Positions 1-64,000 of a DNA stretch of 64,000 nucleotides are shown piece by piece; position 1 is the stretch's first letter, and every line of letters begins with the position of its first letter. Source of the DNA: Saccharibacillus brassicae. Its GTDB lineage: Bacteria > Bacillota > Bacilli > Paenibacillales > Paenibacillaceae. The notes under the pieces were generated by a model, which saw nothing but the letters and a program-made list of their open reading frames with translations, had not been told where the DNA came from and did not search any database. The position numbers and the translations under genes were made by a program. The DNA lies in the NCBI RefSeq assembly GCF_006542275.1, contig NZ_CP041217.1:3536501-3600500 (forward strand), given 5' to 3'.

Positions 1-1155
1 ACGACCGAAGACCAGCGGTCCAGCCTGGCGTTGTTCGACGAGACCGGCCGGCTGATTACCCATTCCGGCAGCGACGACTTTTTTATCCGCAGCGAACAGG
101 AGATCAAGAATCAGTTGATGTCGCAGGAAGCCGGGGCGAAGCGGGCCGGGGACGAGTTTGTCGTCTGGTCTTCTTCGCCCGACTCGAAGTGGTCGCTTGT
201 CGAGATTACGTCCTGGAAGCAGATTACGGCCGCCAACCTGAAGCAGACCCAGGTCATTCTGACGATGGGCCTTATTACGATCGTGCTGCTGCTGCTGCTG
301 ACCGTCTTCCTGTCGCGCCAGTTCATCAAACCGGTGAGCCTGCTGCTTAGGGCCATGAGCGCTTTTTCCCTGACCCACAAAACGGCGCTGCCCCAGGATT
401 ACCGCAACGAGTTCGGCGAACTGTTCCAGGGATACGAAGACCTGACGCTGAGGATCGAGCAGCTGTATGGCCGACTGGACGAACAGCACAAAAAACGCAG
501 GGCTTCAGAGATGAAAACGCTACAAATGATGATCAACCCGCATTTTTTGTACAATTCGCTCGATCAGGTCAACTGGATGGCGATCGAAGCGGATCAGCCG
601 CGGATCAGCCGGATGCTGTCGCATCTGGCCCAGTTTTTCCGGCTTGCCCTGTCCAACAGCGACAGCCTGGTCACGCTCTCGGAAGAACTGGCGCATATCG
701 AAAGCTATTTGGCGTTTCAGCAGATCCGCTGGGAAGAACGGCTGCGGTACCGATTCGAGATCGAGGAAGCCGCGACCGGACTGTACGTGCCCAAGATCCT
801 TTTGCAGCCGTTTATCGAGAACGCGTTTATCCACGGGTTTCACGGACGGCAAGAAGCCCTGCTCGTGATTCGCGCCGAGATTCGGGAAAATCGGCTGAAG
901 ATCACGATAAAAGACGACGGAAGCGGCCTTGCGGCAGGTTGGCAGCAGCAGCGCAGCGCCAAAGGCGGTTACGGGCTGCGCAATGTGCGCGAGCGCATCG
1001 AAGCGCTGTTCGGGGAAGCGTTCGGGTTCACGCTGAACGCTTCCCCGGAAGGCGGTACGGAAGCCCTTCTGACGCTGCCGCTGCTGCCGACGAACACCTT
1101 CGATCAAACAGACAAGGGAGGCAGCGAAGATGTGGAAAATAGTAATCGTCGATGA
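1..1155 (+). CDS. YesM-type sensor histidine kinase (5' end outside window)
   Basis: The reading frame is open from base 1, so only the C-terminal 384 residues are present. This is the kinase half of a YesM/YesN two-component system, which in this group senses sugars or cell-surface signals. A membrane segment rich in Leu and Ile is encoded at about 253-324, followed by a HAMP-like linker. The phospho-acceptor His is at bases 541-543 in the motif INPHFLYNSLDQ, typical of the His_kinase family. The ATPase part shows LLQPFIENAFIHG (N-box), KDDGSG and GGYGLRNVRERIE (G-boxes). It overlaps the next gene by 26 bases, so the two are translationally coupled. The ligand cannot be told because the sensor domain is mostly missing. 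Confidence 0.93.
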   Translation, partial: TTEDQRSSLALFDETGRLITHSGSDDFFIRSEQEIKNQLMSQEAGAKRAGDEFVVWSSSPDSKWSLVEITSWKQITAANLKQTQVILTMGLITIVLLLLLTVFLSRQFIKPVSLLLRAMSAFSLTHKTALPQDYRNEFGELFQGYEDLTLRIEQLYGRLDEQHKKRRASEMKTLQMMINPHFLYNSLDQVNWMAIEADQPRISRMLSHLAQFFRLALSNSDSLVTLSEELAHIESYLAFQQIRWEERLRYRFEIEEAATGLYVPKILLQPFIENAFIHGFHGRQEALLVIRAEIRENRLKITIKDDGSGLAAGWQQQRSAKGGYGLRNVRERIEALFGEAFGFTLNASPEGGTEALLTLPLLPTNTFDQTDKGGSEDVENSNRR

Positions 1156-2731
1156 TGATTTTCAGGTGGTAAGAGGACTGCGCAAAGTGATCCCGTGGGA
1201 AGAATTGGACGCCGAATTCGCCGGGGAAGCGATCGACGGGGAAGCCGGCCTGAGGCTGATCGAAGAAGTCAACCCGGACATCGTTCTGACCGACATCTAC
1301 ATGCCGTTCATGAACGGCATGCAGATGATCGAAGAGCTCAAGCGCCGGAACTTCGCCGGCCGTTTTATCGTGCTGAGCGGCTACAACGATTTCGAATACG
1401 CGCGAACGGCTATTCGGCTCGGCGTCGACGATTATTTGAGCAAGCCGATTACGGTCGATCAAATTCGCGACGTCTTGTCCTCGACGATCGAGAAGCTGGA
1501 AGAAACGTATCTCAAACGGTTCCAAAGCACCCGTGACGCGTCGGCGAATCCGAGCGAAAACGCCAAAAAAACGCAGTGGCTGGCTTCCGTATTGAACGGC
1601 TGGGAGCCGGATCAAAGCCGCGAAAGCCTGCCTTTCCCGGGCGAGCAGGGCGGGTATGCCGTCATGGTGATCGAAGTGCTCTGGAGCGGGCGTATCAGCC
1701 GGATTTCGCTGGCGGACTGGAATCTGTTCAAGTTCGCGGTATCGAACATCGTGGGGGAAGTGCTGGCGGAAGAATGGCCGGAAGCGAGCTTCTCTTGGGT
1801 GTTCGGCAACCGCTCGGCGCTGCTGCTTCCGGCGGGCGACAGCCAGGGCCGGTCCGGGCTGTCCGCCCAAGCGGAAGAGTTGGGCGTCCTGATCGCCAAC
1901 CGGTTGAACGAATTTCTCCGAATCCAAATCCGGTATGCCTGCGGCGAAGCGGTAAGCAGCCGCGAAGGGATTAAAGCTTCCGCGGACGAAGCGATGCAGA
2001 AACTGCTGGAGAGTCAGGAGTTTTTCGTGCGCGAAGAAGCTTCCGGCGCCGTCTCGGCCGACGTGGGGCCGGCAAGCGGGGACGAATTTTCGCTCAGCGA
2101 TTATTCGCAGGCGATGAAGCGGGCGCTCGAAGCGGGCGATGACGACGAAGCGTCGAAGTTGATCCGCTTGTTCCTGGATCGCCGGCAGCCGGAAGGACCG
2201 AGCGATCTCGCCGGAGACCAGTCAGCCGCGGCCGAACTGTGGACGCTGCTGCACAACTCCATGGTGATTACCGGAGCGTCGTCGGACAAAAGTGGGGAAG
2301 AAGTGCTCGCCCTGCGTGAACTGGACGGGGTCGCCGACCGTTCGCGTATCGAAGCGTGGCTGCTGGCCCAGATCAAGGCGCTGAAAAAGGCGGACAAGCC
2401 GCTTATTCAGGAAAAGCACCGCAAAGCGGTCCAGTTCATGATCGAATATATCCACGAGCATTACGCGGAAGACATCACGCTGGACAAGATGGCTTCTCAG
2501 TTATATATTTCCAAAAATTATCTGAATCAACTATTCAAAAAAGTGACCGGCGAAACGCTGACCAATTACGTTATTCGCGTTCGTATCGAAAAAGCGAAAA
2601 CGCTGCTCAAAGACGGGAACCATTTGATTTACGAGGTGTCGGAGATGGTTGGCTACCAGAATGTTCCCTATTTTAGCACTCTTTTCAAAAAGTATTGCGG
2701 TGTCAGTCCGAGCGATATGATCAAGCGTTAA
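1130..2731 (+). CDS. YesN-type response regulator, AraC family output domain
   Basis: Partner of the upstream kinase; a cytoplasmic transcription factor of 533 aa. The receiver domain is residues 1 to about 120, with acidic residues Asp8-Asp10, phospho-acceptor Asp55 (LTDIYMP) and conserved Lys105 (SKP). The middle 300 residues are a variable linker as in other YesN proteins. Residues about 430-533 carry two AraC-type helix-turn-helix motifs (ITLDKMASQLYISKNYLNQLFKK and YEVSEMVGYQNVPYFSTLFKKY, given here only to mark the region). It starts inside the kinase gene. The sugar-binding protein gene that follows at 2870 is the obvious target, as is usual for this family. Confidence 0.93.
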   Translation: MWKIVIVDDDFQVVRGLRKVIPWEELDAEFAGEAIDGEAGLRLIEEVNPDIVLTDIYMPFMNGMQMIEELKRRNFAGRFIVLSGYNDFEYARTAIRLGVDDYLSKPITVDQIRDVLSSTIEKLEETYLKRFQSTRDASANPSENAKKTQWLASVLNGWEPDQSRESLPFPGEQGGYAVMVIEVLWSGRISRISLADWNLFKFAVSNIVGEVLAEEWPEASFSWVFGNRSALLLPAGDSQGRSGLSAQAEELGVLIANRLNEFLRIQIRYACGEAVSSREGIKASADEAMQKLLESQEFFVREEASGAVSADVGPASGDEFSLSDYSQAMKRALEAGDDDEASKLIRLFLDRRQPEGPSDLAGDQSAAAELWTLLHNSMVITGASSDKSGEEVLALRELDGVADRSRIEAWLLAQIKALKKADKPLIQEKHRKAVQFMIEYIHEHYAEDITLDKMASQLYISKNYLNQLFKKVTGETLTNYVIRVRIEKAKTLLKDGNHLIYEVSEMVGYQNVPYFSTLFKKYCGVSPSDMIKR

Positions 2732-2777
2732 TCTTTCGTTATCTAATGATTAGATAATCATTAGATAATGAAAGATT
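2730..2777. repeat. 48-bp AT-rich near-perfect palindrome
   Basis: Starts in the stop codon of the YesN gene. The two 24-base halves match at 22 positions; one mismatch lies near AATCTTTC and one at the centre. It contains a nested repeat of TCTAATGATTAGA. There is no long T-run after it, so it is not a classic intrinsic terminator. It could be an mRNA-processing or attenuating hairpin between regulator and binding protein, or a protein-binding site. Confidence 0.7.
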
Positions 2778-2869
2778 GTTGTTCATTACCCTTCTACTCG
2801 GCAGGCGGGCCGGGTGCTACTATGAAGCCAAGTCCTAATTACTGGCTTCAAGAATAAGGGGGTCTCAAC

Positions 2870-4180
2870 ATGAAAAAGATCAAGAAGAAATCCGTTTTTG
2901 TAACCGCTTTAATGTCGATGCTTTTGGTATCCGCCTGCAGCAGCGGCGGAGGGGAAGCGCAAACTTCGGGCAGTACGCAAGCCAAAAAAGGGGACGCGGA
3001 CGCGATCACGTTGACCGTAGCCTGGTGGGGTTCGCAGAGCCGGCACGATGCCACGATCAAAGCTCTGGAGCAGTACACGGCGCTGCATCCGAACGTGAAG
3101 TTCCAGAGCCAGTTTTCCGGCTGGGACGGCTATTTCGATAAGCTTGCGGTCCAGTTCTCCGCCAATAACGCGCCGGACATCATTCAGATGGATGCGGCTT
3201 ACGTCAACGACTACGCGGGCCGGGATCTGCTCGGCGACCTGAAGAGCATCAACGTCTCCGATATGGAAGCCGGTACGGTGGACAGCGGCAAGATCAAAGA
3301 CGTGCAGTACGCCATTCCGAGCGGCGTCGCCGCGCTGGGCATGGTCTACGACAAAAGCGTCGTCGACAAGCTGGGATTGACCCCGCCGTCTTTCGGATGG
3401 ACATGGGACGACTATTTCAAGTTCGGCGAAGAAGCCAAAGCGAAGCTCGGCAGCGACAAGTACGTGTTCGTGGACCAAAGCGCCGATCTGGTCGATTACA
3501 CGTCCTACCAGTACAGCATGGGCAAAGGGTACATTTTCAACGACCAGAACGAACTGTCCATCGACAAAGACACATGGGTCGGATACATGACCAAAATGAG
3601 CGAACTTCGGGACAAAGGCATCCTGACTCCGGCGGATATCAGCGCGACGGACAAAGAGCTTGATCCCCAACTCGACAGCGTCGTGAACGGGACTGCCGTA
3701 GCGCGCCACCTGTTCTCCAATCAGGTCGGCCCGATCGACGCCCTGAAGCCGGGCGCGTTCGAATTCGCTTCGATGCCGAAGGGAACCGAATCCGGCGGCT
3801 GGCTGAAGCCGAGCATGTTCTGGAGCGCGAATGCGCAGTCCAAACATCAGGAAGAATCGCTCAAAGTCATCGATTGGCTGCTGAACGATCCGCAGGCCGG
3901 CGAGACGCTCGGTCTGACCCGCGGAACGCCGGTCAACAAAAAGGTCGTCGAATCGCTCACGCCGAAGTTCAGCGAAGCGGACAAAGTGTCGCTTGCGTTC
4001 CTGGAGACGGTGACGCCGGACGCGCAGCCGTTCATCAACGATCCAAAAGGCTGGGGCAGCTTCAAAAACGACTACAAAACGGTCGTGGAGAAAGTCCAGT
4101 TCAAGCAGTCGACGCCGGAGCAGGCTTATGAAGAATTGTTGAAAGTCGCAGGTCAGTACGCGGCGGAAGCCGGCAAATAA
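2870..4180 (+). CDS. ABC transporter sugar-binding lipoprotein (family 1)
   Basis: A 436-aa extracellular solute-binding protein. The N-terminus has a lysine-rich signal and a lipobox (LLVSAC, Cys near residue 23) followed by a Ser/Gly linker, so it is tethered to the outer face of the membrane. The mature part resembles carbohydrate-binding proteins of the family 1 class (LTVAWWGSQSRHDATIKAL; FQSQFSGWDGYFDKLAVQ in order). It has a good RBS (AAGGGGG) before ATG. No permease genes follow, and a terminator stands directly behind it, so the membrane partners must be encoded elsewhere, perhaps upstream of the window. Regulation by the adjacent YesM/YesN pair is likely. Confidence 0.92.
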   Translation: MKKIKKKSVFVTALMSMLLVSACSSGGGEAQTSGSTQAKKGDADAITLTVAWWGSQSRHDATIKALEQYTALHPNVKFQSQFSGWDGYFDKLAVQFSANNAPDIIQMDAAYVNDYAGRDLLGDLKSINVSDMEAGTVDSGKIKDVQYAIPSGVAALGMVYDKSVVDKLGLTPPSFGWTWDDYFKFGEEAKAKLGSDKYVFVDQSADLVDYTSYQYSMGKGYIFNDQNELSIDKDTWVGYMTKMSELRDKGILTPADISATDKELDPQLDSVVNGTAVARHLFSNQVGPIDALKPGAFEFASMPKGTESGGWLKPSMFWSANAQSKHQEESLKVIDWLLNDPQAGETLGLTRGTPVNKKVVESLTPKFSEADKVSLAFLETVTPDAQPFINDPKGWGSFKNDYKTVVEKVQFKQSTPEQAYEELLKVAGQYAAEAGK

Positions 4181-4184
4181 AACG

Positions 4185-4221
4185 AAAAGGATTGGCCAAC
4201 ATACGGGTCAATCCTTTTTTT
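4185..4221 (+). terminator. Intrinsic terminator after sugar-binding protein
   Basis: Stem AAAAGGATTG paired with CAATCCTTTT, followed by a T-run. Confidence 0.85.
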
Positions 4222-4291
4222 GAAAAAGAATACCGAAGGCGCCGGGCGATAGAGGCCTGGCGCTTTCACAAAAAACGACGGGAGGTTAGTT

Positions 4292-7200
4292 ATGAGCTCT
4301 ATTCAAGTTCGCAAAGGAAAATCCTGGTTATCCGGTGTGCTTGCTGCAATTATGCTGCTTGGCGCTTTTCCGGCAGCGGGACAAGCCCAGACCGGAACCG
4401 GCACGCAGCCGGTACAGGGAGCGGCGGCCGTAGGGACGGGAACGGATTATTACATCGACAGCCAGACGGGCAGCGACCAGAACGCGGGCGTGCAGCAGCA
4501 GAAGCCGTGGAAGTCTCTGGCCAAAGCGAACGCCCAGACATTCAAACCGGGCGACCGGATCCTGCTGAAATCGGGAGCGGCGTGGGACAACCAGACGCTC
4601 GCGCCCAAAGGTTCCGGCACGGCCGGACGCCCGATCGTTATCGACCGGTACGGCAGCGGCGACAAGCCGAAGATTCGCGCCAACGGCAAACATGCGGACG
4701 CGGTCCTGCTGAGCAATCAGCAGCATTGGGAGATCCGCAACCTGGACGTGTCCAACCAGACGCCGCCGTCGACTGTTCCCGGCGCGTCGCTGGGCGATTA
4801 CCGCGGCATCCATATTACGGGACAGGATGCGGGCACACTGCAATATTTCCGCATCAAAGCGGTCGACGTGCACGACGTGTCCGGCGAGATCGCCTGGATC
4901 GGCGGCAGCATCCCGACCAATCCGAAGCCGGGCATCCGGTTCAAGACCGGCTGGGACGGCTCCAAGAAGACGGGCGGCATCGTCTTCGATACGAGCGTGG
5001 CGAATCTTCAGGCTCCGGTACGCGCTACCGTGTTCCAGGACGTCGTCATCGAAGATTCGACGGTGAAGAACACGTCGTTCGGCGGCATTATTTTCAAGCA
5101 GTATGCCGGTAACGGAAGCGACGGAAGCCAGATCGTCCCGACGGGTTGGGGAACCCGCAAGGACGCGCAGGATCCGAACTTCACACCGCACAGCGGCATC
5201 GTTATTCGCAACAACTTCATTACGCAGCAGGGTACTCCGTACGGCTGCAACGGCATGTATCTGACCGGAATCCGGGGGGGTCTGGTGGAACGCAATGTGG
5301 TCGACAAAGCGGGTACTTCGGGCATCGAAGCGTATTACGCCGACGACATTACGATCCAGTACAACGAAGTCATGAACACCGAGCAAAAAGCGGGCGGAGC
5401 CGATTCCAACGGCATCGATCCCGACAAAGGCACGACAAACATTTTGATCCAGTACAACTACATGCACGGTAACGGAGACGGCATCCTGATCTGCCAATTC
5501 GTGTTTGGGGACACCGTGATTCGTTACAATGTGCTGGAGAACAACAAGCGATATCCGATCTATCTGCACTCCGACGCCAAAGCGGTCGCGGACGTGTACA
5601 ACAATACGATCTACAACGAAGTGAGCGGCTACATGGTCTACGGATACGGCAGCTCGCTCAAATCGACCTACCGGCTGCGCAACAATATCCTGTATACGAC
5701 GCGGCCGGTTCGGGCACTGACAGAAAGCCCGACGATTACCTACGATACGAACAGTTATTATTCGCCGGACGGCGCGTTCGGCGCTCCGGCCAGCGACGCG
5801 AATCCGCGGCTCGGCGATCCGATGCTGACCAACCCGGGAACGGGCGGCACGGGCTCGCAGGCGCAGGGCCCCGCCCTGAATACGCTGGGCGGCTACCAAC
5901 TCAAAGCGGAATCCCCGCTGATCGAACGCGGCCTGACGATTGTCGGCAGTCAAGCAACGCCGGCGCGGGACTTCGCGGGACGCCTGCTGTATAACGGCCA
6001 AGCCGATCCGGGCGCGTTCGAATTCTACGACGATTCGACCACGACGGCCACATTGGTCGGCCGCGTGACCGACGCAGCCGGCAAAGCGGTCGCCGGCGCC
6101 GCCGTAGCCGATGCGGCAGGCGGAACGCCTGCCATCACCAACGACCTCGGCCGTTACGTCATTCGCAGCGTGCCGGTCGGACGGACCCTCAAACTTCGGG
6201 CCGCCAAAAGCGGGTACGCGCAGGCGGAAAGCGCGACGTTTACCGTTCGTGCGGGCAACGTCGTGACTACCGATCTCGCGCTCGTCTCCAACGCCGCGGG
6301 AGGTTCGCTCTCCGGCAAAGTGTACGACGACAATCAAGCCGCCGCCGCAGACGTGACCGTCGTGCTGTCGCTTGGCGATCAAAAAGTCGCGGAAACGGTC
6401 AGCGGCGCGGACGGAAGTTACACGTTCCCGGCCGTGGCAGCGGGCGAAGGCTATACGCTGTCGGCCGAGAAAGCCGGCTTCCGCCCGGCCAACGCTTCCG
6501 GTATCCGGGTCGGTTCCGGCGAACGGAGCCAGGCTCCGGACCTGTATCTGGCCGGTACGGAAGCCCGTCTTATTCATGGAAGCGATTTTGACGATCTGCA
6601 GCCTGGCGCTGCCCCGGCCGCGCCGTGGCAGATCAGAGCCAACGGAGGCACGGTTGGAGCCGTCGAATTGCCGGATCGCGCAGGCAAGAGCATGAAGCTG
6701 ACGCGTTCGAGCAACAGCGGCGTAACTTCGCTGTCCCAATCGTTCCCGAAGGGAACGGTCAAAGGCATCGTAACGCTGACCGCGGACGTCATGAAGCTGG
6801 ACGGCGCAGGCAGCACCGACTGGTTCAACCTGCCGTACGTCTACAGCAGCGGCGGAACGGCAAGCGCGAATACCGGCGTATCGCTCGCTTTCTCCAAAGG
6901 TCAGATCATTGCCTACAAAGGCAGCGAGTCGACGAAGCTGATGGCTTACGAACCGGGCAAATGGTACACTCTCCGCCTCGTCATGAACACGGCGTCGGAC
7001 AAGTACGATCTCTACGTGAACGGCGCGGCGGTGGCGGAGCAGGTGCCTTTCCGCAACGCGATCGAAGATATCGGCAGCTTCTCTTTTTCGGCCAACAGCC
7101 TGAATTACGGAACGGTCCATGTCGATAACGTGCGTCTGTACCAGGGGATTCCGGCCGAACGCAGCGATGCGGGACTTGCGGACCTGACGACGGATTTCGG

Positions 7201-7951
7201 AACGCTGTCCAAAGAATCGGATGAAGCGTACCGGCTGGAACTGCCGCATTTCAAAGACACGGTCAATCTGACCGCGACGCTGAACAGTCCGGAAGGAGCG
7301 GCGCTGACGATTAACGGGGAACCGGCCGTCAGCGGAGAACCGTCGGAAGTCGCCGCTGCCGAAGGCGAGAACACCGTTCCGGTCGCGGTGACAGCCGGAG
7401 ACGGAACGACGGTACGCACCGTTCAGGTGACCGTCGTCCGCACGGCCGCCGCGCTTGATTCCACGCTGCAAAAGCTGGAAGTCGTCGGAACGGACGGCAA
7501 AGCGCTGCTGCTGTCGCCGGAGTTTGCCTACAATACGCAGGAGTACGAATTGAAAGTGCCGGCGAATCTGAACGGCCTTACAATCCGGCCGACAGCCGGA
7601 GCTCCGCTGACCGAAGTGCGCGTGAACGGCACCGCACTGAGCAGCGGGTCCGATTCGGCGGTTATCAACCTGTCGGCTACGACGGCACCGATCCTCGTGG
7701 CGACCGCTTCCGCGGACGGAACCGATTACCGGACGTACACGATCCGGGTGAGCCGGGCCGCCGCTCCTTCGGCCGCTGCATCTCCGGCGGCCGAACCAGC
7801 CGCGGTCGAACCGGCTGCTGCCGAGCCAGCCGCGGTTGAACCTGCCGCAGCTGAACCGGCCGCCGCCAAACCGGCCGCCGTCGAACCGGTCGCCGTCGAA
7901 CCGGCCGCAGCCGAGCCAGCCGCAGTCGAACCTGCGAACGAAGGCGAATAA
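4292..7951 (+). CDS. Secreted right-handed beta-helix protein, multidomain
   Basis: A 1219-aa exported protein, probably acting on a polysaccharide. ATG at 4292 follows GGGAGG. A signal peptide spans about residues 1-33 (AGQAQT cleavage region). Residues about 45-570 form a parallel beta-helix of pectate-lyase or polysaccharide-lyase type: [15 protein letters not shown] start, then many short N- and G-rich rungs such as IVIRNNFI and [15 protein letters not shown]. Then come two carboxypeptidase-regulatory-like beta sandwiches (about 590-750), a LamG/concanavalin-like region (about 755-960), two cadherin-like sandwich domains (about 965-1150) and a tail of alternating A, E, V and P. No LPXTG or SLH anchor is present. 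The exact substrate is unknown. It lies behind a sugar sensor and binding protein, which suits a glycan-degrading role. Confidence 0.85.
7770..7947 (+). repeat. In-frame Ala/Glu/Pro/Val-rich tandem repeat
   Basis: The last 60 or so codons of the beta-helix protein repeat units such as [10 protein letters not shown] and AKPAA. At the DNA level this is a GC-rich run of near-identical 12-15 base units. It probably forms an extended cell-wall-spanning or flexible tail. Confidence 0.75.
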
Positions 7952-8099
7952 GAAGCGATCGGCCCGCCGCAAGGCGGTTGGCTTCCTCGAAGGATACGTT
8001 CTCCCGGTGCCCGGCGGGCAATCTTCAAAACGCCGGTCCCCAACGAGCCGGATCTGTGTTACGCTTAGCGGATACCAGAATCGAAGGAGTTCAACCCCA

Positions 8100-9704
8100 A
8101 TGAGCGAAAGCCAACCGAACAACGATATAGAAAATCAAGAACAACACGGCCAGACTTCCGACCCGAACGCCGTGCCTGTCGCGTCTGACGCGCAGGAACA
8201 GCCGAACGGGCCGGATCAGGGCCAAGCAGGTGCGGGTTCCGCGGAATCCGCCGAAGCGGGCACGTCCGATTTTGCACACTACGGGCTCAGCGAAGAAATT
8301 CTCCGTTCGCTCGATACGCTCGGCTACAAAAATCCGACGCCGGTCCAGCAGCAGGTCATTCCGCAGGCGCTGGCCGGCAAAGACGTAACGGTCAAATCCC
8401 AGACCGGCAGCGGCAAGACGGCGGCTTACGGCATTCCGCTGTGCGAGCTGCTGCAATGGGAAGAGAGCCGTCCGCAGGCGCTGATCCTGACGCCGACGCG
8501 CGAGCTGGCCGACCAGGTTAAGGAAGACATGATGAACATCGGTCGCTTCAAGCGGATCAAAGCGGCGGCGATCTATGGCAAGCAGCCGTTCGACCGCCAG
8601 AAGCGCGAACTGATGCAGCGCAATCACGTGGTCGTCGGCACGCCGGGACGGGTGATGGACCATATCGAGAAAGACACGATCGATCTGGAACGCATCCAAT
8701 ACCTGATCATCGACGAAGCGGACGAGATGCTGAGCATGGGCTTCATCGAACAGCTGGAGAAGATCATCAAGCAGCTGCCGAAGGAGCGGGTGACGATGCT
8801 GTTCTCCGCTACGCTGCCCAAAGACGTCGAGAGTCTGTGCCATCGCTACATGCGCAGCCCGGTCGATATCGAGATCGGTTCGGCTTCGGACAAGCGCCAG
8901 ACGCAGATTCAGCACAAGTTGTACACGGTGGGCGAAAAAGCCAAAGCGGCGCTGCTGCACAAAGTGACCGTGACTGAAAATCCGGACAGCTGCATCATCT
9001 TCTGCCGGACGCAGGCCAACGTGGACGCGGTCTCGGCCCAACTGGATCGTCTCGGCTATCCGTCGAGCAAGATTCACGGCGGCATGGAGCAGGACGACCG
9101 CAACCGCGTGATGAACGAGTTCCGCGCCGGGCAGTTCCGCTACCTTGTCGCGACCGACGTAGCGGCGCGCGGCATCGACATCGACCGGATCACGCACGTG
9201 ATCAACTACGATCTGCCGATGGAAAAAGAAAGCTACGTGCACCGCACGGGCCGTACGGGACGCGCGGGCCAGAGCGGCACGGCGATCACGTTCGTGACGC
9301 CGTTCGAAGACAAGTTTCTCGCGTCGATCGAACGGTATATCGGCTTCGAGCTGCCGCGCTTCGAAGAGCCTTCCGCGCACATGGTCGCGGAGGCGCAGGC
9401 GGCGTTCGACCGTAAACTGCGGGATCGCCCCGCGGCGAAGAAGAGCCGGGGCGAAGAGCTGAACGCGAACATCATGAAGCTCTATTTTAACGGCGGCAAA
9501 AAGAAAAAACTGCGCAACGTCGACTTCGTGGGCACGATTGCCCGTATCGAAGGCGTGACCGCGGACGATATCGGCATCATCAGCATCCAGGAGACCGTGA
9601 CGTACGTCGATATCCTTAACGGCAAAGGCAATCTGGTGCTGAAAGCGATGCAGGAGACGACGATCAAAGGCAAACAGCTCAAAGTGCAAAAAGCAAGAAC
9701 GTAA
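8100..9704 (+). CDS. dbpA: DEAD-box RNA helicase of the DbpA/YxiN type
   Basis: ATP-dependent RNA helicase of 534 aa acting on 23S rRNA during large-subunit assembly. I chose ATG 8100 because GAAGGAG stands 9 bases before it; the frame is open further upstream but without such a site. Order: low-complexity N-terminus (about 1-55), Q-motif with PTPVQQQ, Walker A SQTGSGKT at 100-107, PTRELA, DEAD at 205-208, SAT, then the second RecA domain with ARGIDI and [10 protein letters not shown]. The C-terminal 75 residues ([19 protein letters not shown] onward) match the specific RNA-binding domain of DbpA/YxiN, which recognises hairpin 92 of 23S rRNA. That domain separates it from CshA-type helicases. 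It is followed by a terminator. Confidence 0.93.
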
Positions 9705-9718
9705 CATGGAGAGATGGA

Positions 9719-9748
9719 AGGGCGGAGATGAACTCCGTCCTTTTTTTT
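9719..9748 (+). terminator. Intrinsic terminator after helicase gene
   Basis: Stem GGGCGGAG with CTCCGTCC (one G-T pair) and eight T. Confidence 0.85.
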
Positions 9749-9883
9749 AACAGCTATCGGTTAGACTAAGTATTGAATTTATTTACATTTATTAAAATAA
9801 GGCGTATATTCGAGGGGCAAATCCGAACGAATGTGCCTATAAACGGCCAGAAATCCGACATCATGAACATGGGGGGCTGTACG

Positions 9884-10591
9884 ATGAATCTGGAAGAGGT
9901 TATGCGGGAACTCGAAGAACTCGGCAAAGAACGTTCGAAAAAAATGTATATGTCCAACGGAGCGTGCGAACCGGTATTCGGCGTAGCGACCGGAGCGATG
10001 AAGCCGATGTCGAAAAAGATCCGGAAGGATCAGGAACTGGCCGAGCAGCTGTACGCCACGGGCAATTATGACGCAATGTACTTTGCCGGGGTCATTGCCG
10101 ATCCCGCACGGATGACCGAAGCCGATTTTGAACGCTGGATCGACGCCGCCTACTTCTATATGATCTCCGATTTCGTCGTGGCGGTGACGCTGTCGGAATC
10201 GGACATCGCGCAGACGGTGGCGGACAAATGGATCGCAAGCGGGGACGAACTGAAGCAGTCGGCAGGCTGGAGCTGCTACTGCTGGCTGCTCGGCACGCGC
10301 AAAGACGAAGAGTTCGAAGCGAAGAAGCTGGACGGCCTGCTCGATCTCGTGCTCAAGACGATTCACGCCGCGCCCGAACGAGCCCAGTATTCGATGGCCA
10401 ACTTCGTCTATACGACAGCCGTTTCTTACGGACCGCTGCACGAACGGGCGCTGGCAACGGCCGAAGCGATGGCTCCCGTCGAAGTGGGTCAGGGAACACC
10501 CAAAAGCAAAGTGCTCCAGACTTCGGAAAATATACGCAAAGCCGCGGACCGGGGAAGAATCGTATTCAAGCGCAAGCACGTGCGGTGCTGA
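9884..10591 (+). CDS. DNA alkylation repair protein, AlkD-like
   Basis: A 235-aa cytoplasmic protein of the AlkC/AlkD HEAT-like repeat family, which excises or handles alkylated bases without flipping them. Support is the all-helical pattern, the N-terminal NLEEVMRELEELGKER start, and the central segment ADPARMTEADFERWIDA typical of the family. I start at ATG 9884, eight bases after GGGGGG; the longer open frame upstream lacks an RBS. The stretch SAGWSCYCWLLG matches the repeat that lines the DNA-binding groove in this family. It stands alone between two terminators, so it is probably monocistronic. The exact subfamily and substrate are not clear from sequence alone. Confidence 0.8.
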   Translation: MNLEEVMRELEELGKERSKKMYMSNGACEPVFGVATGAMKPMSKKIRKDQELAEQLYATGNYDAMYFAGVIADPARMTEADFERWIDAAYFYMISDFVVAVTLSESDIAQTVADKWIASGDELKQSAGWSCYCWLLGTRKDEEFEAKKLDGLLDLVLKTIHAAPERAQYSMANFVYTTAVSYGPLHERALATAEAMAPVEVGQGTPKSKVLQTSENIRKAADRGRIVFKRKHVRC

Positions 10592-10706
10592 GCGGTTCGG
10601 CGGACCTTTTCGTGCGGCGCGCCGGAGCCTGATCGCCTGAAGGCCGGGTTCGACCGACAGGCGGTCGCAATCGGAAGGCAAACGACCCCGACAGGTAAAA
10701 GCGACG

Positions 10707-10735
10707 AAGAACCTTCGATTTCGAAGGTTCTTTTT
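10707..10735 (+). terminator. Intrinsic terminator after AlkD-like gene
   Basis: Stem AAGAACCTTCGA with TCGAAGGTTCTT and a short T-run. Confidence 0.85.
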
Positions 10736-10747
10736 ACTGTGGTTCTG

Positions 10748-10929
10748 CAACGAACCCAGGTATCGCTATTTGCGGTTTTTCGGCTCTTTTGAGCGATTAA
10801 CGAATCGTCAGCTTCTTATTTGCCGCCATTCGAAGGTTTTGGCAGAATTCGGGCGCCGTAGCGTGATTACGATTCATTAGAATCCGGAAAAGCCGCTTGA
10901 ACGACAAATAGCGCGATCACGATTCGTTG
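10748..10929. repeat. 182-bp four-repeat palindromic element, copy A
   Basis: Four 21-base repeats begin at 10748, 10798, 10859 and 10909. The first two read roughly TAACGAATC..TCA....CGCTA and the last two are their reverse complement (TAGCG.GAT.ACGATTCGTT). The spacing of 50, 61 and 50 bases is exactly that of copies B and C. Spacers are diverged but keep partial inverted complementarity across the element. It lies between two convergent genes, behind the AlkD-like gene's terminator. Confidence 0.85.
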
Positions 10930-11017
10930 GAATCGCGACCGCGCCGGGAAAGCGGCCCGACCGCTTAAAGAGCGGAGAAAATGCTCCGCTCTCCAGCGCT
11001 CCAGCGTTCCGGCTCGC

Positions 11018-11905
11018 CTATCGCATCGCGTTCAGCTGCCGGCTCAGCGGTTCCGACACTTTGCCGACGCCGGCAAGCGCATCCAGCAGCGCGAACGTCT
11101 CGCCGCCCCATTCGCCGTCAGCGTCCCACACCTGCCGGCCGATCCGCACGCTGTCTCCGGCGAGAGCAGGCTGCACCCGCTCCAGCGCCTGTTCCGCGAA
11201 CTTGGCCGGAAGAAGCTTGCCGCGTTTCTCGGCCCATTCCGTCAGGAACGACAAGCCGCGCAAAATATCGTATTCGAAAAAGCGCGGAAAGCACGGCTTC
11301 AGCCAATCCGCGTTGATTACTTCGCCGCTCGACCTGAAACAGACTAACCGATGCTCGATCAGGTAGCGCGCGCCTGCGTCGAGAAACGCTTTTTCCCGCT
11401 CGGTAAAGGGGCGGTCGGTATGGCGGAGAATGGCTTCGAGCGGCGGAAGCGTCGAGACGATCGAACTTTTGCGGGAATGGACGTAGGCGTCGGGATCGCA
11501 GTTCAGTCCGCCGTCGGGCAGCTGATGGTTAAGCAGCCAGTCGCGAATCCACGGCATCTCGGCATCGAGATCGCAGCCGTACGCCTGCAGGACTCCGTAA
11601 AAGACAGCCAGTTCGCAGTGGCAGCAGTCCCACTTGTCCAAGTCCTGCGTGCGGGACGGCCCGTCGCTGTCCGCGATAACGAACGTCGGCCATACGCGGG
11701 TCCCAAGCAGCCGCTTTGCCTGCGCGATCGCGGATGCGGGAATGCGGCGAACTTCGCCCAGTTCGTGCAGGGCGGCCATATGCCACCAGGCGCCGTTCCA
11801 TTTGTGGCGGCTGTCTTCGTCGTGCGACGGCTCGAAATGCGTAGTCGTCTCCAGAAAAAGAACGGAAGCTTCGATAGCTTCGGACACGGTCGGTGTGATC
11901 GTCAT
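11018..11905 (-). CDS. Terpene-cyclase/prenyltransferase-fold protein of unknown function
   Basis: A 295-aa protein with ATG at 11905 after AAAGGAG. The sequence suggests an alpha/alpha barrel like that of squalene-hopene cyclases and prenyltransferase beta subunits: NHQLPDGGLNCDPDA and the C-terminal VWDADGEWGGETFALLDAL resemble the repeated QW-type motifs of that fold, and WDCCHCELAVFYGVLQAY fits one of its helical hairpins. It is less than half the length of a true cyclase and lacks a visible DxDD catalytic motif, so it is not a functional hopene cyclase. It may be an uncharacterised single-barrel enzyme. No signal peptide or membrane segment. Function unknown. Confidence 0.7.
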   Translation of the reverse strand: MTITPTVSEAIEASVLFLETTTHFEPSHDEDSRHKWNGAWWHMAALHELGEVRRIPASAIAQAKRLLGTRVWPTFVIADSDGPSRTQDLDKWDCCHCELAVFYGVLQAYGCDLDAEMPWIRDWLLNHQLPDGGLNCDPDAYVHSRKSSIVSTLPPLEAILRHTDRPFTEREKAFLDAGARYLIEHRLVCFRSSGEVINADWLKPCFPRFFEYDILRGLSFLTEWAEKRGKLLPAKFAEQALERVQPALAGDSVRIGRQVWDADGEWGGETFALLDALAGVGKVSEPLSRQLNAMR

Positions 11906-12035
11906 GGGATTCTCCTTTGGCGGAACAGGGATAGCGGATCGGGTCGATAAAGTAAGATAGGTAAGATCGGCATGATCGGCAAGGCCGGTCGCGTCATCAA
12001 GGCCGTTCGAGTCGTCAAACTCGACAAAAGAAGTT

Positions 12036-12056
12036 GGCCCGGACAGAGGTCCGGCC
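12036..12056 (-). terminator. Possible terminator hairpin after sensor kinase
   Basis: On the minus strand GGCCGGAC pairs with GTCCGGGCC around a 4-base loop. The following bases are only moderately T-rich, so this is a weak call. Confidence 0.4.
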
Positions 12057-12071
12057 TCCGCCGCAAAAGCC

Positions 12072-13511
12072 TTACAGCAGCCAATCCGGCTTGTCCGGCT
12101 TCCCGTCGTTCGACGGCTCGTCCACGACGAGCGGCAGCGTGACGGTGACCGTCGTGCCGACGCCGTATTCGCTCTCGATCTTGATCAGGCCGCCGTGCAG
12201 GCGCACGATTTCTTTGCTGATGGCGAGGCCGAGGCCGCTGCCGGACATTTTGGAGCTGCCTTTGTAGAAACGGCGGCCGATTTTCTCCAGGTCTTCGGCC
12301 GGGATGCCTTCGCCGTCGTCCTGTACGGAGACGCGGACCTGCAGATCGGCGCAGGCGGCGGTCAGCCGTACTTCGCCGTTCAGGTCGGAGAATTTGATCG
12401 CGTTGTCGATCAGGTTGACGAACACCTGCTTGAGCCGGTTGAGGTCGGCGTGCATGGGCATCGGCCCTTCCGGCAGCAGCGTATGCAGCGTCACGCCGCG
12501 TTTGTTGCCGGAATGGGTGTACTGCAAATCCAGCTGCCGCAGCAGGCTGTTCAGGTCGACGGGAACGGAGCGCATACGGATCTCGCCGGCCTGGTATTTG
12601 GAAAAATCGAGCAGGTCTTCGACGAGGCCGATCAGCCGATCGGTCTCGCTGGTGATGACGCCGAGCCCGAGCCGTGTCGTGTCTTCGTCGTCGAGCCCGC
12701 CGATGACCAGCGTCTCGCCCCAGCCTTTGATCGAAGTCAAAGGCGTGCGCAGTTCGTGGGACACGGTGGAGATGAAGTCGTTTTTCATCTTCTCGCTTTT
12801 GGACAGTTCTTCGTTCATATGGTTGAGCGAATCGGCGAGCGTGCCTACTTCGTCGTTGTATTTGCGGACGGCTTTGGCGGAAAAGTCGCCGGTCGCCATC
12901 TGCCGGGAGATGGTCGTCAGTTCTTTGACCGGACCGACGATGCGGCGGGCGATAATAAGGCTGAGCGCCACGCCGAGCGCAAGCACGCCGGCTCCGATCC
13001 CGATCGACCAGCCGATCAGCTTCACCACTTCGCGGTACAGCGGTTCGGCCGAGACGGAGAAGCGCAGCGTGCCGATCACTTCGCCGTAGCTGACGAGCGG
13101 GCTTGAGATGGCCATGATCCGCTGGCGGAACGCCTGCGAGTAGCCGGAATAGCTGCCGACGCCGCCCTGCTGGGCGATTCGCACGTCCGCCGTGCGAATG
13201 CGCTGATTCGAGGAGAAGCCGTACGAATCGACGACCGTCCGGCCTTCCGGATCGAGCACTTCGACGCGGCTGCTTTCGCCCGGCACGAGGTTTTCCAAAA
13301 TGTAACGGGCCCGTTCCTGCAGCGTGTACCCTTCCATAAACTGATTGGACAGTGTGGCCGCGGTAACGGCGCGGGACTGCACGATCTGCCGCGCGCTGTC
13401 AAAATAATAGGTCGACACCGCCGCGGCGAAGATCATCTCCAGCAGCAGGATGATCGTTAGAAGCAGCACGCCAATCTGAAGCAGGAGTCGTCCCCTAATG
13501 CTTTTCAACAT
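12072..13511 (-). CDS. Membrane sensor histidine kinase, no adjacent response regulator
   Basis: A 479-aa kinase of the WalK/ResE/PhoR type. ATG 13511 follows AGGAGG by 9 bases; the 12 extra upstream codons lack an RBS. Two membrane helices (about 9-31 and 165-188) enclose an extracytoplasmic sensor domain; HAMP follows at about 189-240. The phospho-acceptor is His252 in TVSHELRTPLTS, then FVNLIDNAIKFS (N-box), DDGEGI and GSGLGLAISKEIV (G-boxes). The reading frame overlaps the upstream lipoprotein gene by 17 bases, so the two are co-translated. No response regulator lies on either side, which is unusual for this class. The lipoprotein may modulate its sensor domain (inference). Confidence 0.92.
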   Translation of the reverse strand: MLKSIRGRLLLQIGVLLLTIILLLEMIFAAAVSTYYFDSARQIVQSRAVTAATLSNQFMEGYTLQERARYILENLVPGESSRVEVLDPEGRTVVDSYGFSSNQRIRTADVRIAQQGGVGSYSGYSQAFRQRIMAISSPLVSYGEVIGTLRFSVSAEPLYREVVKLIGWSIGIGAGVLALGVALSLIIARRIVGPVKELTTISRQMATGDFSAKAVRKYNDEVGTLADSLNHMNEELSKSEKMKNDFISTVSHELRTPLTSIKGWGETLVIGGLDDEDTTRLGLGVITSETDRLIGLVEDLLDFSKYQAGEIRMRSVPVDLNSLLRQLDLQYTHSGNKRGVTLHTLLPEGPMPMHADLNRLKQVFVNLIDNAIKFSDLNGEVRLTAACADLQVRVSVQDDGEGIPAEDLEKIGRRFYKGSSKMSGSGLGLAISKEIVRLHGGLIKIESEYGVGTTVTVTLPLVVDEPSNDGKPDKPDWLL

Positions 13512-15045
13512 GGCTGAACGCCTCCTCTTCCTCGCGGCTGTCGTCATCCAGTCCGGCCAGCCGCTTCACTTCCGACGCTGTCAGGCGCAGCGCTTCGTAC
13601 GCAGCGGAGTCTTCGCCGGACAGACGGGTGGCCGCATTCGGCAGCAGCGCGATCGTAATCTGCGAAGAACGGCCGGCTACCATCGAATTTTTGTCGCCAA
13701 GTACGACGTATTGGGCTTGGCGGCTGTCCAGCATCGGCTGCAGCCGGTTCCATTCTTCGCTCGACAGCTGACGCAGCGTCAGCAGTACCGCTTCGGGATC
13801 GGCGTTGTCGGCGGAAGCGCTGCCCGCGGAATCGTCGCCCGCGTTCGCTTCGGCGTCGGGATCGGCCTGCGGCGCATACATAAACCGGACTTCGCTGATG
13901 GATTCCGGATTGCCATCGGGCAGCTCGATCCGGTATTTACCCTGCCAGCGATCGGGGATGCGCAGATCGTAGCCCCACTGCCAGAAGCGGTCTTCGACGA
14001 ACCGCATGCGGCTCTCGCCGTCCCAGCGGTAATACGAATCGCTCCACAGCTGCGGGGTGCCCGACGCATCGTCGGAACCCGGCATCGGATTGGGCATCGC
14101 GATCTCCAGAATGCCGTCGTCGTCGACGTCCCGGTTGTTCGCCGGATAATCGATCCACCATTTCTGCCCGGTTGCGGCCAGATTGGGATTGAAGTCGGGC
14201 GGTCCGAGCCGGAGATCCTGCCTCGACGCACGGGAATCGTACGAAGCTTTGGGCAGCGAGAGGATATTGGCCAGGCGGCCGTCTTCCCAGGCCAGCAGCA
14301 TGCTGTATCCCGAACGGGTCGTGCCCAGCACCTGCGCGAACAAGCCGATCCGCGTCGCGGAAGCCTGGTCGATCTGCATACTCAGAATGGTGCCTTCGGT
14401 GCGGCGTTCCGCGATTTCGGTCACTGCGCCGTTTTTCTCGCCGAGGATCTCGATACGCGACCGCGTGTTCTCGGCGTTCTCGGAAGGCGGCACGATCGCG
14501 ATCTGGCTCAGTCCGTTGCCGAGCAGTTCGCCTGTGGAGATCTGTTCGTATGAACGGTGCAGGATCGGTTCGGTTTTGGCTCCGTTCAGCGAGTAGACGT
14601 ACAGCTCTTTGGGCAGGCCGGTTCCGCCGCCGTCGTAGCCGAGCAGCAGCTGCGCGGAAGAGCGGTTCAACAGCGGCTTGATCGCGAGATAGTCCAGATT
14701 GATGCCGCTGCGGGTAATGAGGGCGGACTTTTGCCAGGCGCCGTTGGTCTGGCTTAGAATGAGGACGTTGACTTCGTAATCCGTCTCGGGTCTTTTATAG
14801 GAAACGATCAGTTCTTTCTCGCCGTCCCCGTCGAGATCGGCCAGCCGGATCGCGCTGCCCTGATCCGACTGGTCCGGGGTAGTCAGCTGATAGCCGGCCG
14901 GCAGAAAAGGCTGCACGGCGCGGTACAGCGACTGTTCTTCGCCGGCAAGGTTCGGAGCGTGCAGAAGATCGCCGGGAGAAGCGATTCGGCCGCAGCCGGC
15001 CGTCAGCAGAATCAGCAGCAGGCCGGCGGTTTTGAGTGCATTCAT
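13495..15045 (-). CDS. Lipoprotein with FG-GAP/VCBS-like repeats
   Basis: A 516-aa surface lipoprotein. It has a short signal peptide and lipobox (LLTAGC). Integrin-type calcium repeats appear as IRLADLDGDGEKELIV and, further on, NRDVDDDGILEIAMP, indicating a beta-propeller. The C-terminal 100 residues are charged and low in complexity (DAEANAGDDSAG region). The RBS GGAGAA precedes ATG. It is the first gene of a two-gene unit with the histidine kinase. A propeller lipoprotein coupled to a kinase could act as a ligand-binding or accessory sensor subunit. Function beyond that is unknown. Confidence 0.8.
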   Translation of the reverse strand: MNALKTAGLLLILLTAGCGRIASPGDLLHAPNLAGEEQSLYRAVQPFLPAGYQLTTPDQSDQGSAIRLADLDGDGEKELIVSYKRPETDYEVNVLILSQTNGAWQKSALITRSGINLDYLAIKPLLNRSSAQLLLGYDGGGTGLPKELYVYSLNGAKTEPILHRSYEQISTGELLGNGLSQIAIVPPSENAENTRSRIEILGEKNGAVTEIAERRTEGTILSMQIDQASATRIGLFAQVLGTTRSGYSMLLAWEDGRLANILSLPKASYDSRASRQDLRLGPPDFNPNLAATGQKWWIDYPANNRDVDDDGILEIAMPNPMPGSDDASGTPQLWSDSYYRWDGESRMRFVEDRFWQWGYDLRIPDRWQGKYRIELPDGNPESISEVRFMYAPQADPDAEANAGDDSAGSASADNADPEAVLLTLRQLSSEEWNRLQPMLDSRQAQYVVLGDKNSMVAGRSSQITIALLPNAATRLSGEDSAAYEALRLTASEVKRLAGLDDDSREEEEAFSHVEKH

Positions 15046-15354
15046 AGACGGTTCTCCTTATATGATGAGGCTATTGTTAGTTATCGGCTTTTTGGACGCA
15101 AATGTTGCGGCTCCAAGGGTCGGCGGTTCATTTTCGCAGGTAAAAGAGGCGAGGTCAAGAGGCGAACGGCGAAAATCGGAACGTGATCGGCAAAAGGGGT
15201 CAAAGCCGGCTGAAAACGATCGCGGAAAGCCGCAAAAAGGCTTGTTCCGACCGGTTCCGAAGCAGGACCAAAACCCGAAAAATGCGGCGGAAGCGGCGCT
15301 CAGCTCAGGCCGCAATCCGGCAGAGCGGCCCGGCTGCCAAGGAGGCGTTTATAC
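15046..15354. other. Divergent intergenic region
   Basis: 309 bases between the minus-strand lipoprotein gene and the plus-strand DUF2262 gene. It must hold both promoters, but I see no convincing -35/-10 pair, hairpin or repeat. Confidence 0.5.
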
Positions 15355-16356
15355 ATGTATATCGATTCTTCGTTTCTGCAGGAGCGGATGAAGCGGGCTT
15401 ACGCAGGCGACCGGCAGGCCGCGGAGGAACTCGCCGCGCTCGAAGCGCTGCACGCGTCTGCCCCGGACGGTTCGGCGTTGCTGCTGCTTCAGTCCAAGCA
15501 CGCGATCCGTCAGGCGGACGGACGGGTGCGCATCTTGAACAAGCGGCCCGAACCGGGCGCGGAGTCCCGGATATGTGCCGATCTGTATCGCTGCTTCGAA
15601 GACGGCGGTTCGTCGTGGACGCATATTCCGCTGCCGGCGGATTTCGAGCCGGCTGAGGTTCGGTACGCAGGACCGGCAGGCTCGGCCGGAGCGGCGGATG
15701 CGAAGCAGGCGGAATATGCGTCGAGCGGCCGTTTTGGGCTGCGTTCGACGGACGGGCGCAGCGTCGAGGCGTCGATAATTCAGATGGGCCGGGCTTTCGC
15801 CGGACTGGACCTTGTGATGGACGGCGTCACGGAAGCCGAGATCGAAGACGCTTTTTACGCGATGGAGGAGATCGCGCTTCCGCCGGCCAGGCGCGAGGCA
15901 GCCGACCATCCGCCGATCCCGTGGAGCGGAGGGCGGAGCCCGCTTGCCTTCGACGCGGAGCGGCAGGCGTTCGCGGGCGAACTGCGCCGCGGGAACGACG
16001 TCGTCGGCGTGGAGCTGGACACGGCCGATCCCGAAGAGGCGCGGCATATGCGGCCGATGCTCGAAGCGGCGGCAGACCGCCTGAAAGAGCTGGATGCCGC
16101 CGCGCGAAGGTACGCCGCGAGGCAGCTGCTGGACCTCAAAAACGACGTCTGGACCGGCGAAGAAGAGGACGGCGGGGAGGTGCGGCCGCTGGACGAAGCC
16201 GGATTCGCCGCCCGGCTGACGCTTGGCTCGCTGACGATCGGCGGGGACGGACGCCTGACGCTGTGGTACGACGACGGCGAGCTGTTCGCGGGCCACACGA
16301 TCCGCGTCGAATGCGGCGCCGACGAGCGATTTGCGTCCGCCGAACTGCTGGGCTGA
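15355..16356 (+). CDS. DUF2262 domain protein
   Basis: A 333-aa cytoplasmic protein with ATG after AAGGAGG. Residues about 200-333 resemble DUF2262: ELDTADPEEARHMRPML, then LTIGGDGRLTLWYDDGELF, then GHTIRVECG, ending in a short beta strand. The N-terminal 110 residues are helical followed by an Ala/Gly-rich patch. There is no signal peptide, membrane segment or catalytic motif that I recognise. DUF2262 proteins are often found as scattered single genes and their role is not known. It is followed by its own terminator, so it is probably a single-gene unit. Confidence 0.7.
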   Translation: MYIDSSFLQERMKRAYAGDRQAAEELAALEALHASAPDGSALLLLQSKHAIRQADGRVRILNKRPEPGAESRICADLYRCFEDGGSSWTHIPLPADFEPAEVRYAGPAGSAGAADAKQAEYASSGRFGLRSTDGRSVEASIIQMGRAFAGLDLVMDGVTEAEIEDAFYAMEEIALPPARREAADHPPIPWSGGRSPLAFDAERQAFAGELRRGNDVVGVELDTADPEEARHMRPMLEAAADRLKELDAAARRYAARQLLDLKNDVWTGEEEDGGEVRPLDEAGFAARLTLGSLTIGGDGRLTLWYDDGELFAGHTIRVECGADERFASAELLG

Positions 16357-16408
16357 CGCAGGCCCCGGCCGGCGGCTGCCGGAACGAATAGATTTCTAGA
16401 TCATGCGC

Positions 16409-16441
16409 GAACCGGAAAGCGTCTTCCGGTTCGTTTTTTTA
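16409..16441 (+). terminator. Intrinsic terminator after DUF2262 gene
   Basis: Stem GAACCGGAA with TTCCGGTTC, then a T-run. Confidence 0.88.
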
Positions 16442-16515
16442 TAGGCAAAAACGGTTACAAATACGATAAGAGCAAAGACGTTCGGCAGGCGGCCGGCGTG
16501 AAAGGGGGCACGGGG

Positions 16516-16998
16516 ATGTACGGAAAAAGGGCAGGAGTGGTAGGGATATCGATGCTGATCGCGGCGCTGCTCGGCGGCTGCGCGGAGACGGAGACGCCGG
16601 AGCGTTCGGCTGCGCCGGCTTCCGAAGCGGCGGTCCCGAACGGGCAGGCCGCTTCGAGCGTGCGCGAGTACACGGGAAGCGGGGAAGCGTGGACAGCCCG
16701 GTACGCGATGTATATCCCCGAAGGCGGAGGCAAGATGCGGGGGCGCCTGACTGTGCATTACGAGGAGCCGGGTTCGGCGCCGACGGGCGAACTGAAATAT
16801 TCGTACTATGGAACGGATATCGAATCGGGCAGCGGCACGATGGACGTCAAGCAGTCACCGGCGGAAGCGCTCTACTTGCTTCGCGATCTGACCACGACGG
16901 AATATTCGCCCGACGAAGCCGGCACGGTAGAGCTGCTGCTGATCTGGGACGAGGGCGGGCGAACCGAGACGATCCGGCTGGAGCCGAAAGAAACTTGA
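16516..16998 (+). CDS. Small lipoprotein of unknown function
   Basis: A 160-aa exported lipoprotein. I chose ATG 16516 (MYGKRAGVV) because AAAGGGGG precedes it at normal distance; a GTG six codons upstream is less likely. The lipobox is LLGGCAE. The mature part has alternating beta strands (GRLTVHYEEPG, ELKYSYYGTDIE, AGTVELLLIWDEGG), suggesting a small beta sandwich. I cannot name a family. It lies 180 bases before the glycosyltransferase gene, with a weak hairpin between, so co-transcription is uncertain. Confidence 0.75.
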   Translation: MYGKRAGVVGISMLIAALLGGCAETETPERSAAPASEAAVPNGQAASSVREYTGSGEAWTARYAMYIPEGGGKMRGRLTVHYEEPGSAPTGELKYSYYGTDIESGSGTMDVKQSPAEALYLLRDLTTTEYSPDEAGTVELLLIWDEGGRTETIRLEPKET

Positions 16999-17037
16999 AA
17001 TGAATAGACTTGAAATAAAAAGACTTGAAATAAACCT
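16993..17037 (+). repeat. Three 15-bp tandem repeats over a stop codon
   Basis: ACTTGAAAT followed by six variable bases occurs three times in a row, starting at 16993, 17008 and 17023. The first copy contains the stop codon of the small lipoprotein. The unit is a multiple of three, so each copy repeats the stop in frame. Confidence 0.8.
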
Positions 17038-17050
17038 GAATGAAACAGGC

Positions 17051-17080
17051 GGCGCGGCTCGGAACGGCGGGCCGCTTTTT
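17051..17080 (+). terminator. Weak hairpin with T-run
   Basis: GCGGC pairs with GCCGC and is followed by five T. The stem is short. Confidence 0.4.
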
Positions 17081-17177
17081 GCTGCGCCCGGGCGTTCAGC
17101 CATTTTTCAGCCGGCTTGTTTATAATGGGGCAGACCTTTTCGCAAGCGAAAAGATTTTGTCCCGAAGGAGCCGAGCC

Positions 17178-18758
17178 ATGCCGCATCTGTTCAATAAAAC
17201 GTTCTACGAGAAAATCTTCTACGTGATCCTGATTGCATTCTTCGCCTTGTTCTTCGGCGCTTCGTTCTTCGTGCGGGCCGTCTACAACTTCGCCGCTTAC
17301 GGCGACAATCCGGTCCTGCAGCCGCAGCAGCCGCTTGGGCTGCTCGGGCTGCTGCTTGCGTTGGCCGCGCTGGCCGTGCTGCTGCACCGGGCGTTCCGGG
17401 GCCTCAACCGGCTGCGGCCGCGGGCGGTTGTCCCGGCGGTGCTGGCTGGGTCGTTCATCGTGCAGCTGGGCTTGATCCTGCTGCTGCCGCGGCTGCCGAC
17501 AGACGATTCCCGAACGGTGCTCTCGCTTGCGCTTGGCATGCTGGACCGCGGCGATTATTCGACGTTCGAGCCGGGCGGTTATTTGCACATGTTTCCGTTC
17601 AACTTCCCGATCGTCTGGTATCTCAAGACGCTGCTGGCGCTGCTGCCGGACAGCTATGTGACGATCAAGCTGTTCAATATTCTGTTCTCGCTGCTGACGA
17701 CGCTGATGGTCCACCTGATCTATCGGGAGCTGTCCGGCCGGCCGCGGGAAAATGATTATACGGCGCTGCTGTCGGCGGCCTGCTACGTGCCGGCGCTGCT
17801 CATGCCGAACCTGATCTACAACGACGTGATCGGAACGGCGCTGCTGACGTCGGCGATCTACACCGTGCTTCGCTTCGTGCGTACCCGGCATTTTGGGTAT
17901 ATCGCCGCGGCGTCGGCCCTGCTTGCGCTCGGCAACGCTTTTCGCAGCATCGGCGCGATCGTGCTGATCGCCGCGACCTTGTACGTGCTGCTGCATCTGC
18001 GCCGCCTCGGCGTGCGCCGCGGCCTGCTTGCGCTGATCGTGCTCGCGGGGCTGTTCCCGGTGCCGGGCTGGACGCAAAACGCCGCGCTGCAAGCAGGCGG
18101 CGTAACGGATGCGGCGTCGCTCAAGCAGGCCGCCCCGGTCTATATGTGGCTGAACATGGGCATCGATGCGGAGCGCTTCGGCTTTTGGGACAACGGTAAA
18201 AGCTATCTCATCTATGAGCATGACGCGGACTTCGACGGGCAGGCCAGCGTCGCGCTGTACAAAGCTTCGATCGCCGACAAGCTGTCGCAGGCGTCGCCGG
18301 GCGAACTGCTGCGCATGTATGCCAAAAAGCTGATCTGGGTCTGGACCGAAGGCACGTACCAGATCGACCGCTACGGCATCGGCAATGAATCGTCGTCGCC
18401 GCGCCCCGGCGCGTCTTCCATCGCCGGAAGCTATGCGTACGACACATGGCTGACCCGGCTGTTCCAGGGCGATTCGCCGGCGCGTTCCGGCCTGCTTGCG
18501 CTCGTCCACGCTTCGACGATCCTGATGTACCTGCTGTCCGCCGTGCGGCTCGCGACCGGCATTCGCGCCCGGCGCTTCGGAGAAGTGCTGCCCGTACTCG
18601 TGCTGCTCGGATTTATCGCTTTCTATCTGCTGTGGGAGATCAAATCCCGGTATCTGTATCCGGTCTACCCGCTGCTGCTCGTCTTGTCGGCGCTCGGCTT
18701 CCGGGACACGCTCTCTTTGGCGGGCAGCTGGCGATTGTTCAATTCGAAGAAGAATTGA
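17178..18758 (+). CDS. GT39-type (PMT_2) membrane glycosyltransferase
   Basis: A 526-aa polytopic membrane protein with about eleven hydrophobic helices. ATG 17178 follows AAGGAG; the upstream open frame lacks a signal. The long first helix (about 10-35) and the early acidic loop LPRLPTDDSRT are typical of dolichyl- or undecaprenyl-phosphate-sugar mannosyltransferases, in which an acidic pair in the first external loop is catalytic. A large external domain follows around residues 310-430. It would transfer a sugar from a lipid carrier to a protein or glycan on the outer face. The acceptor is unknown. Its end overlaps the convergent DUF4003 gene by 20 bases. Confidence 0.82.
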   Translation: MPHLFNKTFYEKIFYVILIAFFALFFGASFFVRAVYNFAAYGDNPVLQPQQPLGLLGLLLALAALAVLLHRAFRGLNRLRPRAVVPAVLAGSFIVQLGLILLLPRLPTDDSRTVLSLALGMLDRGDYSTFEPGGYLHMFPFNFPIVWYLKTLLALLPDSYVTIKLFNILFSLLTTLMVHLIYRELSGRPRENDYTALLSAACYVPALLMPNLIYNDVIGTALLTSAIYTVLRFVRTRHFGYIAAASALLALGNAFRSIGAIVLIAATLYVLLHLRRLGVRRGLLALIVLAGLFPVPGWTQNAALQAGGVTDAASLKQAAPVYMWLNMGIDAERFGFWDNGKSYLIYEHDADFDGQASVALYKASIADKLSQASPGELLRMYAKKLIWVWTEGTYQIDRYGIGNESSSPRPGASSIAGSYAYDTWLTRLFQGDSPARSGLLALVHASTILMYLLSAVRLATGIRARRFGEVLPVLVLLGFIAFYLLWEIKSRYLYPVYPLLLVLSALGFRDTLSLAGSWRLFNSKKN

Positions 18759-19725
18759 CGACGGTGATCGCGGTCAGGCTGGCCAGCATCGTGGCCTGCT
18801 GGGCCGCGATCAGGTTCGTCAGCACGGCGGCAAGCGTCGGCGACGACAGCTGCCGCGCCGCTTCGTTCACGCTGCGCGAGATGACGACGGCGGAAGACAG
18901 CAGCAGCCGCTCCTGTTCCTGCACATGCCAGCCGCCGAAGCCTTTCTGTTCGCGCAGATAGGCATCGGCCTGCTCGATCGCGTCGGCAATCAGGCGCACT
19001 TCCGTCGGCAGCAGCGCCAGCAGACCGAGCGAAGGCAGCGTGTACGTCTTGTCCATGCGCAGCTTGCGCTCCCGAAGCGTGCTCCGCAGCTCGGCCAGGC
19101 GGTCCAGCGCCGCGGCATCGGCATCGCCGAGCACGAGCACCTGGCTCAGCGCCTGGAGGCTGTTGGTGGCGTGATAATCCGGCTTCAGCTGGGCATAGAT
19201 CTGCTCCATGCGTACAAGCGCAGGCTCGGGCTCAAGCTCCGACAAGCCGAGCATGACGGCGAAAATGTAATCGTCGTGCGAAGTGAGGTAGGGATGGTTC
19301 TTTTTCATGCCGTCGTAGAAAAACAGGGCGCGCCGGACGATCTCCGTCCGCCGTCCGGGCTGCGCGCCGCCGGCGAGTTCGTACGCGGCGACGACCAGAT
19401 AGTCGGACGGCTTGAACGAATAGGCTTTCATCTCTTCGTAGGCGCCGAGCGTGTCGCTCAGCGCTCCAGGCGGATCGCCGTTCAGCGACAGCATCGCCGA
19501 GAGGCCGAATGACAGGCTGCCCCGGAACATCGACAGCGCGCCGGTACTCTGCTTGATCGACTCGTGACAGGTCCGGATCGAAGAGAGATCGGCTTCCCTG
19601 TCTTCGACCGCATACAGCAGGGCGGCCAGGCGCATGAGGCTTGCGTGCTGCCAAGGGAATTCCTTCTTGATCGAGTGCGTGTTCGACACTAGGAGTTGAA
19701 GACGATTCAGGTCCGTCGGATTCAT
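18739..19725 (-). CDS. DUF4003 family protein
   Basis: A 328-aa cytoplasmic protein, mostly helical. I start at ATG 19725 (MNPTDLNRLQ) behind GAGGTG; 42 further upstream codons have no RBS. The body matches DUF4003, seen in Bacillus and Paenibacillus: helices with FRGSLSFGLSAML, FKPSDYLVVAAYELA, and FYDGMKKNHPYLTSHDD. No catalytic residues are known for this family. The C-terminus carries a hydrophobic helix (LAAVLTNLIAAQQATMLASL). It converges on and overlaps the glycosyltransferase gene. Function unknown. Confidence 0.75.
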   Translation of the reverse strand: MNPTDLNRLQLLVSNTHSIKKEFPWQHASLMRLAALLYAVEDREADLSSIRTCHESIKQSTGALSMFRGSLSFGLSAMLSLNGDPPGALSDTLGAYEEMKAYSFKPSDYLVVAAYELAGGAQPGRRTEIVRRALFFYDGMKKNHPYLTSHDDYIFAVMLGLSELEPEPALVRMEQIYAQLKPDYHATNSLQALSQVLVLGDADAAALDRLAELRSTLRERKLRMDKTYTLPSLGLLALLPTEVRLIADAIEQADAYLREQKGFGGWHVQEQERLLLSSAVVISRSVNEAARQLSSPTLAAVLTNLIAAQQATMLASLTAITVVNSSSN

Positions 19726-19886
19726 GGCTGCACCTCGCAGGTTTAGGGGATTTTCGGAGATGTTCTCCTGTCCAAAGTGTACCATATTCCCGCGCGGGAA
19801 AAAGACAGGGTGGGAGAGCCGCTCCGTTTCGGGTAATGAATACAGGGACACAAGGATGACTGATCACTTCTGAAAAAGAAAGGAAG

Positions 19887-20783
19887 ATGGAGATGAACGA
19901 GAAACAGCTGGAACGGATGCGGAGCGGCCAGGGGTTCGTGGCGGCGCTTGACCAGAGCGGAGGCAGCACGCCGAACGCGCTGCTGCTGTACGGAGTCGCG
20001 GAAGACGCGTACTCGGACGAAGAAGGCATGTACGGCGCCGTGCATACGATGCGTACGCGGATCATCAAAAGCCCGGCATTCAATTCGGAGCGGATACTGG
20101 GCGCCATCTTGTTCGAGAACACGATGGACCGCGAGATCGACGGCAAACCGACGGCGGACTATTTGTGGGAAGAAAAAGGCATCGTGCCGTTCCTCAAAGT
20201 CGATAAAGGGCTGGACGTTGAAAAAGACGGCATCCAGCTGATGAAGCCGATGCCGGATCTCGACGCGCTGCTGAAACGGGCGGCGGACCGGAACATTTTC
20301 GGCACCAAGATGCGTTCGGTCATTCATCGCGCGAATGCCGAAGGCATCAAGCAGGCGGTAGAGCAGCAGTTCGAATTCGGACGCCGCATTTTCGCTGCCG
20401 GCCTTGTGCCGATCATCGAACCGGAAGTCGATATCCACAGCGAAGACCGGGAAGAATCGGAACGCCTGCTCAAAGCGGAACTGATCCGTCAGCTTGGCCA
20501 GCTGGAAGACGGCGTGCTCGTTATGCTCAAACTGTCGATTCCGGCCGTGGACGGCTTCTACAGCGAACTGATGGACGATCCGCACGTCGTGCGCGTCGTG
20601 GCGCTGTCGGGCGGCTATACGCGCGAAGAAGCCAACGAGCGGCTCGCCCGCAATCCGGGACTGATCGCAAGCTTCTCCCGCGCGCTCGCGGAAGGCGTCA
20701 GCTTCGGGCAGACCGAGCAGGAGTTCGACGATACGCTGTCGGATTCGATCGAGAAAATCTATCAGGCGTCGATCAAGTCTTAA
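19887..20783 (+). CDS. fda: Class I fructose-bisphosphate aldolase
   Basis: A 298-aa glycolytic and gluconeogenic enzyme cleaving fructose-1,6-bisphosphate to two triose phosphates through a Schiff base, without metal. It agrees along its whole length with the staphylococcal-type class I aldolase: [64 protein letters not shown] and [17 protein letters not shown]. Lys215 in [10 protein letters not shown] is the likely Schiff-base lysine by comparison with the staphylococcal enzyme. ATG 19887 follows AAAGGAAG; a second ATG lies two codons on. It is a single-gene unit with its own terminator. Confidence 0.95.
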
Positions 20784-20843
20784 TATTGGAAAAGAGGGGA
20801 AGCGCCGGGCTGTCTGGCCCGCTTTCCGCTCGCCAAGTTCAAG

Positions 20844-20887
20844 CCGCTTGCGGCCCGTTTACGCCAACGGGCTGCAAGCGGTTTTTT
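20844..20887 (+). terminator. Intrinsic terminator after aldolase gene
   Basis: Long stem CCGCTTGC.GGCCCGT with ACGGGC.GCAAGCGG and six T. Confidence 0.9.
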
Positions 20888-21041
20888 GGCGCGCGCGAAA
20901 AAAGTCTGTCGGCAGCTCTATTTTCCAGCCTGATCTACACAATTAAGCCGATAAAAATTGAATTTGGAAGCATTCAAATGGGTGATGTCGAAAATACAGG
21001 AAAAATAGCGAAAAAAGTAGAAATATTTGACTATATGAAAC

Positions 21042-21070
21042 GTGACGCCTGCTAGCTTATCGTTTATAAT
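21042..21070 (+). promoter_or_regulatory. Sigma-A-like promoter of GGDEF/EAL gene
   Basis: GTGACG (21042-21047) and TATAAT (21065-21070) are 17 bases apart, about 50 bases before the start codon. The -10 is perfect, the -35 matches four of six. Confidence 0.55.
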
Positions 21071-21117
21071 GGGCTCATATACCCAATACATGCGCAACCC
21101 AAGACCTATGGAGGCCT

Positions 21118-22824
21118 ATGATGAAACCGATGAAAGAACAGCGCGAGGATCTGATCCGTATCACGTCCAAAACGCTGTTCTCGCTGTTACACTCTGTCAT
21201 CGACGCGAATACATTTTTTATGGCCTACAATAACGGCAGGCACAATACGATCGTCAGCGCCTGGAACACCGGGGAAGAGATGATCCAGGAAGGCAGCGTC
21301 GTTCCCTATTCCTTGTCCTACTGCAGTCTGGTCGGCCTGGAAGCCGGGCCGGTCATGATCGAAGATACAACGTCCTGCGCGCTCACGCGCGAAATGCCGA
21401 TCACGTCGGATCTCGGCAAAGCCAGCTTTCTCGGCGTTCCGATCCGGCTGGCGAACGGCGATCTGTACGGGACGATCTGCGCGCTGGACCGTCACCACGT
21501 CTTCAACGCGCAGGATGTCGAGCGCCTGACCCACGTCGCCTCGGTCATCTCCGGATTAATCCGGCTGGAAGAGACGACGTATTTCGACGACCTGACCGGA
21601 TTTCTGCGCTATAACGCGCTGGAATCGATCTATGAACGCGAACTCGAAGATTCGCCGAAGGCGGTCATCTTCATGGATCTGGACAACTTCAAGGAAGTGA
21701 ACGACGATTACGGGCATACGATCGGAGATCGGGTGCTGCAATCGCTGGCGGGCGCTATCCGCAAAGCGGCGGACGAGAACTGGCTGCTCTGCCGCTACGG
21801 CGGCGACGAATTCGTGATCGTCATTCCGACGAACGACGCGGAAGAGGTCCAGCGGGCGGTCAAGCGCCTCGTCTCGGCGTTCCGGGACGAAGACATGCCG
21901 CTGTCGAACCACGAGGAACCGCTGACGCTGTCGATCGGCGCCTGTCTCGAAGCCGACTCGCTGCGCGAATATATCGATCGGGCGGATACGGCGATGTACC
22001 GGATCAAAAAAGGCGGCAAAGCCGGCATGAGCATTTTTCGGATCGAAGATCAGCAGGCGGAGCTGGATATGCGTCAGGCGCTTCAGGGCGGCGAGCTCCA
22101 GCTGTATTTCCAGCCGATCGTCGAAGCGAAGAGCGGAGCCGTTAGCTCCTACGAAGCGCTGCTTCGCTGGAACCATCCGGAACGCGGCCTCGTGTCTCCG
22201 GTCGAAGCGATCCAGGCGGCGGAAGAAGCCGGATTGATCGAGCAGGTCGATCTGTGGGTGCTGCGCGAAGCCTGCTTCGCCCAGTCGATTCTGATGCCGC
22301 AGGAACGCATTCACGTCAATATCACGGTCAAATCGCTGCGCGATCCGTACTTCGTCGAACTGGCGGCCGAAGTGTTCGCGCAGACCGGGTGCCCGCCCGA
22401 CAAGATCGAGATCGAACTCAACGAAACGACCCAGCGTCTCGACGCTTCGCATATTTTGCCCCAACTGGTCATGCTGCGCGAATGGGGCGTGACGTTCTCG
22501 CTCGACGACCTCGGCAGCGGTTCTTCTTCGGGCATCGGCCTGCTGCAGGAACTGCCGGTCCAGACGCTCAAGATCGACCGCGCGCTGATCCAGAACGCGT
22601 CGTTCAACCGCGTCAGCCGCGCCATGATTCGCGGCGTCGTCGCCATGGCCGACGAATTGGGCCTGTCCGTCATCGCGGAAGGCGTGGAGACGGCCGAGCA
22701 GCGGGAGCTGCTGATGTCGCTCGGCTGCCTGAAGCTGCAGGGCTATTATTTCTCGCGGCCGCAGCCGCTGGATCGGCTGCGGCCGAACGCGGGCCGGCTG
22801 CTGCAGGCGTGCTGCGGCGAATAA
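21118..22824 (+). CDS. GAF-GGDEF-EAL cyclic-di-GMP protein
   Basis: A 568-aa cytoplasmic signalling protein with no membrane helix. A GAF sensor domain spans about 1-150. The GGDEF motif is intact at residues 228-232 (RYGGDEFV), so diguanylate cyclase activity is possible. The EAL domain begins at 346 (YEALLRW) and keeps the expected Asn (HVNIT), Glu (IELNE), Asp-Asp (LDDLGS), Lys (LKIDRA) and Glu (AEGVET) residues, so phosphodiesterase activity is also possible. Loop 6 is DDLGSGSSS rather than the usual DDFGTGYSS, which could affect dimer control. It is a single gene between two terminators. The GAF ligand is unknown. Confidence 0.93.
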   Translation: MMKPMKEQREDLIRITSKTLFSLLHSVIDANTFFMAYNNGRHNTIVSAWNTGEEMIQEGSVVPYSLSYCSLVGLEAGPVMIEDTTSCALTREMPITSDLGKASFLGVPIRLANGDLYGTICALDRHHVFNAQDVERLTHVASVISGLIRLEETTYFDDLTGFLRYNALESIYERELEDSPKAVIFMDLDNFKEVNDDYGHTIGDRVLQSLAGAIRKAADENWLLCRYGGDEFVIVIPTNDAEEVQRAVKRLVSAFRDEDMPLSNHEEPLTLSIGACLEADSLREYIDRADTAMYRIKKGGKAGMSIFRIEDQQAELDMRQALQGGELQLYFQPIVEAKSGAVSSYEALLRWNHPERGLVSPVEAIQAAEEAGLIEQVDLWVLREACFAQSILMPQERIHVNITVKSLRDPYFVELAAEVFAQTGCPPDKIEIELNETTQRLDASHILPQLVMLREWGVTFSLDDLGSGSSSGIGLLQELPVQTLKIDRALIQNASFNRVSRAMIRGVVAMADELGLSVIAEGVETAEQRELLMSLGCLKLQGYYFSRPQPLDRLRPNAGRLLQACCGE

Positions 22825-22860
22825 GCCGGCGGCAGCCGCTTTGCAAGACCACGCCAAAAA

Positions 22861-22885
22861 GGATTCCCGCATAGCGCGGGAATCC
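22861..22885. repeat. Left copy of the split terminator hairpin
   Basis: GGATTCCCGC and GCGGGAATCC around ATAGC. It is identical over 27 bases with the copy at 23089-23115, and is preceded here by AAAAA. Confidence 0.9.
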
Positions 22886-22891
22886 TCAGGC

Positions 22892-23083
22892 TGTCGAGAA
22901 AGTCCTATACGTATGAGAAGCTTGTCGACTGCGGGAGAAATTCGTTCCGGTCGCGTGTTGAAATCAGGAAAAAGGATCAAATTTGAATGGGATTTTCCTG
23001 ATTTCAAAGGCGAACGCTGGCGCTCCTACACTGAATTTCTCCCTCCGCCTCCTTACTTTGTTCAGAATCAGACTTTCTCGACA
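22892..23083. mobile_element. 192-bp MITE-like element with nested inverted repeats
   Basis: Perfect 13-base terminal inverted repeats TGTCGAGAAAGTC (22892-22904) and GACTTTCTCGACA (23071-23083). Inside them are further symmetric arms: GGGAGAAATTC with GAATTTCTCCC, and TGAAATCAGGAAAA with TTTTCCTGATTTCA. It has no coding potential of note. It sits between two identical copies of a terminator hairpin, as if it had entered the terminator. No second copy is visible in this window. Confidence 0.75.
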
Positions 23084-23089
23084 CGTTGA

Positions 23090-23122
23090 GGATTCCCGCA
23101 TAGCGCGGGAATCCTTTTTTTT
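23090..23122 (+). terminator. Right copy of the hairpin, with T-run
   Basis: Same 10-bp stem GGATTCCCGC / GCGGGAATCC followed by eight T. Together with the left copy's A-run it would originally have been a bidirectional terminator for the converging GGDEF/EAL and PNPOx-like genes. Confidence 0.85.
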
Positions 23123-23154
23123 GCGTACGGCTTTTTGCGCACGGCTACAAGCGC

Positions 23155-23691
23155 TCAGTCCGTAGGCGTTTTCGGTGCCGACTCCAGATCGACCGTCTCG
23201 TTGAGCCCCGGTTCGGACTTGGGCTCCGAGCCTTTGCCGACCGCTTTTTTGAGCAGATGGGTGATCATCTTGACCGCGCTGCCGCTTTCCCAATATTCCG
23301 CCGTATCCGTCGTGACGCGGATCAAGACGAGGTTGGGATCGTCATAAGGCGTGCCGAGAATCTTCTCGTACATTTTGTTCCACAGGACTTTTTTGCGCGC
23401 GTCGTCTTCGACGAATTCCGCCGTTCCGCTGATCGAGACGTACGACTTGCCGGCATAAGCCAGATTGACGCGGGGGTCTTTAAGAATCTCGTCATATTTG
23501 GACGTATCCTTTTTCGTCAGGAACCACAGGTCCCCGTCGAATTCGATATGCTGCGTCTTCATCGGACGGGAGACCAGGCCGGTGTCGGACACCGTGGTGA
23601 GCATCGCCGTTTCGATATCTTGAATAAGGTCGCGCACGGTTTCGATCGCTTTCGGATCGGAAGTCGCGGCGTTTGTGTGTAACTTGGACAT
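23155..23691 (-). CDS. PNPOx-like general stress protein (YdaG type)
   Basis: A 178-aa cytoplasmic flavin-binding split-barrel protein of the pyridoxamine-phosphate-oxidase-like class. The pattern ETAMLTTVSDTGLVSRPMKTQ, then LWFLTKKDTSKYDEI, then VNLAYAGKSYVSISGTAEF is that of general stress protein 26 and B. subtilis YdaG. Residues after 150 are a Lys/Pro/Glu-rich tail. ATG 23691 follows AAAGGAG. It is divergent from an SDR resembling general stress protein YdaD. In B. subtilis both are in the sigma-B regulon, so stress control here is likely but not shown. Confidence 0.88.
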   Translation of the reverse strand: MSKLHTNAATSDPKAIETVRDLIQDIETAMLTTVSDTGLVSRPMKTQHIEFDGDLWFLTKKDTSKYDEILKDPRVNLAYAGKSYVSISGTAEFVEDDARKKVLWNKMYEKILGTPYDDPNLVLIRVTTDTAEYWESGSAVKMITHLLKKAVGKGSEPKSEPGLNETVDLESAPKTPTD

Positions 23692-23853
23692 GAATATCGC
23701 TCCTTTCCCGTTGGCTTTCCGGGCATCTTGCTATCCCTTAAACGTCCCGCTTCGCGGCTAAACGCCGATCGGCTGCGAAAACGGAATCGAACGACGAATT
23801 TTCGTTTTCGGAACGGAATTTTCCGGAATTTACGCGTTACCCGAACATGCCTC

Positions 23854-23879
23854 GTTTAAATCGGAATTATGGCGGTTAC
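23854..23879 (+). promoter_or_regulatory. Possible sigma-B promoter before SDR gene
   Basis: GTTTAA (23854-23859) is perfect for the -35; GGTTAC (23874-23879) matches four of six of GGGTAT. Spacer 14 bases. Confidence 0.4.
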
Positions 23880-23980
23880 ATAAGAGACGAGTACGGCGGT
23901 GCCGGGCGAGAAATTTTCGCTGCATCGGCCGTTCGTTCAATCCCCAACCCCATTTCGCATACTCTAGGAGGCATTCAATC

Positions 23981-24877
23981 ATGAGCGATTTCTACAAGAT
24001 GCAGGACCCTACGACGCAGTATCCGAAAGCCGGACCGGAATATGAACAGCAGCAGGAAGGCCCGGGCCTTCAGAAAGAAATGAATCCGATTCCCGATTCG
24101 GGCGAAACGACGTACGTCGGCAAAGAACGCCTGGTCGGCCGCAAAGCGGTCGTGACCGGAGCGGACAGCGGCATCGGCCGCGCCGCGGCGATCGCCTATG
24201 CGAGAGAAGGCGCCGACGTCGTGCTGTCGTATCTGCCGGAAGAAGAAGCGGACGCCAAGGAAGTCGTCAAGCTGATCGAAGCCGAAGGCCGCAAAGCGGT
24301 GGCGATGCCGGGCGACGTGAAAGACGAGAGCTACTGCGTGAACCTGATCGAGACGGCCGTCAAAGAACTCGGCGGCATCGACATTCTGGCGATCGTGGCG
24401 GGCAAGCAGCAGTTCCGCGAGAGCATCGACGAGATCACGACGGAGCAGTTCGACGAGACGTTCAAGACGAACGTCTACGCGATGTTCTGGCTGTGCAAAG
24501 CGGCGATCAAGCATATGAAGCCGGGCAGCTCGATCATCAACACGTCGTCGATTCAGGCGTACAGCCCGTCCGAGATCCTGCTGGATTACGCGACGACCAA
24601 AGCCGCGATCAACACGTTCAGCAAAGCGCTGGCGCAGCAGGTCGGCGAAAAAGGCATCCGCGTCAACGTGGTGGCGCCGGGTCCGGTCTGGACGCCGCTG
24701 CAGGTCGCAGGCGGACAACCGCCGGACGCACTGCCGGAATTCGGTTCCCAGACTCCGCTCGGACGCCCGGGACAGCCGGTCGAAATGGCTCCCGCTTATG
24801 TGTTCCTGGCCAGCCAGGAATCCAGCTATGTGACGGGCGAGACGCTGAACGCAAACGGCGGCATGGTTTCTCCGTAA
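23981..24877 (+). CDS. SDR-family oxidoreductase (general stress protein 39 type)
   Basis: A 298-aa NAD(P)-dependent short-chain dehydrogenase. The N-terminal 45 residues (Gln/Pro-rich, with [13 protein letters not shown]) are typical of the YdaD/YhxC stress branch. The nucleotide fold shows [12 protein letters not shown]; the active site has NTSSIQAY with Tyr-x-x-x-Lys as YATTK. ATG 23981 follows GGAGG. The substrate is unknown. It diverges from the PNPOx-like stress gene and has its own terminator, so the pair probably shares a stress-responsive intergenic region. Confidence 0.9.
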
Positions 24878-24908
24878 GCATCAATTCTTTCGACGAAACA
24901 CGTATAGA

Positions 24909-24937
24909 AAAGGCTTCCCATTGCGGGGAGCCTTTTT
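24909..24937 (+). terminator. Intrinsic terminator after SDR gene
   Basis: AAGGCTTCCC pairs with GGGGAGCCTT and is followed by T. Confidence 0.85.
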
Positions 24938-25030
24938 GCGTTCGCCCGGAATGTCGTTTACACGTTTATTTTGAAATCGTATGAGGTAATTATGGAGCAG
25001 GTATACAATGCATCCGGAGGATCCTAAATA

Positions 25031-25608
25031 ATGGACAAAAGAAAAGCGTGGCTCGGCATCGCAGCCGGTGTTTGGATTTCAGTGTCCGTCGGGTGCGGCC
25101 GTGCAGAACCCGAATTCGAAACCCGTGCATTCACCGAACAGGACATGTGCGTCGTGAAGTCGGAAGAATCTGAGCCGCGGATCTGCTACAAGGTGTCCCG
25201 CGAGGATGCCGAGCGGGCGATCGGATCGGCTGCTGGAGAGGACAGCCTTGGCGGCGTTACTTATGAAGGCGGGATTCGAGTATTTTACCGGGAAGATCAG
25301 GTCGCGGCTATTGACCTGCTGGAAGATTCGCTCGGCGTCTATAGGACGGCGCGCAATTCGGGATGTCCCGAGAAGAGCTGATCGCGCTGTACGGCGACCG
25401 CTATATGCAGACCGGTAGCCCGAATTTTCTGGATTATTATTACGATTCCGCGGCAAAGAAATTGCGGGTCGATCCGAAAAAGGATATGCCGACCGGGAGC
25501 GCGGAAGAAGCCGAGCAACTATACATTCTATCCGCGCGCTTGAATGTCGAGGAACGGGCTGAATTCATCTCGATCATGGATCGACGGTGGGATGTGTTTA
25601 TGAACTGA
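25031..25608 (+). pseudogene. Lipoprotein gene with a frameshift
   Basis: Two pieces in different frames read as one protein. The first (25031-25381) has a signal peptide and lipobox-like SVGC. It ends just after LGVYRTARN. The second frame continues at once with FGMSREELIALYGDRY and runs to 25608. One extra T near 25357 would fuse them (AAT TTC GGG ATG). The full product would be about 192 aa, an exported lipoprotein of unknown function. Either the gene is decayed or there is a single-base sequencing error. The second piece alone could start at ATG 25363 but has no RBS and no signal peptide. Confidence 0.72.
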
Positions 25609-25652
25609 CGGGGATAATGATCGACGCGTTAGGCAGAACAAGGTTGATGAAT

Positions 25653-25695
25653 AAAAAGGGTCGCTTCCTCATGAACAGGAAACGATCCTTTTTTT
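25653..25695. terminator. Bidirectional terminator
   Basis: AAAAGGgTCGcTTCCT pairs with AGGAAaCGAtCCTTTT around CATGAAC. It serves the lipoprotein from the left, and the A-run allows it to serve the minus-strand gene from the right. Confidence 0.8.
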
Positions 25696-27247
25696 ATAAC
25701 CAATCCATCATCTTCTCAAGGTCCGCGACATCCAAGTCCCTCGGCTTGATCCCAACAAATTTCTTGAAGGCTTGTTCGAATGGTTCGACTCCGTTGATCA
25801 AGCCGACTGCCGTATTCATAATCCGGTGCGAGCCGTAGGAGAGAAACTCGCGGGTGGCCGCGCCGAACAGCTTGCCTTCGTCATTGGCTTTGTTCAGTTT
25901 GTGAGTCCATTTGTATAAATTCAGGAAAATTTCTTCGGAATCAGGCAAAGGATCGTCGAACATCGCTGTAATCGACTCCGGATTCCATACGTCTTGAATC
26001 TCTTCCGAATACAGGTCTCGCAGCAGCATGAGCGGAATGAGACGGCGTTTCAATACGGTCAACTCTTCTTCGTCACCGTCTTCGATTTCCTGAGTCACGT
26101 CGAGCGCTTTGTCTCCGAAATACAGGCCGGCCTCATGTAACCGATCCCGGAGGTAAGGGCGCAGAGCGAATTCCGCGGTCAAAAGAATGATCATATACAG
26201 CGCGGGCCGATCTTCCTTGACCGTCTCCGGTTCGAGAAAATTCATCTTATAATCGCTGTATTCGACGCCGATCAGTTCCGCCGCTTCGTCAAAGTTAAAC
26301 GGTACGTCCTGCACAAGATTACGTAGCAGCAACCGCCGCAGGTTATGGCTTTTGACAAGGGTAAATAAGGAGGCGATCTTCACGATGGCGGCCCATTTGC
26401 GCTTGTCCAAGGCCGGATCGAAATCTTCGTCGTCTTCGTGATCGTCGGAGCGGGTGGCGGCATGCGAGATATACGCCGCGGCGAACTCCAGATAGTAGGT
26501 ACTCCATTTGCTCTCGTACAGCTCCAGGTCGCGCGCGGTCTTCTGGCCGTTCGCAAGATCGTGGAGCACGCTTCGGAAATAGGCGTGCTGCTCGCGCAGC
26601 CGCTCCCGGCGATTTTCTTTGGCGATATCGTTAGGATGAGGACGCAGCAGCAAGTCTTGACGAACGAAACGTTCGAAGAAGCGGTAACCGGAGCCGTGAC
26701 GTCGGCCGATCTCGCTCCATTTCCAACGCAGTTTGGCATCCCGTTCCGGCGTTGACAGTCCTGCATCAAATTCTAACGGCAGCGATTCCGCACAGAGGCG
26801 ATTGACCGCGTCTTCTTTTTGTCGATCGCTCAGCTCAGAAGAAGAAGGAAACGCGCCGGCCCCGATCCCTTGGTCGTTTAGATACAAAATGGAATTTTCG
26901 AATGATCCCAACCAGGCTCGAGGGTCCATAAACATCATCTCTTCGAGCAGGTCGCCAATCTCGTACCCGAATAAGGTATGGTCGGCGTATTGGGTCATCA
27001 GGTCGATCTCGCGTACGGTGAAATGAGACTGTTCTTCGTAAAGCTGACGCAGCGCATGAATCTTGACTTCCTGCTCGATCAACTCCGTATCCAATCCCAG
27101 ATAGAAGCAAGCATCCCGCAGGGGCTGCCCGGTATCGACCGCCTTCAGAATCGCCTTCAGGCTCCATTCTTTATAAATTTCCATAAAATCAAATTGAAAA
27201 TCGCAAGTATCTACCATGAACTTATGTAAAGCACGGCTTCTTCCCAT
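25694..27247 (-). CDS. Unrecognised 517-aa protein
   Basis: I do not recognise this protein. ATG 27247 (MGRSRALHKF) lies behind AAAGGGG; the 16 codons upstream lack an RBS. It is soluble, mostly helical, rich in Asp, Glu, Arg and Leu, with an acidic patch SDDHEDDEDFD near the middle and another at DVTQEIEDGDEEEL. No signal peptide, membrane helix, P-loop or HTH is evident. It is divergent from an XRE regulator and lies at the left edge of a region of accessory genes. It may belong to the same acquired block. Confidence 0.6.
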   Translation of the reverse strand: MGRSRALHKFMVDTCDFQFDFMEIYKEWSLKAILKAVDTGQPLRDACFYLGLDTELIEQEVKIHALRQLYEEQSHFTVREIDLMTQYADHTLFGYEIGDLLEEMMFMDPRAWLGSFENSILYLNDQGIGAGAFPSSSELSDRQKEDAVNRLCAESLPLEFDAGLSTPERDAKLRWKWSEIGRRHGSGYRFFERFVRQDLLLRPHPNDIAKENRRERLREQHAYFRSVLHDLANGQKTARDLELYESKWSTYYLEFAAAYISHAATRSDDHEDDEDFDPALDKRKWAAIVKIASLFTLVKSHNLRRLLLRNLVQDVPFNFDEAAELIGVEYSDYKMNFLEPETVKEDRPALYMIILLTAEFALRPYLRDRLHEAGLYFGDKALDVTQEIEDGDEEELTVLKRRLIPLMLLRDLYSEEIQDVWNPESITAMFDDPLPDSEEIFLNLYKWTHKLNKANDEGKLFGAATREFLSYGSHRIMNTAVGLINGVEPFEQAFKKFVGIKPRDLDVADLEKMMDWL

Positions 27248-27492
27248 TGCAGTAAGGCCCCTTTGCGTAAATGATAGGAATGCTAATATGAACAAAATGT
27301 GTCAACTGTAACGCCAATGCAAGTTTCTCTTCCTGTAAATGTGTCTTTTTTGTGTCCGTAAAGCGCAGTGAATGAATTTTTTGCGCATCAATTCACTTTT
27401 TTTATGCGAAATAGCCTTCTTGCCAAATACCTGTCTATTTCTCAAGAACCCCAAAACCCCGATGCTAAACTTGACTTAAGCCAGAAAGGAGC

Positions 27493-27969
27493 GTGAATAG
27501 TGACGATCGTCACGGTGAGCAGAGGATTTCGTCCGTGGGTAAAATTTCCTTCTTATTCTATGATGAGGAAAGACACAAAGTAAAGTGGGCGGTGAGGGGG
27601 ATTAGGGGTTCGAAAGACATACGATTGGGAGCGAAAATCCGCAAACTCAGAAAGAACTTGAACATGACTCAAGAGCAACTAGCCGAAAAGGCGGAGATCG
27701 ACACTTCGTATCTGGGACAGATCGAGCGAGGAGTCCGACAGTCGCCGAGTATTGCAATCGTCGGGAAAATCTCTAGAGCATTGGGGATCGGCGAAGGCGA
27801 GCTGCTGGCCGATCGCGAAGAAGATGCCTCATATGAGACGCATGCCGATGAAGAGATCGGAATCCCGGAACGAATTGCAAGGGAGTTAGGCCGAATGACT
27901 CCGAAAGAACAGAGGCTCTACGAACGGATTTTTCGGACGCTGCGCGAGTTATCGGAGCTGAAGGATTAA
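27493..27969 (+). CDS. XRE-family transcriptional regulator
   Basis: A small DNA-binding protein. The HTH is clear: LGAKIRKLRKNLNMTQEQL, then AEKAEIDTSYLGQIERG, then LGIGEGELL. The C-terminal 45 residues are charged and helical and could mediate dimers. The start is doubtful. GTG 27493 has AAAGGAG only two bases before it, and a perfect palindrome lies just inside the frame. GTG 27535 or GTG 27592 would leave that palindrome in the leader. It may regulate itself and the divergent 517-aa gene or the secreted protein that follows. Confidence 0.8.
   Translation: MNSDDRHGEQRISSVGKISFLFYDEERHKVKWAVRGIRGSKDIRLGAKIRKLRKNLNMTQEQLAEKAEIDTSYLGQIERGVRQSPSIAIVGKISRALGIGEGELLADREEDASYETHADEEIGIPERIARELGRMTPKEQRLYERIFRTLRELSELKD
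27500..27513. promoter_or_regulatory. Perfect 14-bp palindrome, candidate operator
   Basis: GTGACGATCGTCAC is exactly self-complementary, in the leader or first codons of the XRE gene, as expected for an autoregulatory site. Confidence 0.45.
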
Positions 27970-28004
27970 AGTGTCAATCATTTTGTACACGATGGAGGAT
28001 GAAA

Positions 28005-29513
28005 ATGAGAACGGCATGGAACAAAACAATAATGAGCGCTTTGGTTTTAATGATCATTTTGGGAAGTATGGGGTTCGGATCGGCAAGTGCCGCAGCTGTG
28101 AAAGTGTACGGGATTCAAGCAGCCGGCCCCCCGATGCCTTTTTATGTAAAAAATACATTCCAACTCAAGCCGAAAGTCAACTCTTCTTCGAAGACCGGCA
28201 GCGTCAAAGTCCGGTATAAGTCCGGCAATGTGGAAGTTGCATCTGTCAACTCGGCCGGCGTGATTACCGCGGTAGGAGCGGGGAGAACGAATATCGAGGT
28301 CACAGCCGGAGACAAGTCGGTTCAATTGTTGGTTACGGTTAAGTCCAAGGTCAAAGAAGCGAACCTAAGTGCGGCCAAACCCAAGATTACGGTTGGCGAG
28401 CAAACGAAACTCAGCACCCGGATCGTGATGGACAGCTCCATTTTGCCCGTGCCGCCCGTAAGCTATCAAGTATCCGACCCTTCTGTCTTGTTCGTGGACG
28501 CTTCGGGTAACGTTACGGCGCTCAAAGAAGGCAAAGCGGAAATAAAAATTCGAGTAGAGGAGAAGACAGCGAAGGTCAGTATCGAAGTGACGGACATCGA
28601 ATGGGCGACGACGACTGATCAATCCCGATTCGAACGTCCGGCTTGGAGTGCGGACAGCAAGTATCTGGCGCTCAACGGTGCGCTTCTAAACGCTCAAGAC
28701 GGCCGGACGATCAAGAAGATGAACAACGATCTTGCCTTTGCGGGAAACACCTTATATAGCTGGAATAACGAGGATCAAGATCACGAAACGATGTTGATCT
28801 ACGATTCGGCGTTCCGCGTACAGCGTAAGTTCGAAATGCCCGAAGAATCCCGAAAATTTTACACGGAGTCCCGTTATGTCCTGAGTCCGGACGGGCAGCA
28901 TTTTTATTTCCAATACGGTGACAGAGGGATTTTCGACTTGGATGTTCAAAGCGGCGAAGTATGGGGTCAAGTCGCTCCGGATGTGGATACAGCCTGGGAC
29001 ATGACGATAGCGCTCAGTCCGAACGGTCAATTGTTGGCGGTTCTGGGAGGCTACGGGTACTCGGACCATTCGCGAATCTATGACCTGCGCAGCGGGCAGA
29101 TGGTGAGCAGCACCACCCAGCAGGGGGCAGCGGAATTTACGCCCGATTCCAAGTATTTAGTCGTTAACAACGGATCAGGAATCGCTTTTCTGGACACGCA
29201 AAGCTTTGCGACCGTACGAGAGCTGCCAGGTGAATTCGAAGACTTCGCGGTAGGCGTTGGCGGATGGTTAGCGGTGACAAACGAGAACGGCAATGTAGAC
29301 GTTTACGACATCGAGACCTTGGAACCGGTCCGCTCTTATGCGACAAAAGCCACCAAACAAGCACAGAAAATGGGGAACACTGTGGATCAACCGATTTCCC
29401 TGACTTTTAGCCCAGACGGGCGCAAGCTTGTGGCCGGGTATGCCAATTACAGTTACAGCGACAATTCCGCGGATACGATCTGTTGGAACCTGAACGAGCT
29501 TTACCTGGATTAA
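28005..29513 (+). CDS. Secreted Big2 and beta-propeller protein
   Basis: A 502-aa exported protein. ATG 28005 is set by GGAGG six bases before; ATG 27999 is too close to it. Signal peptide about 1-30 (GFGSASAA). Two bacterial Ig-like group 2 (Big2) domains follow: VKVRYKSGNVEVASVNSAG with VITAVGAGRTNIEV, and VSYQVSDPSVLFVDASGNV with TALKEGKAEIKIRV. From about residue 205 the pattern is a WD40/YVTN-like beta-propeller: AWSADSKYLALNG, LSPDGQHFYF, LSPNGQLLAVLGG, LTFSPDGRKLVAGY. It is likely a surface binding or scaffold protein. It is the first of three closely spaced genes encoding surface or membrane proteins. Confidence 0.78.
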   Translation: MRTAWNKTIMSALVLMIILGSMGFGSASAAAVKVYGIQAAGPPMPFYVKNTFQLKPKVNSSSKTGSVKVRYKSGNVEVASVNSAGVITAVGAGRTNIEVTAGDKSVQLLVTVKSKVKEANLSAAKPKITVGEQTKLSTRIVMDSSILPVPPVSYQVSDPSVLFVDASGNVTALKEGKAEIKIRVEEKTAKVSIEVTDIEWATTTDQSRFERPAWSADSKYLALNGALLNAQDGRTIKKMNNDLAFAGNTLYSWNNEDQDHETMLIYDSAFRVQRKFEMPEESRKFYTESRYVLSPDGQHFYFQYGDRGIFDLDVQSGEVWGQVAPDVDTAWDMTIALSPNGQLLAVLGGYGYSDHSRIYDLRSGQMVSSTTQQGAAEFTPDSKYLVVNNGSGIAFLDTQSFATVRELPGEFEDFAVGVGGWLAVTNENGNVDVYDIETLEPVRSYATKATKQAQKMGNTVDQPISLTFSPDGRKLVAGYANYSYSDNSADTICWNLNELYLD

Positions 29514-29544
29514 CAATAGTCGACTCATAAATAAGAGAGGGGAA

Positions 29545-29898
29545 ATGAAGATGTTTGCTATGGGATTGGTCGGAGGGATTTTCGGAATCATTGCGGCGAT
29601 CGTCGCGATGATGATCGGAGGATTGGATGCTGCATTTTCAGAAACAGGAACATCGGAGATCAGCGGGCTGGCGATCTCGGCGTTACTATTCAGTATTTTA
29701 GGCATCGTAGGATCAGCCTTTTCTAAAAGCAAACCTAAATTGGCGGGTTGGCTTATGTTAATCAGCGGAATCGCTGGCGTGATCAGCATCTCCATGTTTT
29801 ATATTTTATCTGGTGTGTTACTTGCGGTAGCGGGATTTATGGGAATCTTCTCAAAAAAGAAAGCTAAAGAAGCACCTTCGGCGGCGTCGACATCTTAA
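29545..29898 (+). CDS. DUF4064 membrane protein
   Basis: A 117-aa protein with four predicted membrane helices (about 5-28, 42-60, 65-82 and 85-103) and a Lys/Ala/Ser tail. The glycine-rich start (GLVGGIFGIIAAIVAMMIGG) is typical of DUF4064. The RBS is AGAGGGGAA; ATG 29551 is a possible second start. It lies between a secreted propeller protein and a lipoprotein, all in one direction with gaps of about 20-30 bases, so they probably form an operon. Role unknown. Confidence 0.75.
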   Translation: MKMFAMGLVGGIFGIIAAIVAMMIGGLDAAFSETGTSEISGLAISALLFSILGIVGSAFSKSKPKLAGWLMLISGIAGVISISMFYILSGVLLAVAGFMGIFSKKKAKEAPSAASTS

Positions 29899-29921
29899 AT
29901 AGAAAAGGAGGATAACAGAAG

Positions 29922-30983
29922 ATGAGACTCAGGATCATAGCCGGGTGTTTGGCGTTTTCGGTTGTCGTCGCGACCGGATGTTCGTCTGTATCAACTGATG
30001 CAGACGTCCGACACGAGGCGGACAAAGCCGTACAGACGACGTCGGATCAACTCAACAATCTGGCGAATCTGGCCGACGAGCATATAGGATTCGTCAAAAA
30101 TGGCACAATGAACAACCGTGACGATGTGACGCTTGGTGAAGTGATGGACGCTTTTTTTGACGGACCGACCTGGCAGTATTTTTCGGGTACGAATGACGAG
30201 ACGGGCGATACTTTCGATGTGGTTGAGTTTACGGGTTATTTTCTCTATAACGAAAAGTCGGCAAAAGCACGTATCCAGTTTATTTTGCATGAGGATGATA
30301 CGTTCGAGATGGGCGTCGGATCGTATAACGACATCGATCAGACTGCGCTGGTGCTGAGCCTGCTGATGGATAAGGTGTACGAGAGCTACGACGAGGAACA
30401 TGCGGTTTCTACGGCGGATCAGGCGCAAGCCGGCGGCGAACCGGTGACAGCTGATTCTTCGCAAATTCAGGCTGCGAAGGCAGAGGGCATTGGGTTAGAA
30501 AATTTTTATAAATGGACGCCGGGCGAGAACGACCGTTCCTTTCCACTGATGTTGGACGGGGAAGAAATCGAGTTCGTGGTCGGAAGAAACACCCCAAACG
30601 GAATCAAGATGCAGGTCTTCAGCTCTTCGATGGAGCAAGGCTGGCAGCTTCCGACGGAGCTTGCAGACGGCAGCATCGGTCCTTTTAACGACTACGGAGA
30701 TCTGATCGAAGGCTTTAGTTTATACGTAAAAGAATACGACTTCGCAAGCGACGGCGTTCCGGAAGTTGTGCTTGTAGCCAGCGACGGAATGTTGGAGAGC
30801 TACGTATGGGTGTACAACTACAATTATACCTTCAGCGAGTACGATGTTTCTCCGCTAGAGCTGGTTTGGTATGGAGAAGGGCAGTCGGACGTGCAACTTG
30901 AAGGCGATCGGATTGTATTGCCGTATGGGTCTCAAGGGCTGTATGAAGAGTATGTGTACAAAAATGAAAAATTTATTCAATAA
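29922..30983 (+). CDS. Lipoprotein of unknown function
   Basis: A 353-aa exported lipoprotein; lipobox VVATGCSS, RBS AAAGGAGG. The first half has an alpha/beta pattern with a helix of Gln/Asn/Leu (TTSDQLNNLANLADEHIG). The second half, after a Gln/Ala linker, contains DFASDGVPEVVLVASDG and YVWVYNYNYTFSEYD, resembling one FG-GAP-like repeat. I cannot assign a family. It is the last gene of the short surface-protein operon and is followed by a terminator just before the dynamin operon. Confidence 0.72.
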   Translation: MRLRIIAGCLAFSVVVATGCSSVSTDADVRHEADKAVQTTSDQLNNLANLADEHIGFVKNGTMNNRDDVTLGEVMDAFFDGPTWQYFSGTNDETGDTFDVVEFTGYFLYNEKSAKARIQFILHEDDTFEMGVGSYNDIDQTALVLSLLMDKVYESYDEEHAVSTADQAQAGGEPVTADSSQIQAAKAEGIGLENFYKWTPGENDRSFPLMLDGEEIEFVVGRNTPNGIKMQVFSSSMEQGWQLPTELADGSIGPFNDYGDLIEGFSLYVKEYDFASDGVPEVVLVASDGMLESYVWVYNYNYTFSEYDVSPLELVWYGEGQSDVQLEGDRIVLPYGSQGLYEEYVYKNEKFIQ

Positions 30984-31014
30984 TAAATCAGGTTTATTTA
31001 AAAGTTAGCAATCA

Positions 31015-31049
31015 ATAAAGCGGGAGTAATTACACTCTCGCTTTATATT
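31015..31049 (+). terminator. Intrinsic terminator before dynamin operon
   Basis: ATAAAGCG.GAGT pairs with ACTC.CGCTTTAT, followed by T-rich sequence. It isolates the next operon from its neighbours. Confidence 0.75.
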
Positions 31050-31068
31050 TTTATAGTATGTATATAAA

Positions 31069-31097
31069 TTGTATAGAGCATAAAAAATAGGTTTAAT
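31069..31097 (+). promoter_or_regulatory. Possible promoter of dynamin operon
   Basis: TTGTAT (31069-31074) and TTTAAT (31092-31097) are 17 bases apart, about 100 bases before the first start codon. The whole leader is AT-rich, so chance matches are common. Confidence 0.4.
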
Positions 31098-31197
31098 AAA
31101 ATAATATTCTAGTTAGTTAGATCTTATGATATAGTGATTTAGAAAAGGACTTTTATACCTATTAGATACTTTTAATGGGTTCTCATGGAGGGAATAT

Positions 31198-33513
31198 ATG
31201 CAAGACCAAATGACCAATTCAACAGAAAATGATTTTAAAAAAATTATCCAACAATTTGAAATTTTAGCTTGGGAAGATCCGGTGTTTCAGAGCTATTACC
31301 GAAAAAGAAGCTTGGAAATTTTAAGGAGTTTAGAAGAAAAAGAATTTAGAGTAACGGTAGTAGGAGAGTTTAGCGCAGGAAAATCGACTTTTCTAAATGC
31401 GTTGATAGGAAAAGATATCTTGCCGCATGCCCGTACAGAGACGACCGCTGCAATTACATACATTAGGAACGTAACGAAAGATCATGAATTACATAACCGA
31501 GTCGTTGTTCATTTTAAAGATACATCACCTCAGATTATCTTGAATTTGGAAGAGGACAACGATGCTCTGAAAAAGTACGGAACTGTACAATCGGATATTG
31601 AGGTGACTAAGAAAGTCTCACATGTGGAAGTATATGTCGAATTCAGATACACCCAAGAAAAAGTTGTCTTTATCGATACCCCCGGTTTAAACGGCACAGA
31701 AGAAGGTCACCACGATCTAACCATGCATGAAATCCAGCACGCCCATGCCAGTATATGTCTTTTCCACTTAAGAAGTTTAGCCCATAGCAATATGGAGTTG
31801 TTAAAAAACCTTCAAAGTGCTCAAAACTCATTTTTGTATGTTATTAACTTCATTGATGAACTAAGAGTATCTGAAGGAGATTACATTCAAGATAAAATCA
31901 CTTCTTTCCGAAATCAGCTACTTTCTCACGGCATAGGAGAAAGAAAACAGAATGATCTTGATGCGAAAGTGTTTGGAGTTTCTTCTTTGAAGGCTCTTGT
32001 TGCCAGAGACCATTCAATCCCTCGTCTTTATCACAATGATCAAAGAGATCTGAATTCAAACGAGAGAGAAAATCTTTTTAAGGAATCCGGGTTTTTTAAT
32101 TTTGAAAATTATTTATGGAATGAGATTATTTTAAAAGAAAAAAATAACATTTTTTATGCTTCTCTGGCTACTGCTTTCAAAAAGGTCTTGGAAGAAATGT
32201 TGCAAGAGTTAAATAAAATTAAAAATTTAAATAGATTCCAGCCGGACATCGATTCCAGTCAACAAATTGAAATGCGATTGGGCCGAATAAGAGAAGCGGC
32301 TTCGCAAAATAAAGATAGACTAAAGGATTACGTAAATTCACGACATGCGCAAATTTTAAAGATAACGAAAATAGAAATAAAAGAAGATATCGAAAATCTT
32401 TTGAGTGCAATTAAAATGGAAACGATGTCGATTACTTTTGAAGAACTGGAGAGGCTTTTAGAAACAAATACACAAAGTATACGTTTAAAAGAAAAGATAG
32501 ATGATTTATTTGATAAATATCACGATTGGTTAATTGAAGTTTTCGAAGAAGTCTATCAATCAGCAATCATGAAATCCAAAGCGTATATTCCATCTGTAGA
32601 AATTAACGATCAAAATAAGTTAATTATAGAAACTTTGAAATTCGAACATGTCAACTACGAATTTGAACAAAAGTTAAAAAAGACAGAAAGCAAAATTTCA
32701 AATTGGGAAGATCAAAAACTAAAAGTTGAAAACGAGACAGAATCTATTATTAAAGAATCGCAAAAAGTAAAAGTAAACATGGATTTTCGTAAGAAAACGC
32801 TGGTACTCGCTGAACAACAATATCAAAAAGCTAAGTTAGAACTTGGAGTCCAGCCTCCAATAACCTCTCGTACCGTAACGACAACACGAATCGTAGAACG
32901 GAGCAAGTGGAACCCCAAGCGTTGGCTGGGAAGTTCTACATATGAGGTGAGTTATGACACCCAAGTCGAAGATCGCTTCGCCTATAACGAATGGCAAAAG
33001 AAAAAAGACCACTTGGAAGAAAAATATCCGACGCAACGAAATGAGCTGACCCAAGAATTGCATGAACTGGAGTACCGTCAAAAACAGATTGCGAATCGAG
33101 CAGGTGCAAACCAAGATTCCATCCTTTTTTTTCAGCATAGGATCACTCAAGCCAAAGAAGCCTTGTCTAGAGAGCTAAATGAGTACGAGAATATTATGAA
33201 AAAAGCTAAATCGGAATTTTTGCGTTCTGAACAAAAGCGAATAAACTGGCAAATTGAGAATTTCTTATACACCGAAATTGAACCTAATCTTCAAGAGACC
33301 ATCAATAAAAACATCGAATATAACGCTAAAGAAATCCAGAAAAACGTACTGGATTTTTATGAGCGGAATCAAAGTGAAACGGAACGTGCTTTGGTTTTGG
33401 CATTGGAAACGAATAACGAAGAGGTCGCCCAAAATATCCATGTATACGATCATTTAATTGAGCAAGTAATAGGGCTGAAAAATAACCTTGAAGCATTAAG
33501 GATGGACAACTAG
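31198..33513 (+). CDS. Dynamin-like GTPase 1
   Basis: A 771-aa large GTPase of the bacterial dynamin family, which bends, fuses or repairs membranes. ATG 31198 follows GGAGGG. G1 is GEFSAGKS at 56-63, the switch threonines lie at RTETTA (80-85), G3 is DTPG at 160-163. G4 is NFID at 217-220, where the usual Lys is Phe, so guanine recognition may be altered. From about 330 it is almost all long coiled-coil, interrupted near 560-600 by a beta-rich insertion ending in WNPKRWLG, a possible membrane-touching tip. No membrane helix is evident. First gene of a six-gene AT-rich operon; gap to the next is 12 bases. Confidence 0.9.
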   Translation: MQDQMTNSTENDFKKIIQQFEILAWEDPVFQSYYRKRSLEILRSLEEKEFRVTVVGEFSAGKSTFLNALIGKDILPHARTETTAAITYIRNVTKDHELHNRVVVHFKDTSPQIILNLEEDNDALKKYGTVQSDIEVTKKVSHVEVYVEFRYTQEKVVFIDTPGLNGTEEGHHDLTMHEIQHAHASICLFHLRSLAHSNMELLKNLQSAQNSFLYVINFIDELRVSEGDYIQDKITSFRNQLLSHGIGERKQNDLDAKVFGVSSLKALVARDHSIPRLYHNDQRDLNSNERENLFKESGFFNFENYLWNEIILKEKNNIFYASLATAFKKVLEEMLQELNKIKNLNRFQPDIDSSQQIEMRLGRIREAASQNKDRLKDYVNSRHAQILKITKIEIKEDIENLLSAIKMETMSITFEELERLLETNTQSIRLKEKIDDLFDKYHDWLIEVFEEVYQSAIMKSKAYIPSVEINDQNKLIIETLKFEHVNYEFEQKLKKTESKISNWEDQKLKVENETESIIKESQKVKVNMDFRKKTLVLAEQQYQKAKLELGVQPPITSRTVTTTRIVERSKWNPKRWLGSSTYEVSYDTQVEDRFAYNEWQKKKDHLEEKYPTQRNELTQELHELEYRQKQIANRAGANQDSILFFQHRITQAKEALSRELNEYENIMKKAKSEFLRSEQKRINWQIENFLYTEIEPNLQETINKNIEYNAKEIQKNVLDFYERNQSETERALVLALETNNEEVAQNIHVYDHLIEQVIGLKNNLEALRMDN

Positions 33514-33525
33514 GAGGATCAGAAC

Positions 33526-35880
33526 ATGAACGTAGAATGGATCAAAGAACAGCATGAAGAACGAAAAAACAGCGTCCTCTCAATTCTGAACAAAGGCGAA
33601 GCATACTTTTTGAATGTTGCCAAACACCATGAGGCGCAATCCTTGGCATCTTTACGTAATCAGTTAGAGAATGAGCGATTTTCAATCGTGGTTGTGGGAG
33701 AATTTAGTGCAGGAAAATCAACCTTTTTGAATGCGCTGATGGGCGAAAAATACTTACCTTCTTTCACTAGCGAGACAACGGCCACCGTTAATTTCCTTCG
33801 TCACATTAGCGAACTTCCCAACTCGGCTCCTCAAGGTAGCGGTTCAGCGATTTATTATAAAGATCCAAACAAAAAAACGCTTTATTCCCAATCGGATATC
33901 GAAACCATTGAGAGATTCGTAAGTACCAAAAGCGATCTTAATGTAGTCAATGAAATTGAGCGGGTAGAATTGTTTTTGGATTCTAAATTTCTAGGAGATG
34001 GAGTCGTATTGATCGATAGCCCGGGGTTGAACGGCGTAGCGGAAGGACATAAAGAAATTACGGAGCATCAGATTGAACAATCTCATGCTTGCATCTTCAT
34101 GTTTTCTGCCGAACAACCGGGAAGAAAAACGGATTTCGAATTTTTAGCGCAGCTTAAAAGCAAGGTAGATACCATTATATTAGTCATTAACAAAATTGAC
34201 GTTATAAAAGCAAACGAACAATCCATTGAAGAAGTCATGGACAGTTTACGACAAAACTATCATCAATTTTTTCCGGAGCATACGATTCCCGAAATTTGGC
34301 CTATCGCAGCTTACCCGGCTCTGGTAGGAAGAAGTGCTAAAGAATTGAGTTATCTCGGACGGGAACATCATTCGGAAACGGAAAAAGTCCGGTATCTCGA
34401 TTCGTCGCGTATTGAAGCTTTCGAAGAGCGGTTATGGCGTTTCCTTGTGCAAGGGGAAAAAACCGCTCAACAGCTCAAAGCCCCGGCTGATCGTGTGAAT
34501 AAGCTATTGACTTTAAGATTAAAAGAAGTTCAGGAACTAAAAGCTGGGCTCGAAAATTCAGCCGACTCAGACGAAGTTTCGTTGGAGATCATTGCATTGG
34601 AAAAAGAGGTTGCCGACTTGGAACAATCGATTGCCGATAAAAAACAAAGTTTCTTTGATGAAATTAGCCGGATTATCAGAGAGACTTCTATTCGCTTGGA
34701 AAGCCGAACCCTTGAGATGAAACAGCGCCAATCCAAGGAAATTCAGACATGGACCGACTTAAACGAAGTTCAAGATGACGTGCAACAATTCAATAATAAG
34801 ATCATTAAACAATATATGCTTACGGCTCAAAAAGTTCACGACGAGTTCGTAGACGAATTCATTGAACTACTGCATGTTCAGTATAAAGATTACCGGCACG
34901 AAATTGAAGAAAGATTGAATGTGCTTCCGGACCGGAGCGGAATTTTTCAGTTGGAAACGCGATTAGACACTGATGCTTTCGATTTTAATTTCGGTATTGA
35001 AGAATACCGAACGAAAAAAGAAAATTATGAAGAGCAGCTGGAAGAATTAGAAAAACAAATGGTTGCATCAGAAGAAAATCGAATGACCATCATGGAGATA
35101 AATGAAGCTAGACAGGAACTTCAGGCTAAACTAGATAGTGTAAAAGATCGCGAAGAGACCTATAGATTGAATTTAGGTTTAAGACCTGGTGTTTCGCAAA
35201 CACAAGTAGAGTATACAGAATTTAAAAATCGCGGAGGTCTATTCGGGAAAATCGCAGATACCTTCAAAGGCAAGCAAGAAGTGACTCGGCATAAGTTAGT
35301 AACGGACGACTTTGAACAGAAGAACTACGACAAGCGGGTCGGAGATATGATGAACAAATATGCCGAAGAAGAAAAAGAATTAAGAACACAACTTAACGAA
35401 GTTCAAAAACCCGGTCAAAGCGAGGCCCAAGTCCGGGAGGCTGTAGCTCGCTTGCAGCGCATGTACGATAAAAAGCAAAAAGAACAAGAAAAGTTGGAAC
35501 GCGAATTTCAAAAAGAATTTCAGCGTAAAAATGGGTCGGCTTTACGTAAGGTGAAAAACCAGGTCGACGACATGATCGACCATATGGAAAAAGAAGTTAT
35601 CAATTTGCTGAAAAAGGAGCTGCGGAGTCAACGTAATCTGTTGTCTGATGTTGCGGTTGATATCATTCAAAGCAACATTCAGCAGTTGATTCGTAATAAA
35701 AAAGACCAACTTATGCTTCGCAAGCGGCAGCTTGACTCTTCGGTTAATGAAAAAGAAATTTTAATAACGGGTTGGAATATCGAAATCGCTACGGTAGAAG
35801 AACTGCTTATCGACTCGGCGAGCGTGCTTGCGGAGTTGTCACTCATCGATATTGATAAGATTTTTTCGGTAAATCGGTAA
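33526..35880 (+). CDS. Dynamin-like GTPase 2
   Basis: A 784-aa dynamin-like GTPase, the most canonical of the three. ATG 33526 follows AGGAGG. G1 is GEFSAGKS at 58-65, the switch I region is SETTATV, G3 is DSPG at 164-167 and G4 is NKID at 222-225. Long helical stalk with strong heptads from about 330. The stalk is interrupted around 555-600 by a short insertion with GGLFGKIADTFKG, which can form an amphipathic helix, at the place where GTPase 1 has its WNPKRWLG tip. It is related to GTPase 1 but clearly diverged. It would be expected to pair with its neighbours as a hetero-oligomer (inference). Confidence 0.92.
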   Translation: MNVEWIKEQHEERKNSVLSILNKGEAYFLNVAKHHEAQSLASLRNQLENERFSIVVVGEFSAGKSTFLNALMGEKYLPSFTSETTATVNFLRHISELPNSAPQGSGSAIYYKDPNKKTLYSQSDIETIERFVSTKSDLNVVNEIERVELFLDSKFLGDGVVLIDSPGLNGVAEGHKEITEHQIEQSHACIFMFSAEQPGRKTDFEFLAQLKSKVDTIILVINKIDVIKANEQSIEEVMDSLRQNYHQFFPEHTIPEIWPIAAYPALVGRSAKELSYLGREHHSETEKVRYLDSSRIEAFEERLWRFLVQGEKTAQQLKAPADRVNKLLTLRLKEVQELKAGLENSADSDEVSLEIIALEKEVADLEQSIADKKQSFFDEISRIIRETSIRLESRTLEMKQRQSKEIQTWTDLNEVQDDVQQFNNKIIKQYMLTAQKVHDEFVDEFIELLHVQYKDYRHEIEERLNVLPDRSGIFQLETRLDTDAFDFNFGIEEYRTKKENYEEQLEELEKQMVASEENRMTIMEINEARQELQAKLDSVKDREETYRLNLGLRPGVSQTQVEYTEFKNRGGLFGKIADTFKGKQEVTRHKLVTDDFEQKNYDKRVGDMMNKYAEEEKELRTQLNEVQKPGQSEAQVREAVARLQRMYDKKQKEQEKLEREFQKEFQRKNGSALRKVKNQVDDMIDHMEKEVINLLKKELRSQRNLLSDVAVDIIQSNIQQLIRNKKDQLMLRKRQLDSSVNEKEILITGWNIEIATVEELLIDSASVLAELSLIDIDKIFSVNR

Positions 35881-35907
35881 CATCCATATTAAAAGGAGAT
35901 GAAGCAG

Positions 35908-38280
35908 TTGAAGGGAATATTAGAAAAACACAAAGAAGTCGCTTCTTATTTGGATATTACGAGCGATATTCATTTTTTGAACCAATTGATCAAGCAAATA
36001 GAAAGTGAAACATTTTATATTCCGGTAATCGGTCAATACTCAGCAGGTAAAACCAGTTTTTTGAATGCTTTATTCAAAGTTGATTATTTGCCTACACGAG
36101 GAACGGAAACGACTTCTTTTGCCACTTTTATTGCATACGGAGAACATGATCATGCCTTAGTCGAATACAGAGATGGAAATATGAAAGAAATTACAATAGA
36201 AGAATTGTCTCTTTATCGACATGGAGAAAGCAACCCCGAATTGGTGAATATCAAAGCCTTACATTTAAAAATTAAAGATCCAATATTGAAAACAGGCGCG
36301 ATTTTTGTAGATACTCCAGGACTTAATACTCTCGCGCAACACCATGAAGAGACAACATTGAACGTCATTGCTCAAGCGAATTTCTTGATTTACGTAATGG
36401 GTAAATCGCTCACAGATTACGATCTCAAACTTTTTCGTCAGGTAGAGGAGAACGGGATCGACTTGATCCTTATCAGAACCAAGTTAGACGAAGTTAAAAG
36501 CTCGGAAGAGAATCTTGAAGAGCTTATTCTGCAAGAAAAAAAGAAAGTCCAGCAAGAATTAGGGGCTTCTCTTTGTTGGTTCGGGATAAGTACTTATCCT
36601 GAATGGTTGCAGCAACCATCTTGGAGCCGACGTCTGAACGAAATCGGTAATTACCTAAAATATGATGTGGCCGCAAAAATGGGACAGATTAAAGAAAGAT
36701 ATATTCAACATCAACTTACGTCTCTGACTTCTGAATGGGTAAAGCAACTCGAAGAAAAGAAAGCGACTGCTCAGGCCGCAACTCGTTTGGAAGAACAACA
36801 GATTCAAAAACAGATTAATTACCTAGAAGAGCAAGCCTTAAAGCAAGAGAGAACGATGCTGGAAAATTCGCGAGATATTCATAATCATTTAGTTACTTTC
36901 TCATCACAAGTAATTAGTAAGATTACGTATTTGAAAAACGAAGCTTCTGAAAGTTTTGAGAATAAAATGATGAGGCTGCCTGATCTGCATGCGATGCAAC
37001 AACAAGCTCAAACTCTTGCTACCAAGGAAATCGGGATTTACTTGAGCGAGGTGAAATCCATGTGCCAAGCATACTCGCATAAAATGATCGAAGAAGGATA
37101 CCGAAAAGCTGGAGTAGAACTTCATGAAATTTCAGAAGAGATCAACGATAGTTTGAATCTTGAATTTTGTCCGGAATTGGAGCTGCCCAGTCCCGAGCAG
37201 TTGGATCGTTCCGGTCAGCGTAAAGTAGAGGAGCTAACCGAGGCGCTGGAATCTTTGAATGAAGCCTTACATTACGATGAGTTGGAATTAAGCGAATTAA
37301 ATCAGAATAAAGAAAAATTGCGTTCGACTTTAAACAAATCTAAGCAAGCCGTTGTAGAGGTGAAGGGGGAACTTGAAAAGTTAGGTTCTTTTGATGCTCC
37401 GATGAAATGGATAGAAGGAGACAAAAAAGCATCTGAAACTATGAAAAAACTCGGCAGCGTATTAGATATGCTCACTGTGTTCATTCCTACTACAGCCCCT
37501 ATTAAATTAGCCGGTCAAGCCGGCAAAATAACAAAAACGATGCAAATAGCAGCGAAAGCTTCAGAGGTTGCCAAAACCGCTCAGACCCTAAACCAAGGCT
37601 TTGAAATTGTAGAAGAAATGATGCAACATAAAAAAAACCAAAAAGGAAGCCAAGTGCATCCGAAAAGTCCGGGACTTTCATTTGTTAATAAAGGAACTGC
37701 CCTTGATATAATCAAAAGTATTTCTTTGGAATACTGGTTTGAGAAAACAGGGAATCTTTTTGACACCCCTTCTTATTATGAGATTGATCGAGAAGCGCAT
37801 GAGTCGTATTCGAAGCAAAAAAAACGGTTGGAAGATCGTCAGCATGAGGCGATACATCAGCAAATGATCGCATTGCAATCTAATAGTTTAATCCATAATC
37901 AAGAATCGAAATTGAAAAGACGACAAGAAATTAATACGAAAACGCAAAAAGCTCTAGCCAGACAACTTGAAGCTGCCAGTGAACAGGCCAAGAAAGACGG
38001 ACGGATGAATTACAGCCTGCAGTTGAAGATATTGTTTGAGCAGGAAATTCAGCGTCTTAACCAGACATTGCTTCCCCAAATCGAAAAATTTTACAAAGAT
38101 CGTGCCAATATGATCGTATTGGAGGCTATGGCCGGAGTTCAGAAACGAATTGACGATCTCAAGAAAATGCTCAGTCAAACTTTGGTTGATAAAAACAAAG
38201 CTCACGAACAAATAGAGCAAAGTCTTGCACAGTGCAATGACTACTTGAACTGGATACGTAATCTTGAGGTCAAAGCGTGA
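35908..38280 (+). CDS. Dynamin-like GTPase 3
   Basis: A 790-aa dynamin-like GTPase. AAGGAG abuts ATG 35899, so TTG 35908, nine bases behind it, is the better start. G1 is GQYSAGKT at 42-49, G3 DTPG at 135-138, G4 TKLD at 191-194. It is the most diverged of the three. After coiled-coil from about 265 there is an apolar stretch (LGSVLDMLTVFIPTT and following, roughly residues 510-560), a good candidate for a membrane-inserting paddle. A second coiled-coil closes the protein, as in bacterial dynamins that fold back into a stalk. It overlaps the next gene by four bases (GTGA). Confidence 0.9.
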   Translation: MKGILEKHKEVASYLDITSDIHFLNQLIKQIESETFYIPVIGQYSAGKTSFLNALFKVDYLPTRGTETTSFATFIAYGEHDHALVEYRDGNMKEITIEELSLYRHGESNPELVNIKALHLKIKDPILKTGAIFVDTPGLNTLAQHHEETTLNVIAQANFLIYVMGKSLTDYDLKLFRQVEENGIDLILIRTKLDEVKSSEENLEELILQEKKKVQQELGASLCWFGISTYPEWLQQPSWSRRLNEIGNYLKYDVAAKMGQIKERYIQHQLTSLTSEWVKQLEEKKATAQAATRLEEQQIQKQINYLEEQALKQERTMLENSRDIHNHLVTFSSQVISKITYLKNEASESFENKMMRLPDLHAMQQQAQTLATKEIGIYLSEVKSMCQAYSHKMIEEGYRKAGVELHEISEEINDSLNLEFCPELELPSPEQLDRSGQRKVEELTEALESLNEALHYDELELSELNQNKEKLRSTLNKSKQAVVEVKGELEKLGSFDAPMKWIEGDKKASETMKKLGSVLDMLTVFIPTTAPIKLAGQAGKITKTMQIAAKASEVAKTAQTLNQGFEIVEEMMQHKKNQKGSQVHPKSPGLSFVNKGTALDIIKSISLEYWFEKTGNLFDTPSYYEIDREAHESYSKQKKRLEDRQHEAIHQQMIALQSNSLIHNQESKLKRRQEINTKTQKALARQLEAASEQAKKDGRMNYSLQLKILFEQEIQRLNQTLLPQIEKFYKDRANMIVLEAMAGVQKRIDDLKKMLSQTLVDKNKAHEQIEQSLAQCNDYLNWIRNLEVKA

Positions 38281-39497
38281 TTCAGTTGAAGCGAATATTA
38301 CAGACGTACACTCCAGTTATAATTGGCGGTATGTTGGATGCGTCAGAACGCTATGACTGGTTCAGAAACCTGATTCGAGTTGGATTCGGAAATGTGTCGA
38401 TGATTCAAGAAATTGAAAAAGATGAAGGAGATATTCCTCTGATTTTCTTTTCAGATAAGCAGCCGTCTTGCTGGATTGAAACAATCGAAGAAACCTGGTT
38501 ACCATGGACGGAGCCGCTTCAAGATCAAGCATCTATTCAGGCTAAATATTTCTCGGTATCAGACCGTGTGCTTCCTGACGGTTTTGTGTTCATTATGCTT
38601 CCTTCATTCAGGAAAAGTTCGTATGTTGACCTTTCGGAATCACGATTATTTCGTAGTAAGGATTGGAGAACGGAAGGATCACATTTACTTTGGATGGATA
38701 GTTTTCCTTTTGTTCAAGCGAGTTCGTTGAAGATTTTTGAAGATCTGAGCAGGCAGATGCGTCCTATTCGAAAAACGATCGGAATATTACAATCTTCGCG
38801 TCGTTATGCCTATTCAGATCTGGAAATGAAAGTCTCGCTCGAAGAACGATCGGCTGCGGAGTGGAAAAGGCAAGTCGTTTGCGACGAGCAGATTATAATC
38901 GGTTCTGAAGAATTCGACCATCGTTTTTTTGCCTCTTTTTTATATCTACGCCCTGATCGGCTTCTAAAAATTGAAGAAGAAGTTTACGAAGAAATCAATC
39001 AAAAACGTCGATTTTTCGAAAAGTATGTTCGAGAAGATTATTCGATAGTTTTAGGTGAAATGCAGCCTGATACCATCGCTCTTATTTTCGAGTATGAGAG
39101 TTGGAGACAAACGGCTCCAACCGATCTTGTAGAATATTGGAATCAAAGAACGTCCCGTCTGATAGTCCATGAATTGAACGAAAAGATTATGGAATTCATA
39201 GCGTTTAAGATAGATGGGACTGAGATATATTCTCTTAAATCTTATTTTCAGCCTTATATAGACGAAGTATGGAAGGCAGGTTTTTTATTGATTTCAAGTA
39301 GGCTTGGGAAAATAAACTTGTCTCCTTCACTGTCTCAATTCGATTTCATGCCTGCTATTAAGTCATTGAAAATTCGTTATATAGAGCAGCTTAATGAAAT
39401 CATTAAAGTTTCTATGTACAACGTCATACAAGATTCTATTCAAAATCATTACGATTTATGGAAAAGGGGGACAAAGAAAGATGCATATGAATGCTAA
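38277..39497 (+). CDS. Unrecognised 406-aa protein, possible pseudo-GTPase
   Basis: No known family. GTG 38277 overlaps the stop of GTPase 3. It has no P-loop. The order of strands recalls a dynamin G domain, though: DGFVFIMLPSF sits where G3 (VFIDTPGL) would be, then SHLLWMDSFPF, then TIGILQSSRRYAYSD where G4 would be. After residue 215 it is helical and ends in a Lys-rich tail. I suggest a degenerate GTPase that partners the active ones (inference only). It is soluble, without a signal peptide or membrane helix. It overlaps the next gene by 17 bases, so translation is coupled. Confidence 0.6.
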   Translation: MIQLKRILQTYTPVIIGGMLDASERYDWFRNLIRVGFGNVSMIQEIEKDEGDIPLIFFSDKQPSCWIETIEETWLPWTEPLQDQASIQAKYFSVSDRVLPDGFVFIMLPSFRKSSYVDLSESRLFRSKDWRTEGSHLLWMDSFPFVQASSLKIFEDLSRQMRPIRKTIGILQSSRRYAYSDLEMKVSLEERSAAEWKRQVVCDEQIIIGSEEFDHRFFASFLYLRPDRLLKIEEEVYEEINQKRRFFEKYVREDYSIVLGEMQPDTIALIFEYESWRQTAPTDLVEYWNQRTSRLIVHELNEKIMEFIAFKIDGTEIYSLKSYFQPYIDEVWKAGFLLISSRLGKINLSPSLSQFDFMPAIKSLKIRYIEQLNEIIKVSMYNVIQDSIQNHYDLWKRGTKKDAYEC

Positions 39498-40401
39498 ATG
39501 GATAACGAGTCTGGGCTGTTTTATTTTCACTTTTTCTTTACTATTTCCTTCTTATAAGGCTTATGAAGGTATAGGTTATGTAAGTATCGCTATCAGTTCA
39601 CTAATTATCGGTTTTTTGAGTTATACCATGATTGAAGGACTGCAAAAAAATCAGGCTGCCCGCCTTGCGAGGCATCAGCAGCTTGTTGTTTCGCTTCAAG
39701 AAGGGCAGGCGAAAAGGGACGTCCAATATGATCAGTTTCAAGATTTTTCCAGAAATATGCAACAAAATATTTTACAGACCATAGAAGGAATGAAAGAGTT
39801 CCAGAACAAATCGATTCAAGAATTATCCGAATTCAGTACAACGATAAACCAATTGACATTGGAACAACAAGAACAAACCAAGAAAATCTCGAAAAAATTG
39901 AGCGAGTTCACCTCTCGATTAACAGCTTTGTTTGAGGAGCGATTAAAAGAAGAATTTGCCGATTTGAAAGTAATCAAAACTGGAATCAATCATACTTTGG
40001 AAGAAATGAGAGCGGAGAATTACCGTAGTCAGAAAAGGCATGACGAACATTTCGAAGAGAACAAAATTATATTTAGTGGATTGGCCTCTAAGCTTGAAGG
40101 GCTATATCAAGAAGAACAACGTAATTCTCGACAGCATTGGTCTGAAATTAAAACAACAGTTCAGGATACTTTAGAAGATACTCAGAATTCCTTGGAGAAC
40201 GTTATGAAATCACAAAGGAAAGATTTGCGTTCTATAATGGAGGAAGTTGGCGAACACCAACAAAACATTTTGGAGGAAATTTTAAATCAAAGCAAAATAC
40301 AGGGCGATCATACGGAATTACTAAGAAAAGTGCAAGAAGAAATTTTGCTGATGAATCATGAAGATATGGAACTTATGTCTAAAGTGCTGGAGAGGATCTA
40401 A
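39481..40401 (+). CDS. Membrane-anchored coiled-coil protein
   Basis: A 306-aa protein. ATG 39481 has GGGGG about ten bases before. Two membrane helices lie at about 6-23 and 31-51, with a short external loop between. The remaining 250 residues face the cytoplasm and are an almost continuous coiled coil (Gln, Glu and Lys rich; e.g. LEEQQEQTKK-like heptads). It resembles membrane tethers or tip-less chemoreceptor-like rods. In this operon it is the only member with clear membrane helices, so it may anchor or recruit the GTPases (inference). No enzymatic motif. Confidence 0.72.
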   Translation: MHMNAKWITSLGCFIFTFSLLFPSYKAYEGIGYVSIAISSLIIGFLSYTMIEGLQKNQAARLARHQQLVVSLQEGQAKRDVQYDQFQDFSRNMQQNILQTIEGMKEFQNKSIQELSEFSTTINQLTLEQQEQTKKISKKLSEFTSRLTALFEERLKEEFADLKVIKTGINHTLEEMRAENYRSQKRHDEHFEENKIIFSGLASKLEGLYQEEQRNSRQHWSEIKTTVQDTLEDTQNSLENVMKSQRKDLRSIMEEVGEHQQNILEEILNQSKIQGDHTELLRKVQEEILLMNHEDMELMSKVLERI

Positions 40402-40402
40402 T

Positions 40403-40735
40403 ATGATGCTTTCTCAGATTTCGGAAGTCCATATTTATCGAGCGGCTCTTTTAAAAGTGATGTATGAGTACGTCAAAAGCTTGCACGATAAGCCGTCCAA
40501 TCGCTATAAATTGAGTCTGCTCCGCACAATAAAAAGCGAAGAATCGGTAAAAATTCAAGAAAATTTATATCTCTTTGATCAGATCACCGCAAGCATCTTA
40601 AGAAATGCTGGGAATGGAAATCTCAAAAGAGCTTTTCACTTTTTGGTTGTATTGAACTGGCTGACGCAGCAGACGCAAAAGCAGATCGATTCTATAGATT
40701 TTCTGGAAGTTCTCTTGGAACAAAAAAGAAATTAA
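40403..40735 (+). CDS. Small helical protein, last gene of dynamin operon
   Basis: A 110-aa soluble protein beginning one base after the previous stop (ATG 40403; ATG 40406 also possible; GAGAGG upstream). It is predicted all-helical (VHIYRAALLKVMYEYVKSL, then FHFLVVLNWLTQQTQKQID). No family recognised. Its tight coupling to the other five genes suggests a small accessory subunit. The operon ends at the hairpin just downstream. Confidence 0.6.
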   Translation: MMLSQISEVHIYRAALLKVMYEYVKSLHDKPSNRYKLSLLRTIKSEESVKIQENLYLFDQITASILRNAGNGNLKRAFHFLVVLNWLTQQTQKQIDSIDFLEVLLEQKRN

Positions 40736-40742
40736 GGCGCTT

Positions 40743-40793
40743 CATATAGCGAAGGCAGAGACTTTAGAATAAAGTCTCTGCCTTCGTTATATG
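40743..40793. terminator. Long bidirectional terminator, right edge of AT-rich island
   Basis: Two 23-base arms match at 22 positions: CATATAGCGAAGGCAGAGAC and onward, around AGAAT. It lies between the dynamin operon and the convergent GNAT gene, and marks the change back to GC-rich DNA. No strong T-run. Confidence 0.75.
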
Positions 40794-41251
40794 TTCGACA
40801 GCTTTTTGCTCATAAACAAACTATACGGGTCCAGCTCATAATCGCCAAACGGCCCGCATTCCGCGAATCCGTGCTTCTCGTACAGCTTCCGTGCCGGCAG
40901 GAACGCGTCCATCGAGCCCGTCTCCAGACTGATCCGTTCGCAGCCGCGTTTGCGTGCTTCCCCGATCGCGTGGATCAGCAGCTTCTCCGCCACGCCTTTG
41001 CGCAGATGCCGGGTATCGGTCTTCATCGATTTGAGTTCCACATGGCCGGCGTCCAGTTCCTTGATCGCGCCGCAGCCGAGCAGTTCCCCGTCTTCCCAGG
41101 CGGTCCAGAACGTAATCCCGGGTCTGCGCAGCTTGTCCAGATCCAGCGCGTGAATGCTCTCGGGCGGCGAATGCAGCGTCATGCTGTGCAGATGGTCTTC
41201 CAGCAGCGCGGCGATTTCGGGTCCTTGAAGGTCGTCGATTCTGATATGCAT
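40787..41251 (-). CDS. GNAT-family N-acetyltransferase
   Basis: A 154-aa acetyl-CoA-dependent acetyltransferase. I start at ATG 41251 (MHIRIDDLQG), eight bases after AGAGGAG; that RBS lies inside the longer frame. The acetyl-CoA site is HLRKGVAEKLLIHAI (R/Q-x-x-G-x-G/A type). Then ISLETGSMDAFLPARKLYEKHGF gives the typical strand-helix end of GNAT enzymes and is shared with many uncharacterised members. The substrate is unknown. It converges on the dynamin operon, and is itself GC-rich. Confidence 0.87.
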   Translation of the reverse strand: MHIRIDDLQGPEIAALLEDHLHSMTLHSPPESIHALDLDKLRRPGITFWTAWEDGELLGCGAIKELDAGHVELKSMKTDTRHLRKGVAEKLLIHAIGEARKRGCERISLETGSMDAFLPARKLYEKHGFAECGPFGDYELDPYSLFMSKKLSNI

Positions 41252-41483
41252 GAAGTTCGCTCCTCTATAATTCATCGTCTATGCGTAAATCTTACCCCGA
41301 AACGTTTCGCCCCGCAAGGATGAAAGCTTACGCGAGAACGGGTTTTGCCCGGATTGCGTTCGATTTCTCTTTTTCAAGACAGAATAGCTTACATGTATAA
41401 AAAAGCGGGACATCCGGCGGAGTTGACCCTCTGCGGGGCGCGTTATAAGGTAGAACAAAAAGCGCCGACGGGAGGGGAACGAA

Positions 41484-42428
41484 GTGAGCGAAGCAAGCGG
41501 AAGCCTGTTCGGGGGCGAGCTGCTGGAGAGCGGGTACGGCCCGAGGTTCCACGCCTATTACTACAAACAGTGGAAAGCTTACCGGATGGATTACCATCGC
41601 CACGACTGCATGGAGATCATGTACCTGATGACCGGCAGCTGCATCGTGGACGTCATGGCCGAAGAAGGGCGCGAAGAGCGCCATAGGTTAAAAAAAGGCG
41701 AGCTCATCCTGCTGGACGCAAACGTCCCGCATCGGCTGATCGTCGAGGAAGGCACGCCCTGCCGGATGCTGAACGTGGAATTTTCCGTCGCTCCTCTGGC
41801 GCCCGGCGACGAGAGCGCGCTCAGTATCGGCATGCTGGCCCGCGAAGAGCCGCCGCTTGCGGAACTGCTGGACAGCCCGGCGGCGAGTCTCGTCCTGCAT
41901 GATCCCGAAGAAGTGCCGCATACGCTCAAATCGCTCGTGCTGGAGCTGGATCGCCGGCAGGGCCGGCAAAACGTGATGGTGCGGCTGCTGTTCGCCGAAC
42001 TGCTGCTGCGGCTCGCCCGGCTGCGGGTGGAACGGCTGCACACCGGTCCCCAGCAGGCTTCGCATTACGTGCGCGCCGCGATCGAATACCTGCACCAGAA
42101 CTACGACCGCGGCATCCGCGTCCCGGAAATCGCGGCCGCCGTCAATCTGCATCCCGGCTATCTGCACCGCCTGTTCAAGCAGCATACCGGGCGCACGCTG
42201 ACGGATTACCTGAACGCGCTGCGCATGGACAAAGCCAAGATGCTGCTGACCGGCAGCGCCGTTCCGGTCGCCGAAATCGCGGACTACGTCGGCATCGCCA
42301 GCCGGCCGTATTTCCATCTCCTGTTTCGCAAGTACAGCGGCTGCACGCCGACGGAATACCGGGAAGGCGCCGAGCCCGACTCCTGGAAAAAAGGACGGAG
42401 CGGCGCGGAAGAAGCCGAAGGCGGCTGA
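41484..42428 (+). CDS. AraC-family regulator, probably of alpha-galactoside use
   Basis: A 314-aa transcription factor. GTG 41484 follows GGGAGGGG. The N-terminal cupin domain (about 20-130) has HRHDCMEIMYL and KGELILLDANVPH, typical of sugar-binding AraC members. The C-terminal DNA-binding domain (about 195-297) has two HTH motifs: IRVPEIAAAVNLHPGYLHRLF and VAEIADYVGIASRPYFHLL in shortened form. It lies 170 bases before the alpha-galactosidase gene in the same direction, so it likely controls it as MelR/MsmR-type regulators do. Confidence 0.9.
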   Translation: MSEASGSLFGGELLESGYGPRFHAYYYKQWKAYRMDYHRHDCMEIMYLMTGSCIVDVMAEEGREERHRLKKGELILLDANVPHRLIVEEGTPCRMLNVEFSVAPLAPGDESALSIGMLAREEPPLAELLDSPAASLVLHDPEEVPHTLKSLVLELDRRQGRQNVMVRLLFAELLLRLARLRVERLHTGPQQASHYVRAAIEYLHQNYDRGIRVPEIAAAVNLHPGYLHRLFKQHTGRTLTDYLNALRMDKAKMLLTGSAVPVAEIADYVGIASRPYFHLLFRKYSGCTPTEYREGAEPDSWKKGRSGAEEAEGG

Positions 42429-42496
42429 CCGCTGCTCGGCTTCGGCGCACGAAAGTGAGAATTTTTAACACATATCGCCGCAAGTGGTCACAATAT

Positions 42497-42510
42497 TGAT
42501 AACGCTTTCC
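42497..42510 (+). promoter_or_regulatory. Candidate CcpA-binding cre site before melA
   Basis: TGATAACGCTTTCC agrees with the loose cre consensus TGWNANCGNTNWCA at all positions but the last. It lies about 90 bases before the melA start, as expected for carbon catabolite repression. Confidence 0.55.
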
Positions 42511-42601
42511 AACCCCCTCCTGCTAAGATGGGCATGCAGGTTAATCTCAAGCCGCCGGATCAGCCGGATCATTGACCGAAGCGGCGAAAGGGGCAAAAGG
42601 G

Positions 42602-44122
42602 ATGTCTTTCAAAGTGACTTTTATCGGAGCGGGCAGTATCGGATTCACGCGGGGGCTGCTGCGCGATCTGCTCAGCGTGCCGGAATTCGCGAATATCGAA
42701 GTCTCGTTCATGGATATCGACCGCCGGAATCTGGACATGGTGACGGAGCTGTGCCAGCGCGACATCGACGAGAACGGGCTCTCGATCCGTATCCGTCCGA
42801 CGACGGACCGGCGCGAAGCGCTGGAAGGTGCCAAGTACGTATTTTGTACCATTCGGGTCGGCGGGCTCGAAGCGTTCGCCACCGACGTGGATATTCCGCT
42901 CAAGTACGGCGTGGACCAGTGCGTCGGCGATACGCTGTGCGCGGGCGGCATCATGTACGGGCAGCGGGGCATCGCCGAGATGCTGGAGATCTGCCGCGAT
43001 ATTCGGGAGCAGGCCGCGCCGGACGTGCTGCTGCTCAACTATTCCAATCCGATGGCGATGCTCACGTGGGCCTGCATCAAATACGGCGGCGTTCGCACGA
43101 TCGGGCTGTGCCACGGCGTCCAGCACGGACACCATCAGATCGCGGAAGTGTACGGACTGGACAAAAAAGACGTGGACATTATCTGCGCCGGCATCAATCA
43201 CCAGACGTGGTACGTGTCCGCCAAGCATAAAGGCCGCGACCTGACGGAAGGGCTGCTGGAAGCGTTCGAGCGGCATCCGGAATACAGCCGCACCGAGAAA
43301 GTCCGGATCGACATGCTGCGCCGCTTCGGTTATTACAGCACCGAATCGAACGGGCATCTGAGCGAATACGTGCCGTGGTACCGCAAGCGCAGCGACGAGA
43401 TCAAGGACTGGATCGATCTCAGCAGTTGGATCAACGGAGAGACGGGCGGCTATTTGCGGGTATGCACGGAAGGGCGGAGCTGGTTCGAGACCGATTTTCC
43501 GAACTGGCTCCGGGACCCGGCGTTCGTCTACGGGTCGGAGCATCGCGGCGAAGAACACGGTTCCTACATCGTGGAAGGCCTGGAGACGGGGCGCGTCTAC
43601 CGCGGACACTTCAATACGGTCAACGGCGGCATTATTCCGAACCTGCCGGCCGACGCGATTATCGAAGCGCCGGGCTACGTCGATCGCAGCGGCATCTCGA
43701 TGCCGGTCGTCGGCGATCTGCCGCTCGGCGCGGCCGCGGTATGCAATGTGAGCATCTCCGTGCAGCGTCTGGCGGTTGAAGCGGCCGTAAGCGGCGACGA
43801 CAAACTGCTGCGCCAGGCGTTTATGCTGGACCCGCTCGTCGGCGCGGTCTGCAACCCGAAAGAGATCTGGCAGATGGTCGACGAGATGCTCGTAGCCGGA
43901 GAGCCGTGGCTGCCGCAGTACGGCGGCGCGATCGCGGCGGCCAAGGCGCGCCTCGTTTCCGGCGACCTGATTCCGACGCGCGCAGACAGCGAAGGCGCGG
44001 CACGCCTCAAAGTGAAAACGGTCGAGGAGATGCAGCAGGACCGCGAAGCGGCGAACAAAAACGCCGGCGAGTCCGACAAAGGCAAAGACCGGGAGAAAGT
44101 GCAGTCGCCGCAGGACGTCTAA
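42602..44122 (+). CDS. melA: GH4 alpha-galactosidase
   Basis: A 506-aa NAD+- and Mn2+-dependent hydrolase of glycoside hydrolase family 4, cutting alpha-galactosides such as melibiose in the cytoplasm. The N-terminal Rossmann fold is VTFIGAGSIGFTRGLL. The metal site is Cys170-His171 in GLCHGVQHG with the His of GINHQTW; NYSNPMA is also conserved. The CHG form, not CN or CH-S, supports an alpha-galactosidase of MelA type over 6-phospho-glucosidases. ATG 42602 follows AAAGGGG. The last 30 residues are a charged tail beyond the usual family end. Its stop codon is the first base triplet of repeat element B. Confidence 0.9.
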   Translation: MSFKVTFIGAGSIGFTRGLLRDLLSVPEFANIEVSFMDIDRRNLDMVTELCQRDIDENGLSIRIRPTTDRREALEGAKYVFCTIRVGGLEAFATDVDIPLKYGVDQCVGDTLCAGGIMYGQRGIAEMLEICRDIREQAAPDVLLLNYSNPMAMLTWACIKYGGVRTIGLCHGVQHGHHQIAEVYGLDKKDVDIICAGINHQTWYVSAKHKGRDLTEGLLEAFERHPEYSRTEKVRIDMLRRFGYYSTESNGHLSEYVPWYRKRSDEIKDWIDLSSWINGETGGYLRVCTEGRSWFETDFPNWLRDPAFVYGSEHRGEEHGSYIVEGLETGRVYRGHFNTVNGGIIPNLPADAIIEAPGYVDRSGISMPVVGDLPLGAAAVCNVSISVQRLAVEAAVSGDDKLLRQAFMLDPLVGAVCNPKEIWQMVDEMLVAGEPWLPQYGGAIAAAKARLVSGDLIPTRADSEGAARLKVKTVEEMQQDREAANKNAGESDKGKDREKVQSPQDV

Positions 44123-44301
44123 CGAATCCTCATATCGCTAATCCCGCTTTTTCGGCCATTTCGGAAATGTAACGAATCCTCGTAACGTTATTCGCTTCTT
44201 TTGGGCCGAATCGGGCCGTTTGGAGACCATTAGCGTGATAACGATTCGTTAGATTCGGAAAAAGGCCCAAAAGCCTGAAATAGCGTGACGACGATTCGTT
44301 A
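44120..44301. repeat. 182-bp four-repeat palindromic element, copy B
   Basis: Repeats begin at 44120, 44170, 44231 and 44281, the same 50/61/50 spacing as copies A and C. The first repeat supplies the melA stop codon (TAA). Same orientation as the other copies. The spacers GCTTTTTCGGCC and GGAAAAAGGCCC show partial inverted complementarity. Confidence 0.88.
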
Positions 44302-44422
44302 GCGTGCGGCGCAGGCGTGGCGTTTGCATATTTGGTTTGATAGGCAGCGGCGAAAATAGCCAGCAGCGAAGAGGTCAAGCGGCGAAGAGTCGGAACAGCG
44401 ACCATCCGCGATACGGGAAAAC

Positions 44423-44464
44423 AAAAAAGCGAAAGGCTCCACTTGAGTGGAACTTTCGCTTTTT
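44423..44464. terminator. Bidirectional terminator
   Basis: AAAAAGCGAAAGgcTCCACT pairs with AGTGGAacTTTCGCTTTTT around TG, for melA and the convergent DJ-1-like gene. Confidence 0.9.
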
Positions 44465-44598
44465 GGCGCGCTCGGCCGTTTGGCCGAAGGTGCTTCATTT
44501 ATGCGGCTGCACCAGCCTCTGCTGCGCCAACCGCCGCTGCACCAGCTGCCGCTTCACAACGGCCGCGCCGCCAACGGCCTTGCAGCCCGGCGGCACGT

Positions 44599-45231
44599 TT
44601 AAGCCTGCGGCTGCATCGTTTCCATCAGGGCGTAGAAATGGCGCGTCTCGCCGGTGCTGAAATAGTTGTACCACGCGTCCAGCGTGTCTTCGCGGAATAC
44701 GCCCAGCAGCGAGATCACCTCGCGGGCGAGCGGGATTCCGCCGGTCGCCCCGGCGGTAATCAGCTGGCCGTCCGAGACGACAAGCTCGTCCTTGTAGTGG
44801 GCGGAGCCTTTGTAGGCCGGGCAGAACATGCTCAAATATTCCGGCGCGTTGCTCGTATGCGGCCGATGATCGAGCAGGCCGAATTCGGCCAGCGCAGCTG
44901 TCGCTCCGCACATGGCCGCCACGCGGCCGCCCGCATTCAGCAGGTGTTCGGCTTTTTCGATCACCGGCTTATGCTTGGGGTCCTGCCAGGCGTTAGCTCC
45001 CGGCAGGAGCAGGATCGCCGACTCTTCCGCTGCGATCTCGTCTACCGTCAGATCGGGCAGAATCGTCAGGCCGCCGAGGGTGGTGATGCGGTCTTTGGAA
45101 GCTCCGACCGTTCGGACGGGCAGGCGGGTACCGGCATTTTTGAAATATTGACCCGAATTCAGCTGCGCGGTGACCAGAGCCAGTTCCCAATCCGCCATCG
45201 TATCCAGCACGTACATATAAGCGTATTTCAT
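44599..45231 (-). CDS. DJ-1/PfpI family protein
   Basis: A 210-aa cytoplasmic protein of the class I glutamine-amidotransferase-like fold. The nucleophile elbow is AAMCGATAAL with Cys108, and the early Glu of WELALV is also typical. Members act as proteases, glyoxalases or chaperones, so the activity cannot be told. ATG 45231 follows AAGGAGG. It is divergent from the cupin gene. No operon partner is seen. Confidence 0.88.
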   Translation of the reverse strand: MKYAYMYVLDTMADWELALVTAQLNSGQYFKNAGTRLPVRTVGASKDRITTLGGLTILPDLTVDEIAAEESAILLLPGANAWQDPKHKPVIEKAEHLLNAGGRVAAMCGATAALAEFGLLDHRPHTSNAPEYLSMFCPAYKGSAHYKDELVVSDGQLITAGATGGIPLAREVISLLGVFREDTLDAWYNYFSTGETRHFYALMETMQPQA

Positions 45232-45539
45232 GGAGTCCTCCTTGGGGATCCGTTTTACGGATCGCGTATACCCTTATCTTAGACGGGTAACAAGGACAGC
45301 ATACTGTCCAGATCCAAATCCGGTTTCGGCCGAAAAATGAAGTGCGTATCTGCACAGTCGGGAATTCCGGTCATGCCCCGCCCGATCGGAAAATGCGCAT
45401 ACCGAAAACGACGGGCCGCTTACGCTCGTGGAGTCGGCTCTTTTTGATATAATCGTTTTAGGAATCGTTTTGGTTATCCTCGACAGAAACGAAACGGCCA
45501 AAAGCGTCGAATGAAATTTTGAAAGGAAGTGCGGGAATA
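45232..45539. other. Divergent promoter region
   Basis: 308 bases between DJ-1-like (minus) and cupin (plus) genes. A perfect -10, TATAAT at 45448-45453, points to the cupin gene, but no good -35 lies 16-18 bases before it. No repeat seen. Confidence 0.5.
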
Positions 45540-45920
45540 ATGAATATATGGGATCCGGTCAACATCAGGCAAGAACTGGACAAACTCGAGGAACACTGGT
45601 CGCCCCGGGTGATCGGCAAAGTAAACGACCCGTATATCAAAGTGGCGAAAGTGCAGGGCGAACTCGTCTGGCACAAACACGATGACGAAGACGAGATGTT
45701 TCTGATCGTGTACGGACAGCTGCTGATCCAAATGGAAGACCGAGGCGACGTCAAGCTCGGTCCCGGCGAATTCTGCGTGGTGCCGCGCGGAGTGATGCAT
45801 AATCCGGTAGCCGAACAGGAATGCGGATTGGTGTTGATCGAGACGGTCACGACCCTGCATACCGGCGGTACGGAATCGCCGCTGACGCGTTCGATCGAAG
45901 AGCAGGAGGGGAAGCGTTGA
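45540..45920 (+). CDS. Cupin-domain protein
   Basis: A 126-aa single-domain cupin. ATG 45540 (MNIWDPVNIRQ) has AAAGGAAG before it. Metal-binding pattern: LVWHKHDDEDEMFLIVYG for motif 1 and PRGVMHNPVA for motif 2, with two His, one Glu and a third His in place. Small cupins of this type are often isomerases or dioxygenase-like; the substrate is unknown. Its stop overlaps the start of the EF-G-like GTPase gene, so the two are coupled. Confidence 0.87.
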   Translation: MNIWDPVNIRQELDKLEEHWSPRVIGKVNDPYIKVAKVQGELVWHKHDDEDEMFLIVYGQLLIQMEDRGDVKLGPGEFCVVPRGVMHNPVAEQECGLVLIETVTTLHTGGTESPLTRSIEEQEGKR

Positions 45921-47983
45921 GCGACCGGCCGCCTTCCGTGCGCATGAACAAAACAATCGGCATGCTGGCGCACGTGGACGCGGGCAAAACGACGTTCGCC
46001 GAACAGCTCCTCTATCACACGGACAGCATCCGGGCCCGGGGACGGGTCGATCACCGGGATGCTTTTATGGACAGCCACGACATCGAGCGGGCGCGCGGCA
46101 TCACGGTGTTCGCGGGGCAGGCGGTCATGCGCTACAACGGTTCGACCTACTATCTGCTCGACACGCCGGGACACGCCGATTTCTCGGCCGAGATGGAACG
46201 CGCGCTGCGCACGATGGATTACGCGGTGCTGCTGCTGAGCGCGGTGGAAGGGGTGCAGGGGCATACGGAGACGGTGTGGCAGCTGCTGCGGCGTTACGGG
46301 GTTCCGACGTTCTTTTTTATCAACAAAACAGATCGGGCAGGCGCGGACGTGCAGCGGGTGACGGACGAGATTCGCAGTCTGCTGACGCAAGATGCGTTCG
46401 ATCTGACGGAGGCGGCGGAAATCGAACAGACGGATGACGGGGAGGAAAATACCCAACAGCTGCCGCCGGTCAACCTCTCCGAATCGCTCAAAACGTTTCT
46501 GGCCGAGCGCGACGAAGACCTGCTGGAAGGGTATCTGGACGACCGGCTGACGGGGACCGAGTGGACCGAAGCGTTGATCCGGCTGATCTCGGAATGCCGC
46601 GTGTACCCGTGCCTGCACGGGTCGGCGCTGCTGGATATCGGCGTGACCGATTTTCTGCGCCTGTTCGACCGGCTCACCGTCACGGATTACGCCGCGGCGG
46701 ATGAAGACGAAGACGCGCGCAAGCCGTTCGCCGGCCGCGTCTACAAGATCGGGCACGACGAGAACGGAACCCGGCTGACGTATATCAAAAGTCTGCAAGG
46801 TTCGCTCGGCGTGCGGGAATTCGCCGCGTACGCGGATCGCAGCGAAAGTGCGGAACGACCCGGCGTGCGCGAAGAGAAAATTACCGGCATCCGCGTCTAC
46901 AGCGGCGACCGGCATACGCAGGTCGATCGCGCGTACGCCGGCGAGCTGTTCGCCGTGACCGGACTGACGGAAGCGCAGGCCGGAGACGGAATCGGCGACC
47001 TGCCGCACGAGCCGGTCCCGTTCGAAATGGCGCCGACGCTGACGGCGAGCGTCTCGCTGCCGCGCGAGCTTCCGGTCAAGGACGCGCTGCGCGTATTCCG
47101 GATGCTGGAAGCGGAAGACCCCGCGCTCGGCGTCCTCTGGGAAGAAGAGCTGCAGCAGCTCCAGATCCGCGTTATGGGCGCTATTCAGCTTGAAGTGCTG
47201 ACCGCCGTGCTGCGCGAGCGGTTCGGTCTGGACGCGGCGTTCGGCGCGCCGGAGATTCTGTACCGCGAGACGATCGCGGCGCCGGTGACGGGCTACGGGC
47301 ATTTCGAGCCGCTGAGGCATTACGCCGAGGTGCATCTGCGCATCGAGCCCGGCGAGCGGGGCAGCGGCGTAACGTTCGCGGACGATTGCCACGCGGACGA
47401 CCTGTCTGTCGGCTACCGCAACCTGGTCGGGCAGTACGTGACGGAGCGCGAGCATCACGGGCTGCTGACCGGCTCTCCGCTGACCGACGTGAAGGTCACG
47501 CTGCTCACCGGCCGGGCGCACAACAAGCATACGCACGGCGGCGATTTTCGCGAAGCGACGCTGCGCGCGCTGCGGCAGGGGCTGGAGCAGGCGGACAACG
47601 TCCTGCTGGAGCCGTGCTACCGCTTCCGCATCCGCGCGGAAGCCGAGCATCTCGGCCGGATCATGCACGACGTCCAGCAGGCGTACGGGACCTTCGATCC
47701 GCCGGAGCTGAGCGAGACGCACCTGAGCCTGACCGGCCTCGTGCCGGCCGCCTCGTTTATGAATTATGCCGTCGAACTGGCGTCCTTTACCCGGGGCAAA
47801 GGCATGCTGAGCCTGACCTACGGCGGCTACCGCCCCTGCCACAACACGGACGAAGTCATCGCGCGGCGCGGCTACGACAAAAACGCCGATCCGCTGTACA
47901 CGTCGTCGTCGATCTTCTGCGCCAAAGGGGCCGGTTATTCCGTGCCGTGGGACGAAGCGGAAGCGGCGATGCATTTGTTGTAA
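45917..47983 (+). CDS. EF-G/TetM-like translation GTPase
   Basis: A 688-aa ribosome-associated GTPase of the tetracycline-resistance ribosomal-protection superfamily. TTG 45917 follows AGGAGGGG and overlaps the cupin stop (TTGA); ATG 45944 is a later alternative. G1 is AHVDAGKTT (18-26), G3 DTPGH (82-86), G4 NKTD (136-139). The domain IV tip reads GRAHNKHTHGGDFRE where TetM has a loop with a Ser-Pro pair that displaces the drug. That pair is absent here. It is therefore probably a ribosome-acting factor of another kind, and resistance should not be assumed from its name. Other domains are the usual length. Confidence 0.85.
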   Translation: MSDRPPSVRMNKTIGMLAHVDAGKTTFAEQLLYHTDSIRARGRVDHRDAFMDSHDIERARGITVFAGQAVMRYNGSTYYLLDTPGHADFSAEMERALRTMDYAVLLLSAVEGVQGHTETVWQLLRRYGVPTFFFINKTDRAGADVQRVTDEIRSLLTQDAFDLTEAAEIEQTDDGEENTQQLPPVNLSESLKTFLAERDEDLLEGYLDDRLTGTEWTEALIRLISECRVYPCLHGSALLDIGVTDFLRLFDRLTVTDYAAADEDEDARKPFAGRVYKIGHDENGTRLTYIKSLQGSLGVREFAAYADRSESAERPGVREEKITGIRVYSGDRHTQVDRAYAGELFAVTGLTEAQAGDGIGDLPHEPVPFEMAPTLTASVSLPRELPVKDALRVFRMLEAEDPALGVLWEEELQQLQIRVMGAIQLEVLTAVLRERFGLDAAFGAPEILYRETIAAPVTGYGHFEPLRHYAEVHLRIEPGERGSGVTFADDCHADDLSVGYRNLVGQYVTEREHHGLLTGSPLTDVKVTLLTGRAHNKHTHGGDFREATLRALRQGLEQADNVLLEPCYRFRIRAEAEHLGRIMHDVQQAYGTFDPPELSETHLSLTGLVPAASFMNYAVELASFTRGKGMLSLTYGGYRPCHNTDEVIARRGYDKNADPLYTSSSIFCAKGAGYSVPWDEAEAAMHLL

Positions 47984-48100
47984 TCCGCTGCACCCGAATA
48001 GGTGCTTCATCTGCCGACGGATTGCACCATTTTTCAAACGGCGTTATCCTTATAGAAGTACGGTATTTTCTTAAATCCATAAGGAATCGAGCGATAAATC

Positions 48101-48850
48101 ATGATTACACTCAAAAGCGAACGCGAAATCGGGATGATGGACGCGGCGGGAGACCTGCTTGCGGCCTGCCACAAAGAAATTGCCAAAATGATCAAACCGG
48201 GCGTCACCACGATGGAGATCGACCGGTTCGTCGAGAAGTTTCTCAAGCAGCACGGCGCGACGCCGGAGCAAAAAGGATATAACGGATACGAATACGCGAC
48301 GTGCGCGTCGATCAACGACGAAGTGTGCCACGGCTTCCCGCGCCGCCAGCCGCTCAAGAACGGCGATCTTGTCACGATCGACATGGTCGTCAACCTGAAC
48401 GGCGGACTGGCCGATTCGGCCTGGACGTACGCGGTCGGCGACGTGTCGGCGGAAGACAAGCGCCTGATGGAAGTGACGCTGCGCGCGCTGGAACTGGGCA
48501 TCGAAGCGGCGGTCGCGGGCAATCGCCTGGGCGATATCGGCTACGCGATCCAGAGCTACGTGGAAGGCGAAGGCTTCTCCGTCGTGCGCGAGTTTACCGG
48601 ACACGGCATCGGGCCGACTATCCACGAGAAACCGCAGGTGCTGCATTACGGCGAGCCGGGCAAAGGCCAGCGCCTCAAGGAAGGCATGGTCATCACCATC
48701 GAGCCGATGGTCAACGCCGGCGTCTGGCAGACGTCGCGCGACGCCAACGGCTGGACGGCGCGCACCGCGGACGGCCGCAATTCGGCGCAGTACGAGCACA
48801 CGCTTGCGATCACCGCGGACGGTCCGCGCATTTTGACTTCGCAGGACTAG
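48101..48850 (+). CDS. map: Type I methionine aminopeptidase
   Basis: A 249-aa cytoplasmic metalloenzyme removing the initiator Met from new proteins. Metal ligands are visible: Asp in VTIDMVV, Asp in LADSAWTYAVG, His in GHGIGPTIHE, Glu in TIEPM and Glu in QYEHT. CASINDEVCHGFP is the family signature. ATG 48101 has AAGGAA upstream at a slightly long distance. It is not in the usual ribosomal-protein cluster with secY and adk, so it is probably a second or stand-alone copy, as many Bacillales have. Confidence 0.94.
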   Translation: MITLKSEREIGMMDAAGDLLAACHKEIAKMIKPGVTTMEIDRFVEKFLKQHGATPEQKGYNGYEYATCASINDEVCHGFPRRQPLKNGDLVTIDMVVNLNGGLADSAWTYAVGDVSAEDKRLMEVTLRALELGIEAAVAGNRLGDIGYAIQSYVEGEGFSVVREFTGHGIGPTIHEKPQVLHYGEPGKGQRLKEGMVITIEPMVNAGVWQTSRDANGWTARTADGRNSAQYEHTLAITADGPRILTSQD

Positions 48851-48884
48851 GCGCGGCAATACGTGAATAGAGCGCGGCATCGCA

Positions 48885-48930
48885 AAAAAAGAGCACGGAA
48901 CCCGATCCTCGATCGGCGTCCGTGCTTTTT
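48885..48930. terminator. Bidirectional terminator after map
   Basis: AAAAAgAGCACGGA pairs with TCCGTGCTtTTT, with an inner CGAT/ATCG stem. Confidence 0.85.
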
Positions 48931-48991
48931 GGCGCTGCGGTCGAACCGGGATTCGGCGCGCTCTCTTTTAAAAAGGAAACGTCCCGAAGTC

Positions 48992-49540
48992 TCAGTTCTC
49001 CGCAAGCCCCAACTGCTCGCGCAGATGGGCGATGACCTGCTCTTCGCCGAACACGTCTTCGTCCGACATCGCATGGGCATACAACAGCGTGCGCCCGTTG
49101 ACGTCGAAGTAATCGGCATGCACGTAAAAGTCGGGTCCGTTCGGCACGAACGGCCGCTCGTCGATCTCGACGTAGGCGCTCGCGAAGACGTGTTTCTCCG
49201 TGTAGCTTTGCTCGCCCCAATCCTTCAGAATCGGCAGATAGACGGACGCGAACTCGCCGCCCTGCGGGTTTTCAAGAATAGAGACGATCGGGTCGTGTTC
49301 CCACACGCCCAGACCTTTGCCGTCGAGCACGACGATGCCCATCCGTTCTTCGTTGGCGAGCAGCATCAATTTGGTCGGATGCTCGGCGTCGGTCGAATAG
49401 CCTTCGTCCACGATCGCGTCCCCGGCCTCGAAGCCGTACGTGCGCAGATTGGAAGACAGGTTGAAAAAGAAAAAATAGGCGACCAGCAGGGCGGCTATAG
49501 CCACGACAAGGGTAAGCTCAACGCTCCTGCGTACTCTCAT
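48992..49540 (-). CDS. Single-pass membrane protein of unknown function
   Basis: A 182-aa protein with a clear RBS (GAAGGAGG) and one N-terminal membrane helix at about 8-27 ending in YFFFFN. The rest faces outward and is mixed alpha/beta with MGIVVLDGKGLGVWEHDP and FVPNGPDFYVHADYFDVNG. I do not recognise the family. It is a single gene, converging on map. Confidence 0.7.
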   Translation of the reverse strand: MRVRRSVELTLVVAIAALLVAYFFFFNLSSNLRTYGFEAGDAIVDEGYSTDAEHPTKLMLLANEERMGIVVLDGKGLGVWEHDPIVSILENPQGGEFASVYLPILKDWGEQSYTEKHVFASAYVEIDERPFVPNGPDFYVHADYFDVNGRTLLYAHAMSDEDVFGEEQVIAHLREQLGLAEN

Positions 49541-49683
49541 GCGATCCCTCCTTCGTTTGATCGGGCCATAGGAACGGAACGGTCCGTTTGGAAAAAGCCC
49601 TCTCTTTTATTGTAAAGGTCCCAGGCTTGGAAGGCCAGTTCCTTCACGGGTTTGTCGGAAATGCGATGTGGCGGCAAAAGAAA

Positions 49684-49720
49684 AAGCCCTCCGCCTCGAA
49701 TCGAGGCAAAGGGCTGGCTT
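49684..49720 (-). terminator. Intrinsic terminator after YtxH-like gene
   Basis: On the minus strand AGCCCTttGCCTCG pairs with CGAGGCggAGGGCT and runs into TTTTT. Confidence 0.85.
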
Positions 49721-49744
49721 AAGCATCGCATAAGGAAAGCGAAC

Positions 49745-50098
49745 TTAGATGCTGCCTGCGCTTCCGTCGGTCGGCTTGCCGTTCGTGCCCGACGTGCGGA
49801 CGGAATCCTGCACGTTCGACTTGACTTCGCGCGCCGCGGATACGGTATCTTCCTTGAGTTCTTTGACCGCGCCCAGCGTTTCCTTGACGACTCCGGTCAC
49901 TTCCTGGCTTTTCTCGGCGAGGGCGTGACCTTTTTCGTTCATTTGCGGGCCGGCTTCGCGCAGCGCTTCGACCGCGTCGAGCACGGTGTGGCGAATCTCT
50001 TCGCCTTTTTGCGTAGCGACGATCAGGGCGGCTCCGGCACCGATGAGCGCGCCTGCGGCGGCACCGATAGCGGCTGTAGTAATAAACGATTTTTCCAT
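49745..50098 (-). CDS. YtxH-like general stress protein
   Basis: A 117-aa protein. The glycine/alanine-rich membrane-spanning helix ITTAAIGAAAGALIGAGAAL is followed by KGEEIRHTVLDAVEALREAG, the hallmark of YtxH. The rest is a charged helical tail (Lys, Glu, Val) ending in Gly/Ser. In B. subtilis ytxH belongs to the sigma-B stress regulon. A sigma-B-like promoter stands upstream here. It is a single gene. Confidence 0.85.
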   Translation of the reverse strand: MEKSFITTAAIGAAAGALIGAGAALIVATQKGEEIRHTVLDAVEALREAGPQMNEKGHALAEKSQEVTGVVKETLGAVKELKEDTVSAAREVKSNVQDSVRTSGTNGKPTDGSAGSI

Positions 50099-50138
50099 GA
50101 TTAAAATCTCCCTTCGATTAAAAGTCTCTGCCTTGTTA

Positions 50139-50163
50139 TTACCCGGTTAGCGGCATCTCTAAC
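50139..50163 (-). promoter_or_regulatory. Sigma-B-like promoter of YtxH-like gene
   Basis: On the minus strand GTTAGA (50163-50158) and GGGTAA (50144-50139) are 13 bases apart; four of six and five of six match the sigma-B consensus GTTTAA/GGGTAT. Confidence 0.5.
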
Positions 50164-50324
50164 GGATAAGTTTTCTTTTTGCGTACGTGAATATATCGGT
50201 AAATGGTGACAATGACCTTTTTTACATAGGTCTTTATCTGAAAAAACGCAGCGTTAACATTGCATTGTTATGCTGAAGCCACTGGACACGGGTTCGGTAA
50301 TACATATACATCGGGGAGAGAATC

Positions 50325-53300
50325 ATGCTTAAGACTTGGTCACGCGCAATATCCGTAGTTCTGGCCGTTATTTTGCTGCTGGGCGTTTTGAGTCCGGGCT
50401 TGGGAACGGGCCGGGCACAGGCGGCAGCGAACGAAGAACAAGCCTTGAACGACGGAACGATTAGTCAGACAGTAGTCGAAAACGTTTACGATGGAACCGG
50501 GGCCTCCGGCCGTCCGGAATCGATCACGCTGAGTTTCAACGGCGATCCGTCCACGAGCCTGGGCTTTGCCTGGTACGCGCCGGAGCAAGTCACGGGCACC
50601 AAGCTGGAAGTGGTCGAAGCTTCCAAATGGACCGGCGGAGCTTTCCCGGCCGACAGCGCGGTCTCGTATGAAGGCACCTCTGTCGTCACGGCTGTCTACG
50701 AGAACCTGAACGACAAAAATGCGAATCAAAGAACGAACTATAGCAGCCACAAAGTGGTGGCAAGCAACCTGAAGCCGGCGACCGCTTACGCTTACCGCGC
50801 CGGAGACGGCACGGAGAACAACTGGAGCGAAGTGTCCACGTTCACGACGGAGCGGACAGGCCGCGCGGACTTCGACTTCCTGTTCACGACCGATTCCCAG
50901 GGCACGACCCAAAACGATTTCGAGATCTGGAACACGGTGCTCGAAGCCGGAATAGGCAAATTCCCGAAATCGGAATTCATCGTTATTTCCGGCGATGAAG
51001 TCGATCACGGCGATCGCGAAGAACAGTGGAAATGGTTTTTCGGCGAAGCCCGCAAGATTTTGACCACGCTGCCGCTGATGCCGGCCGTAGGCAATCACGA
51101 GAGCAAAAACTACGGCAATTTCGCGACGCATTTCAATCTGCCGAACCTGGCGGGAACGGGAGCGAAGCCGGACGGTTCCGTCTATGCGTTCGATTACGGC
51201 CCGGTCCATTTCATGGTGCTGAACACGGAATACTCCGGCAGCAGCCAGACGCAGGAGACGCGCGAAGTGTACGAGAAGCAGGTACAGTGGCTGCGTAACG
51301 AAGCGAAAAACACCGACCAAAAATGGAAAGTCGTCGTCCAGCACAAGGCGCCTTATTCGGTAGCCAGCCACGTGGACGATACGGACGTCAAATATTTCCG
51401 CGAAAACCTGACGAAAGTGTTCGACGAACTGGATATCGATCTGGTGCTGAGCGGTCACGACCATACGTATACGCGCAGCTACCAGATGTATGAGAACAAG
51501 CCGCTCACCGACATCAAGGCGGGCCAGGACGGATTCGTACAAAATCCCGAAGGAACGCTGTACCTGATCACGAACGCGGCCGGCAAAAAAATGTATCAGC
51601 CCAAACCGAACCGCACGTTCGATTACGCGGCCAAGTACGGTCAGCCGAACCTGCCGATGTTTACGGGCTTCCGCGTAACCGGCGACACGCTGAGCTACGA
51701 GACGTACACGGTCAATCCGGACGGCACCTCGGATCTGTACGACCAATACGGCATTCGCAAGACCGATCCGATCGTCGAAACGCCGAAAGTCAGCAAAGTT
51801 ACGGCGACGTTCCACGGCGACAGCCGCACGTCGAGAGGCTTTGCGTGGTACACGCCGCAGTCCGTCATGGGCACGGATGTGCAGATCGCAGCGAGCAGCG
51901 TCAGCGGCGCAGCCGATTTCTCGAACGCGCTGTCGTTCAAGGGCAGCAGCTACACGGCGACCAATTCCCCGACGGAAAAAGTGCATAAAGCGACAGCTTC
52001 CGGTCTGGCGGCCGGCACGACTTACGCCTACCGCGTAGGCGACGCTTCGATCAATATGTGGAGCCAGACCGGTACGTTCCGTACCGACGACGGCAATACT
52101 TCGTTCACCTTCATCGATCTGGCCGATACCCAGGCCAAAGAAGAAGACGAAGCTTCCCTGTCCGCAGAGACGCTGAGAAAAGCGCTCGCGACCGTGCCGA
52201 ATGCCGAATTCGTCGTGCATAACGGCGATATCGTCGACACCGGAACGAACGAAGAACAGTGGAACTGGCTGCTGGGCCATTCGCAAGACAGCCTGCTCAA
52301 GACGACGATCGCGCCGTCGGCCGGCAACCACGAAGACGAGAACTACGCCTTTATCGATCACTTCAATCTCGATACGCCGGCAGGTTCGGCCACCGAGACG
52401 GGCGCGTATTATTCGTACGATTACGGCAATGCGCACTTCGTCGTGCTGAACTCGAACGAAGATTCGGCGGAGTACGCCAACTTCTCGGCGGCTCAGGTGC
52501 AGTGGCTTCAAGACGACGTGAACGCCGCAAAAGCGAAAGGCGCGCAGTGGATCGTCGTCAATATCCACAAAGGCCCTTATACGACGTCGAACCACGCGAC
52601 CGACAAAGACATCATCGGACCGAACGGCGTCCGCAGCAAGATTGCGCCGCTCATGGCGCAGCTCGGCATCGACTTCGTCGTGCAGGGACATGACCATATC
52701 TATGCCCGCACGAAGCCGATCACAAGCGACGGAACGGCCGGCCAGGCCGCCGTCATCAAAGAAAGCGTCGGCGGAGAGAGCGTGGAATACACGGTCAACC
52801 CGGACGGCAGCATCTACCTGATCCCGGCCACCGCCGGTGCCAAAGTGTATTACAAAAACCAAAAGCCGGCGCTCGGCGACGCTTACTACGCTCTGTTCAA
52901 CCGCGCCGAAGAAAACCATGCCGCGAAGTATGGTCCGGACCCGACCAACGCTACCCGTCCGGTTCGCGGACAGGTGCAGAACTTCGTCGCGATCACGATC
53001 GACGGCGGCCGCCTGACAGCGACGACGTACGAAATCGATCAGCAAAAAGATAACGGCGCCGCTATTCCTTTTGTAATCGATCGCTTCGGCATCGTCAAAC
53101 AAACGGCAGCGCCGGGCGGAGGCACGCCGTCCGTCCCGCAGGACCCGAATACGCCGGCTCCGACGTTCCCGGTTCCTTCGACGCCGTCTCCTGCGGCGCC
53201 GGTGACTCCGGTCCCGGCTGCGCCGGCTCCAACGGCACCGACACCAACGGCACCGACTCCGACGACTCCGGTCCCTGCGGTACCGACGCCAGGCCCGGCC

Positions 53301-53849
53301 GATAACGCAGGATCGGCGCAGCCGGCACTTGGCGACATCGCTGGCCACTGGGCGGAATCGGCTGTGCGCCGCGCGGTATCCGCCGGCTTCGTCAACGGCT
53401 ACGCAAACGGCGATTTCCGTCCGAACAGCCCCGTCACCCGGGCCGAGTTCGTGACGATGATCGTTCGCGCGCTCGATCTTCCGGCTTCGACGGCCACGCC
53501 GTCGTTCACGGACAACAGCCGCGTAGGCGCATGGGCCGCACCGCAGATCGCCGCGGCGGTCGAAGCGGGCCTGATCAGCGGATACAGCGACGGCACGTTC
53601 CGTCCGGGCAGCGCCATGACGCGTGCCGAGCTGACCGCGACGATCGTGCGGGCGGCGAAGCTGCCGCTGGACCCGTCGGCGAAGCTGTCGTTCGCAGACG
53701 CCGCGGACATCCCGAAATGGGCCGTGCCGTACATTGCGGCCGCCAACAAAGCCGGCCTGGCCGGCGGCGTAGGCGGAGAGCGTTTCGCTCCGAACAAGGA
53801 AGCGACGCGCGCCGAAGCGGTCAGCATGATCCTGGCCATGATGAAGTAA
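50325..53849 (+). CDS. Double metallophosphoesterase with three SLH domains
   Basis: A 1174-aa surface enzyme. The signal peptide is about 1-35 (GRAQAA). Two tandem purple-acid-phosphatase-like units follow, each with an Ig-like lead-in and a calcineurin-type domain. The first has GDEVDHG (223), GNHES (256) and GHDHTYTR (377). The second has GDIVDTG (634), GNHED (667) and GHDHIYAR (788). All metal ligands appear present in both, so both may be active. A Pro/Thr/Ala-rich linker (about 940-995) leads to three SLH domains (about 1003-1174, with GYANGDFRPNSPVTRAEF and GYSDGTFRPG) that hold the protein on the cell-wall polymer. ATG 50325 follows GGGAGAG. Probably a phosphate-scavenging exoenzyme. 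Confidence 0.93.
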   Translation: MLKTWSRAISVVLAVILLLGVLSPGLGTGRAQAAANEEQALNDGTISQTVVENVYDGTGASGRPESITLSFNGDPSTSLGFAWYAPEQVTGTKLEVVEASKWTGGAFPADSAVSYEGTSVVTAVYENLNDKNANQRTNYSSHKVVASNLKPATAYAYRAGDGTENNWSEVSTFTTERTGRADFDFLFTTDSQGTTQNDFEIWNTVLEAGIGKFPKSEFIVISGDEVDHGDREEQWKWFFGEARKILTTLPLMPAVGNHESKNYGNFATHFNLPNLAGTGAKPDGSVYAFDYGPVHFMVLNTEYSGSSQTQETREVYEKQVQWLRNEAKNTDQKWKVVVQHKAPYSVASHVDDTDVKYFRENLTKVFDELDIDLVLSGHDHTYTRSYQMYENKPLTDIKAGQDGFVQNPEGTLYLITNAAGKKMYQPKPNRTFDYAAKYGQPNLPMFTGFRVTGDTLSYETYTVNPDGTSDLYDQYGIRKTDPIVETPKVSKVTATFHGDSRTSRGFAWYTPQSVMGTDVQIAASSVSGAADFSNALSFKGSSYTATNSPTEKVHKATASGLAAGTTYAYRVGDASINMWSQTGTFRTDDGNTSFTFIDLADTQAKEEDEASLSAETLRKALATVPNAEFVVHNGDIVDTGTNEEQWNWLLGHSQDSLLKTTIAPSAGNHEDENYAFIDHFNLDTPAGSATETGAYYSYDYGNAHFVVLNSNEDSAEYANFSAAQVQWLQDDVNAAKAKGAQWIVVNIHKGPYTTSNHATDKDIIGPNGVRSKIAPLMAQLGIDFVVQGHDHIYARTKPITSDGTAGQAAVIKESVGGESVEYTVNPDGSIYLIPATAGAKVYYKNQKPALGDAYYALFNRAEENHAAKYGPDPTNATRPVRGQVQNFVAITIDGGRLTATTYEIDQQKDNGAAIPFVIDRFGIVKQTAAPGGGTPSVPQDPNTPAPTFPVPSTPSPAAPVTPVPAAPAPTAPTPTAPTPTTPVPAVPTPGPADNAGSAQPALGDIAGHWAESAVRRAVSAGFVNGYANGDFRPNSPVTRAEFVTMIVRALDLPASTATPSFTDNSRVGAWAAPQIAAAVEAGLISGYSDGTFRPGSAMTRAELTATIVRAAKLPLDPSAKLSFADAADIPKWAVPYIAAANKAGLAGGVGGERFAPNKEATRAEAVSMILAMMK

Positions 53850-53899
53850 CGCGAAGCCCAAGCGCGGGAAGTCCCGCTCGGGACCTGCCCGCCGCATCG

Positions 53900-53937
53900 A
53901 AACCCCCGACTCTCCGGAAGGAGAGTCGGGGGTTTTT
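53900..53937 (+). terminator. Intrinsic terminator after SLH protein
   Basis: AAACCCCCGACTCTCC pairs with GGAGAGTCGGGGGTTT around GGAA. Confidence 0.92.
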
Positions 53938-54120
53938 GGTTTGCGGGGGCTTGCAAAGGCCGCGGGCTGCGGAGGCTTGCGGGGTTTGGCGAAGGCTTGC
54001 GGGCCTCGCCGGTCTTCGGGGTCTTACTGGACTCGACCTTGCATGGGCTTACCAGCTCTTATGTGCCCTTGCGGGCCTCGCAGGTCTTCGGGTCTTGCAG
54101 GACTGCGATTCGCCGGAAGC
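53938..54120. repeat. Degenerate GC-rich direct repeats
   Basis: CTTGCGGGCCTCGC followed by GGTCTTCGGG occurs at 53996 and again at 54068, with looser TTGCGG-type copies before. No ORF or known element. It may be decayed coding or repeat DNA between the terminator and element C. Confidence 0.6.
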
Positions 54121-54302
54121 TAACGAATCCTCATACCGCTATTTGCCGATTTTGCGTCTTTTTCGCAAACTAACGAATCGTCATAGCCTTATGGACCGCC
54201 AAACGGTCATTTTAGCGCGATTTCGAGCCTATAGCGTGATGACGATTCGTTAGCGCCGGGGAAAGCGCGTTAGAGGACAAATAGCGCGCTCACGGTTCGT
54301 TA
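54121..54302. repeat. 182-bp four-repeat palindromic element, copy C
   Basis: Repeats begin at 54121, 54171, 54232 and 54282 with 50/61/50 spacing. It lies between two genes in the same direction. The closest match to the consensus is the third repeat, TAGCGTGATGACGATTCGTT. Confidence 0.88.
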
Positions 54303-54462
54303 GAGGAATCTCATCCGCCGCAGCGCCCCGATCCCTCCGGAAACACGAATCGGGCCGGGTATGCGCGGCATTCCGGTTAAGCTTCCCGCCGGGATTTGCT
54401 TTTTTCGCGCGGCAGTTCTGCCTTACGTTCGAGACCGGTTCATTTGAACGTCTTTTTGCCCT

Positions 54463-54468
54463 ATAATA
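54463..54468 (+). promoter_or_regulatory. -10 sequence five bases before a start codon
   Basis: TATAAT ends five bases before ATG 54474. If it is used as a -10, the transcript would start at or near the ATG (leaderless). No clear -35. Confidence 0.35.
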
Positions 54469-54473
54469 AGGCC

Positions 54474-55133
54474 ATGAACATTCAACATAACGACCACACC
54501 ATCGAATTCCACGTCGAATATGCGAAACGCAAAAAAATCTACGTCCAGATCGAACCGAATGGGCTGGTGACCGTCAAAGCGCCGAACGGAATGCCCGAAG
54601 CCGAGATCCAGGCCGCCGTCGCGCAGCAGGCCGACTGGATCATCGAGACCCGCTCCAAACAGGACAAAGCGCGCGAAGCGCCGAAGCCCAAAGAATACAA
54701 AAAAGACGGCGAGGGCGAGTTTCTGTACCTGGGACGCCGCTGCCGGTTGGACGAGCTGATTCCGACGGAAGGGCGCACGGAAGAACAGCTGCGCGGCGAC
54801 CTCAAAAAGTTCTATTTTTCCAGCTGCAAAAAAATCGTAAACGAACGGATCGGCCCGTACGCCAAACAGCTCAAAGCCGAACCGAAAGTCATCGAAATCA
54901 TCGAATCCGCGAACAAATGGGGCAGCTGCGATTCGAGAAAAAGGCTGAATTTCAACTATTTGCTGGCGATGGCTCCGCCTTACGCGATCGACTACGTTAT
55001 CGTGCACGAGCTGTGCCATATCCATCACATGAACCACGACCGCTCGTTCTGGCGCAAGCTCGGCAGCATCCTGCCGGATTACAAAGAGCGGGAAGCTTAC
55101 CTGAACCGGTACGGCAATTTTATGGTGATGTAA
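54474..55133 (+). CDS. YgjP-like zinc metallopeptidase
   Basis: A 219-aa protein of the YgjP/DUF45 family. The zinc site is VHELCHIHHMNHDRSFW, HExxH plus a further His. ESANKWGSCDSRKRLNFNY is a second conserved block. The frame is open 26 codons upstream, but the family starts near MNIQHNDHTIEFHVEY, so I chose ATG 54474. No RBS stands before it; a TATAAT does. Members are thought to be protein-acting peptidases, often linked to restriction systems, but none is next to this one. Confidence 0.88.
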   Translation: MNIQHNDHTIEFHVEYAKRKKIYVQIEPNGLVTVKAPNGMPEAEIQAAVAQQADWIIETRSKQDKAREAPKPKEYKKDGEGEFLYLGRRCRLDELIPTEGRTEEQLRGDLKKFYFSSCKKIVNERIGPYAKQLKAEPKVIEIIESANKWGSCDSRKRLNFNYLLAMAPPYAIDYVIVHELCHIHHMNHDRSFWRKLGSILPDYKEREAYLNRYGNFMVM

Positions 55134-55275
55134 AAGAACGCAAGCACTACGCCGTCCGGGGCCGGCCGAGAGTAGTTACCGAATTTTAACCGGCAAATGA
55201 CAACGCAAGAGCGTGTTGTTACTTTCCAACTTCCATAGTTTGCTATACTTGCGGCGAACGAGGAGGTTGAACAAC

Positions 55276-56073
55276 ATGTACAAACGCTACGCACTTTCGA
55301 TAAATGCCGGCTGGCTGGCCGCGCTGATGTTGGCCGGAAGCCTGCTTGCGGGCTGCTCCGCGCAGAGCGGATACTCCGACGCTGCTTCGCCTTTGCAAGT
55401 CACGCCTTCCGCCGTGGTCTACGAACCGCCCGCCGCGCTTGACGAATCGCAATCCGCTTCGGCTGTGCAGGCCGATCCGGCTCCGATCCGGGAATATTAT
55501 TTGAATGACGGCCGTATCGGCTGGAAAATAGAAGCTCGAACCGACAGAACTTCCGGCGTGCACAACCGATTGTACCGAACCGAGAACGGCGGCGCGCAGT
55601 GGGTCAAGATCGACGATTCGAGAACCGGTTCTTTCCCTGCGGGAGCGGTAGGCGCCGTGCGCTTTACCGATGACGTGCAGGGCTGGGTCGCCGTCAATGC
55701 CGCGCAGACAGGCGATCCCGGTCTCTACGGAACGACGGACGGCGGAGTCTCGTGGAGCAGGACGCCGCTGCAAGTACCCGCCGATTTTGCCGACGCCCGG
55801 TTCGAACCCAAGACGCCGATCCGGTTCGAAGGCACACCGCTCGGCCTGTTTATCGCCCAGACCGACGGCGCGGCCGGCAGCCCGGAAACGAACCCGCTGC
55901 TGTTCTACGTTACGTCCGACGGCGGCGCCACCTGGTCCGATCCGATTCGCGGCGAAGCGGGCGAGCTGGACGGATTGCGTTGGCAAACGGAGCGCTTGAG
56001 CGACGGCACGGGCCGCAGCTGGTCGGTTACGATCGACGGCCGGACGTGGACATTCGAGCGCAGCGACAAGTGA
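55276..56073 (+). CDS. BNR/sialidase-type propeller lipoprotein
   Basis: A 265-aa lipoprotein. ATG 55276 follows AGGAGG. Lipobox LLAGCSAQ. The mature part has repeated Asp-box-like turns: LYRTENGGAQWVKI, LYGTTDGGVSWSRT and FYVTSDGGATWSDP, so it is a beta-propeller of the BNR or Ycf48-like type. No catalytic residues of a sialidase are visible. It is probably a binding or assembly protein on the outer face. Single gene with its own terminator. Confidence 0.8.
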   Translation: MYKRYALSINAGWLAALMLAGSLLAGCSAQSGYSDAASPLQVTPSAVVYEPPAALDESQSASAVQADPAPIREYYLNDGRIGWKIEARTDRTSGVHNRLYRTENGGAQWVKIDDSRTGSFPAGAVGAVRFTDDVQGWVAVNAAQTGDPGLYGTTDGGVSWSRTPLQVPADFADARFEPKTPIRFEGTPLGLFIAQTDGAAGSPETNPLLFYVTSDGGATWSDPIRGEAGELDGLRWQTERLSDGTGRSWSVTIDGRTWTFERSDK

Positions 56074-56090
56074 ATAAGCAAATCCAGACA

Positions 56091-56118
56091 GAGCCGGATC
56101 GCGATCCGGCTCTTTTTT
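56091..56118 (+). terminator. Intrinsic terminator after propeller lipoprotein
   Basis: GAGCCGGATC pairs with GATCCGGCTC, followed by six T. Confidence 0.9.
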
Positions 56119-56234
56119 GTGTGCGGATATGGAGCGCGGACTGCTTGCAGGCGGCATTTTGGGTTCCTTGCGGATCGCTTCCTGTCCGGTCTTTTATGAT
56201 AGACTGAATGAAATTTGATTACCGGGAGGTCGCT

Positions 56235-56852
56235 ATGGAACACTTTTCGCTGTTTGTGCTGATGTCGTTTTTGCTCATTTTGCTGCCCGGTCCCGATACG
56301 GGGCTGGCGACGCAAAACACGATCGTATACGGACGCAAAGGCGGCATTCAAACGGCGCTCGGCAGCGCGGGCGGCACCATGCTCCATACGCTGGCCGCCG
56401 TGCTCGGATTGTCCGCGCTGATCGTCAAGTCGGCGCTGTTGTTTTCGATTTTCAAATATGCGGGCGCTTTGTATTTGATCTACCTCGGGGTCACCTCGCT
56501 GATGGCTTTGCGCAGACCGAAGAACGCGCTGCCGCAGGCAGCGCGTCATGACGGCCGGTCGCCGCTGCTTCAAGGGCTGCTGACGAACATGCTGAATCCG
56601 AAAGTGGCGGTCTTCTTCCTGACGTTCCTGCCCCAGTTCCTGATTGCGGGAGCGAATCCGGTCGTACCGTTTCTGCTGATGGGGCTGACGTACACGGTCA
56701 TGACGGTCGTCTGGATGGTGCTGTACGTCTGCCTGCTCGACCGAATCGGCGCCTGGATGAAGAGACCGAACGTACAGCGGGCGATGCAGGGCGTTACCGG
56801 ATTCGTGTTGGTCGGATTCGGCTTGAAATTGGCGTTGGAGCGTCGGCCTTAA
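56235..56852 (+). CDS. LysE/RhtB-family amino-acid exporter
   Basis: A 205-aa membrane protein with about six helices. ATG 56235 (MEHFSLFVLM) follows GGGAGG; nine upstream codons have no RBS. The signature LLPGPDTGLATQNTIVYGRK is that of LysE/RhtB exporters; LNPKVAVFFLTFLPQF is the second conserved segment. It exports amino acids or small analogues from the cytoplasm. The substrate is unknown. Single gene. Confidence 0.9.
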   Translation: MEHFSLFVLMSFLLILLPGPDTGLATQNTIVYGRKGGIQTALGSAGGTMLHTLAAVLGLSALIVKSALLFSIFKYAGALYLIYLGVTSLMALRRPKNALPQAARHDGRSPLLQGLLTNMLNPKVAVFFLTFLPQFLIAGANPVVPFLLMGLTYTVMTVVWMVLYVCLLDRIGAWMKRPNVQRAMQGVTGFVLVGFGLKLALERRP

Positions 56853-56888
56853 CCGAAAAGGCCCGGGCGCTTCATGGACCGGTTACGC

Positions 56889-57698
56889 TTACGCGTCCAG
56901 CCGCTTCGTTTCCCCGCCGGGGATCTCGACCGGCGCTCCGTCGACCGTCACCCAGACGGACAGCGCCGACGGATTGCGTACGAGCGTGCCGCCTACGGCA
57001 AACTCCAGTCGGCGCAGCGCGTCCATATAATCGATGATTTCGATATTCGTCGCTGTCCAGACGTCGCTTCGTCCGGCCATCCGGGCGCAGAACTGCTCCA
57101 TCTCGTCCCAGTTGCCGTCGTTGTCGAATTCGTAGCTGTGTCCCCACACGTAGAGCAGTGCCAGATTTGCGTAAGGCGGCGGCGGGTCGAGCGCGAGGAA
57201 GACTTCTCCGATCTCGGCCATCTGCTTGTGGTGGCAGGTCGGATGCCAGGTGAGCGGACGCTGCGGCAGCGCGAATTCCCCGGTCGCCTGCACGGTGCGG
57301 CAGTAGCGGATGCCGAGCGAGGCTAACGTGTCCGTCACTTCGTCGTTGTACGTACCGAACGGATACGACATGCCGCGCACCGGATAGCCGGTCAGTTCTT
57401 CCAGCGCGCCGCGGTCGTCCATCACTTCCATGACGAGCCGTTCGCGCGGAACGCGCTCCAGAAAAGGATGCGTCACCGTATGCGCCGATACCTCGTGTCC
57501 GGCATACAGACCGGCGACTTCCTCGTATTTGACGTAGCCCGGTTCGTCGAACTTGCCGGAGTTGAGATGGAACGTCGCTTTGAGGCCGTGCCGGTTGAAC
57601 AGGTCGACGAGCCGCCGGTCCTGCGTCATGCCGTCGTCGTAACTGAAAGTGAGCGCTTTGTGGCGTCCGCCCGGAAAAAGGTTCAACAAAATGTTCAT
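56889..57698 (-). CDS. Polysaccharide deacetylase family protein
   Basis: A 269-aa NodB-fold protein. ATG 57698 (MNILLNLFPG) follows GAGGAGG; an earlier start eight codons up has none. TFSYDDGMTQDRRLVDLF holds the catalytic and metal Asp pair, and VSAHTVTHPFLERV the H-x3-H zinc ligands. FGTYNDEVTDTLASLG matches the later family motif. No signal peptide, so it may act inside or on a soluble substrate. The substrate is unknown. Converges on lysE. Confidence 0.88.
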   Translation of the reverse strand: MNILLNLFPGGRHKALTFSYDDGMTQDRRLVDLFNRHGLKATFHLNSGKFDEPGYVKYEEVAGLYAGHEVSAHTVTHPFLERVPRERLVMEVMDDRGALEELTGYPVRGMSYPFGTYNDEVTDTLASLGIRYCRTVQATGEFALPQRPLTWHPTCHHKQMAEIGEVFLALDPPPPYANLALLYVWGHSYEFDNDGNWDEMEQFCARMAGRSDVWTATNIEIIDYMDALRRLEFAVGGTLVRNPSALSVWVTVDGAPVEIPGGETKRLDA

Positions 57699-57967
57699 GG
57701 ATATCCTCCTCGTCATAGGCACGGCTGCGTAAGGATCGAACAGAAAGCGTATTCGGTTCTTCGCTGCACAAGTCCACGACCAGAATACGCCGACCCGGTG
57801 CGACGGTCAATGCCGGAGAGAGGGGAGAGCTTTCTTTTTTCGCAAAAAAAGCCCGAAAAGCTCTACCTTTCGCCTGCCCAGCGGGTACAATAACGGTAAG
57901 AAGACGGATCGGAGGCGGGAGCGCCTGCCCGGACCGTTTCCATCCAAAGCAGCGGGAGGGACCGTCC

Positions 57968-58543
57968 ATGTGGAGATTGTTTATCAAACCGGAGAAGAAG
58001 CAGCCCAAACGCCATGTGCCGACCAAAGAAGAGCAGGACGAAATTTGGTTTCGCTATTTTTACGAGACGCATCCCCGGCTTGAACTGAAAGAGTGGGCGC
58101 GCCGGCTGCACACGTTCCGGTTCTGCCGCGCGAATGCCGACCAGACCGGCGACCGGGACCGGCTGATGGCCGCGTTCCGCGTGCCTTCGCTCGAAGCGCT
58201 CGAAGAGACGTGCGCCCATCTCGGCATCGCGCTTGAGACGCTGCCCGAGACAGACGCCGCGAGCGCCGCGGCGGACCGGTTCCGTATTCAGGATCATCCG
58301 AACCTCAAGCAGCCCGGCCACCTGAAGCTGTTCAACCTGCCCGCCCACGTCTGGGTCCGGCCCGGCCGGCTGGTCATCACGATCTCGGATGCGGACAAAC
58401 CGTTCGACGTCACGCCGCGCACGGTCAAGTCCGTCGAAGCGATCGAAGCCCGGCTTGGCTTTTTGGCGGAGCGGGCGATCGATCCTCCGTTGAACGACCG
58501 GCACTGCCTGTGCCCGAAGTTTTATCCCGAGTATTTTGCGTGA
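57968..58543 (+). CDS. Conserved-looking protein of unknown function
   Basis: A 191-aa soluble protein; RBS GGGAGGG before ATG 57968. It is Arg-, Glu- and Pro-rich with a Trp-Phe pair (EIWFRYFYETHPRLELKEW). It ends in DRHCLCPKFYPEYFA with a CxC pair that might bind metal. I do not recognise the family. No membrane helix or signal. Confidence 0.62.
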   Translation: MWRLFIKPEKKQPKRHVPTKEEQDEIWFRYFYETHPRLELKEWARRLHTFRFCRANADQTGDRDRLMAAFRVPSLEALEETCAHLGIALETLPETDAASAAADRFRIQDHPNLKQPGHLKLFNLPAHVWVRPGRLVITISDADKPFDVTPRTVKSVEAIEARLGFLAERAIDPPLNDRHCLCPKFYPEYFA

Positions 58544-58659
58544 TCGGCTCGGCGCTGTCCTACAAAGCCCTTTTGTAACGCCCCCGCCGCGTGGTACACT
58601 ACATCAGTTGACTTTTACAGGCGGCCAAGCATTTACGCAATATAGGGGGAAAAACAGAA

Positions 58660-59532
58660 ATGACGCTCGCACCACGCATTTACGCCACGATCCAGCATTT
58701 GTTTATGAAAGGCATTATAGAAACGGTTGAACTTCGCGACAAACCGGAGAGCGAAGAAGACGGCAAACGCACGTATCTGCTGACCGCGGACGGCAAACCG
58801 AAATACGCGCTGCGTATGGATACGCCGGAGAACGTCGCCATGTCCGAGCAGCTGTACAAAGCCTACCCGGACAGCCCGCTGCTGCCGAAATTGCTGTATG
58901 CCGATCCGGTCAAAGGATATATGGTCCAGCCTTACGTGGACGGCACGGCAGGCGAGAGCCGGGAAGCGCGCGGGTCCAAAAAAGCCTGGCTGCCGCTGCT
59001 CGTGACCGAGCTGCTGAACCGGTACGAGACGGACGAAGCCGGAGGCAAATGGGGCCGCTTGACGGAGCCGTGTTCGTCCTGGAGCGAGTTCAACGAACGC
59101 GAACTGTCCAAAGCGCGGGAGAATCTGGGCGGGCTGCAGCCGGCGGAAGATTGCGAACGCGTGGCGCTGCTGCTGGAGCCGCTGGCGGAAGCGGGCGGCA
59201 AATACCTGCTGCACGGCCATACCGACGCGCGCAATCTGGTGTTCCGCAGCAAGGAACTGGTCGGCGTTATCGAACCGCGGCCGACGGCCGGTCCGGTGCT
59301 GTACGATCTGGTGCAGGCTTTCTGCTCGACGCCGGACGATTTGTCGCTGGAAGTGCTGTTCGAAGCGTACGCGCAGCTGACGAGCCAGACGGTGGATCAG
59401 GAGCGGTTGGTGCAGGAAGCGCTGCTGCGCGTCTACTGCACGATGGGCGTCCGCGCCGCGGAAGGATCGGCCGAGCTGGACGAGTATATCGCCGCTTGGC
59501 AGTTCTGGCGGATGCTGCTGCCGGAAGCTTGA
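58660..59532 (+). CDS. APH/choline-kinase-fold protein with altered active site
   Basis: A 290-aa protein with the aminoglycoside-phosphotransferase fold: N-lobe up to about 90 (YALRMDTPEN, LPKLLYADPVKGYMVQPYVDG) and C-lobe with LLHGHTDARNLVF at 184-195. In true APH kinases the loop is HGDxxxxN. Here Asp is replaced by His187 (HGHTDARN). The metal-binding region GVIEPRPTAG has Glu for Asp, and the beta-3 Lys position is Arg52. It may be a pseudokinase or use other residues. ATG 58660 has AGGGGGAA upstream. Followed by a terminator. Confidence 0.72.
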   Translation: MTLAPRIYATIQHLFMKGIIETVELRDKPESEEDGKRTYLLTADGKPKYALRMDTPENVAMSEQLYKAYPDSPLLPKLLYADPVKGYMVQPYVDGTAGESREARGSKKAWLPLLVTELLNRYETDEAGGKWGRLTEPCSSWSEFNERELSKARENLGGLQPAEDCERVALLLEPLAEAGGKYLLHGHTDARNLVFRSKELVGVIEPRPTAGPVLYDLVQAFCSTPDDLSLEVLFEAYAQLTSQTVDQERLVQEALLRVYCTMGVRAAEGSAELDEYIAAWQFWRMLLPEA

Positions 59533-59591
59533 GTTTGACGGACAAAACGTTTGAAAAGAGGCTTTAAAAAGAATCTTAAAATCAAGTTTAA

Positions 59592-59622
59592 GGCGCGGCC
59601 GCGATGCGGTCGCGCTTTTTTT
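59592..59622 (+). terminator. Intrinsic terminator
   Basis: GGCGCGgCCGC pairs with GCGGtCGCGC around GAT, followed by seven T. Confidence 0.85.
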
Positions 59623-59625
59623 GCG

Positions 59626-59654
59626 TTGACAAGCGGGCGCTGCCCCGGTAATAT
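59626..59654 (+). promoter_or_regulatory. Promoter of DUF2087-MFS-ArsR unit
   Basis: TTGACA (59626-59631) and TAATAT (59649-59654) are 17 bases apart. This is the best sigma-A promoter in the window. Confidence 0.75.
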
Positions 59655-59695
59655 CTAATTTAGCATTTAACTAATTAGATATATGTTAAATTAAA
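59651..59695. promoter_or_regulatory. Interlocked palindromes, candidate ArsR operator
   Basis: ATATCTAATT (59651-59660) with AATTAGATAT (59673-59682), and ATTTAAC with GTTAAAT, overlap the -10 and start region. A repressor bound here would block transcription. The ArsR-type gene of the same unit is the obvious candidate. Confidence 0.6.
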
Positions 59696-59712
59696 AACGA
59701 GGAGGCAGCCCC

Positions 59713-60066
59713 ATGACGCAGCCCAAAACAGACTTCCAGCAGGACGCCAACCGAAACTTCGAGCAGGACCCCGACACCCGATTGCGCGACTCGGTCATCC
59801 GCCGTTTTTTCGATCGGGAAGGACGGCTCAAAAACATCCCGGCGCAGCTCAAGAAAAAACTGATCGTGCTGGAATATCTGGTGGAACAGCTGGAAATGGA
59901 ACGAACCTACCCGGAATCGGAGATCAATGCTTTTATCCGCCTCGTGCATGACGATTACGCGACGATCCGGCGGGAATTTATCGTACAGGGCTTCATGTCG
60001 CGCAGCGACGAAGTCTACAAGCGCAATCCCTTGTCGGCGGCCCGGCGCTGGGAAGACCTGTCCTGA
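59713..60066 (+). CDS. Stand-alone DUF2087 protein
   Basis: A 117-aa soluble protein after GGAGG. Residues about 23-110 are DUF2087: RRFFDREGRLKNIPAQLKKK, then LVEQLEMERTYPESEINAFI. It matches closely the C-terminal half of the ArsR-DUF2087 regulator downstream. It lacks the HTH, so it might form heterodimers with or compete against that regulator (inference). First gene of a unit with the MFS transporter and, 80 bases further, the regulator. Confidence 0.82.
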   Translation: MTQPKTDFQQDANRNFEQDPDTRLRDSVIRRFFDREGRLKNIPAQLKKKLIVLEYLVEQLEMERTYPESEINAFIRLVHDDYATIRREFIVQGFMSRSDEVYKRNPLSAARRWEDLS

Positions 60067-60078
60067 GGCGGCGAAGAG

Positions 60079-61434
60079 ATGGGCGAACTGCTGGAATTAT
60101 GGAAAAAAGAGCCGGCGTACCGCAAACTTGCGGCGGCCAATTTCGTCAGCGGCATCGGCGACTGGTTCAGCAGCGTGGCGATCTTGAGCCTGCTGCTCCA
60201 GCTGACCGGCTCCGGCATGGCCGTCGGCATTACGCTTGCGGCGAGAACGCTGCCGTTTCTCGTCATGGGCCCGATCGGCGGCCTGCTGGCCGACAAGCGC
60301 AGCAAGAAAAAGATCCTGCTGGTCTCGGATTTTGCCCGGATCGGCCTGGCGCTGTCGCTGCTGTGGGTCGACACGCCGGAGCGGATCTGGATCGCCTACG
60401 CCGCGACGGTCGGCCTCGTCGTCTTCTCGGCGCTGTCGCTGCCGGCCCGGCAGTCGCTGATTCCCCGGATCGTCAGCCCGGGTAATCTGCCGGCGGCCAA
60501 CGCGTTCGACCAGACGCTGGGCGGCATGAACATGACGCTCGGCGCCATGCTCGGCGGAGCGGCCAGCGCGGCGTTCGGCCCGCAGGGGTCGTTCATCCTG
60601 AACGCGTTGACGTTCCTGCTGTCGGGGCTGCTGATCTGGAAGATGCCGGAGCCTCACGCGGCAGGTTCTGTCGAAGGCACGCGCCTGGCTTTCGAAGCCG
60701 GGGAGGGCGACGTTGCGGGCGCGGCGCCGGCGGCGTCGGTTGGAGCGGGCGTATCGGCGGCCCGGGATGCCGGGTCAGGCGCGATCAAGGCCGGCGAGCC
60801 GGCGCCAAGCGAGCGCGAGAATGCGGCGTTCTGGCGAACGTTCCGCCGCTCGGCGCTGATGAAGGTCGTGGCGATCCAGTCGATCGCCTGGCCGATCGGC
60901 GGCGGCGCGATCAACGTGCTGATCAGCGTATACGGGTATCAGGTATTCGCGGCGGGCGACCGGGGAGTCGGCATTTTGTACGGCTCGCTCGGCATCGGCT
61001 TTATTCTTGGCGGTCTGCTGGCGCCGTCGTTCAAACGCTGGCCGGTGCAGGCCGTGATCGCCGGCGCCGCCGCGGAAGGACTGGCGCATATCGGCGTCAG
61101 CGCCGCGCCGAACCTCATAGTCGGCGCGGCATTCATTCTGCTGGCGACGCTCGGCGGAGGGATCGCGAATGCGGCGCTGGCCACGCTGATGATGAGCGCG
61201 ATCCCGGAGCGGGTGCACGGCCGGGCGTTCGCGCTGAACGAGACGTTGTCCAACGTCACGATGGGCGTCTCGATGCTGGCCGCAGGCATTCTGCTCGATT
61301 GGCTGCCGGCGCGCACGATCGGTCTGGGCGCGGGCGTGCTGATCGTGTTGTCCTGTATTCCGGCCCTGCGGCTGCTGCCGCTGCGCCGGCGGCTGAACGC
61401 GCAGGCGCTCGGGGCGGCTCCCCCAAAAAGCTAA
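60079..61434 (+). CDS. MFS transporter, probably an efflux pump
   Basis: A 451-aa membrane protein with twelve expected helices. The motif between helices 2 and 3 is GPIGGLLADKRSKKKIL, the classic MFS signature. A long Ala/Gly/Glu loop lies in the middle (about 195-250), between helices 6 and 7. Second gene of the DUF2087 unit (12-base gap). Efflux control by an ArsR-type regulator suggests a drug or metabolite exporter. Substrate unknown. Confidence 0.88.
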   Translation: MGELLELWKKEPAYRKLAAANFVSGIGDWFSSVAILSLLLQLTGSGMAVGITLAARTLPFLVMGPIGGLLADKRSKKKILLVSDFARIGLALSLLWVDTPERIWIAYAATVGLVVFSALSLPARQSLIPRIVSPGNLPAANAFDQTLGGMNMTLGAMLGGAASAAFGPQGSFILNALTFLLSGLLIWKMPEPHAAGSVEGTRLAFEAGEGDVAGAAPAASVGAGVSAARDAGSGAIKAGEPAPSERENAAFWRTFRRSALMKVVAIQSIAWPIGGGAINVLISVYGYQVFAAGDRGVGILYGSLGIGFILGGLLAPSFKRWPVQAVIAGAAAEGLAHIGVSAAPNLIVGAAFILLATLGGGIANAALATLMMSAIPERVHGRAFALNETLSNVTMGVSMLAAGILLDWLPARTIGLGAGVLIVLSCIPALRLLPLRRRLNAQALGAAPPKS

Positions 61435-61517
61435 AGCCGTCCCCCGGCTTGCTTCCGCCGCCGAATTCGTGCTTCAATTGGGACAGACAACAATGACCCG
61501 AGAGGAGTGCGGTTGGC

Positions 61518-62132
61518 ATGCAATTGGAGAAACTGGTCGCTTACCACAAGGCGCTGGCCGATCCGACGCGGATTCGGATGCTGATCCTGCTCCGCGAAGG
61601 CGAACTGAACGGCCAGGCGCTGGCCCGGCGGTTGAGCGTGACGCCGGCGACCATTACGCATCATGCGGCGAAGCTGCGGGCGGCGAGCCTGATCCGGGAA
61701 CGCCGGGACAAGAACACGATTTATTTTTCGCTCGACGACTATTTTATCCGCAGCAGCGGTTCGGCCACGGCGGAGCTGATCTACCGGCGCGGCGCGGACG
61801 GCGAAGCCGCCGAAGCCGAGCCTTCGGAACTTGAACGGCAGGCCAAACTGCGCGCTTCCGTGCTGAAAATTTTTTTGACGCCGGACGGCCGCCTCAAAAG
61901 CATCCCCGCCCAGCTCAAAAAGAAACTGATCGTGCTCGAAGAGCTGGTCAAGCGCCTGGAGCCGGGACGCCCATACGAAGAGCGGGAGATCAACGACTTC
62001 ATCCGCTCGTTCCACGAAGATTTTGCCACGCTGCGGCGGGAATTCGTGATGCACCAGTACATGTTCCGCGCGGACGGCATCTACGAACTGAACCCGCCGG
62101 AGCTGTGGGCGCGGTGGGAGACGTTGAAGTGA
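61518..62132 (+). CDS. ArsR-type regulator with C-terminal DUF2087 domain
   Basis: A 204-aa transcription factor. ATG 61518 follows AGAGGAG. The winged HTH is LADPTRIRMLILL to LSVTPATITHHAAKL and IYFSLDDYFI. The C-terminal DUF2087 domain (about 115-204) matches the 117-aa protein at 59713. No cysteine metal site is seen in the HTH helix, so it is probably not a metal sensor. It likely represses the promoter at 59626. Confidence 0.87.
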   Translation: MQLEKLVAYHKALADPTRIRMLILLREGELNGQALARRLSVTPATITHHAAKLRAASLIRERRDKNTIYFSLDDYFIRSSGSATAELIYRRGADGEAAEAEPSELERQAKLRASVLKIFLTPDGRLKSIPAQLKKKLIVLEELVKRLEPGRPYEEREINDFIRSFHEDFATLRREFVMHQYMFRADGIYELNPPELWARWETLK

Positions 62133-62201
62133 GCGATGAAGCGGCGTGAAGAGGAGAGCTTTTCTTGAATAAAAGCGAAGAAGCGGCTCGGTAAAAAATC
62201 A

Positions 62202-62248
62202 AAAAAAGAAGCGCCCGGGCCACTTCCCCCGGACGCTTCTTTTTTTTC
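62202..62248. terminator. Bidirectional terminator
   Basis: AGAAGCGcCCGG pairs with CCGGaCGCTTCT, flanked by A- and T-runs, between the ArsR-type and DoxX genes. Confidence 0.9.
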
Positions 62249-62297
62249 TGTGCGGACGGCCACGAAAACATGCGTCGCCTACCGGTTCGCCGCAAGC

Positions 62298-62708
62298 TTA
62301 ACGCTTGTTTTTCGGCGGCCAGGTTGCCCACAGAATCCACCAGATGAACAGCGGCTGCACGAGCAGGCGGAGCCACAGATAGATCGGCGGCGTGTAATGT
62401 TGGCCCGGCATCGGAATGTTCATAATCGCCGAATAGATATTGGCCGGGAAGATGAGGACCAGGTAGATCGAGATGACGATGCCCATCAGCTTGCGGATCC
62501 GCGGCACGAACAGCAGGATCGCCAAGATCCATTCCACCACGCCGGTAACCCAGATCAACTCTTTGCGCAGCGGCACGAAGTCGGGCAGCATGGCGGCAAA
62601 GCCGATCGTTTCCTGAAAATGATAGATGCCCGCGGCCACGAACAGCAGCGCGAACAGAATCCGTCCGATCGTGCGCGGGACGGTAGTCGGGGGATTGCGG
62701 TCGTTCAT
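62298..62708 (-). CDS. DoxX-like membrane protein
   Basis: A 136-aa protein with four hydrophobic helices (about 14-33, 45-65, 70-90 and 105-128). ATG 62708 follows AAGGAG. RILFALLFVAAGIYHF and VTGVVEWILAILLFVPRIRK are typical of the DoxX/DoxD group. Role in the membrane unknown; members are linked to redox or quinone biology. Single gene. Confidence 0.85.
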   Translation of the reverse strand: MNDRNPPTTVPRTIGRILFALLFVAAGIYHFQETIGFAAMLPDFVPLRKELIWVTGVVEWILAILLFVPRIRKLMGIVISIYLVLIFPANIYSAIMNIPMPGQHYTPPIYLWLRLLVQPLFIWWILWATWPPKNKR

Positions 62709-62838
62709 CGCATTCAGCTCCTTGTCGGTCGGATAGTCGGGAAAAGGGAGTCGGTATTCAGACGCTGCGAATAAGAAGTATTACCCGGGCCGGCTCCCGC
62801 GTACGCCGATTCCGCGCATTTCGGCGCAGGCCGAACGC

Positions 62839-62876
62839 GAAAAAAAGCGCATCCGCCATTGATTGGCGGACACGCT
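62839..62876 (-). terminator. Intrinsic terminator after GH5 gene
   Basis: On the minus strand GCGTGTCCGCCA pairs with TGGCGGATGCGC, followed by T. Confidence 0.88.
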
Positions 62877-62892
62877 TGCGGATGAAGTGGAT

Positions 62893-64000
62893 TTAAGAAG
62901 CGGTTCCGGTGACGTTCGAACCGTTTTTCGTGATCGTGTACGTCACTTTTTCCCCGCTCCAGAAATGGAACGTCAATTTCACGCTGCCGTCGTTCGTCTC
63001 GGCGAAGAAGGCCGGCTGCAGCTTGATCGCGCCGCTCGTCGGCGTGAACGCCGTCTCGAACTCTTTGTAAGACGTCCAGTTTTGCGGGCCGGCATTGCCG
63101 CCGCCGGCATAGACGGCTTCCATCGTCGCGAGCTGGTCGCCGCCAAACGCGGTCGGAATAGAGAACGCGGACGTTGTGCCGCTTGTGTTCGACAGCTTCG
63201 GCGTCTGGTACAGCACGACGTTGAATTTCCAGTCCGCGCCGCCGTTGAACTTGGCGGTGATCACGGCGCTTTTGCCGAGCGTGCCGGAAGACGTCAGCTG
63301 GGACAGGCGCGACGCTTTGAACGTCAGGGCGCTGCCGCTGAGCGTGTAATCGGTGCCGGATTGCAGCGTCGTGCCGTTAACGCTAAGCGAGGAGAGCGTG
63401 CGGCCGTTCAGGTTGAGCGTCACGCTTTTGTCCTGCGCGGCGGCTCCTTTTTTCACGTGGATCAAATCGCTCGAAGCGGTGGCCGAACGGCCGCTCCAGG
63501 AAGCTTTGATGACGTTGAACAGGTCGGCATCGGACCATTTGTAGGTCGTGCGGCTGAAGTGCTGACCGTTATCCCACAGCATGGTAGCGATCTGCTTCTG
63601 CTTCAGGTAATGGCCGATATACTCGAAAAATTTCAGTTTCTCGCCCTGCTCGATAACGCCGGTGTTTTTGTCGAAGCCGAGCAGGCCGTATTCGCCGACG
63701 ATGACCGGAATGCCTTTGGCCACGAAGGTGTTGTAGACGTTGTCGAACGTGGTCGTAATATCGTTTTGCACTTCCGCGTTGAACGTCGTGTAACCGGCGA
63801 TGTTCACGCTGAACGGCCAGAAGCCGTAGTAGTGGACGGTCGCGATAATGTTTTTGTCGTTCCATTTGGAGATCGCGTTGTACGTCGCCGTCATGCGTTC
63901 CTGCGACGGGGACGCTTCCAGCGTCGAGATGACGAGCGGACGGGCCGTATTGCCGCCGCCGGAGTCACGCACGATTTTGTGGAACGAATCGTTCAGCGTA
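62893..64000 (-). CDS. GH5 endoglucanase (5' end outside window)
   Basis: The frame is open to base 64000, so the N-terminal part is missing. The visible part begins LNDSFHKIVRDSGG and then RPLVISTLEA, typical of GH5. The catalytic nucleophile Glu is in IPVIVGEYGLLG. ATVHYYGFWPFSV fits the substrate cleft. An X2-type Ig domain follows (SVTLNLNGRTLSSLSVNG and DYTLSGSALTFKA). The C-terminus has a carbohydrate-binding-module-like sandwich ending in VTYTITKNGSNVTGTAS. It is a secreted beta-glucanase or mannanase; which one cannot be told. Fits the glycan-degrading theme of the window. Confidence 0.88.
   Translation of the reverse strand, partial: TLNDSFHKIVRDSGGGNTARPLVISTLEASPSQERMTATYNAISKWNDKNIIATVHYYGFWPFSVNIAGYTTFNAEVQNDITTTFDNVYNTFVAKGIPVIVGEYGLLGFDKNTGVIEQGEKLKFFEYIGHYLKQKQIATMLWDNGQHFSRTTYKWSDADLFNVIKASWSGRSATASSDLIHVKKGAAAQDKSVTLNLNGRTLSSLSVNGTTLQSGTDYTLSGSALTFKASRLSQLTSSGTLGKSAVITAKFNGGADWKFNVVLYQTPKLSNTSGTTSAFSIPTAFGGDQLATMEAVYAGGGNAGPQNWTSYKEFETAFTPTSGAIKLQPAFFAETNDGSVKLTFHFWSGEKVTYTITKNGSNVTGTAS

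Follow-up and report, generated by a model that had tools for sequence, protein, structure and literature searches.

A conserved six-gene unit of Bacilli encoding three dynamin-like GTPases and a probable catalytically dead fourth dynamin

Introduction

Bacterial dynamins have so far been studied mostly singly or in pairs. In a stretch of 64,000 nucleotides of Saccharibacillus brassicae (NZ_CP041217.1, positions 3,536,501 to 3,600,500; hereafter the window, meaning the whole of the DNA analyzed), six closely spaced open reading frames follow one another on the same strand at 31198-40735, and the first three encode different dynamin-like GTPases (DLPs). Do these six genes form one machine, and what would such a machine be for? 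Our best reading, inferred from the evidence below, is a dynamin-based system not described before, which would guard the membrane or act against phage and differs from Eleos.

Organization of the Operon

The six-gene unit with three different dynamin-like GTPases described in the first-pass annotation is present (Table 1). DLP1, DLP2, and DLP3 belong to the dynamin superfamily: Dynamin_N is matched with E-values of 5.4e-26, 2.2e-27, and 7.2e-20 (92, 96.6, and 72.1 bits, against a gathering score of 27), and the G1 and G3 motifs are intact in these proteins and in all 51 DLPs of the 17 loci compared below. The reported overlaps of 4 and 17 bases were confirmed, and the remaining gaps are 12, 18 (27 from the TTG start of gene 3), and 1 base. 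At gene 3, AAAAGGAG directly adjoins the ATG at 35899 but stands 9 bases before the TTG at 35908, and three of five homologues start at the TTG column of the alignment. Because of this spacing and this start column, the TTG is the better start; with it, the 790-aa protein and the preceding 27-base gap given earlier are reproduced.

Table 1. Features of the locus, in window coordinates
Feature	Coordinates	Strand	Description
Flanking genes	25694..27969	.	533-aa unknown (-) and HTH_3 regulator (+); mark a variable site, outside the machine
Upstream hairpin	31015..31046	+	Terminator-like, with T-run; z -5.3
Gene 1, DLP1	31198..33513	+	Dynamin-like GTPase, 771 aa; G1 GEFSAGKS, G3 DTPG
Gene 2, DLP2	33526..35880	+	Dynamin-like GTPase, 784 aa; G1 GEFSAGKS, G3 DSPG
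Gene 3, DLP3	35908..38280	+	Dynamin-like GTPase, 790 aa from TTG; G1 GQYSAGKT, G3 DTPG
Gene 3, alternative start	35899..38280	+	ATG, 793 aa, same end
Gene 4, p4	38277..39497	+	406 aa; proposed pseudo-GTPase dynamin
Gene 5, p5	39481..40401	+	306 aa; in-frame start within a longer ORF
Gene 6, p6	40403..40735	+	110 aa; small, probably helical
Downstream hairpin	40743..40793	.	24 pairs, 3' of gene 6, before a convergent GNAT gene; z -10.5

The operon was also said to be flanked by terminators. Stems are found on both sides, but the 3' stem, a possible two-way terminator, lacks a T-run. A consensus terminator scan gave 11 sites against a shuffle mean of 12.4, showing no excess, and the terminator claim therefore has the two flanking stems as its sole basis.

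Conservation of the Six-Gene Unit

The same gene content was found at 17 of 17 Bacilli loci, which were reached via strong gene-2 or gene-4 matches, and 10 of them have an identical order. The loci fall into subtype A (n = 10; the order of the window, recurring at nine other loci), subtype B (n = 5), and subtype C (n = 2; last two genes swapped). One subtype A copy sits on a Lysinibacillus plasmid, and none of the 102 encoded proteins has an internal stop. The last three genes thus accompany the dynamins at all 17 loci, the point on which the first-pass proposal of a joint machine could have failed. DLP1 counterparts are present throughout, and DLP2 is the best-conserved protein of the unit (53–56% identity at four Paenibacillaceae loci; 34–37% for p6 across four loci). 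Profile comparison of subtype A with subtype B gave E-values of 1.5e-63 for DLP2 and 1e-39 for DLP3. No significant similarity between subtypes was found for genes 4 and 6 (p4 compared among A, B, and C, p6 between A and B), so their equivalence across subtypes relies on position and size.

A tree of the G domains, including 15 of the 17 loci, contains one clade per operon position, each with A, B, and C members; the splits A1+B1, A2+B2, and A3+B3 have local support of 0.93, 0.92, and 0.82 (C counted under B). The DLP triad is therefore older than the subtypes. That ordinary dynamins merely happen to stand beside unrelated downstream genes is extremely improbable, given the constant content and the matching clades of the three DLPs. 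The six genes belong together as a conserved unit and are not chance neighbors.

Further searches of genome contigs with a single p4 sequence and of viral contigs with a DLP2 G-domain alignment confirmed nothing. One phage record has a partial dynamin match (27%), and a class sample searched with the p4 profile returned only the window and a discarded 20-bit fragment with a stop. No published six-gene system was found in searches of an open-access library, in agreement with the initial remark that the arrangement was not a known one.

Chromosomal Site

The G+C content of the operon is 38.2%, against 58.7% in the remainder of the window, which confirms the contrast with the surroundings noted earlier. 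The insertion site is variable: a congener (L089) carries a different cassette there, dynamin-YjcZ-patatin, with 36–37% G+C. Since the unit occurs in 1 of 16 genomes of the genus, it was likely acquired in this genus. In all five Paenibacillaceae carriers of subtype A, the same 533-aa gene lies close to the unit; the site may therefore be a hotspot, or the unit may be ancient and have been lost repeatedly. Foreign composition and a variable site are confirmed, but the shared neighbor leaves room for these other histories. Low G+C as a mark of acquisition everywhere was ruled out; only the window copy differs strongly, and the 14 other copies measured are within 8 points of their own surroundings.

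p4, a Probable Dead Fourth Dynamin

None of p4, p5, and p6 matches Pfam or NCBIfam above the curated cut-off, and p4 has no significant sequence match except its own counterparts. Its profile shows no significant similarity to the DLP profiles, and against PDB sequences its best match is apolipoprotein E (E 0.03). Dynamins are defined by a Ras-like G domain with a long helical neck and trunk behind it. An AlphaFold2 model was built from nine p4 sequences, with dynamin sequences excluded from the input; it is of moderate confidence (pLDDT 66.8, pTM 0.44), the N-terminal half being uncertain. All 17 PDB chains that Foldseek matched to it at E <= 0.001, from nine entries, are of the dynamin superfamily (best 7e-9), the closest being Campylobacter Cj-DLP1/DLP2 (5oxf, 5owv); the rmsd of these alignments is large, and their TM-scores, normalized to the length of the query, do not exceed 0.35. 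A second, poorer model gave nothing below 1e-3, yet its top six matches are dynamins. In the expected P-loop region, p4 has an invariant G18 and E24-R25-Y26, the Glu-Arg-Tyr taking the place of Gly-Lys-Ser, and the G1 and G3 motifs are absent from all 17 gene-4 proteins, which would make this a degenerate dynamin, not an active one. Because of the dynamin-like modeled fold and the Glu-Arg-Tyr in the P-loop place, p4 is probably a catalytically dead fourth dynamin (pseudo-GTPase). What was annotated as a 406-aa unknown is present as a gene, and its description is revised in this sense by the predicted fold.

p5, p6, and Membrane Association

Two membrane segments are predicted at the N-terminus of p5 (residues 8–24 and 30–46), and hydropathy indicates N-terminal hydrophobic segments at 17 of 17 loci. 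The length of p5 varies from 188 to 1285 aa, and alignment of the C-termini at the 17 loci shows a conserved C-terminal end. p5 is probably a membrane-anchored coiled coil. Identification of p5 with ZorA of Zorya was rejected: residues 85–287 match the ZorA tail only (334–532, E about 0.01), p5 with its two predicted membrane segments does not correspond to ZorA, a MotA/ExbB-type motor with a ZorB partner, and no motor-type Pfam domain was found in the six genes. In p6, a GNxKRAxHF-like stretch is conserved among close homologues in the alignment. The notion that gene 5 encodes the sole membrane protein is softened by hydropathy, which gives a central hydrophobic segment in DLP3 of L021 and of every subtype B locus (6 of the 17 in total) and a marginal one at the end of the window's DLP2.

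Comparison with Known Dynamin Systems

Eleos is a tested defense system, and it resembles the unit in its tandem dynamin-like GTPases. PADLOC LeoA and LeoBC are the best defense-library matches of DLP1 and DLP2; the scores are weak and the coverage partial (76.3 and 74.3 bits for DLP2, the best, 52.9 and 38.3 for DLP1, and 20.9 for DLP3). Against the NCBIfam LeoA model, DLP3 scores 16.9 bits (cut-off 325), and DLP1 and DLP2 are not listed. LeoABC, on an island in enterotoxigenic Escherichia coli (ETEC), is reported to comprise three ORFs for two dynamins, one of them split (PMC4159319), whereas the window has three full dynamins together with a fourth that is probably dead, plus a coiled-coil membrane protein and a small protein. 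Membership in Eleos was rejected because the composition differs, with three DLPs and three other genes at all 17 loci.

DynA of Bacillus subtilis, likewise of the dynamin family in Bacilli, consists of two fused dynamins and is reported to delay lysis after phage infection (PMC8844932); it is a single protein, in contrast to the separate genes of the unit. The DLPs score 58.7 (DLP1), 52.3, and 51.7 bits against the DynA model NF052648, far from its cut-off of 1600. Apart from the unit, the genome of the window encodes a DynA-like protein of its own, 1299 aa long and with two P-loops, at C1:121.8-125.7 kb. Cj-DLP1/DLP2, the best structural match of p4, forms a heterotypic dynamin complex; it has two dynamins, and its operon includes a putative beta-lactamase-like gene (PMC6104087). 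On plasmid pFN9B of Lysinibacillus capsici FN9, three dynamin genes stand side by side and are followed by a small gene, but these dynamins (about 1000, 640, and 575 aa) lie outside the three positional clades of the tree, and no p4- or p5-like gene was found adjoining them in the annotation. The cassette at the same chromosomal site in the congener, which we take to be of the CrfC/RdcA-YjcZ(RdcB) type by its YjcZ partner, differs in having one dynamin with a YjcZ protein and a patatin.

Defense Neighborhood and Possible Function

Recognized defense genes are found near four of the seven subtype B and C loci (L059, L060, L073, and L100). GajA (E 8e-226) and GajB (5e-216) are situated 2.3 kb from the unit at L100, BrxA is within 2 kb at L073, PDC-S02 and a subunit of a type I restriction system adjoin L060, and PDC-S26 is near L059; PDC is the PADLOC label for candidate systems. 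Helicases at L101 have generic matches to defense models, and L071 and L072 gave cross-hits only. A WYL-type regulator, of a kind generally associated with defense, is situated upstream of the unit at L022, and also at L023 and L070 by count and sequence likeness. For subtype A, that of the window, the 25 of 48 neighbor families listed include a WYL regulator at 3 of 10 loci and no recognized defense system. As a control covering one genome and unmatched genes, 0 of 40 other genes of the window's genome match PADLOC at 1e-10. Defense genes thus lie near several related loci; beside subtype A, the families listed include none apart from the WYL regulators.

This gap in subtype A fits a role in tolerance to envelope stress or antibiotics, with membranes repaired against bacteriocins, antibiotics, or solvents and selection by bacterial competition rather than phage; IniA, which is reported to be induced by drug treatment (PMC6715688), points the same way. 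Such a role is at odds with the presence of Gabija, BREX, and restriction genes around loci of subtypes B and C and with the absence of a drug transporter and a two-component system from the six genes, and we consider it rather unlikely. The two readings overlap, since DynA is reported to do both.

A dynamin-based membrane machine whose role is defense is slightly favored. It would be a mobile unit protecting the cytoplasmic membrane, most likely from phage. In this machine, p5 would be seated in the membrane with its coiled coil extending into the cytoplasm, and its conserved C-terminus may draw in the dynamins as well as p6. The three DLPs would join in a hetero-oligomer; p4, predicted not to bind GTP, could be its fixed regulatory or capping subunit, and DLP3 perhaps provides a membrane-inserting tip. 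Damage or the lysis activity of a phage would trigger GTP-driven assembly on the membrane, and the assembled dynamins would tether and seal it, so that phage are released later, an effect reported for DynA of B. subtilis.

The same machine might instead break the membrane of the infected cell (abortive infection), the dynamins constricting or rupturing it on phage sensing, with p4, p5, and p6 as safety locks. The tight control suggested by three GTPases with three partners without enzymatic motifs would suit this outcome, as would the upstream WYL regulators at three loci, the patatin-type lipase of the congener's cassette (a plausible membrane-damaging effector), and the membrane fission reported for IniA (PMC6715688). 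Conversely, the six genes lack a Pfam toxin or lipase domain, DynA is described as stabilizing membranes (PMC8844932), and Cj-DLP1/2 is proposed to be a membrane tether (PMC6104087). Killing is given a low probability, which is its share as one of two outcomes inside the best explanation; within the defense reading, sealing is somewhat preferred to it.

An accessory function unconnected with defense, in vesicle formation, secretion, or developmental membrane remodeling, as proposed for LeoABC vesicles, would agree with the report that the cargo of vesicle fractions is reduced to about half in leo mutants (PMC4159319), but the patchy distribution in the genus, the plasmid copy, and the defense neighbors would be unusual for development; we regard it as quite improbable.

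Implications

As a more tentative proposal, to which we give somewhat less than even weight, the unit would represent a new class of immune machine, in which four co-inherited dynamins, three of them GTPases and the fourth a dead subunit, assemble on a dedicated transmembrane coiled-coil scaffold of adjustable length and work directly on the membrane of the infected cell. Mx and GBP are antiviral dynamins of animals, and such a machine would be their multi-subunit counterpart. The unit offers a natural system for asking why bacterial dynamins form heterotypic sets, and it bears on the role of a catalytically dead member and, with a transmembrane partner in the operon, on membrane recruitment. 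If it is a defense system, dynamin-based immunity grows from two components to six.

A conserved six-gene unit

The window (G000:C1:3536501-3600500) belongs to a single-contig genome of 5.62 Mb. The gene coordinates, overlaps and gaps of its operon in the first-pass annotation proved correct, including the 790-aa product of gene 3, which is read from a TTG start. Dynamin_N domains are present in genes 1-3 (DLP1-DLP3), far over the Pfam cut-off, and genes 4-6 (p4-p6) have no family match over the curated cut-offs of Pfam and NCBIfam. The operon has a G+C content of 38.2%, against 58.7% in the remainder of the window, and is bordered by hairpins, a T-tailed one on its 5' side and a 24-pair one on its 3' side.

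By searching with gene 4, the unit was found in 5 of the 295 genomes of the family, counting the window's own; the four others carry the complete set of six genes in the order of the window, with identities to it of 40-43%, 53-56%, 34-36%, 33-38%, 31-34% and 34-37% for genes 1-6 in turn. The same order occurs on the plasmid pFN9A of Lysinibacillus capsici FN9, where three dynamin family proteins and three hypothetical proteins are annotated. BLASTP at 1e-3 gave no link between genes 4-6 of pFN9A and those of the window; in multiple alignments that include pFN9A, gene 4 of pFN9A and of the window share invariant positions and like motifs are present in gene 6. When contigs were scanned with the gene-2 G domain, Pseudoneobacillus rhizosphaerae, Bacillus sp. 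FJAT-42315 and Planococcus sp. ISL-109 came up, each with all six genes; the tenth locus is L070 (genome G673). Comparison of these ten loci (subtype A) indicates that the six genes form a conserved unit.

In two related genomes (L015 and L016), two additional genes lie immediately 5' of DLP1, perhaps in the same transcription unit; tblastn did not find them in the other 18 loci compared. At L023, a HAD-like hydrolase gene precedes the unit and a similar shorter ORF follows it, as if an island had been inserted in or beside such a gene. The P. rhizosphaerae genome also has a further dynamin-related gene pair, and the P-loop pattern finds no match in its 777-aa protein.

Features and their coordinates in the window and in fetched loci of other genomes and plasmids
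Feature	Location	Strand	Description
Six-gene operon	window 31198-40735	+	all genes on one strand
Left-flank protein	window 25694-27295	-	533 aa; no Pfam match; marker of the variable site across several genera of Paenibacillaceae
Congener dynamin cassette	L089 9859-14414		dynamin (826 aa), YjcZ-like protein (333 aa), patatin phospholipase (365 aa); 36-37% G+C
Congener variable site	L086 5632-13347		two AAA+ ATPases
pFN9B three-dynamin operon	L013 5843-12791		dynamins of about 1000, 640 and 575 aa; 93-aa protein
Additional 5' genes	L015 3979-6849; L016 3657-6533		514 and about 435 aa
HAD-like hydrolase gene; shorter ORF	L023 4581-5207; 18751-19191		before and after the unit
Dynamin-related pair	L061 7506-11149		450 and 777 aa; P. 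rhizosphaerae, G656:C7
Longest gene-5 protein	L022 15753-19610		1285 aa

Subtypes and the age of the dynamin triad

Weaker gene-2 matches led to five loci of a subtype B (L059, L060, L071, L072, L073), in which dynamins of 688-715, 737-763 and 754-804 aa are followed by a gene of 258-299 aa, a gene of 92-111 aa and then a membrane protein of 287-336 aa with coiled-coil appearance. Compared with subtype A, the content is equal and the final two genes are exchanged. Two further loci, L100 and L101 (subtype C), have the B order and a gene 4 of 445-457 aa. Internal stops are absent from all 102 proteins of the 17 loci.

Profile comparison of subtypes A and B relates gene 2 (E 1.5e-63, 720 columns) and gene 3 (1e-39, 728 columns); the gene-1 profiles are also related (1.4e-31), each matching the other subtype's gene-2 profile better. 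In a FastTree phylogeny that covers 15 of the 17 loci (45 G domains) and six other dynamin G domains, A1+B1, A2+B2 and A3+B3 each form a single branch (local support 0.93, 0.92 and 0.82), the C members group with B, and branching within the three positional groups is broadly alike. These sequence relationships indicate that the dynamin triad, in its present order, is older than the subtype split. Because no split unites all six groups, the tree does not imply that the three lineages arose once. Among the other genes, similarity is not significant for gene 4 between any of the subtypes or for gene 6 between A and B; gene 5 is matched between A and B with a probability of 93%, a score of the kind that coiled coils inflate.

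A probable dead dynamin encoded by gene 4

The AlphaFold2 model of p4, built from nine subtype A gene-4 sequences and no dynamin sequence, shows long helices after an alpha/beta domain (pLDDT 66.8, pTM 0.44; helical C-terminal part mostly 82-95). Foldseek searches of the PDB with this model gave 17 chains from nine entries at E<=0.001, all of the dynamin superfamily, including Campylobacter DLP1/DLP2 (7e-9), Nostoc BDLP (2e-6), mitofusin 2, MxA, dynamins and EHD4. The alignments have low TM-scores (at most 0.35 relative to query length) and a large rmsd, as would follow from differing hinge angles or from an imprecise model. A previous model of lower quality (five sequences, pLDDT 48.5) had no match below 1e-3, and its best six matches were likewise dynamins. 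Profile comparisons of gene 4 with the DLPs were not significant. In the expected P-loop region, the ten subtype A proteins have an invariant G followed by an invariant E-R-Y, which, in our reading of the register, would substitute for G-K-S. Neither a G1 nor a G3 motif is found in any of the 17 gene-4 proteins, whatever the subtype, and both are present in 51 of 51 DLPs. The predicted fold in subtype A and the absence of these motifs suggest that p4 is probably a dead dynamin.

Gene 5 as a putative membrane anchor

By a simple hydropathy threshold, an N-terminal hydrophobic segment is present in 17 of 17 gene-5 proteins, 14 of which have two segments; no other gene has such a segment at every locus. 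The proteins range from 188 to 1285 aa, the longest (L022) being four times as long as the gene-5 protein of the window, and this variation possibly reflects a reach or ruler function. Their C-terminal ends are kept, like LNxxDMxLL within A and SKxxxR...Q within B and C. A central hydrophobic segment of DLP3 is seen at six loci, namely all five of subtype B (about residues 477-506) and L021 (520-536), and falls below this threshold in the other 11; it could be the site of the membrane-inserting paddle of a dynamin. No hydrophobic segment occurs in DLP1, p4 or p6 at any of the 17 loci. From this pattern we infer that gene 5 may anchor and position the dynamins at the membrane.

A variable genomic site

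The unit is present in 1 of 16 genomes of the genus; matches to the right flank, some perhaps partial, occur in 15 of these 16, counting the window's own. In the four fetched loci (L086-L089) of the 14 congeners with such a match, the outer flanks on either side run colinear with those of the window, and the intervening stretch differs. It is about 1.5 kb in L088 and about 8 kb in L086 and L087, which have two AAA+ ATPases and unknown genes at this site; the ATPases of L086 match PADLOC IetA models (2e-20 and 2e-29) and are accompanied by a radical-SAM activase-like gene. L089 has a dynamin cassette with a patatin, possibly its lipase effector; thus one variable site in the genus holds two distinct dynamin operons. 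In the other four Paenibacillaceae subtype A loci, the gene for the 533-aa protein is within about 6 kb of the operon, and the left-flank HTH gene is nearby in three (tblastn). Such recurrence would be explained by a hotspot, or equally by a long-standing location from which the unit is often lost. ORFs that resemble serine recombinases, judged by eye, adjoin L015 and L100.

DLP2-profile searches of overlapping samples, whose counts are not additive, were positive in 7 of 295 genomes of the window's family (5 A, 2 C), 3 of 398 in the class sample (own and 2 B), 4 of 151 in the family of genome G658 (2 A, 2 B), 2 of 193 in that of G656 (1 A, 1 B) and 1 of 239 in the phylum sample (the window's own). 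A pattern scan of viral contigs revealed no relatives, phage records gave one weak, partial dynamin match, and pFN9A was the only long match among plasmids (79% of gene 2).

Defence neighbours

Among 71 genes flanking 15 loci, PADLOC matches at E<=1e-10 fell in 48 families; none of 40 further genes from the genome of the window reached this threshold, a small control from a single genome. Among the 25 families listed, WYL regulators account for three flanking genes (confirmed for L022; assigned by sequence resemblance for L023 and L070). A type I restriction subunit and PDC-S02 flank L060, PDC-S26 flanks L059 and BrxA flanks L073; a DinG-type helicase and an ABC ATPase are cross-matches. A GajA-GajB pair (8e-226 and 5e-216) lies 2.3 kb from L100, its GajA lacking a match to the first 46 model positions, with the ORF starting right at the limit of the fetched sequence. 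L101 adjoins two helicases, whose matches to several defence models are generic. Within subtype A, a defence role would be suggested by three features: the variable site, the copy on a plasmid and the three WYL genes.

Relation to known systems and a possible mechanism

Identity with Eleos was rejected on composition, and identity with DynA, with the dynamin-YjcZ-patatin cassette and with the pFN9B operon was likewise rejected. The last is a second kind of three-dynamin operon; strain FN9 has both, the six-gene unit on pFN9A and the other on pFN9B, where a predicted florfenicol exporter gene (fexA) is about 2 kb away. Searches confined to the open-access PMC library yielded no account of any system composed in this way. 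The enzymes are of a known kind; the predicted set of four dynamins together with a membrane partner of its own is new to us.

On sequence grounds, three dynamin-type GTPases, a partner without nucleotide motifs, a putative membrane anchor and a small partner are retained together. Bacterial dynamins occur mostly in pairs, one of which has been proposed to tether membranes (PMC6104087). In the mechanism proposed here, gene 5 would recruit DLP1-3 as a hetero-oligomer in which p4 is a fixed subunit; this complex would assemble on a damaged or phage-attacked membrane and then seal it. The chief alternative outcome, counted as a share of this best explanation, is killing through membrane disruption, which we consider somewhat less likely than sealing. 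With sealing as the preferred outcome, DynA offers a comparison: it delays lysis after phage infection and does not stop replication (PMC8844932). The host already has a separate DynA-like protein (1299 aa, two P-loops), so the operon would add to a DynA-like function.
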